DNA of 53,619 nt. Origin: an uncultured Lachnospiraceae bacterium (lineage in GTDB: Bacteria; Bacillota; Clostridia; Lachnospirales; Lachnospiraceae). Location: contig CACYHD010000010.1 of NCBI GenBank assembly GCA_902774125.1, positions 1 through 53,619 of the forward strand. Direction: 5' to 3'. Positions 1 through 53,619 of the stretch are shown piece by piece. The notes below the pieces were generated by a model that saw only the letters and a list, made by a program, of their open reading frames with translations, ran no database searches and had not been told where the DNA came from. How positions within the stretch are numbered: position 1 is the first letter of the stretch; every line of letters starts with the position of its first letter. Position numbers and translations under genes: made by a program.

Positions 1-1
1 C

Positions 2-589
2 GGTAATGTTGTATCTTGTGATACTTGGGCAGATTTTGAAAATCCTAACGTAGGATACTCAACAACATCAGATAGCGTTTGGGCAGGTGTTGCTCCAGCT
101 ATGATTCAGTTGAGAAATGAATACCCTAACATGAAGATTGGTTTTTCAGTAGGTGGTTGGACTAGATCAGGAGACTTCCCTAAGGTAGCGGCTAGTGAGT
201 CTAAGAGAAAAGCATTCGCTGAAAACATCGCAAGATCAGCTCATCTATACGGATACGATTTTGTAGATATTGACTGGGAATACCCAACAGCAGATAGAGA
301 TCCAGACCCATCAGGTAACGGCGTTACAGTTGATAAGGGTTGTAAGGGATCAGCAGCAGATACTAAGAACTTCACATATTTGATGCAAGATCTTAGAGAT
401 GCGCTAGACAAGTATGGTGCAATGGACAACAAGCACTATGAATTGTCAGTAGCTATGTCAGCATCACCAGCAATGATGGACAAGATTGAGTACGACAAAG
501 TTTTGAACATTGTTGACTTTGCTAACATGATGACATATGACTTGAAAAATACAACCATGAAACACAGAAGGACGGTCAGTTCTCAGTAA
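2..589 (+). CDS. Multidomain chitinase, first fragment (GH18 domain 1, 5' end outside window)
   Basis: The reading frame is open from base 2, so the true start lies upstream. It encodes a GH18 (chitinase, TIM barrel) domain: the substrate-site motif SVGGW, then YDFVDIDWEYP, which carries the DxxDxDxE catalytic signature with its acid Glu, then NMMTYDL. The frame stops at 589, but the barrel continues in the -1 frame from about 544 (reading LEKYNHETQKDG and onward), so one base appears to be missing in the A run at 545-549. This is the N-terminal piece of one gene that continues to 4871 through two further shifts. It would be secreted and cut beta-1,4-GlcNAc links in chitin. Identification as GH18 is secure; whether the break is biological or a sequencing error is not. 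Confidence 0.85.
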   Translation, partial: GNVVSCDTWADFENPNVGYSTTSDSVWAGVAPAMIQLRNEYPNMKIGFSVGGWTRSGDFPKVAASESKRKAFAENIARSAHLYGYDFVDIDWEYPTADRDPDPSGNGVTVDKGCKGSAADTKNFTYLMQDLRDALDKYGAMDNKHYELSVAMSASPAMMDKIEYDKVLNIVDFANMMTYDLKNTTMKHRRTVSSQ

Positions 590-606
590 ATACATGTGTT
601 AAATAT

Positions 607-2934
607 TTGTATGATAAGTACGGAAACAAAATTGATGCTTCTAAGATTGTAGTTGGTATTGCGCCATATACTAGAGGTTGGGCACAGGTACAAAACAATG
701 GACCAGATGCTTCTAACCCTGGACTATATGCAACAGCTGCTCCTAACTCAGTAAAGGCAGCAGATGGAACTACATCAGGAACATATGCATATTCAGACAT
801 CGGTACTCTTAAGAGCCAGTATGGTTTGACAGAATACTATGATGAAACAGCACAGGCAGCTTATTACTACAGCCCATCTAGCGGTTACTTCTTCACATGT
901 GATAACCCTAGATCAGTTCAGGCTAAAGCTGACTACGTTAAAAACACAACATTTAAAAACCCATTTAATAAGCCTCTAGGTGGTCTTATTTCATGGATGG
1001 CATCATTAGATGCAGCATCAGAAATCACTAAGACTAGTCATGATGCATTATTTGGAGCTAACAACAATCTAGCAGCTCAGAACATTAAGTTCCCAGCTAT
1101 GGAAAATATGAATTGTACTGTTAGCGCATCAGGCAAGGACTATGTTATTAACATTAAAAACAACAATACTGTTTCAACATCAAAAACAGATGCTATAACT
1201 CACGGTGGTGCTGAAGCAAACGTTCTATATTATGCAGAGAAGTTTGCGGGAACAGCAACATACCCTAAATACTATATTAGACTAAAAGATAACACTAAAC
1301 TTACAGGTCAGCCATACTCAGCAGGCGGAACTGTTGGAAGTAATGGAAACTATACAACAGTACAGATGACAGCATGGCCTTATGCTTTAGAGCCAGGTGA
1401 AACAGCAACTCTTACATTGACTTCAACATCAGATGCTAATCCATCTAACGTTGCAGAAATCTATATGGTAAGAAAAGCATCAGCTAACGGCGAAGAGTTT
1501 GGTAAGACTGTTTTGTATTCAGACGGTAGCCCAACACAGACAATAGCTACTACAAAGCAGACTACAACTCAGGCTCCAACACAGGCACAGACAACTAAAG
1601 CTAATACACAGCAGACAACAAAGGGTAATACACAGCAGCCAACTCAGGCTTCAAGTGGCAATACATATCCAGCTTGGTCAGCTAACAATGTAAATTATGC
1701 AATTGGCGATAAAGTAGTATATAACGGTAAAGTTTATGAGTGTACATATGCACACGCAAGTAACAGCGCATGGACACCAACAGAAGCATTTACATTATGG
1801 AAAGATACTGGAGAGACAGGACAGGCTGGCAATCCAGGCACAGATCCAGGTGAAACACAGGCACAGGGCGGAGATGACAACAACTACACAGTTAACGGAA
1901 CTCTTCCACAGCATATGGTAACAGGTTATTGGCACAACTTCCTTAACGGATCAACAGCACTTAAGCTTATCGATGTACCAACATACTACGATATGATTTG
2001 TGTGGCATTTACAGGAAATACTAACACACCAGGTGAGGCAACATTCTCAATCGATAGCCATCTTGCAAGTGCAGTTGGCGGATATACAGATGCTGATATG
2101 ATTCAGGATATTAAAGATATGAAGGCCAGAGGCCAGCACGTAATCATCTCAGTAGGTGGTGCAGAAGGTCTTATTAACATTAACAGTGAGGCAGCAGCAC
2201 AGAAATTTGCCAGCTCAATGATTGGTATTATTGAAAAGTATGGTTTTGAAGGTGTTGATATCGATTTAGAAGGTGGCGCAGTAGCAGGTACACAGTACAT
2301 TGCAAGCGGATTAAGAACACTTCACAATCATTTTGGTGATGACTTTATTATCACAATGGCACCTGAAACATTCTATATGAATCCAGGTAGCGGTTCATAT
2401 TGGAATCTAGCTATGAACATTAAGGACATTCTTACAACAGTTCATACACAGTTCTACAATTCAGGTTCAATGAACGGATATAACAACTCAATCGCACAGG
2501 TAGGAACAGCAGCATTCCCTGCTAACCTATCAACACTATATATCGAGAGCGGTCTAAGACCAGATCAGGTAGCAATCGGTCTACCAAGTAGTGCTGAAGC
2601 AGCTGGATCAGGACAGATTAGTCCACAGCAGGCAGTTGAAGCATACAATGCAATGATTAATGGTGGTAACGCTGGAGGATTCCAGGTACCAAAGGCATAC
2701 CCAACATTTAGAGGTTTGATGACATGGTCAATCAACTGGGATGCTAAGCACGATTATGCATGGGCAAAGGCAGCTAAAGCAGCTGTAAGCGGAAGCCCGG
2801 TAATCGACGTAACAACAAAAGACAACAACAAAGAAAGCAACACAGGCGCAGACTCAGCCAGCTACACAGGGCAACAATCAGGAGACAAAGCCAGTGGACA
2901 CAAGTCTTCCACAGCCATTTGGTCTAGTTGCTAA
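607..2934 (+). CDS. Multidomain chitinase, second fragment (rest of GH18-1, CBM5/12, GH18-2)
   Basis: This frame really begins near 544, where it continues the first barrel; the TTG at 607 is only the first formal start and has no ribosome site. In order: end of GH18-1 (to about 1050), a beta-rich accessory domain (about 1080-1540), a Thr/Gln linker, a CBM5/12 chitin-binding module (about 1672-1815, pattern AW..NYxxGDxVxYxGKxYxC..H.S..W.P..LW), and a second GH18 barrel (about 1915-2790) with SVGG and GVDIDLE, so the catalytic Glu is present. After about 2817 the frame turns to nonsense and stops at 2934. Removing one A from the AAAA near 2818 restores a Thr/Gln linker into the next fragment. 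It is part of the same chitinase as its neighbours. Confidence 0.85.
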   Translation: MYDKYGNKIDASKIVVGIAPYTRGWAQVQNNGPDASNPGLYATAAPNSVKAADGTTSGTYAYSDIGTLKSQYGLTEYYDETAQAAYYYSPSSGYFFTCDNPRSVQAKADYVKNTTFKNPFNKPLGGLISWMASLDAASEITKTSHDALFGANNNLAAQNIKFPAMENMNCTVSASGKDYVINIKNNNTVSTSKTDAITHGGAEANVLYYAEKFAGTATYPKYYIRLKDNTKLTGQPYSAGGTVGSNGNYTTVQMTAWPYALEPGETATLTLTSTSDANPSNVAEIYMVRKASANGEEFGKTVLYSDGSPTQTIATTKQTTTQAPTQAQTTKANTQQTTKGNTQQPTQASSGNTYPAWSANNVNYAIGDKVVYNGKVYECTYAHASNSAWTPTEAFTLWKDTGETGQAGNPGTDPGETQAQGGDDNNYTVNGTLPQHMVTGYWHNFLNGSTALKLIDVPTYYDMICVAFTGNTNTPGEATFSIDSHLASAVGGYTDADMIQDIKDMKARGQHVIISVGGAEGLININSEAAAQKFASSMIGIIEKYGFEGVDIDLEGGAVAGTQYIASGLRTLHNHFGDDFIITMAPETFYMNPGSGSYWNLAMNIKDILTTVHTQFYNSGSMNGYNNSIAQVGTAAFPANLSTLYIESGLRPDQVAIGLPSSAEAAGSGQISPQQAVEAYNAMINGGNAGGFQVPKAYPTFRGLMTWSINWDAKHDYAWAKAAKAAVSGSPVIDVTTKDNNKESNTGADSASYTGQQSGDKASGHKSSTAIWSSC

Positions 2935-4312
2935 CTGCCCAAGAGATAATGTAATTAATATCGTTTGGGGTAATGCAGGAGCAGAAGGATACAACGTTTA
3001 CGTTGATGGCACTCTAAAACTACAGAGTGTAGGTTGTGCAGCATATGATATCGAAGGTATTAATGCTGGAACACATACAATTACAGTAAAGAGTACAGCT
3101 AACGGCAAAGAATCAGTTGGAACTGATATTAGCGTAACAGTAACGGGAAGTGGAAGTGTTGCTACAACTCAGCCAGCACAGACACAGCAGCAGACACAAG
3201 TACAGACAACAAAGAAGCAGGAACAGAGCGGTTCAGGCACAACAGGTTTATATTCAAGATTACTAATTGGTTATTGGCATTCATGGAATGGTGATGGAAA
3301 CCCATTCATCAAACTAAGAGATGTTGATCCTAACTGGGATGTAATTAACATTTCATTTGCAGAGCCAGTAACACCTGGTGGCAAAGACGGAAAGATGAAA
3401 TTCAATATTTCAGGATTGTCAGCAAGCTACACTAAAGATGACTTTAAGGCTGATGTTAAGGCACTTCAGGCCCAGGGCAAAAAAGTTGTTTTGTCAATCG
3501 GTGGATATGAAGGACACTTCCAGTTGCCAACAGATGCAGCAGTAAATCAGTTTGTATCTGATATTAAGAGTTTTGTAGATGAATACGGATTCGATGGAAT
3601 CGACATCGACCTAGAGCAGAAGTCAGCATACTTTGACAAGCAGGGTGAGGATGGAGATATCAACAATCCAAAGTCAACAACAATCGTTAATACAACAAGA
3701 GCTATTAGAACAATTGTAGAAAGCTATGGAGATGACTTTATTCTTTCATGGGCACCTGAAACATTCTATGTACAGTTAGGTTATCAGTTCTACGCTGGAC
3801 TTAACCAGTGGTGTGATGCTAGAGCGGGTGATTATCTTCCAATGATTAACGCTCTAAGAGATAAGACATCTTTTGTACATGTTCAGCTATATAACTCAAT
3901 GTCTATTTTGGCTCCAGACGGAAATACATATAGCATGGGAACTAAGGAAGGCGTCGTAGCAATGTGCAAGATGCTACTAGATGGTTTCTATGTAGGTGCA
4001 GGTTCAGGTGTTAAAGAGTCAGAAGCAACACACTTCAAGGCACTAAGACCTGATCAGGTAGTTATTGGTGTTCCATCATCACAGAATGCAGCTGGTTCAG
4101 GACAGATTTCTAACGCTAACTTGCAGGCAGCATTTAATGAGTTAGATGCAGCTTATCCTGGAATCAGAGGTATCATGACATGGTCTATCAACTGGGATAG
4201 CGCACAGAATGGCAACTCATTCGCTCGCGAAAACGGAGCATTTTTGCAGGCTAAGAGAGGTAATGAGCAGCCACAGACTCAGGCTCCTAAAAGTTGTGCC
4301 CCGGCGCCCTGA
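2894..4312 (+). CDS. Multidomain chitinase, third fragment (Fn3-like, GH18-3)
   Basis: The natural frame enters near 2813 with a linker (TTTKKATQAQTQPATQ); the GTG at 2894 is just the first formal start. It encodes an Fn3-like beta sandwich (about 2900-3160), a Gln/Thr linker, and a third GH18 barrel (about 3255-4250) with LSIGGYEG and FDGIDIDLEQ, so its catalytic acid is also intact. GH18-2 and GH18-3 resemble each other (MAPETFY/WAPETFY, LRPDQV, AAGSGQIS, MTWSINWD), which points to an internal duplication, while GH18-1 is of a different subtype. The frame ends at 4312 in a GC-rich patch; dropping one A from the AAAA at about 4289-4292 joins it to the last fragment. Confidence 0.85.
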   Translation: MDTSLPQPFGLVANCPRDNVINIVWGNAGAEGYNVYVDGTLKLQSVGCAAYDIEGINAGTHTITVKSTANGKESVGTDISVTVTGSGSVATTQPAQTQQQTQVQTTKKQEQSGSGTTGLYSRLLIGYWHSWNGDGNPFIKLRDVDPNWDVINISFAEPVTPGGKDGKMKFNISGLSASYTKDDFKADVKALQAQGKKVVLSIGGYEGHFQLPTDAAVNQFVSDIKSFVDEYGFDGIDIDLEQKSAYFDKQGEDGDINNPKSTTIVNTTRAIRTIVESYGDDFILSWAPETFYVQLGYQFYAGLNQWCDARAGDYLPMINALRDKTSFVHVQLYNSMSILAPDGNTYSMGTKEGVVAMCKMLLDGFYVGAGSGVKESEATHFKALRPDQVVIGVPSSQNAAGSGQISNANLQAAFNELDAAYPGIRGIMTWSINWDSAQNGNSFARENGAFLQAKRGNEQPQTQAPKSCAPAP

Positions 4313-4871
4313 GACAACAACAAAGAATAACAATATTGGTCATGTGACAACATCTGACGATATCGAGATTAATGGATACCAGATTAGTTACACATATGGC
4401 GGTATGAGAACTGTATATACAGCTAAGTCTAAGATTAATGGTCAAAACGTTGTTGAACAAGGTTTGGTATATGGTCTTGACGAATATGTTGACGAAGACC
4501 AGCTATATGTTGGAAGCTCTGCTAAATATGTTGCATCATACAAGTCAACTAACATAGGTAGACTTCAGCATTCATTCTCATCAACAATGCCATCAGAAAA
4601 AAGCTATGCTATGACAATGCTATTTGGCAATACAGTTAATGAGTTCACAACAGGCTGGCTAATTAGAGCTTACGCTAAGCTGGCAGACGGAAGTATTGTT
4701 TACTCTAAGGTTTCTACATATACAATCAGCGGAATAGCAGACAAGCTATACCAGGGATGCAAGATGCAGAACCTAGCAGGACATACTTACTTATATGAGA
4801 ACATTCTCAAAAAAGTTAATCCTTCTTACGCCGAGGTTGATTTCAACTGGGGCGGAGGAATAGTTCAATAA
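4290..4871 (+). CDS. Multidomain chitinase, C-terminal fragment
   Basis: This frame carries the end of the chitinase: a short linker (KVVPRRPETTTKNNN) and a domain of about 180 residues rich in Tyr, Ser and Thr that I do not recognise. It is predicted to be beta-rich and may be an accessory binding or envelope module. Unlike most secreted proteins in this window it lacks the polybasic C-terminal module. A formal ATG at 4209 in this frame lies inside the third GH18 domain read out of frame and is not a credible start. A good terminator follows at 4892. Confidence 0.7.
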   Translation, partial: KVVPRRPETTTKNNNIGHVTTSDDIEINGYQISYTYGGMRTVYTAKSKINGQNVVEQGLVYGLDEYVDEDQLYVGSSAKYVASYKSTNIGRLQHSFSSTMPSEKSYAMTMLFGNTVNEFTTGWLIRAYAKLADGSIVYSKVSTYTISGIADKLYQGCKMQNLAGHTYLYENILKKVNPSYAEVDFNWGGGIVQ

Positions 4872-4891
4872 TACAATTTTTACCCAGAAAG

Positions 4892-4925
4892 CCTATCAGA
4901 TCATTATGGTCTGATAGGTTTTTAA
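4892..4925 (+). terminator. Intrinsic terminator after the chitinase gene
   Basis: A 9-bp perfect stem (CCTATCAGA / TCTGATAGG) with a 9-nt loop is followed directly by TTTTT. Confidence 0.85.
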
Positions 4926-4965
4926 CTTTTTTTGACAAAAATATGTATTTTTTTTCACAATTCAG

Positions 4966-4974
4966 TGTTATAAT
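4966..4974 (+). promoter_or_regulatory. Extended -10 promoter of the CAP-domain gene
   Basis: TGTTATAAT is a perfect TGnTATAAT extended -10. No -35 lies at 17 bp; the nearest TTGACA (4932) is too far. The implied start of transcription near 4981 argues for translation from 5018 rather than from the in-frame ATG at 4985. Confidence 0.6.
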
Positions 4975-5017
4975 TTGAAGAAGTATGACAAATTTGATTA
5001 GGAAAAAGGATATTGTA

Positions 5018-6253
5018 ATGAGAAAATTAAAAGTAATTGCAGCATTAGTTTTGGCAACTGCATCACTTGTTTTTGCCTCATCAGTAATGGCTGCGGTACG
5101 TAACACAGATGTTACTACAGCAAGAAAAGGTAATGTACTAGTAGCAGTTAACGGAACATTTTCTTCTGCGACAAAGGATGAAATTCTTAACAGAGTTAAT
5201 GCTATTAGACAGGAAGCATGCTTGAACGGTTATGTTAATCCTAGCAACGGAACAAAGCTTAAGAAGAGCGATTATGTTCCTGTTAAGTGGTCAGCTGATC
5301 TTGAGTGGATCGCTCAGACTAGAGCAGCAGAAGCAAGTGTACACCAGGTTCACAACAGACCTAACGGCACAACTGCTTTTGATTTGAAGCACGGCGGAAT
5401 CGGTGCGCTATCAGAGTGCTTGGCATTCAACAATACAGGTATGATGGATGCTGTAGAGTCATGGTATAGCGAAAAAGCTGCATGGGTTGCTAGCGCTGAC
5501 AAGAGCAAAGCTGGACATTATGCTTCACTTATCAATCCAGAATATAACTATATTGCACTGGGAACTTTCACAATGCCTGATGACTTTGACGTTACAGCAG
5601 GTGAGTTCACATCAACTAGTCAGCCACAGAACGAAAGCAAGACAGGCGTTCTTGGCGTATATGATCAGGTTGTAGAGGTTTACAAGCCTAACACAAGAAT
5701 CGCGCTTTCACCTATTACAGTATATGTTAAGTACAATGCTCAGATGAGACTTAACGGTACTATTGTAGGAACAGATATTTTTGGCGGTGGTAAAGAGACT
5801 AAGGGTTATGTCGCATCAGGTATTAAGTGGTATTCTAACAATGCCGCTGCAGTATCTGTCAACCAGGCTACTGGTGTTTTGACTGGTGTTAAGGCTGGTT
5901 CTGCAGTTATTTCTGCTGCGTTCGATGGCGGTAACTACTCTGCGCTAGCTAGCTGCAAGAAGTTCACAGTAGGTAAGGGAAAGAAGCCTAGCCTAAAGAA
6001 CCTTAAGGGCAAAAAGATTAAGATTACTTACAAGGCCGTTACAAGCGCTAATGGTTACAGAATCCAGGTTGCTATGAACAAGAAGTTCAAGAAGGCCAAA
6101 AAGTACAATCTAACAGGCAAGACTAAGACTGTAAAAGTTAGAAAACTTAACAAGAAATATTTCGTACGAGTTAGAGCTTACAGAGTTGATCCTAACGGCA
6201 AAAAGAAGTGGGGCAAATGGTCTGCTAAAAAAACTATCGTAGTTAAAAAATAA
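5018..6253 (+). CDS. Secreted CAP (SCP/PR-1) domain protein with Big_2 and polybasic C-terminal module
   Basis: The start at 5018 is chosen for the AGGAAAAAGGA ribosome site and the clear signal peptide (MRKLKVIAALVLATASLVFASSVMA). The mature protein has a CAP domain (about residues 45-210; EILNRVNAIRQEA, a conserved His in VHNRPNG, SECLAF, GHYASLINPEYNYIALG), then a bacterial Ig-like Big_2 domain (GIKWYSNN..AVSVNQATGVLTGVKAG), then a C-terminal Fn3-like domain of about 85 residues so rich in Lys/Arg that its charge is strongly positive (ending KKKWGKWSAKKTIVVKK). CAP proteins are secreted and of uncertain biochemical role in bacteria. The basic module recurs in several other secreted proteins here. 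The gene is a single unit between its own promoter and a terminator. Confidence 0.85.
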   Translation: MRKLKVIAALVLATASLVFASSVMAAVRNTDVTTARKGNVLVAVNGTFSSATKDEILNRVNAIRQEACLNGYVNPSNGTKLKKSDYVPVKWSADLEWIAQTRAAEASVHQVHNRPNGTTAFDLKHGGIGALSECLAFNNTGMMDAVESWYSEKAAWVASADKSKAGHYASLINPEYNYIALGTFTMPDDFDVTAGEFTSTSQPQNESKTGVLGVYDQVVEVYKPNTRIALSPITVYVKYNAQMRLNGTIVGTDIFGGGKETKGYVASGIKWYSNNAAAVSVNQATGVLTGVKAGSAVISAAFDGGNYSALASCKKFTVGKGKKPSLKNLKGKKIKITYKAVTSANGYRIQVAMNKKFKKAKKYNLTGKTKTVKVRKLNKKYFVRVRAYRVDPNGKKKWGKWSAKKTIVVKK

Positions 6254-6274
6254 TTAATTTTATAAAAAAATAAT

Positions 6275-6313
6275 CAACCACTAATCGCAATGATTGGTGG
6301 TTGAATTGTTTTT
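6275..6313 (+). terminator. Intrinsic terminator after the CAP-domain gene
   Basis: A 12-bp stem (CAACCACTAATC / GATTGGTGGTTG, one G-U) with a 5-nt loop is followed by AATTGTTTTT. Confidence 0.8.
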
Positions 6314-6364
6314 GGACACAATGCGTGATATGCGGACGAGAAAGGATTACACATTTATATTTAC

Positions 6365-6393
6365 TTTGTATGGTATATATATTGTGTTATAAT
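6365..6393 (+). promoter_or_regulatory. Promoter ending 7 nt before an ATG (candidate leaderless transcript)
   Basis: TTTGTA (6365), a 17-bp spacer, and the extended -10 TGTTATAAT (6385-6393). The ATG of the HAD gene is at 6401, so transcription would start on or next to the A of the ATG. No Shine-Dalgarno sequence is present. Confidence 0.55.
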
Positions 6394-6400
6394 ATTTACT

Positions 6401-7219
6401 ATGGGAAAATTTGATGGATACCTAATGTGCACAGATTGTGACGGCACATTGACATACGAAGCCGGAAAGGTTTCAAAAGAAAATGTTGAAGCTATTAGAT
6501 ACTTCCAAGAAGAGGGAGGTTTGTTTACTTTGGCGACTGGCAGATCGCCTGCTTTTGCCAAGGAATTTGCGGATATGGTTGACTTTAACGCGCCGCTAAT
6601 AACTCTTGGAGGAACGGTCCTATACGACTTTTATGCAGACAAAATCATTAAGGAATGGACAGCTAGTAGAGAGAATGCATTTTTGGTTTTTGACCATGTA
6701 AGAAAAAACTGGGGAGATGTACTTCAGTATTGGCTCAACTATGATGAGAACAACAGTGTGGGATACAATCCGCACGAGCACCAGGCTGGAGATAACAGTC
6801 TGCGAGAACTGTTCGATACATTGCCAGAGAGAATGAACAAGATGCTAATTTTTCAGCCGTCAGATGTGACGCCTTTCGTTCAGAAGGATCTTAAGGAGCG
6901 TTTTGGCGACAAGTTCAGATTCGACACAAGTTGGTCTGAGGGCATTGAGGTTCAGAGCATTAAGAGCGGCAAGGGAATCGCAGTCGATTACATGAAAAAA
7001 CACCTGGGCAAAAACATTCATACAACAATCGGCGTAGGTGATTACGAAAACGACATTAATTTGCTTGAGTGTGCTGACATCGGATACGCTGTAGGCAATG
7101 CTATCGATAGTGTTAAGGCGGTGGCAGACAGAGTTACGGTGAAAAACACAGAGCACGCGCTCAAAGCGATTATTGAAGACATCGAGCGAGACATCGATGA
7201 GGGAAATACTAATAAATAA
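6401..7219 (+). CDS. HAD-superfamily (Cof-type, IIB) phosphatase
   Basis: A 272-residue cytoplasmic HAD hydrolase. Motif I is DCDGTLT (nucleophile and acid Asp), the cap begins after ATGRSPAFA (motif II Thr/Gly), and motif IV is GVGDYENDINLLECADIGYAVGNA with the GDxxND metal ligands and the typical Cof ending. The family removes phosphate from sugar phosphates or cofactors such as FMN or PLP; the substrate cannot be told. The ATG at 6401 has no ribosome site and sits 7 nt after a -10 box, suggesting leaderless translation. The next gene begins 17 bp downstream, probably in the same transcript. Confidence 0.85.
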   Translation: MGKFDGYLMCTDCDGTLTYEAGKVSKENVEAIRYFQEEGGLFTLATGRSPAFAKEFADMVDFNAPLITLGGTVLYDFYADKIIKEWTASRENAFLVFDHVRKNWGDVLQYWLNYDENNSVGYNPHEHQAGDNSLRELFDTLPERMNKMLIFQPSDVTPFVQKDLKERFGDKFRFDTSWSEGIEVQSIKSGKGIAVDYMKKHLGKNIHTTIGVGDYENDINLLECADIGYAVGNAIDSVKAVADRVTVKNTEHALKAIIEDIERDIDEGNTNK

Positions 7220-7236
7220 GACAGAAGGAGTATGGA

Positions 7237-7737
7237 ATGAATAGCAAAAACAAAAAATTAATAGGAATATGCACAGCAGTTATAGTAGTTATTGCAGTAA
7301 TTATAATTGCAGTCGTTGCATCAAAGAGCAAAAAAGATGATTCGATGGACACAACTCAGATTGTAGAAGTTACTAATTCCAAAGGTGAAGTTGTAACAGC
7401 CGGTGATGGCAGCGTTGTCACAAGGGTTGTTTATGGTAACGTAGAACAGCCTTCTAATGATCCTTTTGCAGGCGTTGAAATTGTAGAAGAGACAACTAAG
7501 GACAAGGATGCTAAGAAGGAAGCGGCTGAGGCAGATAAGAAATCTGACAAAAAGTCTGACAAAAAGAATGGCAAAAACAAGGAAGAGGCAACAGAAGCTG
7601 ACGCTTTGTATGCAACAAAGAAAAACGGCGAAATCAAGACTAAAAAGAATGGAGAGAAGGTAACAAGAAAAGAAAGTTACCCTGGAGAAGCAGACGGTTG
7701 GTCACCAATGGTTAAGCCGGAAGACTTAGAAAAATAA
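7237..7737 (+). CDS. Membrane-anchored, Lys/Glu-rich protein of unknown function
   Basis: A 166-residue protein that I do not recognise. It has an N-terminal transmembrane anchor (about residues 8-30, Ile/Val-rich) after a short basic start, then an extracellular region with a small beta-like stretch (QIVEVTNSKGEVVTAGDGSVVTRVVYG) and a long low-complexity Lys/Glu/Asp segment (KKSDKKSDKKNGKNKEE), ending in GWSPMVKPEDLEK. There is an AGAAGGAG ribosome site. It probably shares a transcript with the HAD gene 17 bp upstream and ends at a hairpin. Confidence 0.7.
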   Translation: MNSKNKKLIGICTAVIVVIAVIIIAVVASKSKKDDSMDTTQIVEVTNSKGEVVTAGDGSVVTRVVYGNVEQPSNDPFAGVEIVEETTKDKDAKKEAAEADKKSDKKSDKKNGKNKEEATEADALYATKKNGEIKTKKNGEKVTRKESYPGEADGWSPMVKPEDLEK

Positions 7738-7761
7738 TTAATAATAGCTTTATACGACATA

Positions 7762-7790
7762 ATAATAGGCTCTCTTAGGGAGCCTATTAT
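7762..7790 (+). terminator. Hairpin terminator, weak T tract
   Basis: An 11-bp stem (ATAATAGGCTC / GAGCCTATTAT) with a 7-nt loop. It is followed by ATTATTCGTTT rather than a clean T run, so termination strength is uncertain. Confidence 0.6.
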
Positions 7791-7818
7791 ATTATTCGTT
7801 TCCAAATAGAGCTTTTTA

Positions 7819-7827
7819 TGTTACAAT
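7819..7827 (+). promoter_or_regulatory. Extended -10 promoter of rpoD
   Basis: TGTTACAAT lies at 7819-7827. The leader then carries a small hairpin (TTGGGC..GCCCAA, about 7832-7850). The in-frame ATG at 7826 overlaps this -10 and cannot be the start of the main protein. Confidence 0.55.
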
Positions 7828-7876
7828 GATAGTTGGGCAATTGCGCCCAAAACACTATTTGAAAAGGAGATTTCTA

Positions 7877-9487
7877 TTGAAGGCACAGGAATTTAATAAG
7901 AAAATCGAAAACTTAGTAAAAAGAGCAGCCAAAAACAATGACAGACTATCTAATGAAGAGATAGATAAGTTTTTTGGCAACGTAACTCTAACTGACAAGC
8001 AAAAAGAAAGTATCGTTCCAAAGCTAAGAGAACAGGGTGTTAAAGTAATGTCAGAGAAGGCATTAGCTAACATAGCAGCGCGTGCTGCAGCAAAAGAGCA
8101 AGAGGAACAGTATTACAACAAGGTTGATCAGTTTGTTGCACAGGCAGCTAATACTTATGATTTTGTTACTCAAAAGGATATAGATGAATTTTTCAAGGAC
8201 TTTACTATGACTGATGAGCAGAAGGAAGCAATTATTCCTATTATTAAAGAAATCGGTCTAAAGGTTGGAACAGCCAAGCAGCAGGAACAGGCTATTAAGC
8301 GTGGTCAGGAAGCTGAAAAGAAGGCTGCAGAAAAGGCAGAAAAGGATGCTAAGGCAGATAAGAAGCCTGAGAAGAAAACAGCTACTAAGTCCAAAAAGAA
8401 AGCAAGTAATGAAGCTCCAAAGAAGGCTGAAGTAGAAGAACAGGCAGCAGCTACAGAGTCTGAGGGCGAGAAGCTCGAAGGCGAAGAGGAGTATGTTGAA
8501 ATTTCTATTCCGGATTTGGAGAACTTAGTTATAGAAGATCCAACTGATGAAGAGTTGGCACAGGTTGAGTCTGACAAGGATGACGAGCTTGAAGAGCTTG
8601 ATCACGAGAGAGAAGATTCTACAGAGAAGGAAGCAGTAGACTTACTTGAAGGTGTTGGTACTGAGGATCCTGTAAGATTGTACCTCAAAGAAATCGGTAC
8701 AGTTTCACTTCTATCAGCTGAGGAAGAAATCGAACTTGCCAAGAGAAAAGCACAGGGCGATGAGGCTGCCAAGGATAAGCTTGTTGAAGCTAACCTACGT
8801 TTGGTAGTAAGTATTGCCAAGAGATATACAGGTAGAGGTATGAGCTTCCTAGACTTAGTTCAGGAAGGTAACCTAGGTCTTATCAAAGGTGTTGAAAAGT
8901 TCGATTATACTAAGGGATACAAGCTTAGTACATATGCTACATGGTGGATTAGACAGTCTGTAACACGTGCTCTAGCTGATCACGCTAGAACAATCCGTGT
9001 GCCTGTACATATGGTTGAAACTATTAATAGATTATCTAAGATGCAGCGTAAGCTTACTCTTGAGTTGGGCCACGAGCCATCATCTAAGGAGCTAGCTAAG
9101 GCATTGGGCATGACAGAAGAGAAGGTTCTAGAAATCGAGCAGATTTCTAAGGAGCCAGCCAGTCTTGACACACCAATCGGTGAGGAAGACGATTCTAACC
9201 TAGGAGATTTTGTTGCAGATCACAACATCGAAATGCCAGAATCTAAGGTTGAGTCAATTATGCTTAAGGGTCATATCGCAGACTTGCTAGAAGACCTCAA
9301 GGAAAGAGAACGAGAAGTTATTATTCTTCGTTTTGGTCTTAGAGATGGACATCCTAGAACTCTAGAGGAAGTTGGTAAGATCTTCAACGTAACAAGAGAG
9401 CGTATCAGACAGATCGAAGCCAAAGCAATCAGAAAGCTTAAGAACCCAGTTCGAAGCAAAAAAATCAAAGATTTCCTAAACGACTAA
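7877..9487 (+). CDS. rpoD: Primary sigma factor RpoD (sigma-70/sigma-A)
   Basis: The start is the TTG at 7877, seven bases after AAAAGGAGA; the ATG at 7826 falls in the promoter. The C-terminal two thirds is textbook sigma-70: region 1.2 ([21 protein letters not shown]), region 2 ([63 protein letters not shown]), region 3, and region 4 ([25 protein letters not shown]). The N-terminal part is unusual: two region 1.1-like modules in tandem (about residues 5-60 and 75-130, each with an [30 protein letters not shown] pattern), followed by a Lys/Glu-rich linker. It directs RNA polymerase to housekeeping promoters. dnaG, a common upstream partner, is absent. Confidence 0.97.
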
Positions 9488-9520
9488 TTGTTTTTGGAAC
9501 AATCAATCTTGGAGGATAAC

Positions 9521-10321
9521 ATGACAGATACTAATGAAGAAATAATAAAAGAAGTCAGCAACTCAAACGTTGAAGACGTTAAGGACGCTGATGTGGTTAA
9601 TACAGAAGAACCAAAGGTAGATCAGAAGCCTGAAGAAAAGAAATCTTGGGGCAGAGAGCTACTTAGCTGGGTTATGGTCGTTGTTGTGGCTGTAGTCATT
9701 GCACTAGTAGTTAATACATTTTTGATTGTTAATGCTAACGTACCTAGTGGTTCAATGGAAAACACAATTATGACTAAGAGCCGCATGATTGGTCTTAGAA
9801 CAGCATATTGGTTCTCATCTCCTAAGAGAGGACAGATTGTAATATTCAAGTATCCTGACAACGAAAACGAAGAATTCGTTAAGCGAGTAATCGGTCAGCC
9901 GGGAGAAAAAATTACAATTAAAGATGCACATATTTTTGTCAACGATAGCAAAAAGCCGCTCAAAGAGAACTACCTCAAGGAAGAGTGGGTTATCGACAAC
10001 GGTGATGAAGAAGAGCGTGTATACTACGTTCCAAAAAAAGGTGATGAAGTTGTTGTAAAGGACGGCATCGCTCGAATCAACGATATCGAAGTTCTTATCA
10101 GAGGCGACTACCTAGAAGGAAACGACAGCGTTGACCTTAAGGATGGCACATATAAGATGAAGGACGATTGCTTCTTTATGCTAGGCGATAACAGAAATTC
10201 ATCTAAGGATTCAAGAGCATGGCAGTATACATTTGTTCTAGAAAGCAACATTGATGCCAAGGCAGAGTTTGTTTACTGGCCGCTCAAAGAATTCAAAGGC
10301 CTCAAAACAGCCGAGTATTAA
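9521..10321 (+). CDS. lepB: Signal peptidase I
   Basis: The start at 9521 follows GGAGG; the open frame reaches back to 9488 without a ribosome site. A 266-residue type I signal peptidase: an acidic cytoplasmic N-terminus (about 45 residues), one membrane segment (LLSWVMVVVVAVVIALVVNTF), box B NVPSGSMENTI with the catalytic Ser, box D EEFVKRVIGQPGE with the catalytic Lys, and box E FFMLGDNRNSSKDSR. It cleaves signal peptides of exported proteins, of which this window encodes many. It lies 33 bp after rpoD, probably co-transcribed. Its last codons form part of the long palindrome starting at 10304. Confidence 0.93.
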   Translation: MTDTNEEIIKEVSNSNVEDVKDADVVNTEEPKVDQKPEEKKSWGRELLSWVMVVVVAVVIALVVNTFLIVNANVPSGSMENTIMTKSRMIGLRTAYWFSSPKRGQIVIFKYPDNENEEFVKRVIGQPGEKITIKDAHIFVNDSKKPLKENYLKEEWVIDNGDEEERVYYVPKKGDEVVVKDGIARINDIEVLIRGDYLEGNDSVDLKDGTYKMKDDCFFMLGDNRNSSKDSRAWQYTFVLESNIDAKAEFVYWPLKEFKGLKTAEY

Positions 10322-10640
10322 AAATATTTTGGAGAAGTGTTCGTTTATTCATCGCAAACGTTTAATGTTTCTCTATAAAGCTAAATAAAGCGGGAATGTT
10401 TTTCCTTAAAAAGAATAATAATATTGAGCCATGCGGATTCGCGAGTTTTCTTGATGAAAACTCTCTCGGACCGCATTAAATATTTCCGACTTGTGGTCGG
10501 AAATATTTGCTCATATTGTTATTCTTTTTTTCGGAAACATTTACCCGCTTTATTTAAATGCTTTATGCGAGAAACATTAAACGTTTGCAATATACTAATC
10601 GAAAGTTCCCCAAAATACAGTTTTAATACTCGGCCGTTTT
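10304..10640. repeat. Long palindromic element A with a three-way-junction core
   Basis: About 337 nt that folds back on itself. The outer arms include a 20-bp perfect match (GCAAACGTTTAATGTTTCTC at 10354-10373 against its complement at about 10569-10588) and reach from the end of lepB, including its stop codon (10304-10323), to 10621-10640. They enclose two hairpins: 10431-10476 (ATGCGG..CCGCAT closing GAGTTTTC-TTGAT-GAAAACTC) and 10478-10508 (13-bp perfect stem around TTGTG). Read on the minus strand, the two inner hairpins match those of element B. It contains no credible protein. A structured RNA, a two-way terminator or a palindromic mobile element are all possible. Confidence 0.75.
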
Positions 10641-10740
10641 TGTTGTACCAAAACAAATATTTATGGAATATGGTTTTTAAAACTAAGCGGCCTTGGCCAA
10701 AACAATTATTTCGAGAATATTTTTTAACATATGTTTTAGA

Positions 10741-10978
10741 TCACATTAAAAAAGTGGATTTCTAAAAAAACATTTTAACGAGGCACACAAAGATTTCTGA
10801 AAAAATAATAAAAATATGGGGTTAATTTCCTCGAATACAAGTCGAGGAAATTAAGTGCAGCCTGAGAGAGTTTTCATCAAGAAAACTCTCGAATCTGCAC
10901 GACCCCATATTTTTATTATTTTGAAGTTCAATCTTTGTGCCTTGTTAAGTTTTTTTAGAAACCACTTTTATAATGTGA
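10741..10978. repeat. Long palindromic element B, inverted relative of element A
   Basis: About 238 nt with near-complementary arms of about 78 bases (10741-10820 against 10901-10978; for example TCACATTA..AAAGTGG, TTTCTAAAAAAAC and AATAATAAAAATATGGGG pair). They enclose two hairpins: 10822-10854 (12-bp perfect stem, loop ATACAAG) and 10855-10900 (GTGCAG..CTGCAC closing GAGAGTTTTC-ATCAA-GAAAACTCTC). Order, loops and inner stem match the reverse complement of element A, with paired base changes in the stems. The 100 nt between A and B (10641-10740) are AT-rich and show no gene. The element lies between the ends of lepB and the convergent GNAT gene. Confidence 0.75.
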
Positions 10979-10996
10979 AAAAAATATATATTAAAA

Positions 10997-11749
10997 CTAA
11001 ATCTCGAAATAATTGATTTGGCTGATTGTGGTGAAGCCGATTTTTTTGTAGAGATTGAGGGCAGGAGTGTTCTCCTTGGTAACGTGTAGCAACACTTTAT
11101 CAAACTTCTCAAAAGTATCAGCTAGTATAGCCATAGTCATAGCGTACCCATAACCCTGTTCTCTAAGCTCCTCTTCAACTTCCACATCATGAATACAAGC
11201 AGCAGAACTTGTTCCGTAAACGATAGCTCGGCCTACCTTTGTATCGCCGTCGTAGGCATCAATCACAAGATTTTCTCCATCCACGGCGCTGTCCAAAACA
11301 AGACTGTTTTCAATAGGAGTAAAATCCTCCTTGCTAAGCGCCATTCCGATTTCGCATGAAGTAAAAGTTAGCCCCATTTTGTTGGCGAACGACTCCCCGG
11401 CATCATTGCCAGGTGCAATCGGCATTCTGTAAGATACAGAATCATAGTCCATGACCATTCTAAAAAACAGATTGGATGCTATAGCCTGTCTGCGATATTC
11501 GGGATGGACAAAAACACATAGTTCTATATTGTAATCGTCAATCTTATAAACGCTCAAAAAACCTACAAGCTCCTTGTCACAAAAAGCGCAGTACGCATAT
11601 GGAACGTGTATAGAAGCTGTATACTCGTCATCCACAAAAAAAGAATGCTCTATATTATCTGCTTTGTTACATTCCTGGGCCAAGGCCATAAAGCGGTCCA
11701 CGTCCGCTTGTTTTTTGCTATATAATTTTTGATAATCTATATTTTTCAT
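10997..11749 (-). CDS. GNAT acetyltransferase with two GNAT-like halves
   Basis: 250 residues starting at 11749 (MKNIDYQKL). The N-terminal half (about 10-130) has a GNAT fold pattern with CVFVHPEYRRQAIASNLFFRM; the C-terminal half (about 150-250) has VEVEEELREQGYGYAMTMAILA and ENTPALNLYKKIGF, the acetyl-CoA-binding and terminal strands of GNAT. The family moves an acetyl group from acetyl-CoA to amines; the substrate is unknown. The frame is open to 11791, but a -10 box sits just upstream of 11749 and overlaps that longer form, so the short start, which has no ribosome site and looks leaderless, is preferred. Confidence 0.8.
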   Translation of the reverse strand: MKNIDYQKLYSKKQADVDRFMALAQECNKADNIEHSFFVDDEYTASIHVPYAYCAFCDKELVGFLSVYKIDDYNIELCVFVHPEYRRQAIASNLFFRMVMDYDSVSYRMPIAPGNDAGESFANKMGLTFTSCEIGMALSKEDFTPIENSLVLDSAVDGENLVIDAYDGDTKVGRAIVYGTSSAACIHDVEVEEELREQGYGYAMTMAILADTFEKFDKVLLHVTKENTPALNLYKKIGFTTISQINYFEI

Positions 11750-11756
11750 AGTTAAT

Positions 11757-11765
11757 ATTTTAGCA
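11757..11765 (-). promoter_or_regulatory. Extended -10 seven bases before the GNAT start (candidate leaderless transcript)
   Basis: On the minus strand, TGCTAAAAT ends 7 nt before the ATG at 11749. This is the same spacing as at 6393/6401, and the intervening bases are alike (ATTAACT here, ATTTACT there). No Shine-Dalgarno sequence is present. Confidence 0.45.
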
Positions 11766-11795
11766 TACGGAATAGGGCAAAAAAAGGACATAATA

Positions 11796-11804
11796 TGTTA
11801 TACT
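11796..11804 (+). promoter_or_regulatory. Extended -10 promoter of nfo
   Basis: TGTTATACT. The leader of about 78 nt contains a possible hairpin (TATAGGAT..ATCCTATA). The promoter is back to back with the GNAT promoter, about 30 bp apart. Confidence 0.5.
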
Positions 11805-11888
11805 ATTGAGTAATGATATATAGGATGGCAATAGGTAATGCATAACATGATGACAATCCTATAACTTTTAACGAGAAAGGACAAAACT

Positions 11889-12794
11889 ATGCTAATAGGT
11901 TCACACGTAAAAATGAGTGGCAAGGAAATGCTTCTAGGTTCTGCCAAGGAAGCCAAAGGATATGGAGCTAATGTTTTTATGGCATATACAGGCGCGCCAC
12001 AAAACACAAGGAGAAAAGATGTCAGCGAGCTTAGAATTGAAGAGGCTTGGGATTATATGAAGGCCAATGGTATTGAAGACATTATTATTCATGCGCCATA
12101 TATTATTAACTTGGCCAACACAATTAAACCGGAAACATTCGAAATAGCTCAGACGTTTTTGGCGACAGAGCTAGAGAGAACTAGTGCCATGGGAAGTAAG
12201 GTTATGGTTTTGCATCCTGGTTCTCACGTTGGAGCTGGAGATGAGCTTGGAATCAAGCAGATAATCAAGGGCTTGAATGAGGTTTTGACTAAGGACACAG
12301 ACGTTTATGTCGCGCTTGAAACAATGGCCGGCAAAGGCGGAGAGATTGGCCGAAGCTTCGAGCAGATTGCCCAGATTTATGATGGAGTTAAGTACAACGA
12401 TAAGCTTCGAGTTTGTTTTGATACGTGCCACGTTAATGACGCGGGTTACGACTTGGTTAATGATGCCAGTGGTGTTTTTACTGAGTTTGACCAAATTATC
12501 GGGCTCGATCAGATTGCGGTAATGCACATTAACGACAGCAAAAACGAGAGAGATTCGCACAAGGATAGACACGAGAATATTGGAATGGGCCATATTGGTT
12601 TTGACGGCATTATGGATGTGATAAATTATAAGGAACTTGCAGCGGTGCCAAAAATTCTTGAGACACCATACGTTAAGGATCCGGAGGACAGCAAGAAGTC
12701 ATATCCTCCATATAAGTACGAAATCGAGATGATTAAAAACGGTCAGTTCAATCCTAACCTAATCGAAACAATAATTGCTAACAAAGGAAAGTAA
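11889..12794 (+). CDS. nfo: Endonuclease IV (apurinic/apyrimidinic endonuclease)
   Basis: 301 residues, the usual length, with a GAGAAAGGA ribosome site. All expected metal ligands of the Nfo TIM barrel can be placed: [48 protein letters not shown] and ILETPY. It nicks DNA 5' of abasic sites in base excision repair, using zinc. The opening [22 protein letters not shown] is the family's N-terminus. A HAD gene follows after 9 bp, probably in the same transcript. Confidence 0.95.
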
Positions 12795-12803
12795 ATCCGG
12801 CTT

Positions 12804-13466
12804 ATGAACAAGATCGATTGGAAAAAAATAAAAGGAGCTGTTTTTGATCTTGATGGAACGCTGTTAGATAGTGCTTGGGTTTGGGACAAGGTGGACCAGG
12901 ACTTTCTTGGGGCGAGAGGTTTTGACGTGCCGGATGATTATGTTGAAGCGATATCTCCGTTAGGTGCGACGAAGGCGGCGATTTATACGAAGGAGCGATT
13001 CGGGCTAGATGACGAAAACATAAAGGATATCGTTAGAGAATGGTTCGACATGGCTAGGCTGGAGTACAAGGTTGACGTTGTTTGCAAACCTTATGCCAAG
13101 GAGTTTGTAAAAATGCTTTACGATATGGGAATTAGCCTTGCTGTGGCCACAAGTTCTGATAGAGAGCTGTTTATGTCAACACTCAAAAGAGAAGGATTAC
13201 TTGGCTATTTTGATGCCATTGTAACGGTTGAGGAAGTGCCACGAGGCAAAGGGTTCCCGGATATATACGAGGAGGCGGCTAGACGTATTGGCGTGACATG
13301 TAGCGAGTGTGTTGTCTTAGAGGACATTTTGCTGGGTGTTAAGGCGGCCAAGACAGGCGGATTCATCAGCGTCGGCGTGGAAGATGAGAAGTCGTTGCAT
13401 CACGCTGAGAGCATGAAAGAAATTGCGGATGTTTACATTCAGTCATTTGAAGAATTGATGGATTAG
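12804..13466 (+). CDS. HAD-superfamily hydrolase, beta-phosphoglucomutase-like
   Basis: 220 residues. Motif I is FDLDGTLLDS, motif II ATSSDR, motif III Lys in RGKGFPDIYEEAARRIG, and motif IV VLEDILLGVKAAKTGG. The layout with a helical cap after motif I fits the beta-PGM/phosphatase-like group (HAD-IA). The substrate is unknown; small phosphorylated metabolites are typical. The start at 12804 has only a weak ribosome site, consistent with coupling to nfo 9 bp upstream. Confidence 0.85.
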   Translation: MNKIDWKKIKGAVFDLDGTLLDSAWVWDKVDQDFLGARGFDVPDDYVEAISPLGATKAAIYTKERFGLDDENIKDIVREWFDMARLEYKVDVVCKPYAKEFVKMLYDMGISLAVATSSDRELFMSTLKREGLLGYFDAIVTVEEVPRGKGFPDIYEEAARRIGVTCSECVVLEDILLGVKAAKTGGFISVGVEDEKSLHHAESMKEIADVYIQSFEELMD

Positions 13467-13490
13467 AACTTATCAAAAAAAGATACATTA

Positions 13491-13533
13491 AAAAAAGATG
13501 TTGCTTATAGAGTGACATCTTTTTTGTTATAGT
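13491..13533 (+). promoter_or_regulatory. Two-way terminator overlapping the GH81 promoter
   Basis: AAAAAAGATGT (13491) pairs with ACATCTTTTTT (about 13515), giving a terminator for both directions. Its T tract runs straight into the extended -10 TGTTATAGT (13525-13533) of the next gene, so terminator and promoter share bases. Confidence 0.6.
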
Positions 13534-13569
13534 AAAGGTAAGGTGTGGACCGGATATAAGGAGGCAAAT

Positions 13570-16500
13570 ATGAAGAGCATTAAGATTTGGAAAAAGCTTT
13601 GTGCTATCGTAGTGGCCAGTACATTATGTTGTACAATGGCTCCTGTTAACGTGGCACAAAAAGATGTTAAGGCGGCAACAAAAGGATCATTGGCAGACCA
13701 TGTTACGGGCACTTGGTCATATTGGGATGGCAGCCAGGATGTGGTTCAATCAAACGCTATGCTTTTGGACAAGCTGCCAACAATAGCTAATAAAGGCACG
13801 TACCGATTTACAACTGATAAGTATGACGAGAATTATGGTGCGTTTTTGTCTAATGGATGGTCTACATCCATGTCTTGGAATTACAATAAAGGCGATGGAC
13901 TAGGCAACGCTGTATATGCTGTTCCTATGAGTTATTTGGGAACTTCTACAGGAATGCTCATGATTAATCCTTTTACACGATTAACTGGCGATACGGGCAC
14001 ATTTTTGATGAATCAGGACCAGACGGGATATTTGAGTGACTTGAGAATTGGAACAGGAGCAGAGATGTCTTGCACTAAGACTGATATGGAGAGCGACTGG
14101 TCTACTCGAGTTAGAATGGAAGAGAAGTCAGATGCATCTAAGGCTATATATTTTACAATAACTCACGGAAGCCCGTTTGTTTTTTGCGAGCTTGATGGAA
14201 CGCTGACGGCATCAGTTGAGATGATGAGAGACTTGCCTGCGGAGCTCGTTTATTACAATGGCACAAGTCCTAGCAACTCTACGATGTTTATTATTCGCAA
14301 GTATGACAACGGAGATGAGGCTATCGGACTTACTAACTACGATTACTATGCTTTTTATCTGGGAAATGGGGCAGAGACAACAATTTCTGGCACAGATCTC
14401 AGAAAAGGTATATTCAATATTAATCTAGATGAGAATCATCCTTATTTTTCTGTGGCATGGTTGATGGATTCTAAGGGCACAGCTGATAGCAAAGCAAAAA
14501 CTATTGCGGAGCAGTACAAGAAGTATGCATACAACTTTATCACAGATACAAGGGCTGATTACTCATACGATAGCGACACTAGTACAGTGACAACAGAGTA
14601 TAGTTATAGTTTTGACTGCAAAGATGAAAGTACTGAGGAAGGCACGATTATGGGTGTTATTCCTCATCAGTACAAGCATATGAGTGGCTATGATTTTTTG
14701 GAGCAAACATCGAGGTCTATTAGAGGTACAGTGAAGTTTTTGGAAGGTGATTCTTATAAGACTGTCCAAAAATATACAGGTATATTGCCGGGACTTGGAA
14801 CGATTCCTAGCAGTGACCAAAACAAAATCAAACAATATGTAAGTGACTTTATGGAGGAGTACGGACCTACAGAAACGAGAGTCACTAAGGAAAAATATGA
14901 CGAAAACACATATGACTGCGGCAAAAAATTAAATCGTGCGGTTCAAGTTATGCTTGCGGCAGAAGCAGCGGGGGATAGCACCAACGCTGCCAAGCTGCTT
15001 GCAGGAATCAAGGCGGAGTTAGAAGACTGGTTCACTGCAGACGGGACAGATGAGGACAAATATTTTTACTACGACAAAGATATAGGAAGCCTTTTTGGAT
15101 TCCCACAAGCATACTACACGGTTGATGGTATGACTGACCATGCCTTCCATTATGGATACTTTATTAATGCCGCAGCAGCTGTTGCATTAAGAGATCCGAC
15201 GTTCGTTGAAGAGTATGGCAACATAATAGATGAACTAATTGGAGATATTGCAACAACAAAGCGCAATAGCTCAGATTCTAGATATCCATATCTTAGACAA
15301 TTCGATATATGGGAAGGACACTCTTGGGCATCAGGTCATGGAGACTTTGGCGATGGCAACAACCAGGAGTCAAGTTCAGAGGCAATTAGTGGCTGGGCTG
15401 GTCTGATTTTGTACGGTCAAGCTACAGGCAATGAGGCCTTAACTAACATCGGAATAGCTCTTTATACAACTGAGGTAGAGTCAACTAACAACTATTGGTT
15501 CGATATTGACGATGATGTTCTAAGTCCACTATATAAGAAGACAATAGGTGGTCAGGAGCACAGATACGCTTCTATGATTTGGGGTGGCAAGTATGGCTAC
15601 GAGACATGGTGGACCAAAGAGCCTCTTCAAACTAACGGAATTAATATTTTGCCTAACACAGCAGCTTCGTTTTATCTCGCTAAAGACAAAAAATATATGC
15701 GAGATTTTGTGAACAACGCTCTGGCAAACGAGGCAATTTACAAAGAATCGGATAAGGACGTGAATAGATGGAATGAACTATATACTAGCTATATTGCTAT
15801 GTATGATCCGGATGCAGCTCTTGAATATTTCAATGAGGAGTGCAAGCCGGAGGCAGGCGATTCTAAGGCTCATGCATACTATCAGATTAGTTACATGAAA
15901 GACAAGGGAACGCCTGATATAAGCGTAGGCTGCAATATGCCACTTCATGCTGTTTTTGAAAAGAATGGAAGTTGTACATATACAGTTTATAATCCGACAT
16001 CTACTGACAGGACTGCTGTTTTTGGCGACGGTGTAACGTTTACAGCTAAGGCTAACAAGCTTACTGAATACACAACGACGAAGCCAACGACAACAGCTGC
16101 TCCAACGACAACTGCAGATCCATCTCAGCCTACAAGAGAGCCACAGTCAACAACAAAAAAGACAGATCCGGAAGAAGGATTTATCAAGCTAAGTGATGAT
16201 TTGTGGTACAAAAAAGTTGAATATAACGTTGTGGGAATGAATGACCCTGAACTGTTAGATGCGGGAATTACATTGCAGTTTGCTTTCGCGCCAACAAGTA
16301 ATACTAAGGTTTTGTTTGATGGAGTGGAACAGACCCAGGGAAGCGGTGCGTTGGTTTTGGCGACAGATGTTATAGTAAAGATTAACCCAACGCAGCTACC
16401 TAACGACTCATACACAAATGTGCGTATAGAAACTGCCGGCGGTAATAGCGAGGTTATTCTCAAGCGAGGCAATCCTGAACCACCAACAGAGCAGACAACA

Positions 16501-17040
16501 AGACAGTCTACAACAGAGCAGACAACGAGACAGTCAACGACACAGCAGACAACGAGACAGTCAACAACACAGCAGACTACTAGACAACTTACAAGCCAGG
16601 CGACATCGCAATTGACAACTAAGCCGGAAAGCCAATCCGTGACTGAACCGGTGACACAAGTGACTAGCCAGCAACAGAGCGAAGAACCGATAACATCAGG
16701 CAACGCCACTGTAAAGCCTGACACGAAGAAGGTTCCAAAAGCAACAATAGTAAGTGCCAAGAAAAAGAAACGTTCTATCAAAGCTATTGTTAGAATAAAG
16801 AAGCGAGCAGATGTTGCAGGATACCAGCTTAGATTTTATAAGAGCAAGAAGGCAGCCAATAAACACGGCAAACCATTCAGACGCAAGCTGGTCAAAAACA
16901 ACAAGGTACCTATTACAGTCAGCAGAAAATCTTTCAAAAATGTGAAGAAGCTATATGTGATAGCGAGACTATTTGTGAAACAAAACGGTGTAAGGCGATA
17001 CGGAAGCTTTAGCAAACCGTTTAAAGTAAAAATAAAATAA
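13570..17040 (+). CDS. Secreted GH81 endo-beta-1,3-glucanase with polybasic C-terminal module
   Basis: Start 13570 after AAGGAGG; signal peptide to about VKAAT (residues 1-35). The GH81 domain (about 13700-16060) shows the family core EGHSWASGHGDFGDGNNQES followed by SSEAISGW, which includes the catalytic Glu region, and the Trp-rich segment MIWGGKYGYETWW. Then come a Thr/Pro linker, a beta-rich accessory domain (about 16165-16490), a linker built of 27-bp repeats (QTTRQSTTE), and a polybasic Fn3-like module (about 16735-17040; GYQLRFYKSKKAANK to RRYGSFSKPFKVKIK). GH81 enzymes cut beta-1,3-glucans such as laminarin, curdlan, callose and fungal wall glucan. The family call is firm; the true substrate is inferred. 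It is a paralogue of the gene at 25593. Confidence 0.92.
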   Translation: MKSIKIWKKLCAIVVASTLCCTMAPVNVAQKDVKAATKGSLADHVTGTWSYWDGSQDVVQSNAMLLDKLPTIANKGTYRFTTDKYDENYGAFLSNGWSTSMSWNYNKGDGLGNAVYAVPMSYLGTSTGMLMINPFTRLTGDTGTFLMNQDQTGYLSDLRIGTGAEMSCTKTDMESDWSTRVRMEEKSDASKAIYFTITHGSPFVFCELDGTLTASVEMMRDLPAELVYYNGTSPSNSTMFIIRKYDNGDEAIGLTNYDYYAFYLGNGAETTISGTDLRKGIFNINLDENHPYFSVAWLMDSKGTADSKAKTIAEQYKKYAYNFITDTRADYSYDSDTSTVTTEYSYSFDCKDESTEEGTIMGVIPHQYKHMSGYDFLEQTSRSIRGTVKFLEGDSYKTVQKYTGILPGLGTIPSSDQNKIKQYVSDFMEEYGPTETRVTKEKYDENTYDCGKKLNRAVQVMLAAEAAGDSTNAAKLLAGIKAELEDWFTADGTDEDKYFYYDKDIGSLFGFPQAYYTVDGMTDHAFHYGYFINAAAAVALRDPTFVEEYGNIIDELIGDIATTKRNSSDSRYPYLRQFDIWEGHSWASGHGDFGDGNNQESSSEAISGWAGLILYGQATGNEALTNIGIALYTTEVESTNNYWFDIDDDVLSPLYKKTIGGQEHRYASMIWGGKYGYETWWTKEPLQTNGINILPNTAASFYLAKDKKYMRDFVNNALANEAIYKESDKDVNRWNELYTSYIAMYDPDAALEYFNEECKPEAGDSKAHAYYQISYMKDKGTPDISVGCNMPLHAVFEKNGSCTYTVYNPTSTDRTAVFGDGVTFTAKANKLTEYTTTKPTTTAAPTTTADPSQPTREPQSTTKKTDPEEGFIKLSDDLWYKKVEYNVVGMNDPELLDAGITLQFAFAPTSNTKVLFDGVEQTQGSGALVLATDVIVKINPTQLPNDSYTNVRIETAGGNSEVILKRGNPEPPTEQTTRQSTTEQTTRQSTTQQTTRQSTTQQTTRQLTSQATSQLTTKPESQSVTEPVTQVTSQQQSEEPITSGNATVKPDTKKVPKATIVSAKKKKRSIKAIVRIKKRADVAGYQLRFYKSKKAANKHGKPFRRKLVKNNKVPITVSRKSFKNVKKLYVIARLFVKQNGVRRYGSFSKPFKVKIK
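16492..16589 (+). repeat. 27-bp tandem repeat in the GH81 linker
   Basis: About 3.6 copies of a 27-bp unit starting CAGACAAC (16492, 16519, 16546, 16573), encoding QTTRQSTTE-like peptides. The period is a multiple of three, so copy-number change would only alter linker length. Confidence 0.8.
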
Positions 17041-17047
17041 TAGAAAG

Positions 17048-17080
17048 GAGTGGGCAATTAATAATTGCCTGCTCTTTTTT
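17048..17080 (+). terminator. Intrinsic terminator after the first GH81 gene
   Basis: A 12-bp stem (GAGTGGGCAATT / AATTGCCTGCTC, two G-U pairs) and TTTTTT. Confidence 0.8.
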
Positions 17081-17220
17081 GATGCAAAAATGTGTTTTTA
17101 GTACATAAAATTTGTTATAACTCTTGTTCACTAAAAAATAAACACTTTTGCCCGAAAAAACTAAAAAAATAAAACTAAAACGGTTGAAATTTGCGTTTTT
17201 TTAGATTAGAATGACTTATA

Positions 17221-17286
17221 AGTAAAAGTTCGGTTAAAGCAATTCGTGCGTCTTAAGGCACACTAGGGATTTATGAATTGTTTTTA
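17221..17286 (+). promoter_or_regulatory. Possible structured leader
   Basis: The 5' region of the next gene holds CAATTC (about 17240) pairing with GAATTG (about 17275) around an inner GTGC..GCAC hairpin, ending in TTTTT. It matches no riboswitch class that I can recall. I see no convincing promoter hexamers, and nothing else in 17081-17314. Confidence 0.3.
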
Positions 17287-17314
17287 ATAAACATTTATGT
17301 ATAAGGAGTACGTT

Positions 17315-20300
17315 ATGAAAAGATTAATTAGGAAAGCGCTTACCCTAATGTTAGTTGCGGTATTGAGTTTGTCATACTTGCCAGCTAATGTTATACAGCA
17401 GAGCGTAAAAGCGGCTGACGGAGAGCCAACAGTTAACGCTGATGTTTATTTTGTTTCGGCGGCAACTGGCAAGCTTATCACTCTCAATGGTAGAGAAAAC
17501 GATCCGATTAGTTGTGACACTATGTACAACGGAGCTAATTCGGTTCCTGACAATGGTAAGTTTACTATTTACTATGGCGATGGTACAACAGATGCGTCTC
17601 AGGGCAAGACTGTTGTTAACTTCACTTGTAAAGGAACTAATACTAGTTGGAAAGCAGACCATGACAAAGTTTTCCAGATGGGCAAGAGAACTAACCCTAG
17701 TGGTTGGGAATCTGTAATGATGGAGCCTCAGGGCGACGGAACAGTTTCTTTTAGAAGTACTGCCAACGGCAAGTATTTTTCACTTATGGGTGAGGAACTA
17801 GGACTTGTAGAAATCAAGAAGGGTGAAAAGGTTTCTAACAACGAAAAGTTCATTCCATACACTGACACAAAGCCAAAAACACCAAGTGATGTTAAGACAG
17901 AGGATGTTTCGGGTACATCTGTCAAAGTAACTTGGACTGGCGTTGACAAATGTATTTTTACAGGCTATGAGGTGCTTTATTCTACATCTCAGAATGGTAC
18001 ATATGTATCTGCAGGTCTTACTGGCTCATCAAGTCTAGAGTTCAAGGGCCTACAGCTAAGTACAACATACTATGTCAAGGTTAGAGCTATTACAAGAACT
18101 GATGGCGGCGGATTCTCAGAGACTGAGCCAATATCATTTAGAACATTAGATGACTACAAGCCTGAAAAGGTTGAAAATATATCTGTACAAAAAACATCCG
18201 AGGGACTATCTGTATCATGGGACAAGTCATTGGGTTCAACAATGTATACAGTATATAGAGCAGAGAGTAGATTCGCTGACTATAAAGAAATCGGAACTGT
18301 TAACGACAACAAGTTCGTGGACAAGAATCCTAACAAATCAGCTTACAAAAACTACTATAAAGTTCGAGGCAAAAACAATTCTGATATCGGACCATTTTCT
18401 GAACCAGCATCATTAGAAATTAACATGTTTGGTGAGAATATGTATATTTTTGCTGATACAGATAACGTAGCAGATATTAATAAGATTACAGCTGATGTAT
18501 TCGAAAATCAGCATTATAATCAGTTTGGTAAAGATAGATATACATTCGCATTCAAGCCGGGTGATTACACTAATGCAGATGTAATCAATATTGGATACTA
18601 TACTCAGATTCTAGGTCTTGGCAAGTTGCCTCACGACGTTAGATTGCGCAACGTAAAGGTACCTGCAGCATTGTCAGGCAACAATGCTACATGTAATTTC
18701 TGGGTAGGTTTTGAGAATGCGACAATCGTAGATACAGATCACAATGGTGACGACTTCTTCGCGTTCCAGTGGGGAGCTTCACAGGCAGCACCAGCTAGAA
18801 GACTTAGAGTTGAGAGAAAGGCTGTTTTTGACTGGTGGAGCGGCTGGGCCAGTGGCGGCTTCGTAGCGGATAGTAAATTCCTACAGGCAGCAGGTTCATG
18901 GTCACAGCAGCAGTACTATTATAGAAACTGCGATATCGCAGGCGGAACATACGGTGTTAACTGGAACCATTTCGTTCAGGGATGTGAAGGAACAACAGTG
19001 GACAAGACGGAGATGAAGCCACTTATCCACAACAATGGTGTAAGTAACTGGTATCAACGCAAAAACGATACTGTTATTAACAAGACACCTGTAGTTAGAG
19101 AAAAGCCATTCTTGTATTTTGATACAAACAACGATACATATAAGGTGTTTGTTCCAGGACTAAGAAAGAATTCTTCAGGAACAAGTTGGTCTGATGAGTC
19201 GATGGGAGTAGGCACATCTTTGTCAGTTGATAAGTGCTTCTATATTGCTAATCCTAAGAAGGATAATGCCAAGACTATTAACGCTCAGCTTAAGGCCGGC
19301 AAAAATATTATTTTCCAGCCGGGAGTATACTACGCTGAGGAGCCAATCGAGGTAGAGAGAGCTAATACTATTTTGCTAGGACTCGGACTTGCAACAATCG
19401 TTCCTAACAATGCTGAAACAGCAATTAGTGTTAATGATGTAGGTGGTGTTGAAATCGCAGGATTGGTAATTGATGCCGGCAATCACTCTAAGAGTATGAT
19501 TCAAGTTGGCCGCGAGGGATGTAACAAGGATCATTCAGAAAACCCAACAGTACTACATGATATTTTCTACCGTGTTGGTGGAGCAGAGCATTTAGGAAGA
19601 ACAGATTCATGTCTAGTAATCAATAGTAACAATACTATAGTAGACCACACATGGATTTGGAGAGCCGACCACGGTAACAATACCGGATGGAGTGTCAACA
19701 CTGCCAAAAACGGTATGATAGTAAACGGTAATGACGTAACTGCTTATGGATTGTTCTGTGAGCATTTCCAAGAATACGATATTATATGGAGAGGTGAAAA
19801 CGGTTCAACATACTTCTTGCAGAACGAGAAGTGCTATGACCCTCAGGATCAGACCAAGTGGATGAGCCACGACGGTACTAAGAAGGGTTATGCAGCATAT
19901 AAAGTAACTGATAATGTTAACAATCACTATGCTGTAGGAATGGGCGTTTATGATGTATTTATCAATACTAACGGAGCTAGCATTTATCTAGATAATGCTA
20001 TAGAGGTTCCTAACAAGCCGGGCGTTTTGATTGAGAACGCTACAATCGTTGAGATTGCCAATGGTAACGGACCTAAGGTAGGTATCAACCATATTGTTAA
20101 TAACACTACAGCAGGAATAAGAACCGGTGCAGGTAATAATGGTGGTTATGCACTTCAGAAACTACTAAGCTACTGCAACGCAGAATCTAACTCACTTCCT
20201 GATTACTATTCACAGCAGGGAAGCACAGAAGTTCAGAAGCAGACTGGTGAAACACCAACAATAGATAGCTTTGCTGAAAAAAATATTACTAAGGATCCAT

Positions 20301-20908
20301 CATCTAAGGACGATGAAAAACCAATTTGGAAAATGACAGATGATGATTACAAGGATATTAAACCTCAACCAAGTGACGGTGGTACAGAACCATCTGGAGA
20401 TAATCAAGATGGAAAAGATTCATCTGGAGACGGTAACGGTGGCGATTCCAAGGTTGATCCAAAACCAATTTGGGGCGATGACACTATAGCTGTTGGCGCG
20501 GTTATTACAAGTGGCAAGTACACATACAAGATAACAAGTAATGCCAACAATAGTGCCAAGGTTACACTAGTAGGTGTTAATAAAAAATATCAGAAGAAAC
20601 TTAAGAAGGTAACAGTAGCTGCCAAGATTGTATATAAGAGCATTACATTTAAGGTTACAGCTATTGGAGCTAAGGCATTTAAGAAGTGTAAGAAGGTTAA
20701 GACAGCCACAATCGGTGCCAATGTAAAACAAATCAAGTCTAAGGCATTCGCAGATTGTAAGAAACTTAAGAAAATAACAGTTAAGGGCAAAGCTCTTAAG
20801 AAAGTTGCTAAGAACGCTTTTGCTAAGAAGGTTCGCAAGAAACTAAAAATCAAGGCAAAGAAGAAAGCCAAAAAAGTACTTCTTAAATCACTTAAGCGTA
20901 AAAAATAA
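17315..20908 (+). CDS. Secreted right-handed beta-helix protein, GH55-like, with Fn3 and leucine-rich repeats
   Basis: Start 17315 after AAGGAG; signal peptide ending near VKAAD. In order: a fascin-like beta-trefoil (about 17430-17880), two Fn3 domains (about 17880-18425), a large parallel beta-helix (about 18430-20250), an acidic Gly/Asp linker, and a very basic BspA-like leucine-rich repeat tail (AFKKCKKVKTATIGANVKQI). The helix matches a family that I remember from actinobacteria, often auto-labelled 'adenylyl cyclase' (NIGYYTQILGLG, SREKPFLY-like VREKPFLYFD, FQPGVYYAEEPIEVERANTI, NTIVDHTWIWRADHG, NDVTAYGLFCEHFQEY). The resemblance to GH55 beta-1,3-glucanases is an inference from the helix motifs. 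Position between two GH81 genes supports a role on beta-1,3-glucan. Nothing suggests cyclase activity. Confidence 0.7.
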   Translation: MKRLIRKALTLMLVAVLSLSYLPANVIQQSVKAADGEPTVNADVYFVSAATGKLITLNGRENDPISCDTMYNGANSVPDNGKFTIYYGDGTTDASQGKTVVNFTCKGTNTSWKADHDKVFQMGKRTNPSGWESVMMEPQGDGTVSFRSTANGKYFSLMGEELGLVEIKKGEKVSNNEKFIPYTDTKPKTPSDVKTEDVSGTSVKVTWTGVDKCIFTGYEVLYSTSQNGTYVSAGLTGSSSLEFKGLQLSTTYYVKVRAITRTDGGGFSETEPISFRTLDDYKPEKVENISVQKTSEGLSVSWDKSLGSTMYTVYRAESRFADYKEIGTVNDNKFVDKNPNKSAYKNYYKVRGKNNSDIGPFSEPASLEINMFGENMYIFADTDNVADINKITADVFENQHYNQFGKDRYTFAFKPGDYTNADVINIGYYTQILGLGKLPHDVRLRNVKVPAALSGNNATCNFWVGFENATIVDTDHNGDDFFAFQWGASQAAPARRLRVERKAVFDWWSGWASGGFVADSKFLQAAGSWSQQQYYYRNCDIAGGTYGVNWNHFVQGCEGTTVDKTEMKPLIHNNGVSNWYQRKNDTVINKTPVVREKPFLYFDTNNDTYKVFVPGLRKNSSGTSWSDESMGVGTSLSVDKCFYIANPKKDNAKTINAQLKAGKNIIFQPGVYYAEEPIEVERANTILLGLGLATIVPNNAETAISVNDVGGVEIAGLVIDAGNHSKSMIQVGREGCNKDHSENPTVLHDIFYRVGGAEHLGRTDSCLVINSNNTIVDHTWIWRADHGNNTGWSVNTAKNGMIVNGNDVTAYGLFCEHFQEYDIIWRGENGSTYFLQNEKCYDPQDQTKWMSHDGTKKGYAAYKVTDNVNNHYAVGMGVYDVFINTNGASIYLDNAIEVPNKPGVLIENATIVEIANGNGPKVGINHIVNNTTAGIRTGAGNNGGYALQKLLSYCNAESNSLPDYYSQQGSTEVQKQTGETPTIDSFAEKNITKDPSSKDDEKPIWKMTDDDYKDIKPQPSDGGTEPSGDNQDGKDSSGDGNGGDSKVDPKPIWGDDTIAVGAVITSGKYTYKITSNANNSAKVTLVGVNKKYQKKLKKVTVAAKIVYKSITFKVTAIGAKAFKKCKKVKTATIGANVKQIKSKAFADCKKLKKITVKGKALKKVAKNAFAKKVRKKLKIKAKKKAKKVLLKSLKRKK

Positions 20909-20986
20909 ATAAATAAAAAAAGGTGTGATCACTGATATGTACCCAGAATCCTGGACACATATCAAACTCACACCTTTTTTATTTAT
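20909..20986. terminator. Large two-way terminator between convergent genes
   Basis: Outer stem of about 19 bp (ATAAATAAAAAAAGGTGTGA with TCACACCTTTTTTATTTAT, one bulged A) around an inner hairpin (TGATATGT..ACATATCA plus CCA..TGG). A and T tracts on both sides suit termination of both the beta-helix gene and the purF-like gene. Confidence 0.85.
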
Positions 20987-20998
20987 ATAATTATTATT

Positions 20999-22405
20999 TT
21001 ATTCTTTACCATCCCAGCAGTATGTACATAACTTGCACTTGTCGATTCCTACAGAATCAAGCATATCATCTAGTCTGTTGAATCTTAGAGAAGTAAAGTT
21101 AAGTTCTTTTCTGATTTCCTCAACCATTACTTCATATTTTTCTGAATCTGGGTTAGCGTATTCCTGAAGAATCTCTTCAGTAACGTTACCGTTTTCAAGT
21201 CTCTCAATAACTCGTCTAGTAATAAGATCCATCTCAGAAGAAGAACGAGAGAAGTTTAGGTACTTACATGCGTAGATAAGTGGTGGACAAGCAGGTCTGA
21301 TATGAACCTCTTTGGCGCCGCTTTCATATAAGAATTCAGTTGTTTCTCTCATCTGTGTTCCTCTAACGATTGAATCGTCGATTAGAAGAAGACTCTTGTC
21401 TTTGATCAAATCCTCAACTGCTAACTGCTTCATCTTAGCGATTAAGTTACGCTTGCTCTGAATAGTTGGCATGAATGATCTAGACCATGTTGGTGTATAT
21501 TTGATGAATGGTCTTGAGAATGGAACGCCAGACTCGTTAGCATAACCAACGGCATGTGCGATACCTGAATCAGGTACACCGGCAACAATGTCAGGTTTAA
21601 CACTATCACGCTGAGCCATTTTCTGACCACATGTGTATCTCATTTTTTCTACATTGACACCTTCGTATGAGCTTGCCGGATATCCGTAGTAAACCCAAAG
21701 GAAAGTACAAATCTTCATATCCTTGCCAGGATTAATTAATGTAACAACATTCTTAGGAGTCATTACTGCGATTTCACCAGGACCAAGTTCTTTGTAGTCA
21801 CTGTAGCCCAAATTCTTGTAGGCAAAGTTTTCGAATGAAGCACAGAAGCCTGTTTCGTTTTTGCCGATAACGATAGGAGTTCTTCCTTGTTTATCTCTAG
21901 CAAGATAAATCCCTTCTTCGTTCATAATCATCATTGAAAGCGAACCGTCTATTGCTTCAAGTGCGTAGTTGATACCTTCAATAAAGTTATCTTTTCTATC
22001 AATAAGTGTGGCAACTAATTCAGTAGCATTGATCTCGCCTGTACTCATTTCCTGGAAGTGAGCGTGGCCTGTATCATAAAGTTCCTTAGTTAACTGCTCC
22101 ATGTTGTTAATCTTAGATACAGTTGTAAGAGCATAAGTGCCGTGATGAGAACGGATGATAAGTGGCTGTGGTTCATAATCACTAATACAACCAATACCAA
22201 GGTTACCTTTCATCTCTTTCATATCCTTTTCGAACTTTGTTCTAAAAGGAGAGTTTTCGATGTTGTGAATAGCGCGGTTAAAACCATCTTCGCCATACAC
22301 AGCCATACCTGCACGTCTTGTTCCTAAGTGTGAGTGATAATCTACACCGAAGTACAAATCAAAAACACAGTCTTCCTTAGAAGCTACTGAAAAAAATCCA
22401 CCCAT
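20999..22405 (-). CDS. PurF-like amidophosphoribosyltransferase paralogue lacking the N-terminal Cys
   Basis: 468 residues on the minus strand with a GAGAGG ribosome site. Residues 1-230 align with the Ntn glutaminase domain of PurF (YHSHLGTRRAGMAVYG, IGCISDYEPQPL, DGSLSMMIMNEEGIYLARDKQGRTP), and 230-468 with the phosphoribosyltransferase domain, including the PRPP loop LLLIDDSIVRGTQ, GVPDSG and a Cys-rich end (CKLCTYC). Active PurF must expose a Cys as first residue (MCG..); this protein begins MGGFFSV, so the glutaminase nucleophile is missing. I recall related proteins in Lachnospiraceae with the same start. It may use ammonia or another amine, or act as a regulator. It is the only purine gene in the window. 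Confidence 0.85.
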   Translation of the reverse strand: MGGFFSVASKEDCVFDLYFGVDYHSHLGTRRAGMAVYGEDGFNRAIHNIENSPFRTKFEKDMKEMKGNLGIGCISDYEPQPLIIRSHHGTYALTTVSKINNMEQLTKELYDTGHAHFQEMSTGEINATELVATLIDRKDNFIEGINYALEAIDGSLSMMIMNEEGIYLARDKQGRTPIVIGKNETGFCASFENFAYKNLGYSDYKELGPGEIAVMTPKNVVTLINPGKDMKICTFLWVYYGYPASSYEGVNVEKMRYTCGQKMAQRDSVKPDIVAGVPDSGIAHAVGYANESGVPFSRPFIKYTPTWSRSFMPTIQSKRNLIAKMKQLAVEDLIKDKSLLLIDDSIVRGTQMRETTEFLYESGAKEVHIRPACPPLIYACKYLNFSRSSSEMDLITRRVIERLENGNVTEEILQEYANPDSEKYEVMVEEIRKELNFTSLRFNRLDDMLDSVGIDKCKLCTYCWDGKE

Positions 22406-22457
22406 AATATACCTCTCTTTTCAAACTAATTAAGTGACTATTACAGTCCTAACAAAA

Positions 22458-22502
22458 AGTTTCTTGCCAAAACTCCCGTTTTAACAAGAAACTATTATAG
22501 CA
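22458..22502 (-). promoter_or_regulatory. Extended -10 and operator-like inverted repeat upstream of the purF-like gene
   Basis: On the minus strand, TGCTATAAT (22502-22494) is followed at once by AGTTTCTTG, 18 nt and CAAGAAACT (22493-22458), then TTTTTG. The first arm overlaps the expected transcription start, so an operator is more likely than an RNA hairpin, though an attenuator from an upstream start remains possible. Confidence 0.45.
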
Positions 22503-22566
22503 CACTTTGAATGATAATTTGTTTAAAAAAATAAAATATATACTTAATAATATAAAAAGTTAGCCC

Positions 22567-23556
22567 CTAAAATGGCATGAGTGATGTGATATACAGCATT
22601 CCAGGTATTGTTACTAATGAGAACAATGTTGAAATGAAGATTGCCTTGGATGTAAACTTGTCGTCCAAGTCGTATTGATTAGCAAAAATCAATGCCGAGT
22701 TAGCTATAGGCATAAGGAACTCGATAAACAAAACTGTGCTGAGCAAGTCATCTTTAATAAGCAGTCTAAAAATAGGATAAAAGATAATTGGTAGTATAAC
22801 TTGCTTGATACCAACAAAAACATAAAGTCTCCAGTAATTAAATACCTCTTTGAGCTTAACTGTCGCTAGCGTTGATCCAACAAGAATCATAGCAAGAGCA
22901 GGAGTAAGACCACCTACTGTACTAAAGATTCCGTGGAGAACATCACCGAGCATGTTAGTGCCTTCTTTAGGGTAGTGAATGCCGAGTGCATAAATTGCGA
23001 TTGCAGAAAATGATGAGAACATTCCAGGTGTAATAAACTTTTTCCATGAAAACTTAGCCTTAGATTCTGTGCCATATCCAATCATGATTATGCCGTATGT
23101 GAATGAACCCAGATTGAAGAACACGTTGAGAATAGCAGCATAAAAAACTGCAAGATCACCGTTTTCTCCACAAGCTGCCTGTAGAATAGGAAAGCCCATA
23201 AAACCTACATTGGCAAAAACAAGCATAAACATATACAAGCCTTGTCTGTGTTTTTTGATATTGATTGTAACAGAAAGAAATTTGACTAATACAAAAGCAA
23301 TAATTGGCATAATTATATAGAACAAAGCTGATGCTATAAACAATACAGCAATAATGCTGCCGCTAGGCTTAGCTGATTCGTCAAGCTTGAGAACTGCATC
23401 AAGAATCATAAAAGGCATTGTGATTTGAAGCACGAATGAACTCATATGCTTGTTAACTGTTTCGTTGAGAATCTTAGTTTTGAATGCCAAGTATCCCAGA
23501 CCCATTATGCAAAAAAGTTGAATAAGCTGTGATACAAGTACTGAAAAATCTATCAT
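22567..23556 (-). CDS. AEC-family (auxin efflux carrier-like) membrane transporter
   Basis: 329 residues with AAGGAG 6 nt before the ATG. About ten hydrophobic segments in the AEC arrangement; N-terminal LFCIMGLGYLAFKTKILNE and the internal FANVGFMGFPI and ANSALIFANQY motifs are typical. Family members export or take up organic acids such as malate; the substrate here is unknown. It is divergent from a LysR regulator 173 bp away, the usual sign that the regulator controls it. There is no strong terminator before the purF-like gene. Confidence 0.88.
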   Translation of the reverse strand: MIDFSVLVSQLIQLFCIMGLGYLAFKTKILNETVNKHMSSFVLQITMPFMILDAVLKLDESAKPSGSIIAVLFIASALFYIIMPIIAFVLVKFLSVTINIKKHRQGLYMFMLVFANVGFMGFPILQAACGENGDLAVFYAAILNVFFNLGSFTYGIIMIGYGTESKAKFSWKKFITPGMFSSFSAIAIYALGIHYPKEGTNMLGDVLHGIFSTVGGLTPALAMILVGSTLATVKLKEVFNYWRLYVFVGIKQVILPIIFYPIFRLLIKDDLLSTVLFIEFLMPIANSALIFANQYDLDDKFTSKAIFISTLFSLVTIPGMLYITSLMPF

Positions 23557-23693
23557 AAATAACTCCTTAATAAGTATTTTATATAATTATAATAGTGATG
23601 CGTAGTATGTATCAAGTGGAAAGTTTGTATTATATAATAAAGAAGCGACTGGTCAAAAAAACAAAGCACAACAAGGGATATTTTGGTATAATT

Positions 23694-23702
23694 TAAGATA
23701 AC
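23694..23702 (+). promoter_or_regulatory. Extended -10 promoter of the LysR gene
   Basis: TGGTATAAT, 27 bp before the TTG start. The 173-bp divergent region also holds the promoter of the AEC gene, with a minus-strand TATAAT at about 23591-23586. Confidence 0.5.
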
Positions 23703-23729
23703 TATTAGTTCTGGAAAAGGAGAAGTGTT

Positions 23730-24611
23730 TTGGATTTATTGCAATTGAAATATTTTAAGGACGCGGCTCAGTACGAAAATTTTTCCAAGGCGGCAGAGGT
23801 TAACTTCGTGCCACAGTCATCTATAAGCAAGGCTGTAAAGATTTTGGAAAACCAGTACAACACACCGCTTTTTGACCGTATCGGAAAGAACATTTATCTC
23901 AATGACAATGGTCGGTTTTTGTATCAGGAGGTTTGCGGTATTTTTGACCGCCTTGATTCTTGTACCCACCATTTCGCGCAGGTAAGACCTAATCATATTA
24001 TTATATATGTTCAGGATGCGGCTTTTTTTGTTCCGCTGTTTGCAACGGATTATATGCATTCACATCCCAAGACGCACATCACCTTTTCTAACACAATGGA
24101 AGTATTGCATTCGACAAGAAGTACGTATGACTTTACATTTATGCCAGAGCTGGATGATATGTCTAACTATGACTATGAGCCTTTGCTAGAGGATGATGTA
24201 GTGGCCCTTGTGTCTAAGGAGCACCCACTAGCGGCCAAGGATGAGATAGATGTGGCAGAGCTTGGCGAGGAACTATTTATTAGTTTTTACTATTCAATGT
24301 GGCTTAGAACTATAACTCAGGAAATCTGCGAGAATATTGGTGGATTTCCTCCAAGAGTTGTTTTTGAAACTCACGATGAGTTTTCGGTAATTCATCTTGT
24401 GGCCAAAAACGCTGGGGTTACACTAATGCCTGAGAAGCTTTATAATGTGCATAAGCACAAAAACATTAAGGTACTTAAGCTGAAAAAGACGATGACAAGC
24501 AGAACTGTTTTGGCGTGGAGCAAGGAAAAGCATTTGTCAAAAGATGAACAGGAATTTATTCAGTTCGCCCAAAAGTGGTTTGCCAATGCAACCGAAAACA
24601 GTCAGTGGTAG
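23730..24611 (+). CDS. LysR-family transcriptional regulator
   Basis: 293 residues from a TTG start 8 nt after AAGGAG. N-terminal winged helix-turn-helix: LLQLKYFKDAAQYENFSKAAEVNFVPQSSISKAVKILE, then TPLFDRIGKNIYLNDNG. The rest is a periplasmic-binding-protein-like effector domain (LVALVSKEHPLAAKDEID, VTLMPEKLY). It probably senses a small metabolite and regulates the divergent AEC transporter and itself. Confidence 0.9.
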   Translation: MDLLQLKYFKDAAQYENFSKAAEVNFVPQSSISKAVKILENQYNTPLFDRIGKNIYLNDNGRFLYQEVCGIFDRLDSCTHHFAQVRPNHIIIYVQDAAFFVPLFATDYMHSHPKTHITFSNTMEVLHSTRSTYDFTFMPELDDMSNYDYEPLLEDDVVALVSKEHPLAAKDEIDVAELGEELFISFYYSMWLRTITQEICENIGGFPPRVVFETHDEFSVIHLVAKNAGVTLMPEKLYNVHKHKNIKVLKLKKTMTSRTVLAWSKEKHLSKDEQEFIQFAQKWFANATENSQW

Positions 24612-24673
24612 AAAAGAGTTAGAGTGAGTTGCAATAAACTAGCAACAAATATGAAAAACGAAAGGAATTAAAA

Positions 24674-25357
24674 ATGAAAAAAATTGGAATTGTTATTGCT
24701 ATCGAAAGAGAACTTCAAGCTTTTTTGAAAAGTAATTATGAAATTGAAACAATAAACGACGGATACTTTAGCTGCTTCAAGACAATTATCGGAGGCAACG
24801 AGGTATACGCTATCAAGTCAGGATGGGGACTTATCGACGCTGCTATGGCAACTCAATATATTATTGACACGTATGACGTGGAAATAATTCTTAACTTCGG
24901 CGTGACAGGTGCGCTAGATCCTAGCTTGAAAGTTTCTGATTTGTTTTATGTTAGCAAGTGTATTAACTACGATTTTGACACATCAACAATCGACGATGTA
25001 GTAAAGCATCAGTACGGCAATATGAAGGATATGTACGTATACCTTGATCAGGGGCTTATTGATATTATTAAGACTTTGGCGCCAGACATTAAGGAAGCTG
25101 TTGATGCTTCCGGTGATATGTTCGTGGAAAAAACAGAGGACAAGGAGGCAAGATTCGCTCTAGGTTGCAATATATGTGATATGGAAATTGTAGCTATTTC
25201 AAGAGTTTGTTGGTTGAACGATGTTAAGTGTTTGTCCATTAAATGCATATCTGATGAATATGATGGCGACGGAAGTGATTTTGAGAAGAACGTTCACGCA
25301 TCAGCCCAAAAAGCATTTACCCTAATCGAAAGCTTTTTGCATAGCATAGGCGAGTAA
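24674..25357 (+). CDS. 5'-methylthioadenosine/S-adenosylhomocysteine nucleosidase-like phosphorylase
   Basis: 227 residues with GAAAGGA upstream. PNP/UDP-phosphorylase fold of the MTAN type: start KKIGIVIAIERELQAF (base-site Glu region), LNFGVTGALDP, CDMEIVAISRVCWLNDVKCLSIKCISD with the DME ribose-binding Glu and the ISD catalytic Asp. MTAN splits adenine from MTA and SAH in methionine recycling. The changes DMEIVAI (usual DMEGAAV) and FGVTG (usual GSAG) leave room for a related nucleosidase. It is followed by a terminator. Confidence 0.8.
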   Translation: MKKIGIVIAIERELQAFLKSNYEIETINDGYFSCFKTIIGGNEVYAIKSGWGLIDAAMATQYIIDTYDVEIILNFGVTGALDPSLKVSDLFYVSKCINYDFDTSTIDDVVKHQYGNMKDMYVYLDQGLIDIIKTLAPDIKEAVDASGDMFVEKTEDKEARFALGCNICDMEIVAISRVCWLNDVKCLSIKCISDEYDGDGSDFEKNVHASAQKAFTLIESFLHSIGE

Positions 25358-25410
25358 ATTCAGTGAAAGAAGAATAGTGTAATGAATAATAAAAATACAA
25401 ATTGATAAGT

Positions 25411-25444
25411 AAAAAGACAAGCCTTTATGGTTTGTCTTTTTTTT
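25411..25444 (+). terminator. Intrinsic terminator after the nucleosidase gene
   Basis: AAAAAGACAAGCC / GGTTTGTCTTTTT with a 5-nt loop, followed by T's. Confidence 0.85.
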
Positions 25445-25592
25445 ATATTCCCAAATAGGAATATAAACATAGCCGGTTTGATACAACACAGAATATTTTG
25501 AGATAGTATAATAGAATCAGAACAATGGACGTGCGATATATGATTACACGATTATATAAGTGAAAAGATTAATAGAAAGGTTTGAAAAGATT

Positions 25593-28500
25593 ATGAAAAG
25601 ACTCAAAAGGTTTGTGGCTGCAAGTATTGCGGCGATGCTTGTTGTTACATCAATCAACGTGCATACAACAGGAGAGGTAAAGGCGGCAGAGCAGCCAACA
25701 GATCCATATAACATTTCTTATGGAAGACCGGTTTATGCAAGCTCTCAGGCGGGAACTCAAGATCCGGAGTATGCAGTTGACAATGACTATGGCACAAGAT
25801 GGCAGGCATCTAATGATGACACTGATGAATGGTTCTATGTGGACCTGGGCAAGAAAGCGGACATCGACCATATTTTTCTCAAGTGGGAAACTGCAAGAGC
25901 CAAGTCTTATATTGTACAGTTCTCCGATGACGAAGAAAATTGGAGAGATGTATATAAGAAGGGAACTAACTTTGGCACTGAAAGCGATATTGGAATGAAG
26001 ATATCATTCAATGTCAATTCTATAAATAACGGCAAAGGCGTCGTTCAGACTGAGTGGAGCGCAGTTAACAACGCAGACTACAAAGTTTGTATCGATAACG
26101 AAAACAATATTGCTACAGCGCCTGATGGATATCAGTTTGCCAGTCACTTCGCTAACGGCGGTCAGCTCAGTATTCCTACGGGTGAACATAAGATTATCGT
26201 CATAGCGATTAACAAGACAACTAAGGAAGAAATCGGTCGCGGAACTACTACAATCGATGTTAAACTCAGTCAGGATACGGACGATTCTCTAGAGCAGACT
26301 ATCAATCTAGACAATCTCACCGCTGATCAAAAAAAGGCTCAGTACGTTAGAATCAAGATGACAGAGCGCAGCATGATTCAGTACGGCTGCTCACTTTTTG
26401 AAATGCAGGTTTGGGGTGACAACGGAGCTGTGAAGCGTCCGCCATATTACGGTGAGAACATCGCCCTCAACAAAACTGTCAAGTGCTCGGATATACGAGA
26501 TGAGTGGTGGATGTATGACGACAATGGCAACATCAAGGAAGATGCCATCAAGGATGTTAAGGCAGAAAACGCTGTGGACGGTGACAACGGAACAAGCTTT
26601 TCGTCTTACCAGGACAACGACCAGTGGATATATGTGGACTTGGGCCAAAAATACAACATAGGCCGAATCGTTATAAGCTGGGCCGCAGACGCAGCCAAGG
26701 TTTATGATGTTATGACTTCAGCAGACGGCAAAAAGTGGGAGACAATACATAGAGTAACTAAGGGTACTGCATTCAAGCAGGACAACTTTATAATAGAAAA
26801 AAATGATGTAAGATTCGTAAAGGTTATGGGCTATACAAGAGTCAATAACGGTGGAACATTTTCAATATATGAGCTTTCTGTATATCGAGCAGAGGATACA
26901 GAAATTCCAGCGGATTACAAGCCTGAAGAGGTGGGAGACTTGCCTCAGGAAAACATAATATATCCTGAGGATGGACTTGGATCTTATGCAACGGGCCAGA
27001 TGTATAATGAAAAAAGCAAGGTCCCTGCATACATTAACAAGGATACAGTAAGTGGGCCTATTGATACTAACAGTTGGTGGAATTCTGCTCTTATTAATAA
27101 GTTCAGTAACACAATATGTGTGACACCTCTCAAAACAAAAATTGGAGCTAAGGGCTTAGGTGTCCTCACAGCTACAGCCGGCTGGGTTGGCGAGAGAGGC
27201 GAGTACGACCTAGGAACAGAGCAAAGCTGTGAGACAAGTGTTGACTACTACATAACACCTGACGAGTATCAGGGCGCAACAGGATATGACAGAGTGGAAA
27301 AATGGGGAGACTATTCGGTTCAGCTAGGATTATGCGATGCCAACGGTCTTCAGATGAAATCAACTCTCGTGAAAGGTTCACCGTATGTTTATAACGAACT
27401 ATGCGACAATACGAAAGTGTTTTTGTCTTCAACATCTATTACAGAAATGTTCGATGGCAACGGCAACGCTATATTGAAGAGCAAGGGTGATTCAATCACA
27501 ACTGATCATATTGGTTTTAAGTCATTTGATGAGGAAAACACTAAAGCTCACAACGATGGAATATATTATTGCGTAAGTGTTCCGGCGGGAACTAAGTTTA
27601 CAGCAGTTGTCGTTGGACAGAGCACTAAGATAAAAATCGAATTTCCATCCAAGACAGAAAACTATATGTCAGTAGCTTCAATGACTAAGAAAAACGATTT
27701 GGACCAGTACTACAAACACGGATATGCGTTTGTGGAGGATACTAAGGTTCAATACAATTTTGACAAGAATCTCAACAAGGTTAACACTGAGTTTACTGTA
27801 ACGACCAAGCGTATGAGAAATAACTTTTCAGATGTGTCTATGCAGGCTTTGTTCCCTCATCAGTGGAAGTATTCAAGTAATGCTTCCTCTCCTGTAGCAG
27901 TTTATACATCAGTCCGTGGTGATATGAAGGCTATATGGAGTAACAGTTTCGAGACAACACAGCAGTTCGGCGGAATATTACCAACTTTTGCCCGACCTGA
28001 CAGCGAAGCATTTGACAGCAAAGCTTGTATAACATATCTCAAACAAGTAGTTTCTTCTAAGATAAATACAGCGCCATCAGCTGATGCATATTGGGAGGGC
28101 AAAAACATACATCCTCTAGCTATTAGTGCATTGATGGCAGATCAGCTAGGGGAGACCAAAATGAAGCAGCAGCTACTAGGCAAGCTCAAAAAGATTTTGG
28201 TTGATTGGTTTAATTATGACGGTGAAGGAGATAGATGTTACTTCTTATATAACAAAGACTGGGGAACAATCTATTACCCTGACAGCGGCTATGGCGCTAA
28301 TGAAGCAATAAGTGATCATCACTTTACATATGGATATTACATGTTTGGCGCAGCAGTTCTAGCATCATTCGACCAGGAGTTTAAGGAAGATTACAGCGAG
28401 ATGATAGAAATGCTTGTGAGAGATTATGCTAACCCTGAAGACCCTAAGAATGACGGCAATATGTTCTGTAAGTTCAGAAACTTTGACCAGTATGCCGGTC

Positions 28501-31500
28501 ACTCATGGGCAGGCGGTTACTCAGACAACGATTCCGGTAACAACCAGGAGTCAGCATCCGAGTCATTGTTCTCATGGGTTGGAATGTATTTGTGGGGTGA
28601 GGCATCCGGCAACCAAAAATATATTGACGCCGGAGCATACGGTTTCACAACAGAGATGGAAGCAGTTAAACAATATTGGTTTGATTATGATGATGACAAT
28701 TGGCTAGAGGAGTATCCGTTCCAAGGCACAGGTCAGGTATACGGTGGCGTAAATTTCTTCGGTACATTTTTTGGCGGTCAGCCGGTGTATGTGTACGGAA
28801 TCCAATGGCTACCAATATCAGAGTACCTTACATATTATGGAATGAACCAGGACAAGTGTGCCAGAATTTATCAGGGAATGATAGAGGATACTAACTACGC
28901 TATTGCGATAGAAAAGAAAAAGGGTGCTATAACTGATGATGATCAGTACGTGACACCAGACAACAGCTGGCAACATATTATGTGGCCGTTTTTGTCCCAG
29001 ACTAATCCGGAGTTGGCCATTAACAAGTTCAACAACAATGTCAGCAAGGTTCAGGTAGAGGATAGAGCCAATACATTATGGTTCCTAACTGCAATGGAGC
29101 AGGTTGGATATAGAACTAACGACTACGTGATTACCGGCAATATCGGTGGTTCTGTCTATGTCAAAAACAATAAATACACAGCAGAAGTTTGGAACCCAAC
29201 AGACAAGGCTCAGACTGTGACAATCAAAAAGTCTAACGGCACAGTTGCAGGAACTGCAGAGATTGCTGCAGGTTCAACTATAAGTTTTCCAATAGATACA
29301 ACAAAGCGTTTTGACTACAAGCAGCTAGCCAAGCCAACACTTAAGGCAACTGCTCTAGTGGAAGGTACTGTCAGAAGAAACTTGAAGGAATCAGAAACTT
29401 TTGACAATACTCAGCTTATCGAAATAAGCAACAAGGAAAGCGGAACAAAGATTTATTACACAACAGATGGAAGTGTACCAACAACTAATTCTAAGTTGTA
29501 TGATGGCAAGATACTTGTCTCAAGTGATACATGCATCAAGGCGCTATCAGTCAAGGATGGATGGATCAACTCAGCATATACAACAAGCTCGATTACAATC
29601 GATGGCGACGCTGTGGCATCAGATGAGAATCTTGCGCTGGGCAAAACAGTAACAGCATCCTCGGGCGAGGGGGCAGATAGAATAGTTGATGGTAATTACT
29701 CTAATAGATGGCAGGCAGGTAACACAGATAATGAGTGGATTATGGTAGATATAGGCTACACAGCATCAATCAACACAGTCAGCATTAAGTGGGAAGCTGC
29801 CTATGCCAAGGATTACCTAATTCAGGTATCCAAGGATGGTAACACCTGGACTACTGTAGCAACAGAAGAAGGAGAGGAAGGAACAGTAACAAGTAGGTTC
29901 TCTGCTGTCAGGGGAAGATATGTCAGAATGCTAGGCCTAGAGAGAGCGATAGGATTTGGCTACTCTATGTACGAGATGGAAATATATGGAGCCAACCAAC
30001 CAGATGCACCTATTATCACTCCGGTAAGCGGGACATATTCTAATGAGCAAAAAGTCACAATGAGCACTACTGCCAAGGGAGCAGAAATAAAATACACATT
30101 GGACGGTAGCGAGCCTAACGAAGATTCCCAGACTTATACTGAGGCGTTGACAGTAAGCAAGTCAACTGTTGTAAAAGCAGCAACATACAGAAAAGGAATG
30201 ATTTTGTCAGGGGTAAGTGAATCAGATATTATTATTCACAATACTGTAAGTCTCAATATGACTAGTGCGCGAATCGCAAAGAATGGTTCTTTCAATCTCG
30301 TTGCTTGGACAGATAGTCCGGTTACGTGGTCTAGCAACAAAACCAGTGTGGCGAACGTAGATGCTAATGGTAAGGTGACAGGCGCCGGTATAGGGGAGGC
30401 GACTATAACAGCGAAGCTAACTAACGGAGCTATGGCAACATGCTCTGTTACGGTTGTAGAGCCAGTAGGTTTGAACAATATAGCTTTTGACAAAAACAAC
30501 TTTACTATGCGCAACAAGACTTCAGAAACATTGGATTTGGTTGTTAGTCCAGCTAATACAACAGATTCATTAGTTGCAACATGGAAGTCAACTAATGAGG
30601 AGGTTGCAGTAGTTAATGACAATGGAACAGTAACAGCCTTGAAGGAAGGAAACACAGTTATAACTGCTACAATTGGAAGCCATAAGGCAACAATTAATGT
30701 GAATGTTATTGCTGCAGCAACGCTCAAGGAAATGCTTATGCGCCGCAAATTCAACATAGCATATCAAGCACAAACTGATGTATATCCGGGCATATACGAA
30801 GGCAACAAGCAATGTATAACAGACGGTGCATTGTCTCAAGGTGCAGATCATGCAGCGCTAGGAACAGGCTGGGGTTATGAAAATGAAAGTTACGTCGTAG
30901 TGGATCTGGGAGACTATTACGACAGAAGCAGTATTGATCAGATAGTAGTTCAGTATAAGGACGCTAGTCCTGATGATACAGTTATAGGAAAGACATTCCA
31001 ACTTTTGTACTCAACTAATGGAGTAGAATACGATTCAGTATACAAGAGTGGAACAATCAACAACTTGGATGACAATATGTGCACAGTGACAGATGTAAGC
31101 AGCCAGACAGGAGCAGTTCGATTTATTAAAGTTCTATATCCTAAGAACGCTTTCTATGGAACACAGATTTGTGAGATTGGTGTTTTGAACAATGAGGGAC
31201 AGGCCGAGCTAATCAACGTGTCTAAGTCAGATCAACCTAATGAAGTTGTAGTAAGCAGCACTAAGGCAGGAAGCATTGATGTATCAATTGATGCTAGCCA
31301 AAAACAACAAGGATATAAGTACATGGTTTATGTAGATGGCAACAAGGTGAAAGACCAGATTAGTGCAGGAAGTTTCACATTAGATGCAACTCCAGGCAAG
31401 CATGAGGTGAGTGTTGTGTCATATTATGGTGGCAACCTTTCTGACCCAGTTGCTGAAGAAATAAATGTTGAGGACCCTTCACTCAAGAAGTACATCAAAA

Positions 31501-32435
31501 CAACAAGAAACTTCACTCTAGGTGCCAAGGTTACGGTAACTAACATCGAGCGCCAACACCAGGAGGGCAACAGAAGAGCAGCTACATTAGTGGATGGAAT
31601 TATTTCTTATGATACATGGAATGTAGTAGAAACTACTTGGGGCAACCCAAACGCTGTTATAGATATTGAACTAACTCAGGAATACACCAAAAATCAGATT
31701 GATGAGTTCCTAATGTCGTTTAAGAGCGATATAACGAATGCGACTGATTATAAGGTTGAATTTTCTAATGACGGAAACAACTATGAGAAGGTGTTAGAGA
31801 AAACAGGAATTAATTATAGTAGCGTTCTAGAAGATAAGCTGGATCTAACTAATTATTCTCAATCAGGAGTTTCTTATGTGAGAGTTACACTTACAGGAGG
31901 TAACTACAACTACGGATATCAGATATCAGAGATTGCTCTAATGGGAACAGAAGAGTTCAATCCGCCTGAGACAACAACGGTAGAGAGAACGACAAGAGTT
32001 AGACCGACAACAACAGCTCAGGATGATGAGGAAGAATCAGAAACAAAAAATCCAACAACTGAGCAGACAACACGAGAAAGCGGTGAGGAGACTAAGCCTG
32101 TAGTCACAAGCAGCAAGGCGATAACAACTACTAAGACTGCTGTGGGCAAGACTAAGGTTAAGAGAGCAGTTAAGAGAAGAAGTACCAAAAAACTTAGCAT
32201 AACACTTAAGAAGGTATCTAATGTTCATGGATATCAAGTGGCAGTTTACTTAACTAAAAAAGCTAAGAAGGCAGTGTTCAAGAAATTTATCAAAAAAACT
32301 AAGTACATTCTCAAGAGTTCTAAGCTCAAAAACCGCAAAAAGCTTTACGTAAGAGCGAGAGCTTTCAGACGCGTTGCAGGCGTCAGGGTTTATGGAAAAT
32401 GGTCAGCCCGTAGGAAAGTTCGATTTATTCGCTAG
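25593..32435 (+). CDS. Giant secreted GH81 beta-1,3-glucanase with several F5/8 (CBM32-like) and Ig-like domains
   Basis: 2280 residues from the ATG at 25593 (a GTG at 25560 is possible; neither site is strong); signal peptide ending near VKAAE. Domains by position: F5/8 type C split by an inserted beta domain (about 25700-26430), second F5/8 (about 26450-26890), GH81 (about 26930-29130; YAGHSWAGG and GNNQESASESLFSW are the hallmark), CHB_HEX_C-like (about 29330-29600), third F5/8 (29620-29990), second CHB_HEX_C-like (30000-30240), two Big_2 (30240-30710), F5/8-like (30720-31190), small beta domain, last F5/8 (31490-31960), Thr/Glu linker, polybasic module (32130-32435, ending YGKWSARRKVRFIR). 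It is predicted to bind and cut beta-1,3-glucan outside the cell. Confidence 0.92.
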   Translation: MKRLKRFVAASIAAMLVVTSINVHTTGEVKAAEQPTDPYNISYGRPVYASSQAGTQDPEYAVDNDYGTRWQASNDDTDEWFYVDLGKKADIDHIFLKWETARAKSYIVQFSDDEENWRDVYKKGTNFGTESDIGMKISFNVNSINNGKGVVQTEWSAVNNADYKVCIDNENNIATAPDGYQFASHFANGGQLSIPTGEHKIIVIAINKTTKEEIGRGTTTIDVKLSQDTDDSLEQTINLDNLTADQKKAQYVRIKMTERSMIQYGCSLFEMQVWGDNGAVKRPPYYGENIALNKTVKCSDIRDEWWMYDDNGNIKEDAIKDVKAENAVDGDNGTSFSSYQDNDQWIYVDLGQKYNIGRIVISWAADAAKVYDVMTSADGKKWETIHRVTKGTAFKQDNFIIEKNDVRFVKVMGYTRVNNGGTFSIYELSVYRAEDTEIPADYKPEEVGDLPQENIIYPEDGLGSYATGQMYNEKSKVPAYINKDTVSGPIDTNSWWNSALINKFSNTICVTPLKTKIGAKGLGVLTATAGWVGERGEYDLGTEQSCETSVDYYITPDEYQGATGYDRVEKWGDYSVQLGLCDANGLQMKSTLVKGSPYVYNELCDNTKVFLSSTSITEMFDGNGNAILKSKGDSITTDHIGFKSFDEENTKAHNDGIYYCVSVPAGTKFTAVVVGQSTKIKIEFPSKTENYMSVASMTKKNDLDQYYKHGYAFVEDTKVQYNFDKNLNKVNTEFTVTTKRMRNNFSDVSMQALFPHQWKYSSNASSPVAVYTSVRGDMKAIWSNSFETTQQFGGILPTFARPDSEAFDSKACITYLKQVVSSKINTAPSADAYWEGKNIHPLAISALMADQLGETKMKQQLLGKLKKILVDWFNYDGEGDRCYFLYNKDWGTIYYPDSGYGANEAISDHHFTYGYYMFGAAVLASFDQEFKEDYSEMIEMLVRDYANPEDPKNDGNMFCKFRNFDQYAGHSWAGGYSDNDSGNNQESASESLFSWVGMYLWGEASGNQKYIDAGAYGFTTEMEAVKQYWFDYDDDNWLEEYPFQGTGQVYGGVNFFGTFFGGQPVYVYGIQWLPISEYLTYYGMNQDKCARIYQGMIEDTNYAIAIEKKKGAITDDDQYVTPDNSWQHIMWPFLSQTNPELAINKFNNNVSKVQVEDRANTLWFLTAMEQVGYRTNDYVITGNIGGSVYVKNNKYTAEVWNPTDKAQTVTIKKSNGTVAGTAEIAAGSTISFPIDTTKRFDYKQLAKPTLKATALVEGTVRRNLKESETFDNTQLIEISNKESGTKIYYTTDGSVPTTNSKLYDGKILVSSDTCIKALSVKDGWINSAYTTSSITIDGDAVASDENLALGKTVTASSGEGADRIVDGNYSNRWQAGNTDNEWIMVDIGYTASINTVSIKWEAAYAKDYLIQVSKDGNTWTTVATEEGEEGTVTSRFSAVRGRYVRMLGLERAIGFGYSMYEMEIYGANQPDAPIITPVSGTYSNEQKVTMSTTAKGAEIKYTLDGSEPNEDSQTYTEALTVSKSTVVKAATYRKGMILSGVSESDIIIHNTVSLNMTSARIAKNGSFNLVAWTDSPVTWSSNKTSVANVDANGKVTGAGIGEATITAKLTNGAMATCSVTVVEPVGLNNIAFDKNNFTMRNKTSETLDLVVSPANTTDSLVATWKSTNEEVAVVNDNGTVTALKEGNTVITATIGSHKATINVNVIAAATLKEMLMRRKFNIAYQAQTDVYPGIYEGNKQCITDGALSQGADHAALGTGWGYENESYVVVDLGDYYDRSSIDQIVVQYKDASPDDTVIGKTFQLLYSTNGVEYDSVYKSGTINNLDDNMCTVTDVSSQTGAVRFIKVLYPKNAFYGTQICEIGVLNNEGQAELINVSKSDQPNEVVVSSTKAGSIDVSIDASQKQQGYKYMVYVDGNKVKDQISAGSFTLDATPGKHEVSVVSYYGGNLSDPVAEEINVEDPSLKKYIKTTRNFTLGAKVTVTNIERQHQEGNRRAATLVDGIISYDTWNVVETTWGNPNAVIDIELTQEYTKNQIDEFLMSFKSDITNATDYKVEFSNDGNNYEKVLEKTGINYSSVLEDKLDLTNYSQSGVSYVRVTLTGGNYNYGYQISEIALMGTEEFNPPETTTVERTTRVRPTTTAQDDEEESETKNPTTEQTTRESGEETKPVVTSSKAITTTKTAVGKTKVKRAVKRRSTKKLSITLKKVSNVHGYQVAVYLTKKAKKAVFKKFIKKTKYILKSSKLKNRKKLYVRARAFRRVAGVRVYGKWSARRKVRFIR

Positions 32436-32459
32436 AATGTGATAAAACAATAATGAGAA

Positions 32460-32490
32460 GAGGAAATCAAATGGTTTCCTCTTTTTGTTT
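32460..32490 (+). terminator. Intrinsic terminator after the giant GH81 gene
   Basis: GAGGAAATC / GGTTTCCTC around AAAT, followed by TTTTTGTTTTT. Confidence 0.8.
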
Positions 32491-32491
32491 T

Positions 32492-32500
32492 TGATATAAT
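32492..32500 (+). promoter_or_regulatory. Extended -10 promoter of the SGNH gene
   Basis: TGATATAAT, directly after the preceding terminator's T tract. Confidence 0.5.
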
Positions 32501-32532
32501 TGATACATATGGATTTGGCATAAGGAGGACAT

Positions 32533-33015
32533 ATGAACAAAGTTACAAAAACATTTAAGAGAATAATAAAAACAATAAGCTGCATCGCTTTGGTTGTGGC
32601 AGTTCTATCAGGTAGTATAGGAAATATTCAGGCTCAAAACAGCCAGGTTGCAAGCAATCAGCTTAAGGACAATAAAAAACAGGTTAAGAACGTTCTTTTC
32701 ATCGGAAATTCTTTTACGTATTACAATACTCTATGTAATGTCGTGCAGGGAATTGCTAAGCGCAACGGCCACAATATTGATGTTACCGCAGCAACAAACG
32801 GCGGCAAAAGTTTAGAGTACAATGCCGGTGCAGAAAACGTTTTGACAGAAATAAAAAAGGGCGGATATGATGTAGTCGTTCTTCAGGATATTGTAAGTTC
32901 TTTTGACGCGGACAAGCTTCAAAGAGGTGCGGATAAGATTATCCCTATCGTTAAGCAATACAGCCCGGATGCAAGAATCGTTTTTTACGAGCCATGGCCT
33001 AAAAAGTTTTTATAA
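32533..33015 (+). CDS. Secreted SGNH/GDSL-like hydrolase, N-terminal fragment (frameshifted)
   Basis: Starts after AAGGAGG with a signal peptide (ISCIALVVAVLSGSIGNIQAQ). Block I of SGNH esterases is visible as VLFIGNSFTYYN (catalytic Ser), and the oxyanion-hole block as ATNGGKSLEYN. The frame stops at 33015 just after YEPWPKK. The -1 frame continues without a gap (ISNPESKVPYFTDNY). One extra T in the T run at about 33007-33011 would fuse it with the next fragment. Family members remove acyl groups, often from polysaccharides. The natural gene is 32533-33761. Confidence 0.8.
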   Translation: MNKVTKTFKRIIKTISCIALVVAVLSGSIGNIQAQNSQVASNQLKDNKKQVKNVLFIGNSFTYYNTLCNVVQGIAKRNGHNIDVTAATNGGKSLEYNAGAENVLTEIKKGGYDVVVLQDIVSSFDADKLQRGADKIIPIVKQYSPDARIVFYEPWPKKFL

Positions 33016-33761
33016 GCAATCCTGAAAGCAAGGTGCCATACTTCACTGACAACTATATTAAGACTGCCAATAAGGTGGGAGCAGAGCTAGCACCTGCAGG
33101 AGAAGCGTATTACGACGTGTATACTAACCATGGCAAGGATTACTATTGCAAGGACAGCTTACATCCGCAGCCACTTGGCACATTCGTATCAGCTTCAACA
33201 ATCTTTTTTACTATTTTTAACGACGATGAGCTCAAGCTATTTGAGGAATCTGAACATACAACTATTGATAAGCTGATCAATTCCAATGTTGCCCACGCAG
33301 AGCAAGGCATCATGAAGTCTTATCCATTAGAAGACCTCAATCTGATCTACAACCTGGCATATAAGTACGCCAAGGCAGTAGCGCCAGCAGTTGAGGGCAA
33401 GGGCAAGTACGTTTCAATAGCTTACGAGGAGCCAACAACAGCGCCAGAAGCTAAAAAAATCAAGGCGCCTAAGCTAAAAATCAAAAAAGCTAAGCTTAAG
33501 AAAAAATCACTTAAGGTGACATTTAAAAAAGCCAAAAACATAAAAGGCATTAACGTATTAGTTGCGAAGAAAAAGAGTTTTGCCAAGAAGTCTATAGTGT
33601 TCAAAAAAACTATCAAGAGCAAAAAGGCAATCAAAAAGGCAGCATTCACAGTTAAGTCCAAAAAGTTTAAGAAAAAAATGTACATCAAGCTACAAGCTTA
33701 TGTGACTAACTCAGGCAAGAAGACTAAGGGCAAATGGTCCAAGCCGGTGAGAATAAAATAA
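33012..33761 (+). CDS. SGNH hydrolase, C-terminal fragment with polybasic module
   Basis: Continues the enzyme at 32533. It carries block V, CKDSLHPQPLGT, with the catalytic Asp and His, then a long tail that is one of the most Lys-rich in the window (about 33450-33761), ending KTKGKWSKPVRIK like the other secreted enzymes. The formal first start in this frame is the GTG at 33033, which has no ribosome site. With the Ser in one fragment and the Asp/His in the other, neither would work alone. Confidence 0.8.
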   Translation: MSNPESKVPYFTDNYIKTANKVGAELAPAGEAYYDVYTNHGKDYYCKDSLHPQPLGTFVSASTIFFTIFNDDELKLFEESEHTTIDKLINSNVAHAEQGIMKSYPLEDLNLIYNLAYKYAKAVAPAVEGKGKYVSIAYEEPTTAPEAKKIKAPKLKIKKAKLKKKSLKVTFKKAKNIKGINVLVAKKKSFAKKSIVFKKTIKSKKAIKKAAFTVKSKKFKKKMYIKLQAYVTNSGKKTKGKWSKPVRIK

Positions 33762-33790
33762 TTAATAGAAGATTCAATCTAAGGAGACAT

Positions 33791-34666
33791 ATGTCAAATG
33801 TAAAAATGTTAAGTGAATACCTCAAAGAACGGTTTGGGACTAAAGTATACAAGCTAGCTTTGGACGGGGGATTCACATGCCCTAATCGAGACGGAAAGAT
33901 TGACACAAGAGGATGCATTTTTTGCTCAGCCGGAGGAAGTGGAGAGTTTGCGGCTTCTAGGAAGTTATCTATAACAGAGCAGATTGAAGGGGCCAAAGAC
34001 AAGGTCAGTCGAAAAATAAAAGATGGCAAGTACATAGCATATTTTCAAGCTTACACTGGAACTTACGATTCCGTGGAGAGACTAAGGCAACTGTACACAG
34101 AGGCTATTGAGCATCCTGATATTGTTGTTTTGTCAATTGCAACAAGGCCAGACTGCTTATCAGATGAGGTTCTAGACTTGCTAGAGGAACTTAACAAGAT
34201 CAAGCCTGTGTGGATTGAGCTGGGGCTTCAGACTATCCATCCGGAAGTGGCTCGCTACATCAGACGCGGATATGAACTGGACGTCTATGATAGAGCGGTA
34301 GAACAATTACATCGAAGAGATATCGAGGTTATAACTCATGTTATTCTAGGGCTTCCTGGGGAGAACGAAGAGATGATGCTAGAAACAGTTCGCTATGTCT
34401 GCAGTAAGACAGATGGAATCAAGTTGCAGCTGTTACATGTTCTTCGTGGAACGGACCTAGCAGAAGAATACGAAAACGGTGTTTTTGGCACTATGAGCGA
34501 GGATGAGTATATAGAACTTCTCGGTAAGTGTACAGCAATTATTCCGGAGAATGTGGTCGTTCACAGACTTACAGGTGACGGGGACAAAAAAATACTTATA
34601 GCGCCTATGTGGAGTGCTAACAAGCGTAGGGTTTGGAATAGAATACAGAGAGAAGTTTTGTTATAA
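33791..34666 (+). CDS. Radical SAM protein, TIGR01212/YhcC family
   Basis: 291 residues from the ATG at 33791 after AAGGAG. The N-terminus LSEYLKERFGTKVYKLALDGGFTCPNRDG and the Cys arrangement CPNRDGKIDTRGCIFCSAGG are typical of the TIGR01212 radical SAM family, in which Cys residues bind the 4Fe-4S cluster that cleaves S-adenosylmethionine. FQAYTGTY, SIATRPDCL and WIELGLQT also fit. The biochemical role of the family is not settled. The gene begins 29 bp after the SGNH stop, so co-transcription is possible. Confidence 0.9.
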   Translation: MSNVKMLSEYLKERFGTKVYKLALDGGFTCPNRDGKIDTRGCIFCSAGGSGEFAASRKLSITEQIEGAKDKVSRKIKDGKYIAYFQAYTGTYDSVERLRQLYTEAIEHPDIVVLSIATRPDCLSDEVLDLLEELNKIKPVWIELGLQTIHPEVARYIRRGYELDVYDRAVEQLHRRDIEVITHVILGLPGENEEMMLETVRYVCSKTDGIKLQLLHVLRGTDLAEEYENGVFGTMSEDEYIELLGKCTAIIPENVVVHRLTGDGDKKILIAPMWSANKRRVWNRIQREVLL

Positions 34667-34731
34667 TTAAAAAGATATTAAGGCTAATTAATAATAATTG
34701 GCCAATATGATTGATTTAAATGGAGGTTATT

Positions 34732-35034
34732 ATGGTAAAGCACATTATATTATGGACATTAAAGGAAGAGTACACTACAGAAGAGAAGAATGAAATTAAA
34801 GCAGGAATTAAGGAAGGTCTAGAAGGTCTTGCAGGAAAGATTCCCGGACTAGTTGAAATCAAGGTTAACACAGGTAGACTAGATAGCTCTAATGCAGATG
34901 TTATGTTAGATTCTACATTTGAAAGTGAAGAAGCGCTTAAGAATTATTCAACACATCCAGCGCATGTTGAGGTTGCTAACTCTAAAGTTAGACCATACAC
35001 AGCTATTAGAAGTTGCCTGGACTTTGAGGTTTAG
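34732..35034 (+). CDS. Dabb (stress-responsive A/B barrel) domain protein
   Basis: 100 residues from the ATG at 34732, five bases after GGAGG. Start VKHIILWTLKEEYT and the pattern GLAGKIPGLVEIKVN..DVMLDSTFESEEALKNYSTHPAH are characteristic of the Dabb dimeric ferredoxin-like fold. Biochemical function is usually unknown. It stands alone before a terminator. Confidence 0.88.
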   Translation: MVKHIILWTLKEEYTTEEKNEIKAGIKEGLEGLAGKIPGLVEIKVNTGRLDSSNADVMLDSTFESEEALKNYSTHPAHVEVANSKVRPYTAIRSCLDFEV

Positions 35035-35103
35035 TAATAATCGATTATTAAGATGCTTGGATTTTAAAATTGAGCAATAAAAAGTATAACAAATTAGTGT
35101 AAC

Positions 35104-35133
35104 AAAAAGCTGAGTTTTTTGCTCGGCTTTTTT
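35104..35133 (+). terminator. Intrinsic terminator after the Dabb gene
   Basis: AAGCTGAG / CTCGGCTT with a loop of T's, preceded by A's and followed by TTTTTT. Confidence 0.85.
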
Positions 35134-35174
35134 ATTTTTTGGGGTGCTAAAACATTGTTAAATATTGGCCGGAT

Positions 35175-35183
35175 TGTTATAAT
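35175..35183 (+). promoter_or_regulatory. Extended -10 promoter with a structured leader
   Basis: TGTTATAAT. The leader of about 92 nt holds two small hairpins, GGTTC..GAACC (about 35202-35222) and GGTAAACGTTACC (about 35241). No known riboswitch is recognised. Confidence 0.5.
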
Positions 35184-35281
35184 AAAAGTACAGTGTTTTG
35201 GGTTCGACTAAAAAATGAACCAACGGATTTAATTAAATAGGGTAAACGTTACCAGCAAGGACTTAAAGGAGGTAAAAGTTT

Positions 35282-38113
35282 ATGAAACAAAGAAAGAAAC
35301 TAGGAAGAAATATACTTGGTATTTTACTCACTCTAACTATGATCGTTGGGATGACGTCGGGAATGGGTGTGACGACGAGGGCTGCTTCTGCTTTTGAGAT
35401 AACTCGAAACGGTATAAAGAGTATTATGGTTATTACTACGCCAAGTCGTCCTCGGATTCCATCTCAGGACATTACTAACATTACCTTGGAGGAAGCGAAA
35501 GAATTTACAAAGGATATCGAAAATGATCACGGGGACTTTGAACCGTGCAATTGGCTGTTTTTCTACAGCAAAGAAGGCAATACTTATAAGTATTTATGTG
35601 ATGGTGTACCTCGCACACATGAAGGACCGCTTACTGAAGCGGATATAGCTGCTGATTGTGATGTAGATAATAATAATATTTTATTCTATTTTTCTCAAGG
35701 TCTTGTTGGGGCGTATGATGATTATTTGGTAAGTAGAAGCGACAATGAGGAGGCATTAGCAGCAAAGGTAGTTAAGTTTAATAATATGGATTGGTATCTC
35801 ATTAAGGATAATTCCATAAGTGCAACTGAAGGTAATGTTACATTGTTTGCAAAAGATACGAGTCTTGGTGATTGCGCTTTTGATAAAGATTATATGAGCC
35901 ATCGATATGTTAGATCGACAGTTAAAGCAGCACTTGATTCAATGCTTGAAAGCAATGGTACTTTTGCAGATGTAGCAGATGCTATCGTTGCAACTGATTT
36001 GACAGATCTAGAGATAACGGGACAAAAACTCTGGTTGTTAAGTGAGGAAGAGGTAAATAAATTACCGTATTATGTAGCAGTTTTGGATAACGATTGGTGG
36101 ATTCGCACACCGGGATTCACCTCACCTACAGGTACTAAGGCAAAATATGTAAATCCATCATTAGATATTGTTGAAGAGAGCGTTACTTATAATAAAGGCA
36201 TCCGCCCTGCATTAAAGCTTGACTTGAGCAAGGTAGATTTTGATTCTACATCCAAGACATTTACATTGAAACCACCGGTTGTTAAATACCCTCTATGGGT
36301 AGGAGGCGTTCAGGTTGATGAAACTAATGCTGGCGATATATTTAATGATGGCACAGCAAGTTTTACACCAGCTGATGGCGATGACGGAGCAACTCTTACA
36401 CTTAATGGGGTAGATATTACAGAAGGATATACAATTGAGTATTCACCTGAAGATATAGAATCATTTGGTATTTATTACACAGGTGCAGATCCGTTGAATG
36501 TTGTTACGGCAAAAGATAGTGAGAACTTTATAACGGATACAACTTATGCAATTAATTCAACTGATGCTAATCTTACATTTTCTGGAACGGGAAGTTTATC
36601 TACTCACTGTAAATGGAGATGTATATGCAGTGGAGAAGATTTGATTATCAACAGTGGAGAAATTTTTGCCCTTGTAGAGGATGAAAATGGCACTACAGTT
36701 TCTGTTTCTAATAATATAATAGTGAACGACGGCGCTTTGATTGGCATGGGTAACTATGCTGGCATTGTATCTTATTATGGCAATATTGAAATCAATGGCG
36801 GAACAGTAGCCGCTTCTGGTGATATTGGTATGAAAGCTAATAGTGGAGATATCGTTATTAAGGACGGTGTGAATAGAGTTCTAGGTGTTAAGTCAGCCTT
36901 TTTCGCAGAAGGCAAAATAGACTTTTTAGGCGGTAGGACTATGGCTATGGCTGGCACTTCAGCAATTGATGGAACAGTTTATAATACTATTTATGGTCTG
37001 GGATGGACTGACGAAGCAGGAACTGAAGATGAAACAGAAATAGCTCCAAGTGAAGATGGACAGGATATAAGTTCATATAAGAGGGTGTATTTTGGAGTTC
37101 ATGTCCATAAGTTTACATATTCGGCCCAAGATGCAGAACTTTCAGCAACTTGCGGTTATCACGAATGTTCACTTCCAGATAACAAAACTTCATTTAAAAT
37201 CGTAGCACCTACGCTAACTACTGAAGGACAAAAAGGTGAAGGTATCAGTGCAGAGGCAACATTAGTTGGACTTGATGATTTTAATGAAGCAACAGAAAAG
37301 GAAATTTCTGCTGCAGATATCAAATATGTAGGAAGAGACGGAACTAATTACGCTGAAGTAAGCACAGCTCCAACAGCAGCAGGCAAGTATACAGCCAAGA
37401 TAACAGTTGAAGGCGTGACAGCATCAGTTGATTATGAAATCACAAAAGAGATTAAACCTGAACCTCAGACTGAACCTCAGACTGAACCACAGACTGAACC
37501 TCAGACTGAACCAACTCCAAAGGCTGAAATTAGTATGAATGCCGGCCTTAAGGTAAGTCAGAAGGGCTCTAAAGTTAAAGTTTCATGGGGCAAGGTTGAC
37601 GAGGCAGACGGCTATGATGTATATATGGCATACTGCAACAAGAAGTTTGGCAAGCCTATCAAGAATGTTAACAAAAACACAGTTAAATCTGTTAGATTAG
37701 GTAAGATTGGTGGCAAGAAAATTAATCTTAAGAAGAACTTCAAAGTTTATGTAGCAGCTTACAAGATGATCGATGGAAAGAAAGTAACAATCGCTAAGTC
37801 TATCGTAGGTCACGTGGTAGGCCACAAGAATGCTAAGTATACTAACGCCAAAAAGATAAAACTAGCTAAGAGCAAATATACAGTAGCAGTAGGCAAGACA
37901 GTTAAAGTTAAGGCCAAAACTATTCTTGTAAACAAGAAAAAGAAACAGCTTTCTAACAAGCACGCTAAGGAATTCCGCTATGCTAGCACAAACAAGCAGA
38001 TAGCAACAGTGAGCAAGAGTGGAAAGATTAAAGGTGTTAAGAAAGGTACATGTTCTGTTTATGTATACGCTAGAAACGGTTTTGCTAAGAAAGTAAAGGT
38101 TACAGTTAAATAG
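35282..38113 (+). CDS. Secreted repeat protein with DUF6273-like, beta-helix and Ig-like domains
   Basis: 943 residues with TAAAGGAGG upstream and a signal peptide ending near TRAAS. Residues about 50-330 resemble DUF6273 (MDWYLIKDNSISATEGNVTLFAKDT, WLLSEEEVNKLPY, WWIRTPG, GIRPALKLDLSK). Then come a short beta-helix (INGGTVAASGDIGMKANSGDIVIKDG) of the type seen in carbohydrate-binding surface proteins, an Ig-like domain (TAPTAAGKYTAKITVEG), a PQTE repeat linker, a basic Fn3-like domain and a Big_2-like domain (YASTNKQIATVSKSGKIKGVKKG). Function unknown; an adhesin or surface protein is likely. It is more AT-rich than the glycosidase genes. Confidence 0.75.
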   Translation: MKQRKKLGRNILGILLTLTMIVGMTSGMGVTTRAASAFEITRNGIKSIMVITTPSRPRIPSQDITNITLEEAKEFTKDIENDHGDFEPCNWLFFYSKEGNTYKYLCDGVPRTHEGPLTEADIAADCDVDNNNILFYFSQGLVGAYDDYLVSRSDNEEALAAKVVKFNNMDWYLIKDNSISATEGNVTLFAKDTSLGDCAFDKDYMSHRYVRSTVKAALDSMLESNGTFADVADAIVATDLTDLEITGQKLWLLSEEEVNKLPYYVAVLDNDWWIRTPGFTSPTGTKAKYVNPSLDIVEESVTYNKGIRPALKLDLSKVDFDSTSKTFTLKPPVVKYPLWVGGVQVDETNAGDIFNDGTASFTPADGDDGATLTLNGVDITEGYTIEYSPEDIESFGIYYTGADPLNVVTAKDSENFITDTTYAINSTDANLTFSGTGSLSTHCKWRCICSGEDLIINSGEIFALVEDENGTTVSVSNNIIVNDGALIGMGNYAGIVSYYGNIEINGGTVAASGDIGMKANSGDIVIKDGVNRVLGVKSAFFAEGKIDFLGGRTMAMAGTSAIDGTVYNTIYGLGWTDEAGTEDETEIAPSEDGQDISSYKRVYFGVHVHKFTYSAQDAELSATCGYHECSLPDNKTSFKIVAPTLTTEGQKGEGISAEATLVGLDDFNEATEKEISAADIKYVGRDGTNYAEVSTAPTAAGKYTAKITVEGVTASVDYEITKEIKPEPQTEPQTEPQTEPQTEPTPKAEISMNAGLKVSQKGSKVKVSWGKVDEADGYDVYMAYCNKKFGKPIKNVNKNTVKSVRLGKIGGKKINLKKNFKVYVAAYKMIDGKKVTIAKSIVGHVVGHKNAKYTNAKKIKLAKSKYTVAVGKTVKVKAKTILVNKKKKQLSNKHAKEFRYASTNKQIATVSKSGKIKGVKKGTCSVYVYARNGFAKKVKVTVK
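37463..37510 (+). repeat. 12-bp tandem repeat in a linker
   Basis: Four copies of CCTCAGACTGAA (one with CCA), encoding Pro-Gln-Thr-Glu repeats in frame. Confidence 0.85.
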
Positions 38114-38216
38114 AGATAATAAGGTTTTTTGATCTCATCAAGAGTGAAATTAAAGACTTCGTAGTATCCTGAGTTAAATAGTGGTAATAAGGTTTTTACC
38201 AGTTTAACCTTTCAGG

Positions 38217-38254
38217 CTCCCTCAATATCTAGAAATGGGTATTGGGGGAGTTTT
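38217..38254 (+). terminator. Intrinsic terminator after the 943-residue protein
   Basis: A 13-bp stem CTCCCTCAATATC / GGTATTGGGGGAG followed by TTTTG. A second hairpin (GTTAAA..GGTAA pairing with TTACC..TTTAAC) precedes it at about 38173-38207. Confidence 0.75.
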
Positions 38255-38313
38255 GCTTATAGTATATCAAAAAAGTGTAAGCGCCAGTCTGGTTGCGCAT
38301 AATAGTGAGTCAG

Positions 38314-38672
38314 CTTCTACGTATGAAAAATCAATAATCTCATTTTAGTCCGTAGAGATTGGAAGACTTCTACGTATGAAAATTCAATAATCTCATTTTC
38401 GTCCGTAGAGATTGGAAGACTTCTACGTATGAAAAATCAATAATCTCATTCTCGTCCGTAGAGATTGGAAGACTTCTACGTATGAAAATTCAATAATCTC
38501 ATTCTCGTCCGTAGAGATTGGAAGACTTCTACGTATGAAAATTCAATAATTTCATTCTCGTCCGTAGAGATTGGAAGACTTCTACGTATGAAAATTCAAT
38601 AATCTCATTTTAGTCCGTAGAGATTGGAAGACTTCTACGTATGAAAATTCAATAATCTCATTTTCGTCCGTA
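38314..38672. repeat. Array 1: seven 53-bp palindromic repeats
   Basis: Units start at 38314, 38367, 38420, 38473, 38526, 38579 and 38632, with an exact 53-bp period. Each unit contains the half-site CTACGTATGAAAAT, an 11-nt centre and ATTTTCGTCCGTAG, which is its complement with two mismatches, then a 14-nt spacer. Units differ at a few sites (TTTTAG, TTCTCG, TTTTCG). There are no variable spacers, so it is not a CRISPR. 53 bp is close to five turns of B-DNA. A terminator and promoter follow. Together with flanking hairpins it fills the 735-bp gap 38114-38848. Confidence 0.9.
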
Positions 38673-38680
38673 AAGAAATG

Positions 38681-38714
38681 AAGAAGATGGCTTATCAAGC
38701 CATCTTCTTTTTTA
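38681..38714 (+). terminator. Strong terminator between array 1 and the RsbU-like promoter
   Basis: A 13-bp perfect stem AAGAAGATGGCTT / AAGCCATCTTCTT, 3-nt loop, TTTTTT. A decayed copy follows array 2 (about 41779-41809), where the stem is imperfect and the T run is lost. Confidence 0.85.
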
Positions 38715-38777
38715 TGTTTGGACCTTTGGAATAGTACCAAGCATTTAACACAAATAACAAAAAAGGCAGCTTTATTG

Positions 38778-38786
38778 TGGTATAAT
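38778..38786 (+). promoter_or_regulatory. Promoter of the RsbU-like gene, duplicated at 41866
   Basis: TGGTATAAT within a block (about 38727-38790) that recurs before the STAS gene: TTTGGAATAGTACCAAGC, TTTAACACAAATA, GGCAGCT and TATTGTGGTATAATTA are shared. Confidence 0.65.
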
Positions 38787-38848
38787 TAATAATAGCTAAT
38801 AGTACGGATTTAACCAAACAAAGTCTAATAAAATGAGAGGATTGAATT

Positions 38849-40306
38849 ATGGTTAAAGAAGGTTTATACCTAGAGTTATTGTTTGTAGGATTAGTTCTGT
38901 TGGTTATTATGCTAGTGAACAATATATTCCTATATAAGCGCAAACTAAATGACAAAATCTCGTTTATGCTTTTTGCCGGCATAGCCATGAGCATATTTGA
39001 GATTACGTGGACTTTGTTTCAGCGCAAAACAGGCGCTGTTGTTCGGGCAACAACATATGTGGCAATATCAGGTTATTGCGTTGCGTTCCTGATTTTTGTG
39101 GCGCTCCTTAATCATTATTTGGTTAAAAATATGGGGTTAAAACCGAAAAAAAGAGGAATTATCATAGCGTATGTAATACCGATTGTAGTGTTTGGCATTT
39201 TTTGTGCTTCAACTCCGTGGACCCATCTTGTTATGTGGGTAGATGCTAATGGAGTATCAAATGAGGGAATACTGTTTGAAGTAGTATTTTATGTAATACT
39301 TTTTATGTATGTATTTATGCCATTGTTTATTGCCATATACTATCTCACAATAGGCAAAAAAAGAAGAAGGGATGACGCCAAAATCGGAGCTAACTTGTTT
39401 GTTTTTGGAATAATGATTCCGGTTCTGTATATAGCGCAGGTGCTATTTATTGGGGAAAAAGGAGATGACTACTTGGCGGTGTCATTGCCGGTATCTATTG
39501 CTATAATGTATCTTGTTACTAATATGAGTACACATAGTGTTTTGGACGCTAAGGCCAAGATGGAGGCAGTAGAGGCGGATCTTAGAATTGCAACCCAAAT
39601 CCAGACTGACGCCTTGCCACCGGTAGCGCCGGAGTTTGCTGACCACCCTGATATAAATCTTCGATGCAGTATGGATACAGCCAAGGAAGTAGGCGGAGAT
39701 TTTTATGACTACTTCGAACTTGACGAGAATAGAATATGCTTCTTGATTGCCGATGTATCGGGCAAAGGAACGCCGGCAGCGCTATTTATGATGACTGCCA
39801 AAACAATAATTAAGGATTATGCAATGATCCAAAGTAGTACATCAGAAATATTCAATGCGGCCAATGCCAGACTGAGTGAAAATAACGATGCAGGAATGTT
39901 TGCAACAGGCTGGATCGGTATTGTGGATACACGAACTATGATGCTACAATATACTAACGCCGGACATAATTTTCCTATTATCAAGCGACGTGGCAAACCG
40001 TGTGAGGAGGAGGCCAACGTTCATGGATTTATACTTGCCGGTTTTGAGGATACGCAGTATAAGCAAGCTGAAATACAGCTTAAGCCGGGAGATAGGTTGT
40101 TGTTGTACACAGATGGAATTACAGAGGCACATGATATTAACAATGAACTTTATGGAACTGAGCGCTTGATGAAAAAAATAGATGAGACGGCAGAATTAAA
40201 AGGCGAAGAGGTGCTACAGAGTGTTCTCGATGATGTGAACAACTTTGCCCAGGGAACACCTCAGTTCGACGATATGACAATGGTGATTCTTTCCATCAAG
40301 GAATAA
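38849..40306 (+). CDS. Membrane-bound PP2C-type phosphatase (RsbU/SpoIIE family)
   Basis: 485 residues. Residues 1-225 hold about seven hydrophobic segments, resembling a 7TM sensor module; a short coiled linker (AKAKMEAVEADLRIATQIQ) leads to a SpoIIE-type PP2C domain with TAKEVGGDFYDYFELDENRICFLIADVSGKGTPAALFM, TNAGHNFPIIKR, GDRLLLYTDGITEAHD and QFDDMTMVIL, which contain the metal-binding Asp residues. Such phosphatases dephosphorylate a STAS anti-sigma antagonist in partner switching. The natural partner may be the STAS protein at 41896, whose promoter is a copy of this gene's. The ribosome site is AGAGG. No HATPase anti-sigma kinase lies in the window. Confidence 0.9.
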   Translation: MVKEGLYLELLFVGLVLLVIMLVNNIFLYKRKLNDKISFMLFAGIAMSIFEITWTLFQRKTGAVVRATTYVAISGYCVAFLIFVALLNHYLVKNMGLKPKKRGIIIAYVIPIVVFGIFCASTPWTHLVMWVDANGVSNEGILFEVVFYVILFMYVFMPLFIAIYYLTIGKKRRRDDAKIGANLFVFGIMIPVLYIAQVLFIGEKGDDYLAVSLPVSIAIMYLVTNMSTHSVLDAKAKMEAVEADLRIATQIQTDALPPVAPEFADHPDINLRCSMDTAKEVGGDFYDYFELDENRICFLIADVSGKGTPAALFMMTAKTIIKDYAMIQSSTSEIFNAANARLSENNDAGMFATGWIGIVDTRTMMLQYTNAGHNFPIIKRRGKPCEEEANVHGFILAGFEDTQYKQAEIQLKPGDRLLLYTDGITEAHDINNELYGTERLMKKIDETAELKGEEVLQSVLDDVNNFAQGTPQFDDMTMVILSIKE

Positions 40307-40405
40307 AACGACTCAAATGACGGAAGAGAAACGAACTTGATGATATAAAGCAAGAAAATGCTAGCGAAAGACTGACAATTGTTGACTTGTATAGAGAGGT
40401 AGACT

Positions 40406-41260
40406 ATGAATAAATTAATAAGCAATCAGACGTTTGATGAAGAAAGAGCGCTTTATGGAAGCGATGGAGTAGAAATAGATAATTGCACGTTTGACGGACC
40501 GGCTGACGGTGAGAGTGCCTTGAAGGAAAGTTGCAACATAGAGGTTAAAAACAGTTTTTTTAACTTGCGATATCCGTTTTGGCACGATACTAACCTTAAC
40601 ATTACAGGCAGTGTGATGACAGAAAAATGCAGAGCGGCGCTTTGGTACACAAGCAATGCGGTTATAACAGACACTAAGATGCATGGAATTAAAGCGCTTA
40701 GGGAGTGCTCAGACATTAGAGTCGAAAACTGTGATATTGTATCGCCGGAGTTTGGCTGGTCGGTTACGAATATCGTTATGAAGAATAGTGCTGCGCAGTC
40801 CGAGTATTTTATGATGCGCTCGTCTAACATTCGATTCGACAACGTTAGTCTAAAAGGTAAGTATTCTTTCCAGTACATCGAAGACTCTGTTTTTGAAAAC
40901 TGCAACTTCGATACGAAGGATGCTTTCTGGCACGCCAAAAACATAGTGATTAGAAATAGCGTGATAAAGGGCGAGTATCTGGCGTGGTATTGCGAAAACG
41001 TTACATTCGAAAACTGCACAATAATCGGAACTCAGCCACTGTGCTATTGCAAAAACTTGAAGCTTATTAACTGCGAGATGCTTGAGGCGGATTTTGCATT
41101 CGAAAAATCAGATGTTGAGGCAACGATTGTCTCCGACATGATAAGCATCAAAAATCCAAAGAGCGGAACAATCCATGTTAAAAATGTGGAAGAAATCATC
41201 ATGGATGATGACATCATGGATGATGACAGTGCTGCAGGAGAAGTAGTGATAAGTAAATGA
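40406..41260 (+). CDS. DUF3737 family protein (right-handed beta-helix)
   Basis: 284 residues after GAGAGG. Repeated short turns with hydrophobic/Asn ladders (IEVKNSFFNLRYPFWHDTNL, IRVENCDIVSPEFGWSV, VIRNSVIKGEYLAWYCENVTFENC) match the conserved DUF3737 pattern; no signal peptide, so probably cytoplasmic. Function unknown. The last residues contain a short duplicated IMDDD segment encoded by a 15-bp tandem repeat (about 41201-41230). It lies 99 bp after the phosphatase gene and may share its transcript. Confidence 0.85.
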   Translation: MNKLISNQTFDEERALYGSDGVEIDNCTFDGPADGESALKESCNIEVKNSFFNLRYPFWHDTNLNITGSVMTEKCRAALWYTSNAVITDTKMHGIKALRECSDIRVENCDIVSPEFGWSVTNIVMKNSAAQSEYFMMRSSNIRFDNVSLKGKYSFQYIEDSVFENCNFDTKDAFWHAKNIVIRNSVIKGEYLAWYCENVTFENCTIIGTQPLCYCKNLKLINCEMLEADFAFEKSDVEATIVSDMISIKNPKSGTIHVKNVEEIIMDDDIMDDDSAAGEVVISK

Positions 41261-41358
41261 GAATAAAGTGGCCAAACGTATTGATTTTGGCGCCTTTATT
41301 GAACATTGAACGTATGTGATATCTGATGTATGTGCCTTTCATCGAGGCGCCCGGCTGG

Positions 41359-41775
41359 CCGCTACGTATGAAAATCCAATAGTCTCATTTTCGTCCGTAG
41401 AGATTTGTTGGCTTCTACGTATGAAAATTCAATGATCTCATTTTCGTCCGTAGAGATTTGTTAGCTTCTACGTATGAAAATTCAATAATCTTATTTTCGT
41501 CCGTAGAGATTTGTTGACTTCTACGTATGAAAAATCAATGATCTCATTTTAGTCCGTAGAGATTGGAAGACTTCTACGTACGAAAATTCAATGATCTCAT
41601 TTTCGTCCGTAGAGATTTGTTGGCTTCTACGTATGAAAATTCAATGATCTCATTTTCGTCCGTAGAGATTGGAAGACTTCTACGTATGAAAATTTAATAA
41701 TCTCATTCTCGTCCGTAGAGATTGGAAGACTTCTACGTATGAAAATTCAATAATCTTATTCTCGTCCGTAGAGAA
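41359..41775. repeat. Array 2: eight 53-bp palindromic repeats
   Basis: Units start at 41359, 41412, 41465, 41518, 41571, 41624, 41677 and 41730, again exactly 53 bp apart and of the same family as array 1. Two spacer types are mixed: AGATTTGTTGGCTT, mainly in the first half, and AGATTGGAAGACTT as in array 1. A decayed terminator and the duplicated promoter block follow. It fills most of the 635-bp gap 41261-41895; the start of that gap shows nothing else. Confidence 0.9.
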
Positions 41776-41865
41776 ATGAAGAAGATGCTTATCAGGCCAT
41801 CTTCTTCATTGTTAGGAGCTTTGGGATAGTACCAAGCATTTAACACAAATAAGGCAGCTCTATTG

Positions 41866-41874
41866 TGGTATAAT
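41866..41874 (+). promoter_or_regulatory. Promoter of the STAS gene, copy of the one at 38778
   Basis: TGGTATAAT in the duplicated block (about 41819-41878). Relative to the first copy about 8 bases (ACAAAAAA region) are missing between TTTAACACAAATA and GGCAGCT. Confidence 0.65.
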
Positions 41875-41895
41875 TAAAAGCAGGAGGATACGTTT

Positions 41896-42213
41896 ATGCA
41901 ATTAGATTTAACTACAGAAAAAAATGAAAAGGACTTAACAATACAGCTTTCAGGAGAACTCAACACATTGACTGCACCTAGTTTGTCAGAATTAATAAAG
42001 AAGGAGTTAGAGGGCGTAGAAAGATTGACATTGGATTTTGGAGAATGTGACTATGTATCATCATCTGGATTGCGTATTCTTATGGCCACATACAAAAAAA
42101 TGAAAAATAAAAATGGCTCTATGAAATTGACCAATGTAGGGGAAAATTTTATGGATGTCTTATCAAACACTAATCTAGATGCGGTGTTTGATATAACTAG
42201 AAGGGATCAATAA
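41896..42213 (+). CDS. STAS-domain anti-sigma factor antagonist (RsbV/SpoIIAA type)
   Basis: 105 residues with AGGAGG upstream. Full STAS domain: LTIQLSGELNTLTAPSLSELI, LTLDFGECDYVSSSGLRILMATYKKM (the second or third Ser is the usual phosphorylation site), KLTNVGENFMDVLSNTNLDAVFDI. In partner switching the unphosphorylated form sequesters an anti-sigma kinase. It shares its promoter block with the RsbU-like phosphatase and is 47 bp upstream of a secreted protein gene that may be co-transcribed. Confidence 0.92.
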   Translation: MQLDLTTEKNEKDLTIQLSGELNTLTAPSLSELIKKELEGVERLTLDFGECDYVSSSGLRILMATYKKMKNKNGSMKLTNVGENFMDVLSNTNLDAVFDITRRDQ

Positions 42214-42260
42214 TGGAATTAATACAGAGTTTTTTGATTCAAAGGGAGGTATAAAGAATA

Positions 42261-44114
42261 ATGAAAAAATTATTAGCACTTGCGGTAGCTGTTGTGATGG
42301 CCCTTGCAATGGCACCGGTAACTTTTGGAACAGTAAGGGCTGTAGAATCTACTCATACTCATGATGGAATAGTTTTTGAAGCTAGTGACACACTACCAAA
42401 AACGTCAGGAAACTATTACCTGAATAGTGATATAGAAATCGATGAAACTTGGATTATTGATAATGGAATCAAAATAAATTTATGTCTCAACGGGCATGGT
42501 ATTAAAATGACTGGAGAATCAAAAGCAGTTATCGAAATCAAAGAAGGTGGAGAACTGAACCTTTTTGATTGTGATACGCATACTGAACACAAGTATTACA
42601 TAGATGATTCATCAGGTAAGGCTTTTGTTGCAAGATTATCTGATGAAGGTGACCAGGTTTTTGTTGGAGGTTATATTACCGGTGGTGGCGGAAAAGAAGT
42701 GAGTTATTCTTTCCATCATGGAGGAGGCGTTTATAATAAAGGCTTGTTTACAATGCATGGCGGAACGATAATAGGCAACATTAATGGGCCAATTACAACA
42801 ATTGGCGACTATTATTATGGTGGCGGCGTGTGTGTTGCTTCAAATGGCAAGTTTGTTTTTGACCATGGTAGTATAGTTGGTAATTGCTCTTGCGGTTATG
42901 GTGGAGCAGTATTTTTAGAAGATGGAGCAGAATTTGAAATGTCTGGCGATGCTTTTATTTTCCAAAACAATTCACGCCTTAACGGCGGTGGAGTATATGT
43001 GGGTAGTAATACTGTTTTTAAATTATCTGGCGGTAAAATAAGCAATAATTGCGCCAAGAACAAATATGGTGGTGGAGTTACTGTAAATAGAGATGGTAAA
43101 GCATATATTACAGGTGGTGAAATAAGCAACAATTTGTCCCGTGTCGGCGGAGGAGTAGTTTTATTTGACGGTAGTACATTCCATATGAGCGGAGGAAAAA
43201 TCATCAATAACGCTACAGACGGACCATATTTAGATGGTGGGATAGAAATCGGAATTTATACTGATTGCGAGTTGAGTGGCGATGCTGAAATATATGGTAA
43301 TACTAATAATGGAAAACCAGCAAATGTTTATTTAGAGAGTGCATATGACGATTATGAACCAACAGTGATTAAAGCCGACAATTTAAGTAATAAAAAGCTG
43401 ATTGGAATTAATATGGAGTCAAAAACAGGTGTTTTTGCTAAGTCAGATGATGCAAAAAATGTTTTGGCTCACTTCAAGAGTGATGCAGAAGGATTGGCGC
43501 CTATATCAGATTCAGAAGGAAATATCATGCTAACTGAAGGAGCATGGCAGTTCAATGGCTTCGAGTGGACTTGCAATTCTGCAGGCGAATATATTGATGC
43601 TAGAGCGCTTTACAAGTTTGATAAGGACCCTACTCAATCAGCTTCAATCAAAGCTGATGTTAGAAAATATACATCTGATTTGAAAACTCTTTATGAAGCA
43701 ATTTTGCTTGGAGATGAAAGCTTGGATGGTACGGAACACGGCGCTTCAAAAGAAGTTACAGTAGTTCCTACTACAAAAGAAGTTCCTACTAAAAAAGCTA
43801 ATACACTTTCTGTAAAGGGGAAGAATGTAAAAGTTAAATACAAGAAACTAAAGAAAAAAACACAGAAAATAAAAACAAAGAAGTCAATTAAGTTTATCAA
43901 TAAAGGTAAAGGAAAACTTTCTTATAAGCTGGTTAAAGTTAGTAAGAAAAAATTCAAAAAATACTTCAAGGTAAACAAGAAGAGCGGATTGATTTCTATC
44001 AAGAAGAAATTGAAAAAAGGAACATATAAGGTGACTGTTAAAGTGATGGCTTCAGGTGATGAGGAATATAACGCAATCACAAAGAAAATCACAGTTAAGG
44101 TTAAAGTTAAATAA
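42261..44114 (+). CDS. Secreted beta-helix surface protein with basic C-terminal domain
   Basis: 617 residues with AAAGGGAGG upstream and signal peptide MKKLLALAVAVVMALAMAPV. The central region (about 130-370) has repeated Gly-rich turns of the adhesin-like beta-helix type (GGGVYNKGLFTMHGGTIIGN, YGGAVFLEDGAEFEMSG, GGGVYVGSNTVFKLSGGKISNN). The C-terminus (about 510-617) is a Lys-rich Ig/cadherin-like domain (KKFKKYFKVNKKSGLISIKK, KGTYKVTVKV). Probably an adhesin or surface-layer protein. Possible co-transcription with the STAS gene would place it under the partner-switching promoter. Confidence 0.75.
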   Translation: MKKLLALAVAVVMALAMAPVTFGTVRAVESTHTHDGIVFEASDTLPKTSGNYYLNSDIEIDETWIIDNGIKINLCLNGHGIKMTGESKAVIEIKEGGELNLFDCDTHTEHKYYIDDSSGKAFVARLSDEGDQVFVGGYITGGGGKEVSYSFHHGGGVYNKGLFTMHGGTIIGNINGPITTIGDYYYGGGVCVASNGKFVFDHGSIVGNCSCGYGGAVFLEDGAEFEMSGDAFIFQNNSRLNGGGVYVGSNTVFKLSGGKISNNCAKNKYGGGVTVNRDGKAYITGGEISNNLSRVGGGVVLFDGSTFHMSGGKIINNATDGPYLDGGIEIGIYTDCELSGDAEIYGNTNNGKPANVYLESAYDDYEPTVIKADNLSNKKLIGINMESKTGVFAKSDDAKNVLAHFKSDAEGLAPISDSEGNIMLTEGAWQFNGFEWTCNSAGEYIDARALYKFDKDPTQSASIKADVRKYTSDLKTLYEAILLGDESLDGTEHGASKEVTVVPTTKEVPTKKANTLSVKGKNVKVKYKKLKKKTQKIKTKKSIKFINKGKGKLSYKLVKVSKKKFKKYFKVNKKSGLISIKKKLKKGTYKVTVKVMASGDEEYNAITKKITVKVKVK

Positions 44115-44170
44115 TCAGATAATATTAAGTTCCCAACCAATATATCGGTTGGATAAAAAGTTAAAAGGAA

Positions 44171-44204
44171 GGGTGCTAATCATAGTATTAGCATCCTTTT
44201 TTTG
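44171..44204. terminator. Terminator between convergent genes
   Basis: GGGTGCTAAT / ATTAGCATCC with a 6-nt loop, followed by eight T's on the plus strand. A smaller hairpin (CCAACC..GGTTGG) precedes it at about 44133-44152. Confidence 0.8.
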
Positions 44205-44225
44205 TCGCAACAGCCAATCGTGTAA

Positions 44226-44585
44226 TTATCCAGTTGATAGTTTTTTACCACAATACACGCCGATAATACACCCAATAACACTCAAAGCAACATAGCATCC
44301 ACTTGATAAGTATGCCTTATTCTCGATTAGATCAGCTGCCTCAAGTGAAAAAGTAGAAAACGTTGTAAAACCTCCACAAACTCCGGTTTTCCAAAACAGT
44401 AGTGCGTTTTTAGAACCGTCATCTTTATCGTCTATAATGCCGATTATAAAACCAATTAGAATTGCACCTATTATATTTGTTATTAGAGTTAAAACAGGAA
44501 AATCAGTTTTGACTGGAATCAAGCTGATTGCATATCTTCCCAGTGCTCCGATTGCACCTCCTAGTGCCACATACAAAAAATTCAT
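44226..44585 (-). CDS. crcB: CrcB/FluC fluoride exporter
   Basis: 119 residues on the minus strand after GGAGG. Four membrane segments and the family signatures GGAIGALGRY, TLITNIIGAILIGF and GVCGGFTTFSTFSLE, whose Phe and Ser/Thr residues line the fluoride pore. It forms a dimeric fluoride channel. Many Firmicutes carry two adjacent crcB genes; only one is present here. I see no fluoride riboswitch in the 82 bp upstream. Confidence 0.93.
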   Translation of the reverse strand: MNFLYVALGGAIGALGRYAISLIPVKTDFPVLTLITNIIGAILIGFIIGIIDDKDDGSKNALLFWKTGVCGGFTTFSTFSLEAADLIENKAYLSSGCYVALSVIGCIIGVYCGKKLSTG

Positions 44586-44667
44586 ATTTCCTCCAAATAG
44601 TTATATTTTGTCGATTTATAATTACTATAGTAACTTCGCATTTTGTTACGTATAAGATATAATCACA

Positions 44668-45948
44668 TTATTTCAATGGTATATCGTGCTTTGGCAGTCT
44701 CTTAGGAAATGGGCCGTCTATAGTACAAGGAATGCCTACCTTTTCTAGCTCTTCCTTGAAGAGATTGATGTACTTATCTGTCTTTATAACCTGCATAAAT
44801 CCGACATAAATCTTATCTGCCATAGCAGTTATTTCTATTGTAAAATGTCCCTCGATAACATAAACGAAAAACTCAACATAATCAGCCAACTCTCCCCAAT
44901 CCATCAGGCCGGTATAGTTGGCAATAAAGCTTCCGTGCTGTGCGTCTTTTCCAGTAGAGAGGCTGTGCTTAGCCATATACTTTCTTTTGGCCTTGAGCCC
45001 GTGTTGCTTGTCGATCGCCTCGTACAGTTCAAAAAGCTCTCTTATTTGCGTATGGCTGACAGACGGATCAGTTTGAAGAATAATCTGACCTCTCGTTCCT
45101 GTTCCGAGCTTTTCGAGGTCGTCGTCCAACTTGTCTCTGTCATAATCAACATACACATGACTCAAAAAGTCGCAGTGTGTATTAACAAGTCCAAGGTTTT
45201 CTCGTGGATTATGGGCAGCCTCGCCCACGATAACTTTGTTTTTGGCAGGGAACACCTTATCCAATGTCCTTGCAAAAAGCACGAAGAACAAGGAGAGAAC
45301 ACTAGAATCATTGGCCTTAGAAACCTTTAATAGGTCATGCTGGTCGATTGTTACAACCATATAATTAGGGTCTCTCTTGATCGGAACGAAAACGCCCTTG
45401 AGGTAATCCATGCCAAGAACTGGAGCTTTCTGTATTTTTCTCTTATAGATTGGCTCTTCTGTAGTCAACATATCCATAGTAGGTTCATCAGTCTCTCCTG
45501 GAAGTAGTGCGCTGTCCACTTTTCTGATTTCCGGCGCGTTAGGCTCGACATTGTATTTTTGTCTGACGTACTCGTATATATTGGTCATAACCCAAGGTTG
45601 AAAACCACGTCCACCACACATAGTATGACTTATATTAAAGAAGATGTCCTTGCCCGAACAATCTACATAAAGCAGATGATCGTTTACGCTGCTACTTCCA
45701 ACCATAGGTAGCTTATCGCATGTAGGCATTACGACAATCTTCTGGTCATTAGGAGCAAGAACGTAGCCACCGTCTTCGTCGACCTCCACTCTAACTGCAA
45801 AGTAAGGATATCGAATTATAGCTGAGTTAACAGCCTTATCTAGTACGTTAATATCGACCTCGTCCTTCATTCTAACGTGGATGCGGACAGTATGCGCGAA
45901 GTATTTCTCGCTCTGATATAGTCTGTATGTATTAACACTGTATTTCAT
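44668..45948 (-). CDS. CAT/condensation-fold acyltransferase-like protein
   Basis: 426 residues on the minus strand after GGGAGG. The start (YSVNTYRLYQSEKYFAHTVRIHVRMKDEVD) and layout fit the chloramphenicol-acetyltransferase-like fold shared by alcohol acetyltransferases, PapA and condensation domains. The catalytic motif HxxxDG reads HTMCGGRG here: the His is present, the Asp is replaced by Gly. Possible roles are acyl transfer to an alcohol or amine, or a non-catalytic relative. It is followed by crcB 82 bp away, probably with separate transcription. Confidence 0.7.
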   Translation of the reverse strand: MKYSVNTYRLYQSEKYFAHTVRIHVRMKDEVDINVLDKAVNSAIIRYPYFAVRVEVDEDGGYVLAPNDQKIVVMPTCDKLPMVGSSSVNDHLLYVDCSGKDIFFNISHTMCGGRGFQPWVMTNIYEYVRQKYNVEPNAPEIRKVDSALLPGETDEPTMDMLTTEEPIYKRKIQKAPVLGMDYLKGVFVPIKRDPNYMVVTIDQHDLLKVSKANDSSVLSLFFVLFARTLDKVFPAKNKVIVGEAAHNPRENLGLVNTHCDFLSHVYVDYDRDKLDDDLEKLGTGTRGQIILQTDPSVSHTQIRELFELYEAIDKQHGLKAKRKYMAKHSLSTGKDAQHGSFIANYTGLMDWGELADYVEFFVYVIEGHFTIEITAMADKIYVGFMQVIKTDKYINLFKEELEKVGIPCTIDGPFPKRLPKHDIPLK

Positions 45949-46194
45949 TTTGGTCCTCCCTTTTTGATTGATTCTGAAAGCCGGATTGTTGTGGGTTTCA
46001 TTAGTCCGTATATAATTTGTATCTCTTTATTTATAATAGCATATTTTTGAACATATAAATAATCAGTTTTATTTTTTGCCATCTACCTGGCTAGAATTCT
46101 TGTCGGACAGCAGTATGCGCACAGATTGAAATAGAAGTACTAAAATTATATAATTAATGCAAATAAGTAAGCCATATATTAGGAGGAACAAAAA

Positions 46195-46593
46195 ATGAGC
46201 AAAGTAAATGATTTCTTAAACGAAGCAGGAGTTTTCTTTTTGGCAACAGTGGACGGTAATCAGCCAAAACTAAGACCGTTGGGACTACATATAGAAGTGG
46301 ATGACAAGGTTCTTTTTGGCATCGGTGACTTCAAGGAAGTGTACAAGCAGCTTCAGGCCAACCCTAAGTGCGAGATAGTTGCTGCCAAGCAGGACGGCCA
46401 CTGGATGCGATACACAGGCAAAGCTGTCTTTGAGACAGACGACAAGTATGCAGAGATGGCGCTTGATGGTGCCCCACACCTAAGAAGCATCTACAACGAT
46501 GAGACAGGCAACAAAATGATGATGTTTCATCTAGAAGATGCGACAGCTGTTGATATTGAGGTCATGGGCGAAGGCGTGGATTTGATGGGGTAG
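46195..46593 (+). CDS. Pyridoxamine 5'-phosphate oxidase-like FMN-binding protein
   Basis: 132 residues with AGGAGG upstream and TATAAT at 46149-46154. A single split-barrel domain: FLNEAGVFFLATVDGNQPKLRPLG, DDKVLFGIGDFKEVYKQL, MRYTGKAVFETDD. This short class binds flavin and acts as a small reductase or oxidase; the substrate is unknown. It stands alone. Between it and the divergent acyltransferase gene lie about 246 bp holding both promoters (minus-strand extended -10 near 46041-46033). Confidence 0.88.
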   Translation: MSKVNDFLNEAGVFFLATVDGNQPKLRPLGLHIEVDDKVLFGIGDFKEVYKQLQANPKCEIVAAKQDGHWMRYTGKAVFETDDKYAEMALDGAPHLRSIYNDETGNKMMMFHLEDATAVDIEVMGEGVDLMG

Positions 46594-46661
46594 AGAGACC
46601 AGGAACATATTAAAGTTACAGGTAATAAATCAGCAACATTAACAGAAAATTGGAGGAAAAA

Positions 46662-47249
46662 ATGAAGAAGACAATTATACTATTATTATCATTGGCAGTT
46701 TGTATATTTTTGCTATGTTCATGTGAAAAAACAGAGAATAGTAACAATGTTGATAAAATCGATAGTACTGGAAATGAGATTACAGAAGAATATAAAGAAA
46801 CAAAGGGAAATGAATGGGACGAATTGATTAATAATTGTTTTATGGCTATGCGTGATAAAAATAAGAAAGATTTTGACGCGTGTTATATAAATCATTTATT
46901 TGAAATTAATAAACATATGGACACTGAGGGACCAGGGAGTTCTTTTAAAGATCTTTGTAGTATGTTAAGAGAAGTAAGTCCTATGAGTTATGAAGTGTGG
47001 GAGCACTATAAGACAAAAGAGGAAGTTTTTAAAAAGAACAAAGCGTTGGTTGAAGAAATTGGCGATTCATGGCTAGGAAGTGTGGGGGAATATGAAAGCC
47101 AACGTCAAGACGGTGAAGGAATAGATTATGGCCCTTATGTTGAGTTTGAAGAATTTGTTCTACTAGCTTATGAAGGAAGAGGAGAATGGGTAAAATTGTC
47201 CTTAGGTAAGTACCAAAATGAATGGTATTTGTTGGAGTATAACTATTAA
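46662..47249 (+). CDS. Putative lipoprotein of unknown function
   Basis: 195 residues starting at 46662 after GGAGG. Type II signal peptide: KKTIILLLSLAVCIFLLCSC, with the last Cys as the lipid-modified residue, then a Ser/Asn/Glu-rich spacer and a globular domain of about 140 residues with many aromatic and acidic positions (WDELINNCFMAMRDKNKKDFDACY, MSYEVWEHYKTKEEVF, WVKLSLGKYQNEWYLLEYNY). No family recognised. A terminator follows. Confidence 0.7.
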   Translation: MKKTIILLLSLAVCIFLLCSCEKTENSNNVDKIDSTGNEITEEYKETKGNEWDELINNCFMAMRDKNKKDFDACYINHLFEINKHMDTEGPGSSFKDLCSMLREVSPMSYEVWEHYKTKEEVFKKNKALVEEIGDSWLGSVGEYESQRQDGEGIDYGPYVEFEEFVLLAYEGRGEWVKLSLGKYQNEWYLLEYNY

Positions 47250-47273
47250 AAGAAAGAGAATAATAATTATCAG

Positions 47274-47308
47274 AAGCCACAAGTTTAAAAAACTTGTGGC
47301 TTGTTTTT
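47274..47308 (+). terminator. Intrinsic terminator after the lipoprotein gene
   Basis: An 11-bp perfect stem GCCACAAGTTT / AAACTTGTGGC followed by TTGTTTTTA. Confidence 0.85.
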
Positions 47309-47339
47309 ATAAGATACACAAATAAATAGGTGTTATTTA

Positions 47340-47348
47340 TGGTATAAT
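47340..47348 (+). promoter_or_regulatory. Extended -10 promoter of hsdM
   Basis: TGGTATAAT, 32 bp before the GTG start. Confidence 0.55.
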
Positions 47349-47380
47349 TGTTCTGAAATATGTAACGGAGGAATTAGTAA

Positions 47381-48880
47381 GTGATTACAGGCGAATTAAA
47401 GAATAAAATGGATAAAATTTGGGATACGATTTATACGAGTGGTATAACGTCTCCCTCAACAGTTATTGAGCAGATTACATATTTGATTTTTATGAAACTG
47501 TTGGATGATAACGAAATAAAAAAAGAAGCTAATGCATCGGTGTTAGAAATTGAATATAAAAGTGATATTTTCAAAGATGGGGATTTCAAACCTGATGAAC
47601 ATAGTACAGAAACAACTAGTTATAATTCTATGAGATGGAGCACATTCCATAATTATGAGCCAGAAAGTATGTATTATACAGTTCGTAATTTTGTTTTTCC
47701 ATTTATCAAATCATTAAATGGAGATGGAAAAGATACAGCATTTTCCAAGTATATGGCTGATGCAGTTTTCTTAATTGATTCCCCAAAGGTTTTAGCGCTT
47801 TGCGTTGATGAACTTAATAACATTGATATGACCAACAAGGATATAATGGGTGATGTTTATGAGTATTGCTTGGGCAAGATGGCCTCTTCAGGAAAGATGG
47901 GACAGTTCAGAACACCACGTCACATAATTAATATGATGGTTGAAATTGTGGAGCCAAGATTGGATGACGTTATAGTTGATCCAGCTATGGGTTCGGCAGG
48001 TTTCTTATTAAGTTCTGCAACATATGTTAAGGAGCATTATGCTAAAGAATTATTGAAGAAAGAAAACAATGTTCATTTTAACAGAGAGATGTTTAATGGT
48101 TATGATACAGATCCTTCTATGTTGCGTATCGGTGCAATGAATATGCTTTTGCATAACATCAGTGAGCCTACAATAGAAAGAAGGGATTCATTATCAGCGG
48201 ACAATACAATTCGAGATAAGTATTCTTTGATTCTGGCTAACCCACCATTTAAGGGAAGTGTATTTGAAGAAGATATTAGTCCAGACCTATTAGCACTTAG
48301 TAAAACTAAAAAAACAGAGTTATTATTTATTTCGCTGTTCTTAAAGTCGCTTAAAATTGGAGGAAGATGTGCATGCATTGTTCCAGATGGAGTGTTGTTT
48401 GGTTCTTCTAGAGCACATAAAGCAATAAGAAAAGAACTGATTGAAAATAATAGATTGCAGGCTGTTATATCGATGCCTTCAGGTGTGTTTAAACCATATG
48501 CTGGTGTATCTACTGCAGTTTTGGTCTTTACCAAAGATCCATCGGGAACAGAGAACGTTTGGTTCTATGATATGAAGAATGACGGTTATTCATTAGATGA
48601 TAAGCGAAGCAAAATAAATGAAGATGATATACCAGATATTCTTGCTAGATATAGAAATCTTGATGGGGAAAAAGACAGAAAAAGAACTGAACAAAGCTTT
48701 TTCGTTGAAGCAGATGAAATAAGACAGAATGATTATGATCTGTCAATTAACAAGTATAAAGAAATTGAGTATATTCCAGTGGAATATCCACCAACTGAGG
48801 ATATAATCAAGGAAATTCGACAATTAGAAAAAGAGATTTCCAAGGAAATGGATGAATTGGAACAATTATTAAAAAAATAA
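47381..48880 (+). CDS. hsdM: Type I restriction-modification DNA methyltransferase subunit
   Basis: 499 residues from a GTG start 9 nt after GGAGG. N-terminal HsdM_N helical domain (ITGELKNKMDKIWDTIYTSGITSPSTVIEQITYLIFMKLLD), then the adenine-N6 methyltransferase core: GQFRTPRHIINMMVEI, the SAM motif DPAMGSAGFLLSSATYV and the catalytic LANPPFKGSVFEE. It methylates adenine in the target set by HsdS. It is 39 bp upstream of hsdS. hsdR is absent from the window, so either it lies downstream or the system only methylates. Confidence 0.95.
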   Translation: MITGELKNKMDKIWDTIYTSGITSPSTVIEQITYLIFMKLLDDNEIKKEANASVLEIEYKSDIFKDGDFKPDEHSTETTSYNSMRWSTFHNYEPESMYYTVRNFVFPFIKSLNGDGKDTAFSKYMADAVFLIDSPKVLALCVDELNNIDMTNKDIMGDVYEYCLGKMASSGKMGQFRTPRHIINMMVEIVEPRLDDVIVDPAMGSAGFLLSSATYVKEHYAKELLKKENNVHFNREMFNGYDTDPSMLRIGAMNMLLHNISEPTIERRDSLSADNTIRDKYSLILANPPFKGSVFEEDISPDLLALSKTKKTELLFISLFLKSLKIGGRCACIVPDGVLFGSSRAHKAIRKELIENNRLQAVISMPSGVFKPYAGVSTAVLVFTKDPSGTENVWFYDMKNDGYSLDDKRSKINEDDIPDILARYRNLDGEKDRKRTEQSFFVEADEIRQNDYDLSINKYKEIEYIPVEYPPTEDIIKEIRQLEKEISKEMDELEQLLKK

Positions 48881-48888
48881 AGAAAAGG

Positions 48889-48917
48889 AAATACAAATTG
48901 AGATTTGTAGGGATGAT
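48889..48917 (+). repeat. 29-bp direct repeat, copy 1, before hsdS
   Basis: Starts AAATACAAATTGAGATTTGT and ends three bases before the hsdS ATG. An identical copy is at 51981-52009, likewise three bases before the second hsdS ATG. It contains the ribosome site (AGGGATGAT). Confidence 0.95.
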
Positions 48918-48919
48918 AG

Positions 48920-50045
48920 ATGGAGAAAATACTATTAGAAGATTGCTGTGAAATACTGGATTCTATGCGAGTGCCAATTACCTCTTCAGATAGAGTAGAA
49001 GGACCATATCCATATTATGGAGCTAATGGGATTCAGGATCACATAGCTGACTACATTTTTGACGACGAATTGGTTCTTCTAGCAGAGGATGGAGGTAACT
49101 TTGGTTCAAAAGAAAGACCTATTGCTTATCGTGTCTCAGGAAAGTGTTGGGTCAATAATCATGCGCATGTTTTAAAACCAAAGAAAGGTTTAGATGTTGA
49201 TTATTTATGCTATTCTTTGATGTTCTATAATGTTGGTGGAATGGTTAATGGCGCGACTAGGCAAAAGCTTACACAAGCATCAATGAGACAAATGCTAATT
49301 CCTAAAAGGTCATTGAAGGAACAAAAGTATATAGTTAATTTGCTTACAAAAGTTGTTACTTTAAAAGAAAAAAGACAACAGGAACTTGATGAATTAGATA
49401 ACCTTATCAAAGCCCGATTTGTCGAGCTGTTTGGCAATCCGATTATAAATGAAAAAGGGTGGAACACTGCTGAACTTAATTCGGTTTGTGATGGTATTGG
49501 AGATGGACTTCATGGAACACCTGAATATGATGAGAGTGGTGATTATCCATTTATAAACGGCAACAATCTTATGAATGGAATAATAGAAATAACGCCAGCA
49601 ACTAAGATGGTAAATGAAGAAACCTATAGGAAGCATTTTATAGAATTAACAGATAATGCAATCCTTTTGTCAATCAATGGAACTCTTGGTAAATTGGCGT
49701 TTTATAATGGCGAAGCTGTAATGCTAGGCAAGAGTGCTTGCTATTGTAATCTTAAGCCAGAAATAAATAGAGAGTTTGTTTATGGAGTAATGAAAACGGA
49801 TGAGTTTATGGTTTTTTTAGAGAGTAATGCAACTGCCAGCACAATAAAAAATGTAGGATTAAAGTCAATTAGAGGCTTTAGGTTGATTCTGCCACCAGAA
49901 GAGTTACAAACTGAATTTGTTGAGTTTTCAAAACAAGTCTACAAATCAAAAAAAACAAGTCTACAAATCAAAAGTTGTAGTTCAAAAGGCATTGGATGAA
50001 GCCCAATTGCTTTTTGACAGTTTGATGCAGGAGTACTTTGGATAG
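48920..50045 (+). CDS. hsdS: Type I restriction-modification specificity subunit, C-terminus shifted by a 22-bp duplication
   Basis: HsdS has two target-recognition domains (TRD1 about residues 1-130, TRD2 about 185-340) separated by helical conserved regions (LLTKVVTLKEKRQQELDELDNLIKARFVELFGNP). Each TRD reads half of a split DNA target. The frame hits a stop at 49997-49999 because of a tandem duplication of 22 bp (49931-49974). Without one copy the frame runs to 50045 and gives the normal ending VVVQKALDEAQLLFDSLMQEYFG. The present protein thus has a different last ten or so residues (CSSKGIG) and lacks the second conserved helix that packs against HsdM. It could be an off or altered-phase form. 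Confidence 0.88.
49406..49426 (+). repeat. 21-bp repeat in the hsdS central region, copy 1
   Basis: ATCAAAGCCCGATTTGTCGA plus G, encoding IKARFVE between the two TRDs. An identical copy lies in the second hsdS at 52546-52566. Recombination here would exchange TRD2. Confidence 0.85.
49931..49974 (+). repeat. 22-bp tandem duplication near the hsdS end
   Basis: Two copies (49931-49952 and 49953-49974, 21 of 22 identical) starting AAACAAGTCTACAAATCAAA. The length is not a multiple of three and shifts the frame by +1. Confidence 0.92.
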
Positions 50046-50125
50046 TTTTATGCCTTAATAAGTTTAGGCTATAAAAAACAATAATATGGTTGTAGGATGT
50101 TGGTATTTATGAAAGGAATACCAAT

Positions 50126-51094
50126 ATGGAAGAAAGAATTGTAACTATTTTAAATGAAATGTCTGAGTATTTGTCTATTGCTCAAATGAAAAAACTGCAA
50201 GAAGTTATGTTGAAGACATTCTCTGATAACGTAAAAGAAAAAAGGCAGATTTCTAATGGAGAATATTTGAAACTGTTTATTGCAGCAAAGAATATTGAAG
50301 GATGTTCAAGCAGAACAATTTCATACTATAGAACAACAATAGAAAATATGCTGCAAGGAGTAACTATTCCAATTCGAAAGATAACAACTGAAAATATGAG
50401 AGCATATCTATCACAATATCAAAAGAAAAACAATTGTAGTAAGGTTACTGTTGATAATGTGCGTCGTAATATATCAAGCTTTTTCTCGTGGCTTGAGGAG
50501 GAAAACTACATTTTAAAAAGTCCGATGCGTAGGATTCACAAAATCAAAACAAATCAGCAGGTGAAAGAAGTGATTTCTGATGAAGACATAGAAAAAATGC
50601 GAGATCATTGTAAATGTAAAAGAGATTTAGCGATTATAGATTTGCTTTATTCTACAGGTATTCGAGTTGGCGAATTAGTAAATTTAAATATAGCAGACAT
50701 TGACTTTGATGCGCGTGAGTGTGTTGTGTTTGGCAAAGGCGGAAAAGAACGCAAGGTGTATTTTGATGCAAAAGCAAAACTACATTTGCAATCTTACATT
50801 AAGAGTAGAAAGGACAAAAACCCAGCTTTATTTGTCACTTTGGATTCGCCAAGTGATAGGTTAAAGATAAGTGGTGTAGAAATAAGAATTCGAGAACTGG
50901 GACGCAAGATAAATTTACCTAAGATACATCCTCACAAGTTTAGGAGAACTATGGCGACAAGGGCTATAGATAAGGGGATGCCGATAGAACAGGTCCAGAA
51001 AATACTTGGACATTCACAGATTGATACTACAATGCAGTATGCTATGGTTAATCAGAGTAATGTGAAAATGTCGCATAGGAAATATATAGCTTAA
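50126..51094 (+). CDS. Tyrosine recombinase (XerC/D-like integrase)
   Basis: 322 residues after GAAAGGA. N-terminal SAM-like core-binding domain (about 45-140) and catalytic domain with all expected residues: Arg in STGIRVGELVNL, Lys in the beta-hairpin (VFGKGGKERKVYF), HPHKFRRTMATR (His-x-x-Arg), GHSQIDTTMQY (His and the Tyr nucleophile). In phase-variable type I systems a recombinase of this kind sits beside hsdS and shuffles specificity domains; the flanking repeats here support that role. An inverted repeat TTGGTATT..AATACCAA (50100-50124) encloses its ribosome site. Confidence 0.93.
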   Translation: MEERIVTILNEMSEYLSIAQMKKLQEVMLKTFSDNVKEKRQISNGEYLKLFIAAKNIEGCSSRTISYYRTTIENMLQGVTIPIRKITTENMRAYLSQYQKKNNCSKVTVDNVRRNISSFFSWLEEENYILKSPMRRIHKIKTNQQVKEVISDEDIEKMRDHCKCKRDLAIIDLLYSTGIRVGELVNLNIADIDFDARECVVFGKGGKERKVYFDAKAKLHLQSYIKSRKDKNPALFVTLDSPSDRLKISGVEIRIRELGRKINLPKIHPHKFRRTMATRAIDKGMPIEQVQKILGHSQIDTTMQYAMVNQSNVKMSHRKYIA

Positions 51095-51105
51095 AGGGAG
51101 GGAAT

Positions 51106-51894
51106 ATGAATACAAGAATTGTATATTGTGATGAGACAGGTGATGATGGTGGCAATACTAAATCAAGTGACATATTTGTTTTAACTAGCTTATATACGCC
51201 ATCGGAATCGTGGAATAATAATTTTAAAAGTATAAAAGAATTTAGAAAAAACTGGAAAGAAAAATATGGAATACCAGTTAAAGAGGAAATGCATACCAAA
51301 CAGTTTTTGACAGACAAAGACCCATATAGAAATTATCAGTGGTCGGCTGAACAAAAAAGGCAAATGTTAAAGGAATATACACTGTTAATAGCATCTCTTG
51401 ATATAAAAATAATTAATACAATAATTGATAAAACGAAAATAAAGACTACGGATTATAATGTTTTGGAAAACGCGTTAACATATAGTGTACAGCGAATTGA
51501 AAATGACAGTGTAGGAAACTGGAACTATATTATTATATCTGATCAGGGTAGAATAAGTCCTATGAGGAAGACGGCAAGAGCGATTAGAGCATATAATCCA
51601 ATTCAATCGCAGTTCGGGGGAGTACTAAACAAACCTATAAAATACTTGCTTGAAGATGTATTAGAAAAGGATTCTAAAGAATCATACTTTATTCAATTAT
51701 GCGATTTTGTTTCGTACTTTGTACATTTATATTATTCTGTAAATTACTTGAAAAAGAATAAGCCTAAACGAGTCAACAGGTTGATAGATGACAATTTCGT
51801 GGGAAGTGTAATGGCTACATTAAAGGCGGGTGATGTTCTTAATTTAAAGGCAAATAGTGCTAATAAGTATGGGCTGGTTATTTATCCAAAATAA
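51106..51894 (+). CDS. DUF3800 family protein
   Basis: 262 residues, 11 bp after the recombinase, with AAAGGGAGGG. Begins RIVYCDETGDDGG (the DE[ST]G signature) and ends with YFIQLCDFVSYFVH, the second acidic motif; together they suggest the RNase H-like fold described for DUF3800. Function is not established; the family often occurs in defence islands and mobile elements, and a nuclease role is inferred from the acidic residues. It is inside the segment flanked by the 29-bp direct repeats, so it would be lost with hsdS and the recombinase on excision. Confidence 0.85.
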   Translation: MNTRIVYCDETGDDGGNTKSSDIFVLTSLYTPSESWNNNFKSIKEFRKNWKEKYGIPVKEEMHTKQFLTDKDPYRNYQWSAEQKRQMLKEYTLLIASLDIKIINTIIDKTKIKTTDYNVLENALTYSVQRIENDSVGNWNYIIISDQGRISPMRKTARAIRAYNPIQSQFGGVLNKPIKYLLEDVLEKDSKESYFIQLCDFVSYFVHLYYSVNYLKKNKPKRVNRLIDDNFVGSVMATLKAGDVLNLKANSANKYGLVIYPK

Positions 51895-51980
51895 AACACC
51901 ACCTACGACACATTCGTGCTTTCAGTGGTTCACTTATATTATCTTACATATTGCTGCAATCGTCAAGTATTATTGAAAAC

Positions 51981-52009
51981 AAATACAAATTGAGATTTGT
52001 AGGGATGAT
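51981..52009 (+). repeat. 29-bp direct repeat, copy 2, before the second hsdS
   Basis: Identical to 48889-48917. The two copies bracket 3.06 kb carrying hsdS, the recombinase and the DUF3800 gene. The 51895-51980 stretch shows no gene. Confidence 0.95.
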
Positions 52010-52011
52010 TG

Positions 52012-53028
52012 ATGGCAAGATATAAGCTTGAAGATATATTTGATTTGCAGATGGGCAAGACCCCTTCAAGAAATAATTCAGAATATTGGAACACTTGCGA
52101 TAACAAGTGGATTTCAATTGGTGATCTTACTCAGGCTGGAAAGTACATTACTGATACAAAAGAATATTTATCTGATGTAGCTGTTGAAGAGAGTGGAATA
52201 AAGATTATTCCGGCTAATACAGTTGTTATGAGCTTTAAATTATCGATTGGTAAGACAGCAATTACATCAGAGGATATGTATTCAAACGAGGCTATAATGG
52301 CTTTTCATGATAAACATGTAGTTGACCTTATACCAGAATACATTTATTACATGTTCAAATACAAGGACTGGGATGAGGGGACAAATAAGGCTGTTATGGG
52401 TAAGACCTTGAATAAAGCCACTTTATCAAAGGTTGAGATTGAGGTATGCCCTCTTGAAAAGCAGAAGGAAATTGTTGAATTGCTAGACAAGGTTTCAACA
52501 GTTTTGGATGGAAGAAATGAAGAATTAAAGAAGCTAGATGAACTCATCAAAGCCCGATTTGTCGAGATGTTTGTATGTAAGAATTATCCGAGGGAAGAAT
52601 TGGATGCCCTTTCTCATGGTAAAGGTGAATATGGTGCACAATCTGCTTCTATAGAATATGATCCAAGTAGACCTAGGTATATCAGGATTACGGATATTAA
52701 CGACGATGGATCATTAAACGATGATGTAGTTTGCTCAGCAAATATTAAAGATGATGAGGATTACAAACTAAGCTATGGCGATTTTTGTTTTGCTCGTATG
52801 GGAGCAACGGTTGGCAAGACTTATGCATATAAGAACGGAAATCAGATATTTGCAGGATATTTGATTAGGTATAAGTTGAATCTTGGTAAGATTATTCCAG
52901 AATACTTATATGAATTTACTCGATTGAATGAGTACTGGAACTGGGTACGCTTGAATCAGAGTGGAGCAGCACAGCCAGGAATAAATGCTAAATTTTGTTG
53001 GCATACAAAAGTTCTTTTGAACATGTAA
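52012..53028 (+). pseudogene. hsdS: Second hsdS, 3'-truncated (silent specificity cassette?)
   Basis: The ATG at 52012 is set by analogy with the first hsdS, at the same distance from the repeat. TRD1 (MARYKLEDIFDLQMGKTPSRNN) differs from that of the first gene; the central region (ELKKLDELIKARFVEMF) is shared; TRD2 starts around DALSHGKGEYGAQSAS and matches HsdS up to NQSGAAQPGINA. After about 52990 the sequence is the antisense strand of a glycosyltransferase, so the last part of TRD2 and the C-terminal helices are gone and the ending KFCWHTKVLLNM is accidental. It has no methylase gene in front and may serve as a donor for TRD exchange. Confidence 0.8.
52546..52566 (+). repeat. 21-bp repeat in the hsdS central region, copy 2
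   Basis: Identical to 49406-49426, in the central conserved region of the truncated hsdS. Confidence 0.85.
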
Positions 53029-53537
53029 ACCCATACAAAGCCACCTTTTCTATGATTCCAAATGAAATCACCCTTGTAATACATATTTAAGGCATTCTGG
53101 CTAAACCCGGCTATTTTTTTTGTAAAATGATTATAAATGTCTTCTCCCTTATACACCTTAAAATCAGTGTCTGAATCAGTAAAAATGTCTTTGTCGTATA
53201 CCCACCAAAAACCGAAATTGATGATATCGCAGTGATATTGATTGTATGTTTCAAAACAACGCTCGAAGCAGTTCGGCTCAATCCAATCATCAGGATCCAT
53301 GAAATAAAGAAGTTCTCCTATTGCCTGTTGCATGCCATTGTTCCTGGCACAAGAGAGTCCCTGATTATTGGTGTGAATAACCTGAAAACGTCTGTCTTTT
53401 TGAGCGTATTCATCACATATTTTGCCAGTATTGTCTGTCGCCCCATCATCTACCAGTATTGCTTCCCATTGATTAAATGTTTGGGCAAGTATGGAATCCA
53501 ACCCTCTTCGGATGTATTCAGTTCGGAGGCGATCCAT
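52956..53537 (-). pseudogene. Glycosyltransferase family 2 fragment, both ends abnormal
   Basis: Clear GT2 (GT-A fold) sequence: YIRRGLDSILAQTFNQWEAILVDDGATDNTGKI, NNQGLSCARNNGMQQAIGELLYFMDPDDWI (DxD-type metal site) and a following region with GFWWVYDKD. The opening strand with its VSIIVPVYN motif is missing; the frame starts in a replacement sequence (MDRLRTE). The 3' end breaks off at NLAFIPG, where it meets the truncated hsdS. Such enzymes add sugars to surface polysaccharides. In its present state it is unlikely to be active. Upstream to the window end (53538-53619) only AT-rich sequence with a weak minus-strand -10 is seen. Confidence 0.75.
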
Positions 53538-53619
53538 TCTTTATCTATGTCAAAATTGTTCATTATTAATATCCTGAATTTTTTTAAAATATAGCATGAT
53601 TTTATTATTTTTGCAATTT

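Follow-up and report, generated by a model that had tools for sequence, protein, structure and literature searches.

In bacteria, instability is the expected fate of long palindromes. Integron attC sites and Xer/dif modules are folded or palindromic recombination sites, and class C group II introns insert directly behind intrinsic terminators. Inverted pairs of REPs are known as REPINs. The REPs themselves are short dispersed palindromes that are treated as structured single-stranded DNA by RAYTs, according to the sections of one report that concern them (PMC3733652). The BOX, RUP, and SPRITE MITEs are portrayed, in the relevant part of their source, as AT-rich, intergenic, non-coding, and stem-loop-forming elements that cluster and insert into each other (PMC10969869). 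In the mitochondria of Nematomorpha, inverted repeats of up to 284 bp are reported to overlap coding sequence (PMC6649704).

Here, we describe two long palindromic elements, A and B, in a 53,619-nucleotide stretch of DNA from an uncultured Lachnospiraceae bacterium (assembly GCA_902774125.1, contig CACYHD010000010.1), referred to below as the window. A and B prove to be copies of a single type of element, well past anything that chance would give, and represent what is apparently an undescribed family of small dispersed DNA elements of gut and rumen Lachnospiraceae, the A/B family. We read its members as mobile DNA palindromes, non-coding and non-autonomous, with arms that evolve in concert, probably through fold-back template switching, and we assign this reading a probability of roughly 0.6.

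Element A is a palindrome at 10304..10640 that is read on the minus strand. Its core, made up of the three-way junction and the inner arms (10397..10547, minus strand), scores 171.3 bits with the covariance model R1, for which A was a training sequence. Hairpin 1 of A carries an ACAAG loop on the minus strand (10478..10508), and hairpin 2, GAGTTTTC-ATCAA-GAAAACTC on the minus strand (10443..10463), is enclosed by the closing stem ATGCGG/CCGCAT (10431..10476, minus strand), in which 10431-10436 pairs with 10471-10476. Element B (10741..10978) lies on the plus strand, as do all its parts, and its core (10784..10933) scores 145 bits with R1 (E 7.6e-30), B having been absent from model building. 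Hairpin 1 of B, again with an ACAAG loop, spans 10822..10854, and hairpin 2, GAGTTTTC-ATCAA-GAAAACTC (10868..10888), is enclosed by the closing stem GTGCAG/CTGCAC (10855..10900), in which 10855-10860 pairs with 10895-10900. The hairpin pair, its order, the ATCAA and ACAAG loops, and both closing stems are all as the preliminary description gave them, and both palindromes are present and fold as it claimed. Folded as single-stranded DNA, the minus strand of A reaches -110.4 kcal/mol (z -20.1; 0 of 100 shuffles as good) and the plus strand of B reaches -81.9 kcal/mol (z -20.2; 0 of 200 shuffles as good); across three shuffle-controlled folds, z ranges from -17 to -20 and no shuffle, of 100 or 200 each, equals the real fold. 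The outer arms of A and B were said to be unlike, and BLAST indeed joins A to B only over positions 60-186 of B, at 77%. The coordinates first reported for the two elements hold, but the palindromes reach into the neighboring genes. The gene upstream of A (9488..10321, plus strand), which we take from its sequence to be a signal peptidase gene, lepB, has its 3' end toward A, and the lepB-side arm of A takes in the final 18 nt of lepB and its 3' UTR. The palindrome of B extends outward to about 10702 and about 11022, past 10978 and into the end of a convergent gene, presumably encoding a GNAT-like acetyltransferase (10997..11791, minus strand), whose 3' end is toward B.

An RNAalifold consensus of the whole MAFFT alignment of copies was discarded, having returned just 18 pairs with the arms misaligned, and because of this failure R1 was built from six close copies, all from the genome that contains the window (G000; 1.9 Mb, 86 contigs). 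That genome holds nine full copies. The core of A groups with other copies, and B alone finds three other loci in this genome that are 82-84% identical across nearly its whole length and have different flanks. Two further arrangements were seen on one contig of this genome: a derivative at G000:C2:20681-20774 in which the outer stem alone is left and both core hairpins are gone, and, near 58,800 (L002, 1351-1510), a minisatellite with units of ~60 bp that adjoins an element and seems to replace part of its left outer arm. The search of related genomes with a covariance model that the preliminary description had proposed yielded further copies with paired stems. Among 24 genomes of the genus, R1 found 43 copies in 11 and none in the other 13 at E 0.001; among 397 genomes of the family, copies were found in 12 at E 1e-5, G000 counted, a figure to be taken as a minimum in view of the stricter filters and of a model whose training copies all came from a single genome. 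Full-length R1 matches (E <= 0.003) were obtained in 49 of 51 loci searched, a set in which six loci supplied R1 and most were preselected by the exact hairpin; in the remaining two (L101 and L107), R1 matches the hairpin alone.

A scan of 84,980 species genomes for the exact 21-base hairpin 2 returned 78 stretches, and since the exact hairpin was imposed by the scan, the conservation of hairpin 2 cannot be read from this set. All except two of these stretches (76 of 78) come from records, for the most part rumen MAGs, that bear the names Lachnospiraceae, Lachnospira, Eubacterium, Oribacterium, or Faecalicatena; the two found elsewhere, in Hyphomicrobiales (L059) and Prochloron (L073), are candidates identified by the exact hairpin. 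The rumen MAGs RUI379 and Tb.RUG.215 contribute 23 and 15 stretches, respectively, and, when pooled, contain two subfamilies, one of 18 copies and one of 20, in each of which the inner sequence is closely similar. Two carriers bear no MAG label, Faecalicatena faecalis AGMB00832 and Oribacterium sp. P6A1. At several Lachnospira loci, the element is common to several species in place. Elements are about 210 to 460 bp long. A plasmid or phage origin was ruled against by distant blastn with B, which gave zero matches in the plasmid and phage collections. Four similar viral contigs (L108-L111) contain the exact 21-base hairpin, with no comparable core in the flanks that were inspected.

The core is about 151-159 nt long and consists of two hairpins in a three-way junction. 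Across 46 aligned copies, 94.8% of the core pair cells are paired, all 55 core pairs are doubly changed, and 914 doubly changed cells are observed versus 254 after shuffling, figures that are inflated because the alignment was fitted to the structure; when the partners are slid by one base, pairing falls to about 49%. By composition, 92% of the core cells are Watson-Crick and 2.6% are G-U. Between orthologous elements, 21 of 26 overlapping comparisons have more double Watson-Crick changes than the per-site rate predicts, and the other five show none; the L195/L250 comparison has 7 such changes versus 1.5 expected. A tandem G.A internal loop recurs ~20 bp from the junction in the model orientation, and most types outside Lachnospira have a TGA...GAAT loop next to hairpin 2. 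Outside the exact scan, hairpin 2 varies (L009, L117, and several family members), with changes in the stem and a loop, CATCA(A)G, that is mostly kept. In type-II elements, hairpin 2 has A and T runs on its flanks and resembles a bidirectional terminator.

Hairpin 1 differs in a number of copies. To the eye, it seems to be missing in L032, L063, L065, L071, L098 (S9M_St_59), and L052 (Oribacterium sp. P6A1), where hairpin 2 and the closing stem are kept, and in L050, L068, and L076 a longer and different structured stretch stands in its place, the remainder appearing unchanged. A known RNA family was rejected as an explanation, Rfam having given nothing relevant: the window has zero matches at gathering scores, and the only matches at E<=0.1 in seven loci are a SAM riboswitch (L057) and a long-hairpin miRNA match (L105, 76 bits versus a 245-bit cut-off). 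The SAM riboswitch, at 250-349 on the plus strand of L057 in RUI379, lies near an element. The preliminary description knew of no RNA or mobile element with such a layout, and in our literature search no element was recognized as equivalent to the A/B family.

Elements are placed in a fixed orientation relative to genes, taken as plain ORFs with a minimum length of 100 or 110 codons. The hairpin-2 side faces the 3' end of a gene in 66 of 85 cases (p 3e-7), and in 48 of 61 once near-duplicates are removed, so that copies do sit at gene 3' ends, a location about which the preliminary description had asked; the hairpin-1 side does so in 39 of 71 cases (p 0.48), or 21 of 40 without near-duplicates. 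Among 14 pairs of elements less than 1 kb apart in the loci scanned, 12 are arranged minus-then-plus, two are in tandem, and none are plus-then-minus (p 3e-6 versus a 1-in-4 chance), with three of the 12 resting on a weak partner (E 0.007 to 0.08). These recurring pairs, together with the relatives found by R1, bear out the original proposal that the window holds, head to head, two examples of a single element type whose core is conserved and whose outer stems are free.

The arms of many elements contain host sequence. Of 55 elements whose upstream gene is clear, 27 have a palindrome that extends at least nine columns into the coding sequence of that gene, and 928 of 1091 coding columns in the arms match; in controls, the extension has a median of 0, a 90th percentile of 4, and a maximum of 16. 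The idea, suggested by single cases, that the stop codon determines how long an arm is was rejected over the whole set (Spearman -0.03, with 25 of 53 elements within 20 nt versus 17.8 after shuffling). In the window, A and B follow the lepB stop codon, and the final 18 nt of lepB recur inverted at the far end of A. LepB-like proteins occur in 21 of the 24 genus genomes, G000 counted, and the C-terminus in G000 (...KTAEY) resembles that of its nearest kin (...HTADY), while distant ones differ. A terminator-like hairpin lies within 130 nt of the stop codon in 12 of 20 lepB orthologues, a convergent GNAT homologue within 900 nt in 15, and both are present in nine. Because the lepB ends of the closest relatives are alike and the terminator and GNAT context is found among orthologues, it is the inverted copy of the lepB end, near 10625-10640, that has most likely been derived. 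At a second locus, where a small membrane protein gene lies beside an acyltransferase-like gene, five genomes (G001, G005, G011, G016, and G004) carry an element and a sixth (G006) has a plain terminator; by eye, an outer-arm stretch differs strongly between G004 and G001 at this locus, yet it is paired in each. Two observations concern the sequence around the arms. At L248, the inverted gene-end copy in the far arm overlaps a promoter-like TTGATT...TACAAT before the next gene. At L033, L103, and L066 (SIG293), a second common sequence of ~40 bp follows the elements, just beyond the palindrome at their 3' end, and may belong to another repeat family.

Such covariation and fixed placement would also be expected of a structured RNA, which might be a 3' UTR structure (a terminator or stabilizer) belonging to the gene next to hairpin 2, or else a small RNA made from the opposite, model strand. 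This is a live rival, which we consider unlikely. In its favor are the very strong covariation, the fixed polarity toward gene 3' ends, the occupation of places where some relatives have intrinsic terminators, and the terminator-like flanks of hairpin 2 in type-II elements. However, by eye an intact terminator already precedes the element at L097, L072, L041, and L213, and wobble pairs are rare, G-U filling just 64 of 2481 core cells (A.C 25) even though the fitting model favors G-U.

Strand preference was counted in two ways. A loose arm aligner, which scores all mismatches alike and runs into weakly matched flanks, was applied to 63 non-redundant elements and gave, in the sense of the neighboring gene, 308 G.T and 306 A.C, with more G.T in 30 elements and more A.C in 25, as well as 392 C.T and 221 G.A. 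In a strict recount on the model strand, G.T (180) and A.C (153) are near-symmetric overall (p 0.15), and by distance from the junction their counts are 21/15 in the inner 25 nt, 118/83 at 26-100 nt (p 0.016), and 41/55 beyond. The same recount gave 305 G.A versus 60 C.T, an excess that owes part of its size to inherited tandem G.A and that favors the model strand, which is antisense to the neighboring gene. Single changes between orthologues, in the gene sense, number 41 for A.C and 18 for G.T, summed over overlapping comparisons. The view that the elements have no strand preference at all was thereby narrowed by the strict recount; the earlier remark that G-U pairs do not clearly favor one strand stands nearly as written, but G.A does favor one. 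Since the strand favored by G.A is antisense to the mRNA of the gene, a folded single DNA strand is suggested over RNA. The signs of a wobble preference, namely the mild excess at 26-100 nt, the core counts of 64 G.T and 25 A.C, and the orthologue counts of 41 and 18, leave room for an RNA of the model strand. In our reading of these data, the two arms change in step as DNA, and the model strand probably folds by itself like single-stranded DNA.

Alternatively, the elements could be cruciforms that bind a protein and serve the chromosome between genes, in topology, transcription collision, or the nucleoid; they would then spread by duplication and be kept by selection on both DNA strands. This second live rival, which we regard as quite improbable, is consistent with the near-symmetric wobble, with the concerted change of the arms, with convergent genes on the two sides of the element in 27 of the 70 cases that were placed, and with elements common to several species in place at some loci. 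It sits poorly with the strongly one-stranded G.A versus C.T counts, the patchy distribution, and the closely similar copies inside single genomes; moreover, G006 has a plain terminator where its close relatives carry the element, and arms that extend into coding sequence offer no obvious benefit.

The reading as a mobile element is well supported. Copies are dispersed, occur patchily across genera, are near-identical inside some genomes, and keep one polarity behind genes, and one lineage gives a view of their ends. In the two RUI379/Tb.RUG.215 subfamilies, the flanks end in 24-bp palindromes of the form TTTCATAAAGTATACTTTATGAAA. RUI379 has a single such palindrome right behind a terminator at a site where Tb.RUG.215 has a b-type element and an a-type fragment between two palindromes, an insertion that is a mosaic of two elements and whose two palindrome copies differ. 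When up to one mismatch is allowed, three genomes have 29, 30, and 39 occurrences of the 24-bp palindrome and none of the reversed control pattern. It can be common to neighboring elements, and on one contig (G420:C25) three palindromes are spaced 321 and 326 bp apart. Solo palindromes also exist, two of which (L290 and L294) apparently lie behind stop codons. By pattern count, the site is absent from G000 and G001; it is therefore not a family-wide end, and ends differ among lineages. As to the target-site duplications that the preliminary description had proposed to look for, this lineage has a palindrome, in two differing copies, at both ends of a mosaic insertion and once at the empty site, and no clean target duplication was established in G000.

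Candidates for a mobilizer were sought among the carriers and beside the elements. The Y1/RAYT domain PF01797 (E<=0.001) was found in one of 11 genus carriers (G008) and in five of 13 non-carriers, one of them below the cut-off, several of these genomes being incomplete; mobilization by a RAYT was rejected on its absence from the other ten carriers. The 25 largest ORF families recurring beside elements are housekeeping-like by eye, and a neighboring transposase was set aside, no transposase-like family being prominent among them. Loss of SbcCD as a permissive factor was also rejected: full-score SbcD is present in 3 of 11 carriers versus 9 of 13 non-carriers, a comparison that is not significant (p 0.10) and is confounded by kinship and completeness, and G000 itself has a full-score SbcD.

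In a retro-type element, a group II intron-like or retron-like enzyme would reverse-transcribe an RNA hairpin, with insertion at terminators. Such an element would account for the position right behind terminators, in fixed orientation, that is seen in one lineage, and self-primed reverse transcription could give an inverted copy of a gene end; we give it very little credence, as wobble is scarce and the window has no Rfam match at gathering scores. An assembly artefact, through inverted template switching during library preparation or assembly, is very unlikely for the family as a whole and the least probable reading, for although many rumen-MAG copies lie near the ends of the examined stretches, often contig ends, the same core recurs in many independently assembled genomes with its stems paired, two of the records bear no MAG label, orthologous copies occupy one locus in several species, and the arms differ by substitutions; the loss of pairing, the absence of further copies, and the artefact that the preliminary description had named as possible refutations were thus not encountered at the level of the family.

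The mechanism that we propose for these mobile palindromes begins with the model strand, which would fold as single-stranded DNA into the three-way junction, with its CATCA(A)G loop and tandem G.A, and in this form would serve as the substrate. A recombinase or transposase acting in trans may recognize the folded strand. During replication, the strand could fold back and copy itself by quasi-palindrome template switching, which would keep the arms complementary, and we infer that template switching fits best as the force behind their pairing. The same fold-back copying, rather than selection on an RNA fold, may let the arms grow outward over the gene end. A stronger version of this proposal is offered only tentatively: a new class of bacterial mobile DNA in which a three-way-junction hairpin, moved by an enzyme as one folded DNA strand, would enter palindromic sites behind genes and afterwards lengthen as the end of the host gene is copied by fold-back. 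If this holds, the C-terminal sequences encoded by neighboring genes would become complementary, and palindromes as long as ~460 bp would persist in genomes. The family keeps many palindromes, up to about 460 bp, beside apparent housekeeping genes, and may therefore be regarded as a natural system for palindrome growth and arm correction on an evolutionary scale, and it may involve a new recombinase able to recognize DNA through a folded core. The family also bears on RNA discovery, as covariation alone is no proof of RNA: it is overwhelming here, yet G-U is rare and wobble is nearly strand-symmetric. The strand symmetry of wobble is a cheap test for RNA discovery pipelines.

Compared with the systems introduced above, the A/B family shows partial likeness to several. 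The palindromes of Nematomorpha mitochondria likewise overlap coding sequence; unlike the A/B family, they are not described, as far as the abstract shows, as a dispersed family with a conserved core (PMC6649704). The family may be likened to attC sites and Xer/dif modules in that neighboring elements of one lineage share a palindromic site, but it carries no genes and the site is not family-wide. Relative to class C group II introns, its members are far too short, encode no protein, and have no Rfam match in the window. The likeness to REPs and REPINs lies in short dispersed palindromes that also occur in inverted pairs, whereas REPs measure 20-40 bp and have a GTAG end, and A/B elements measure about 210-460 bp, have a three-way junction, show no constant GTAG end in the copies inspected, and lie in genomes of which 10 of 11 in the genus are without Y1/RAYT. 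As in MITEs, the elements are short, AT-rich, intergenic, non-coding, and dispersed, with terminal inverted repeats in the form of the arms, and they form stem-loops, cluster, and insert into each other; they differ in having a Watson-Crick covarying core across diverged subfamilies and host coding sequence in the arms, and no parent transposase was found among the 25 ORF families beside them. The A/B family lacks the RAYT and GTAG features of REPs and has no parent identified, but in its behavior it comes closest to a MITE, or to a REP-type element of very large size.
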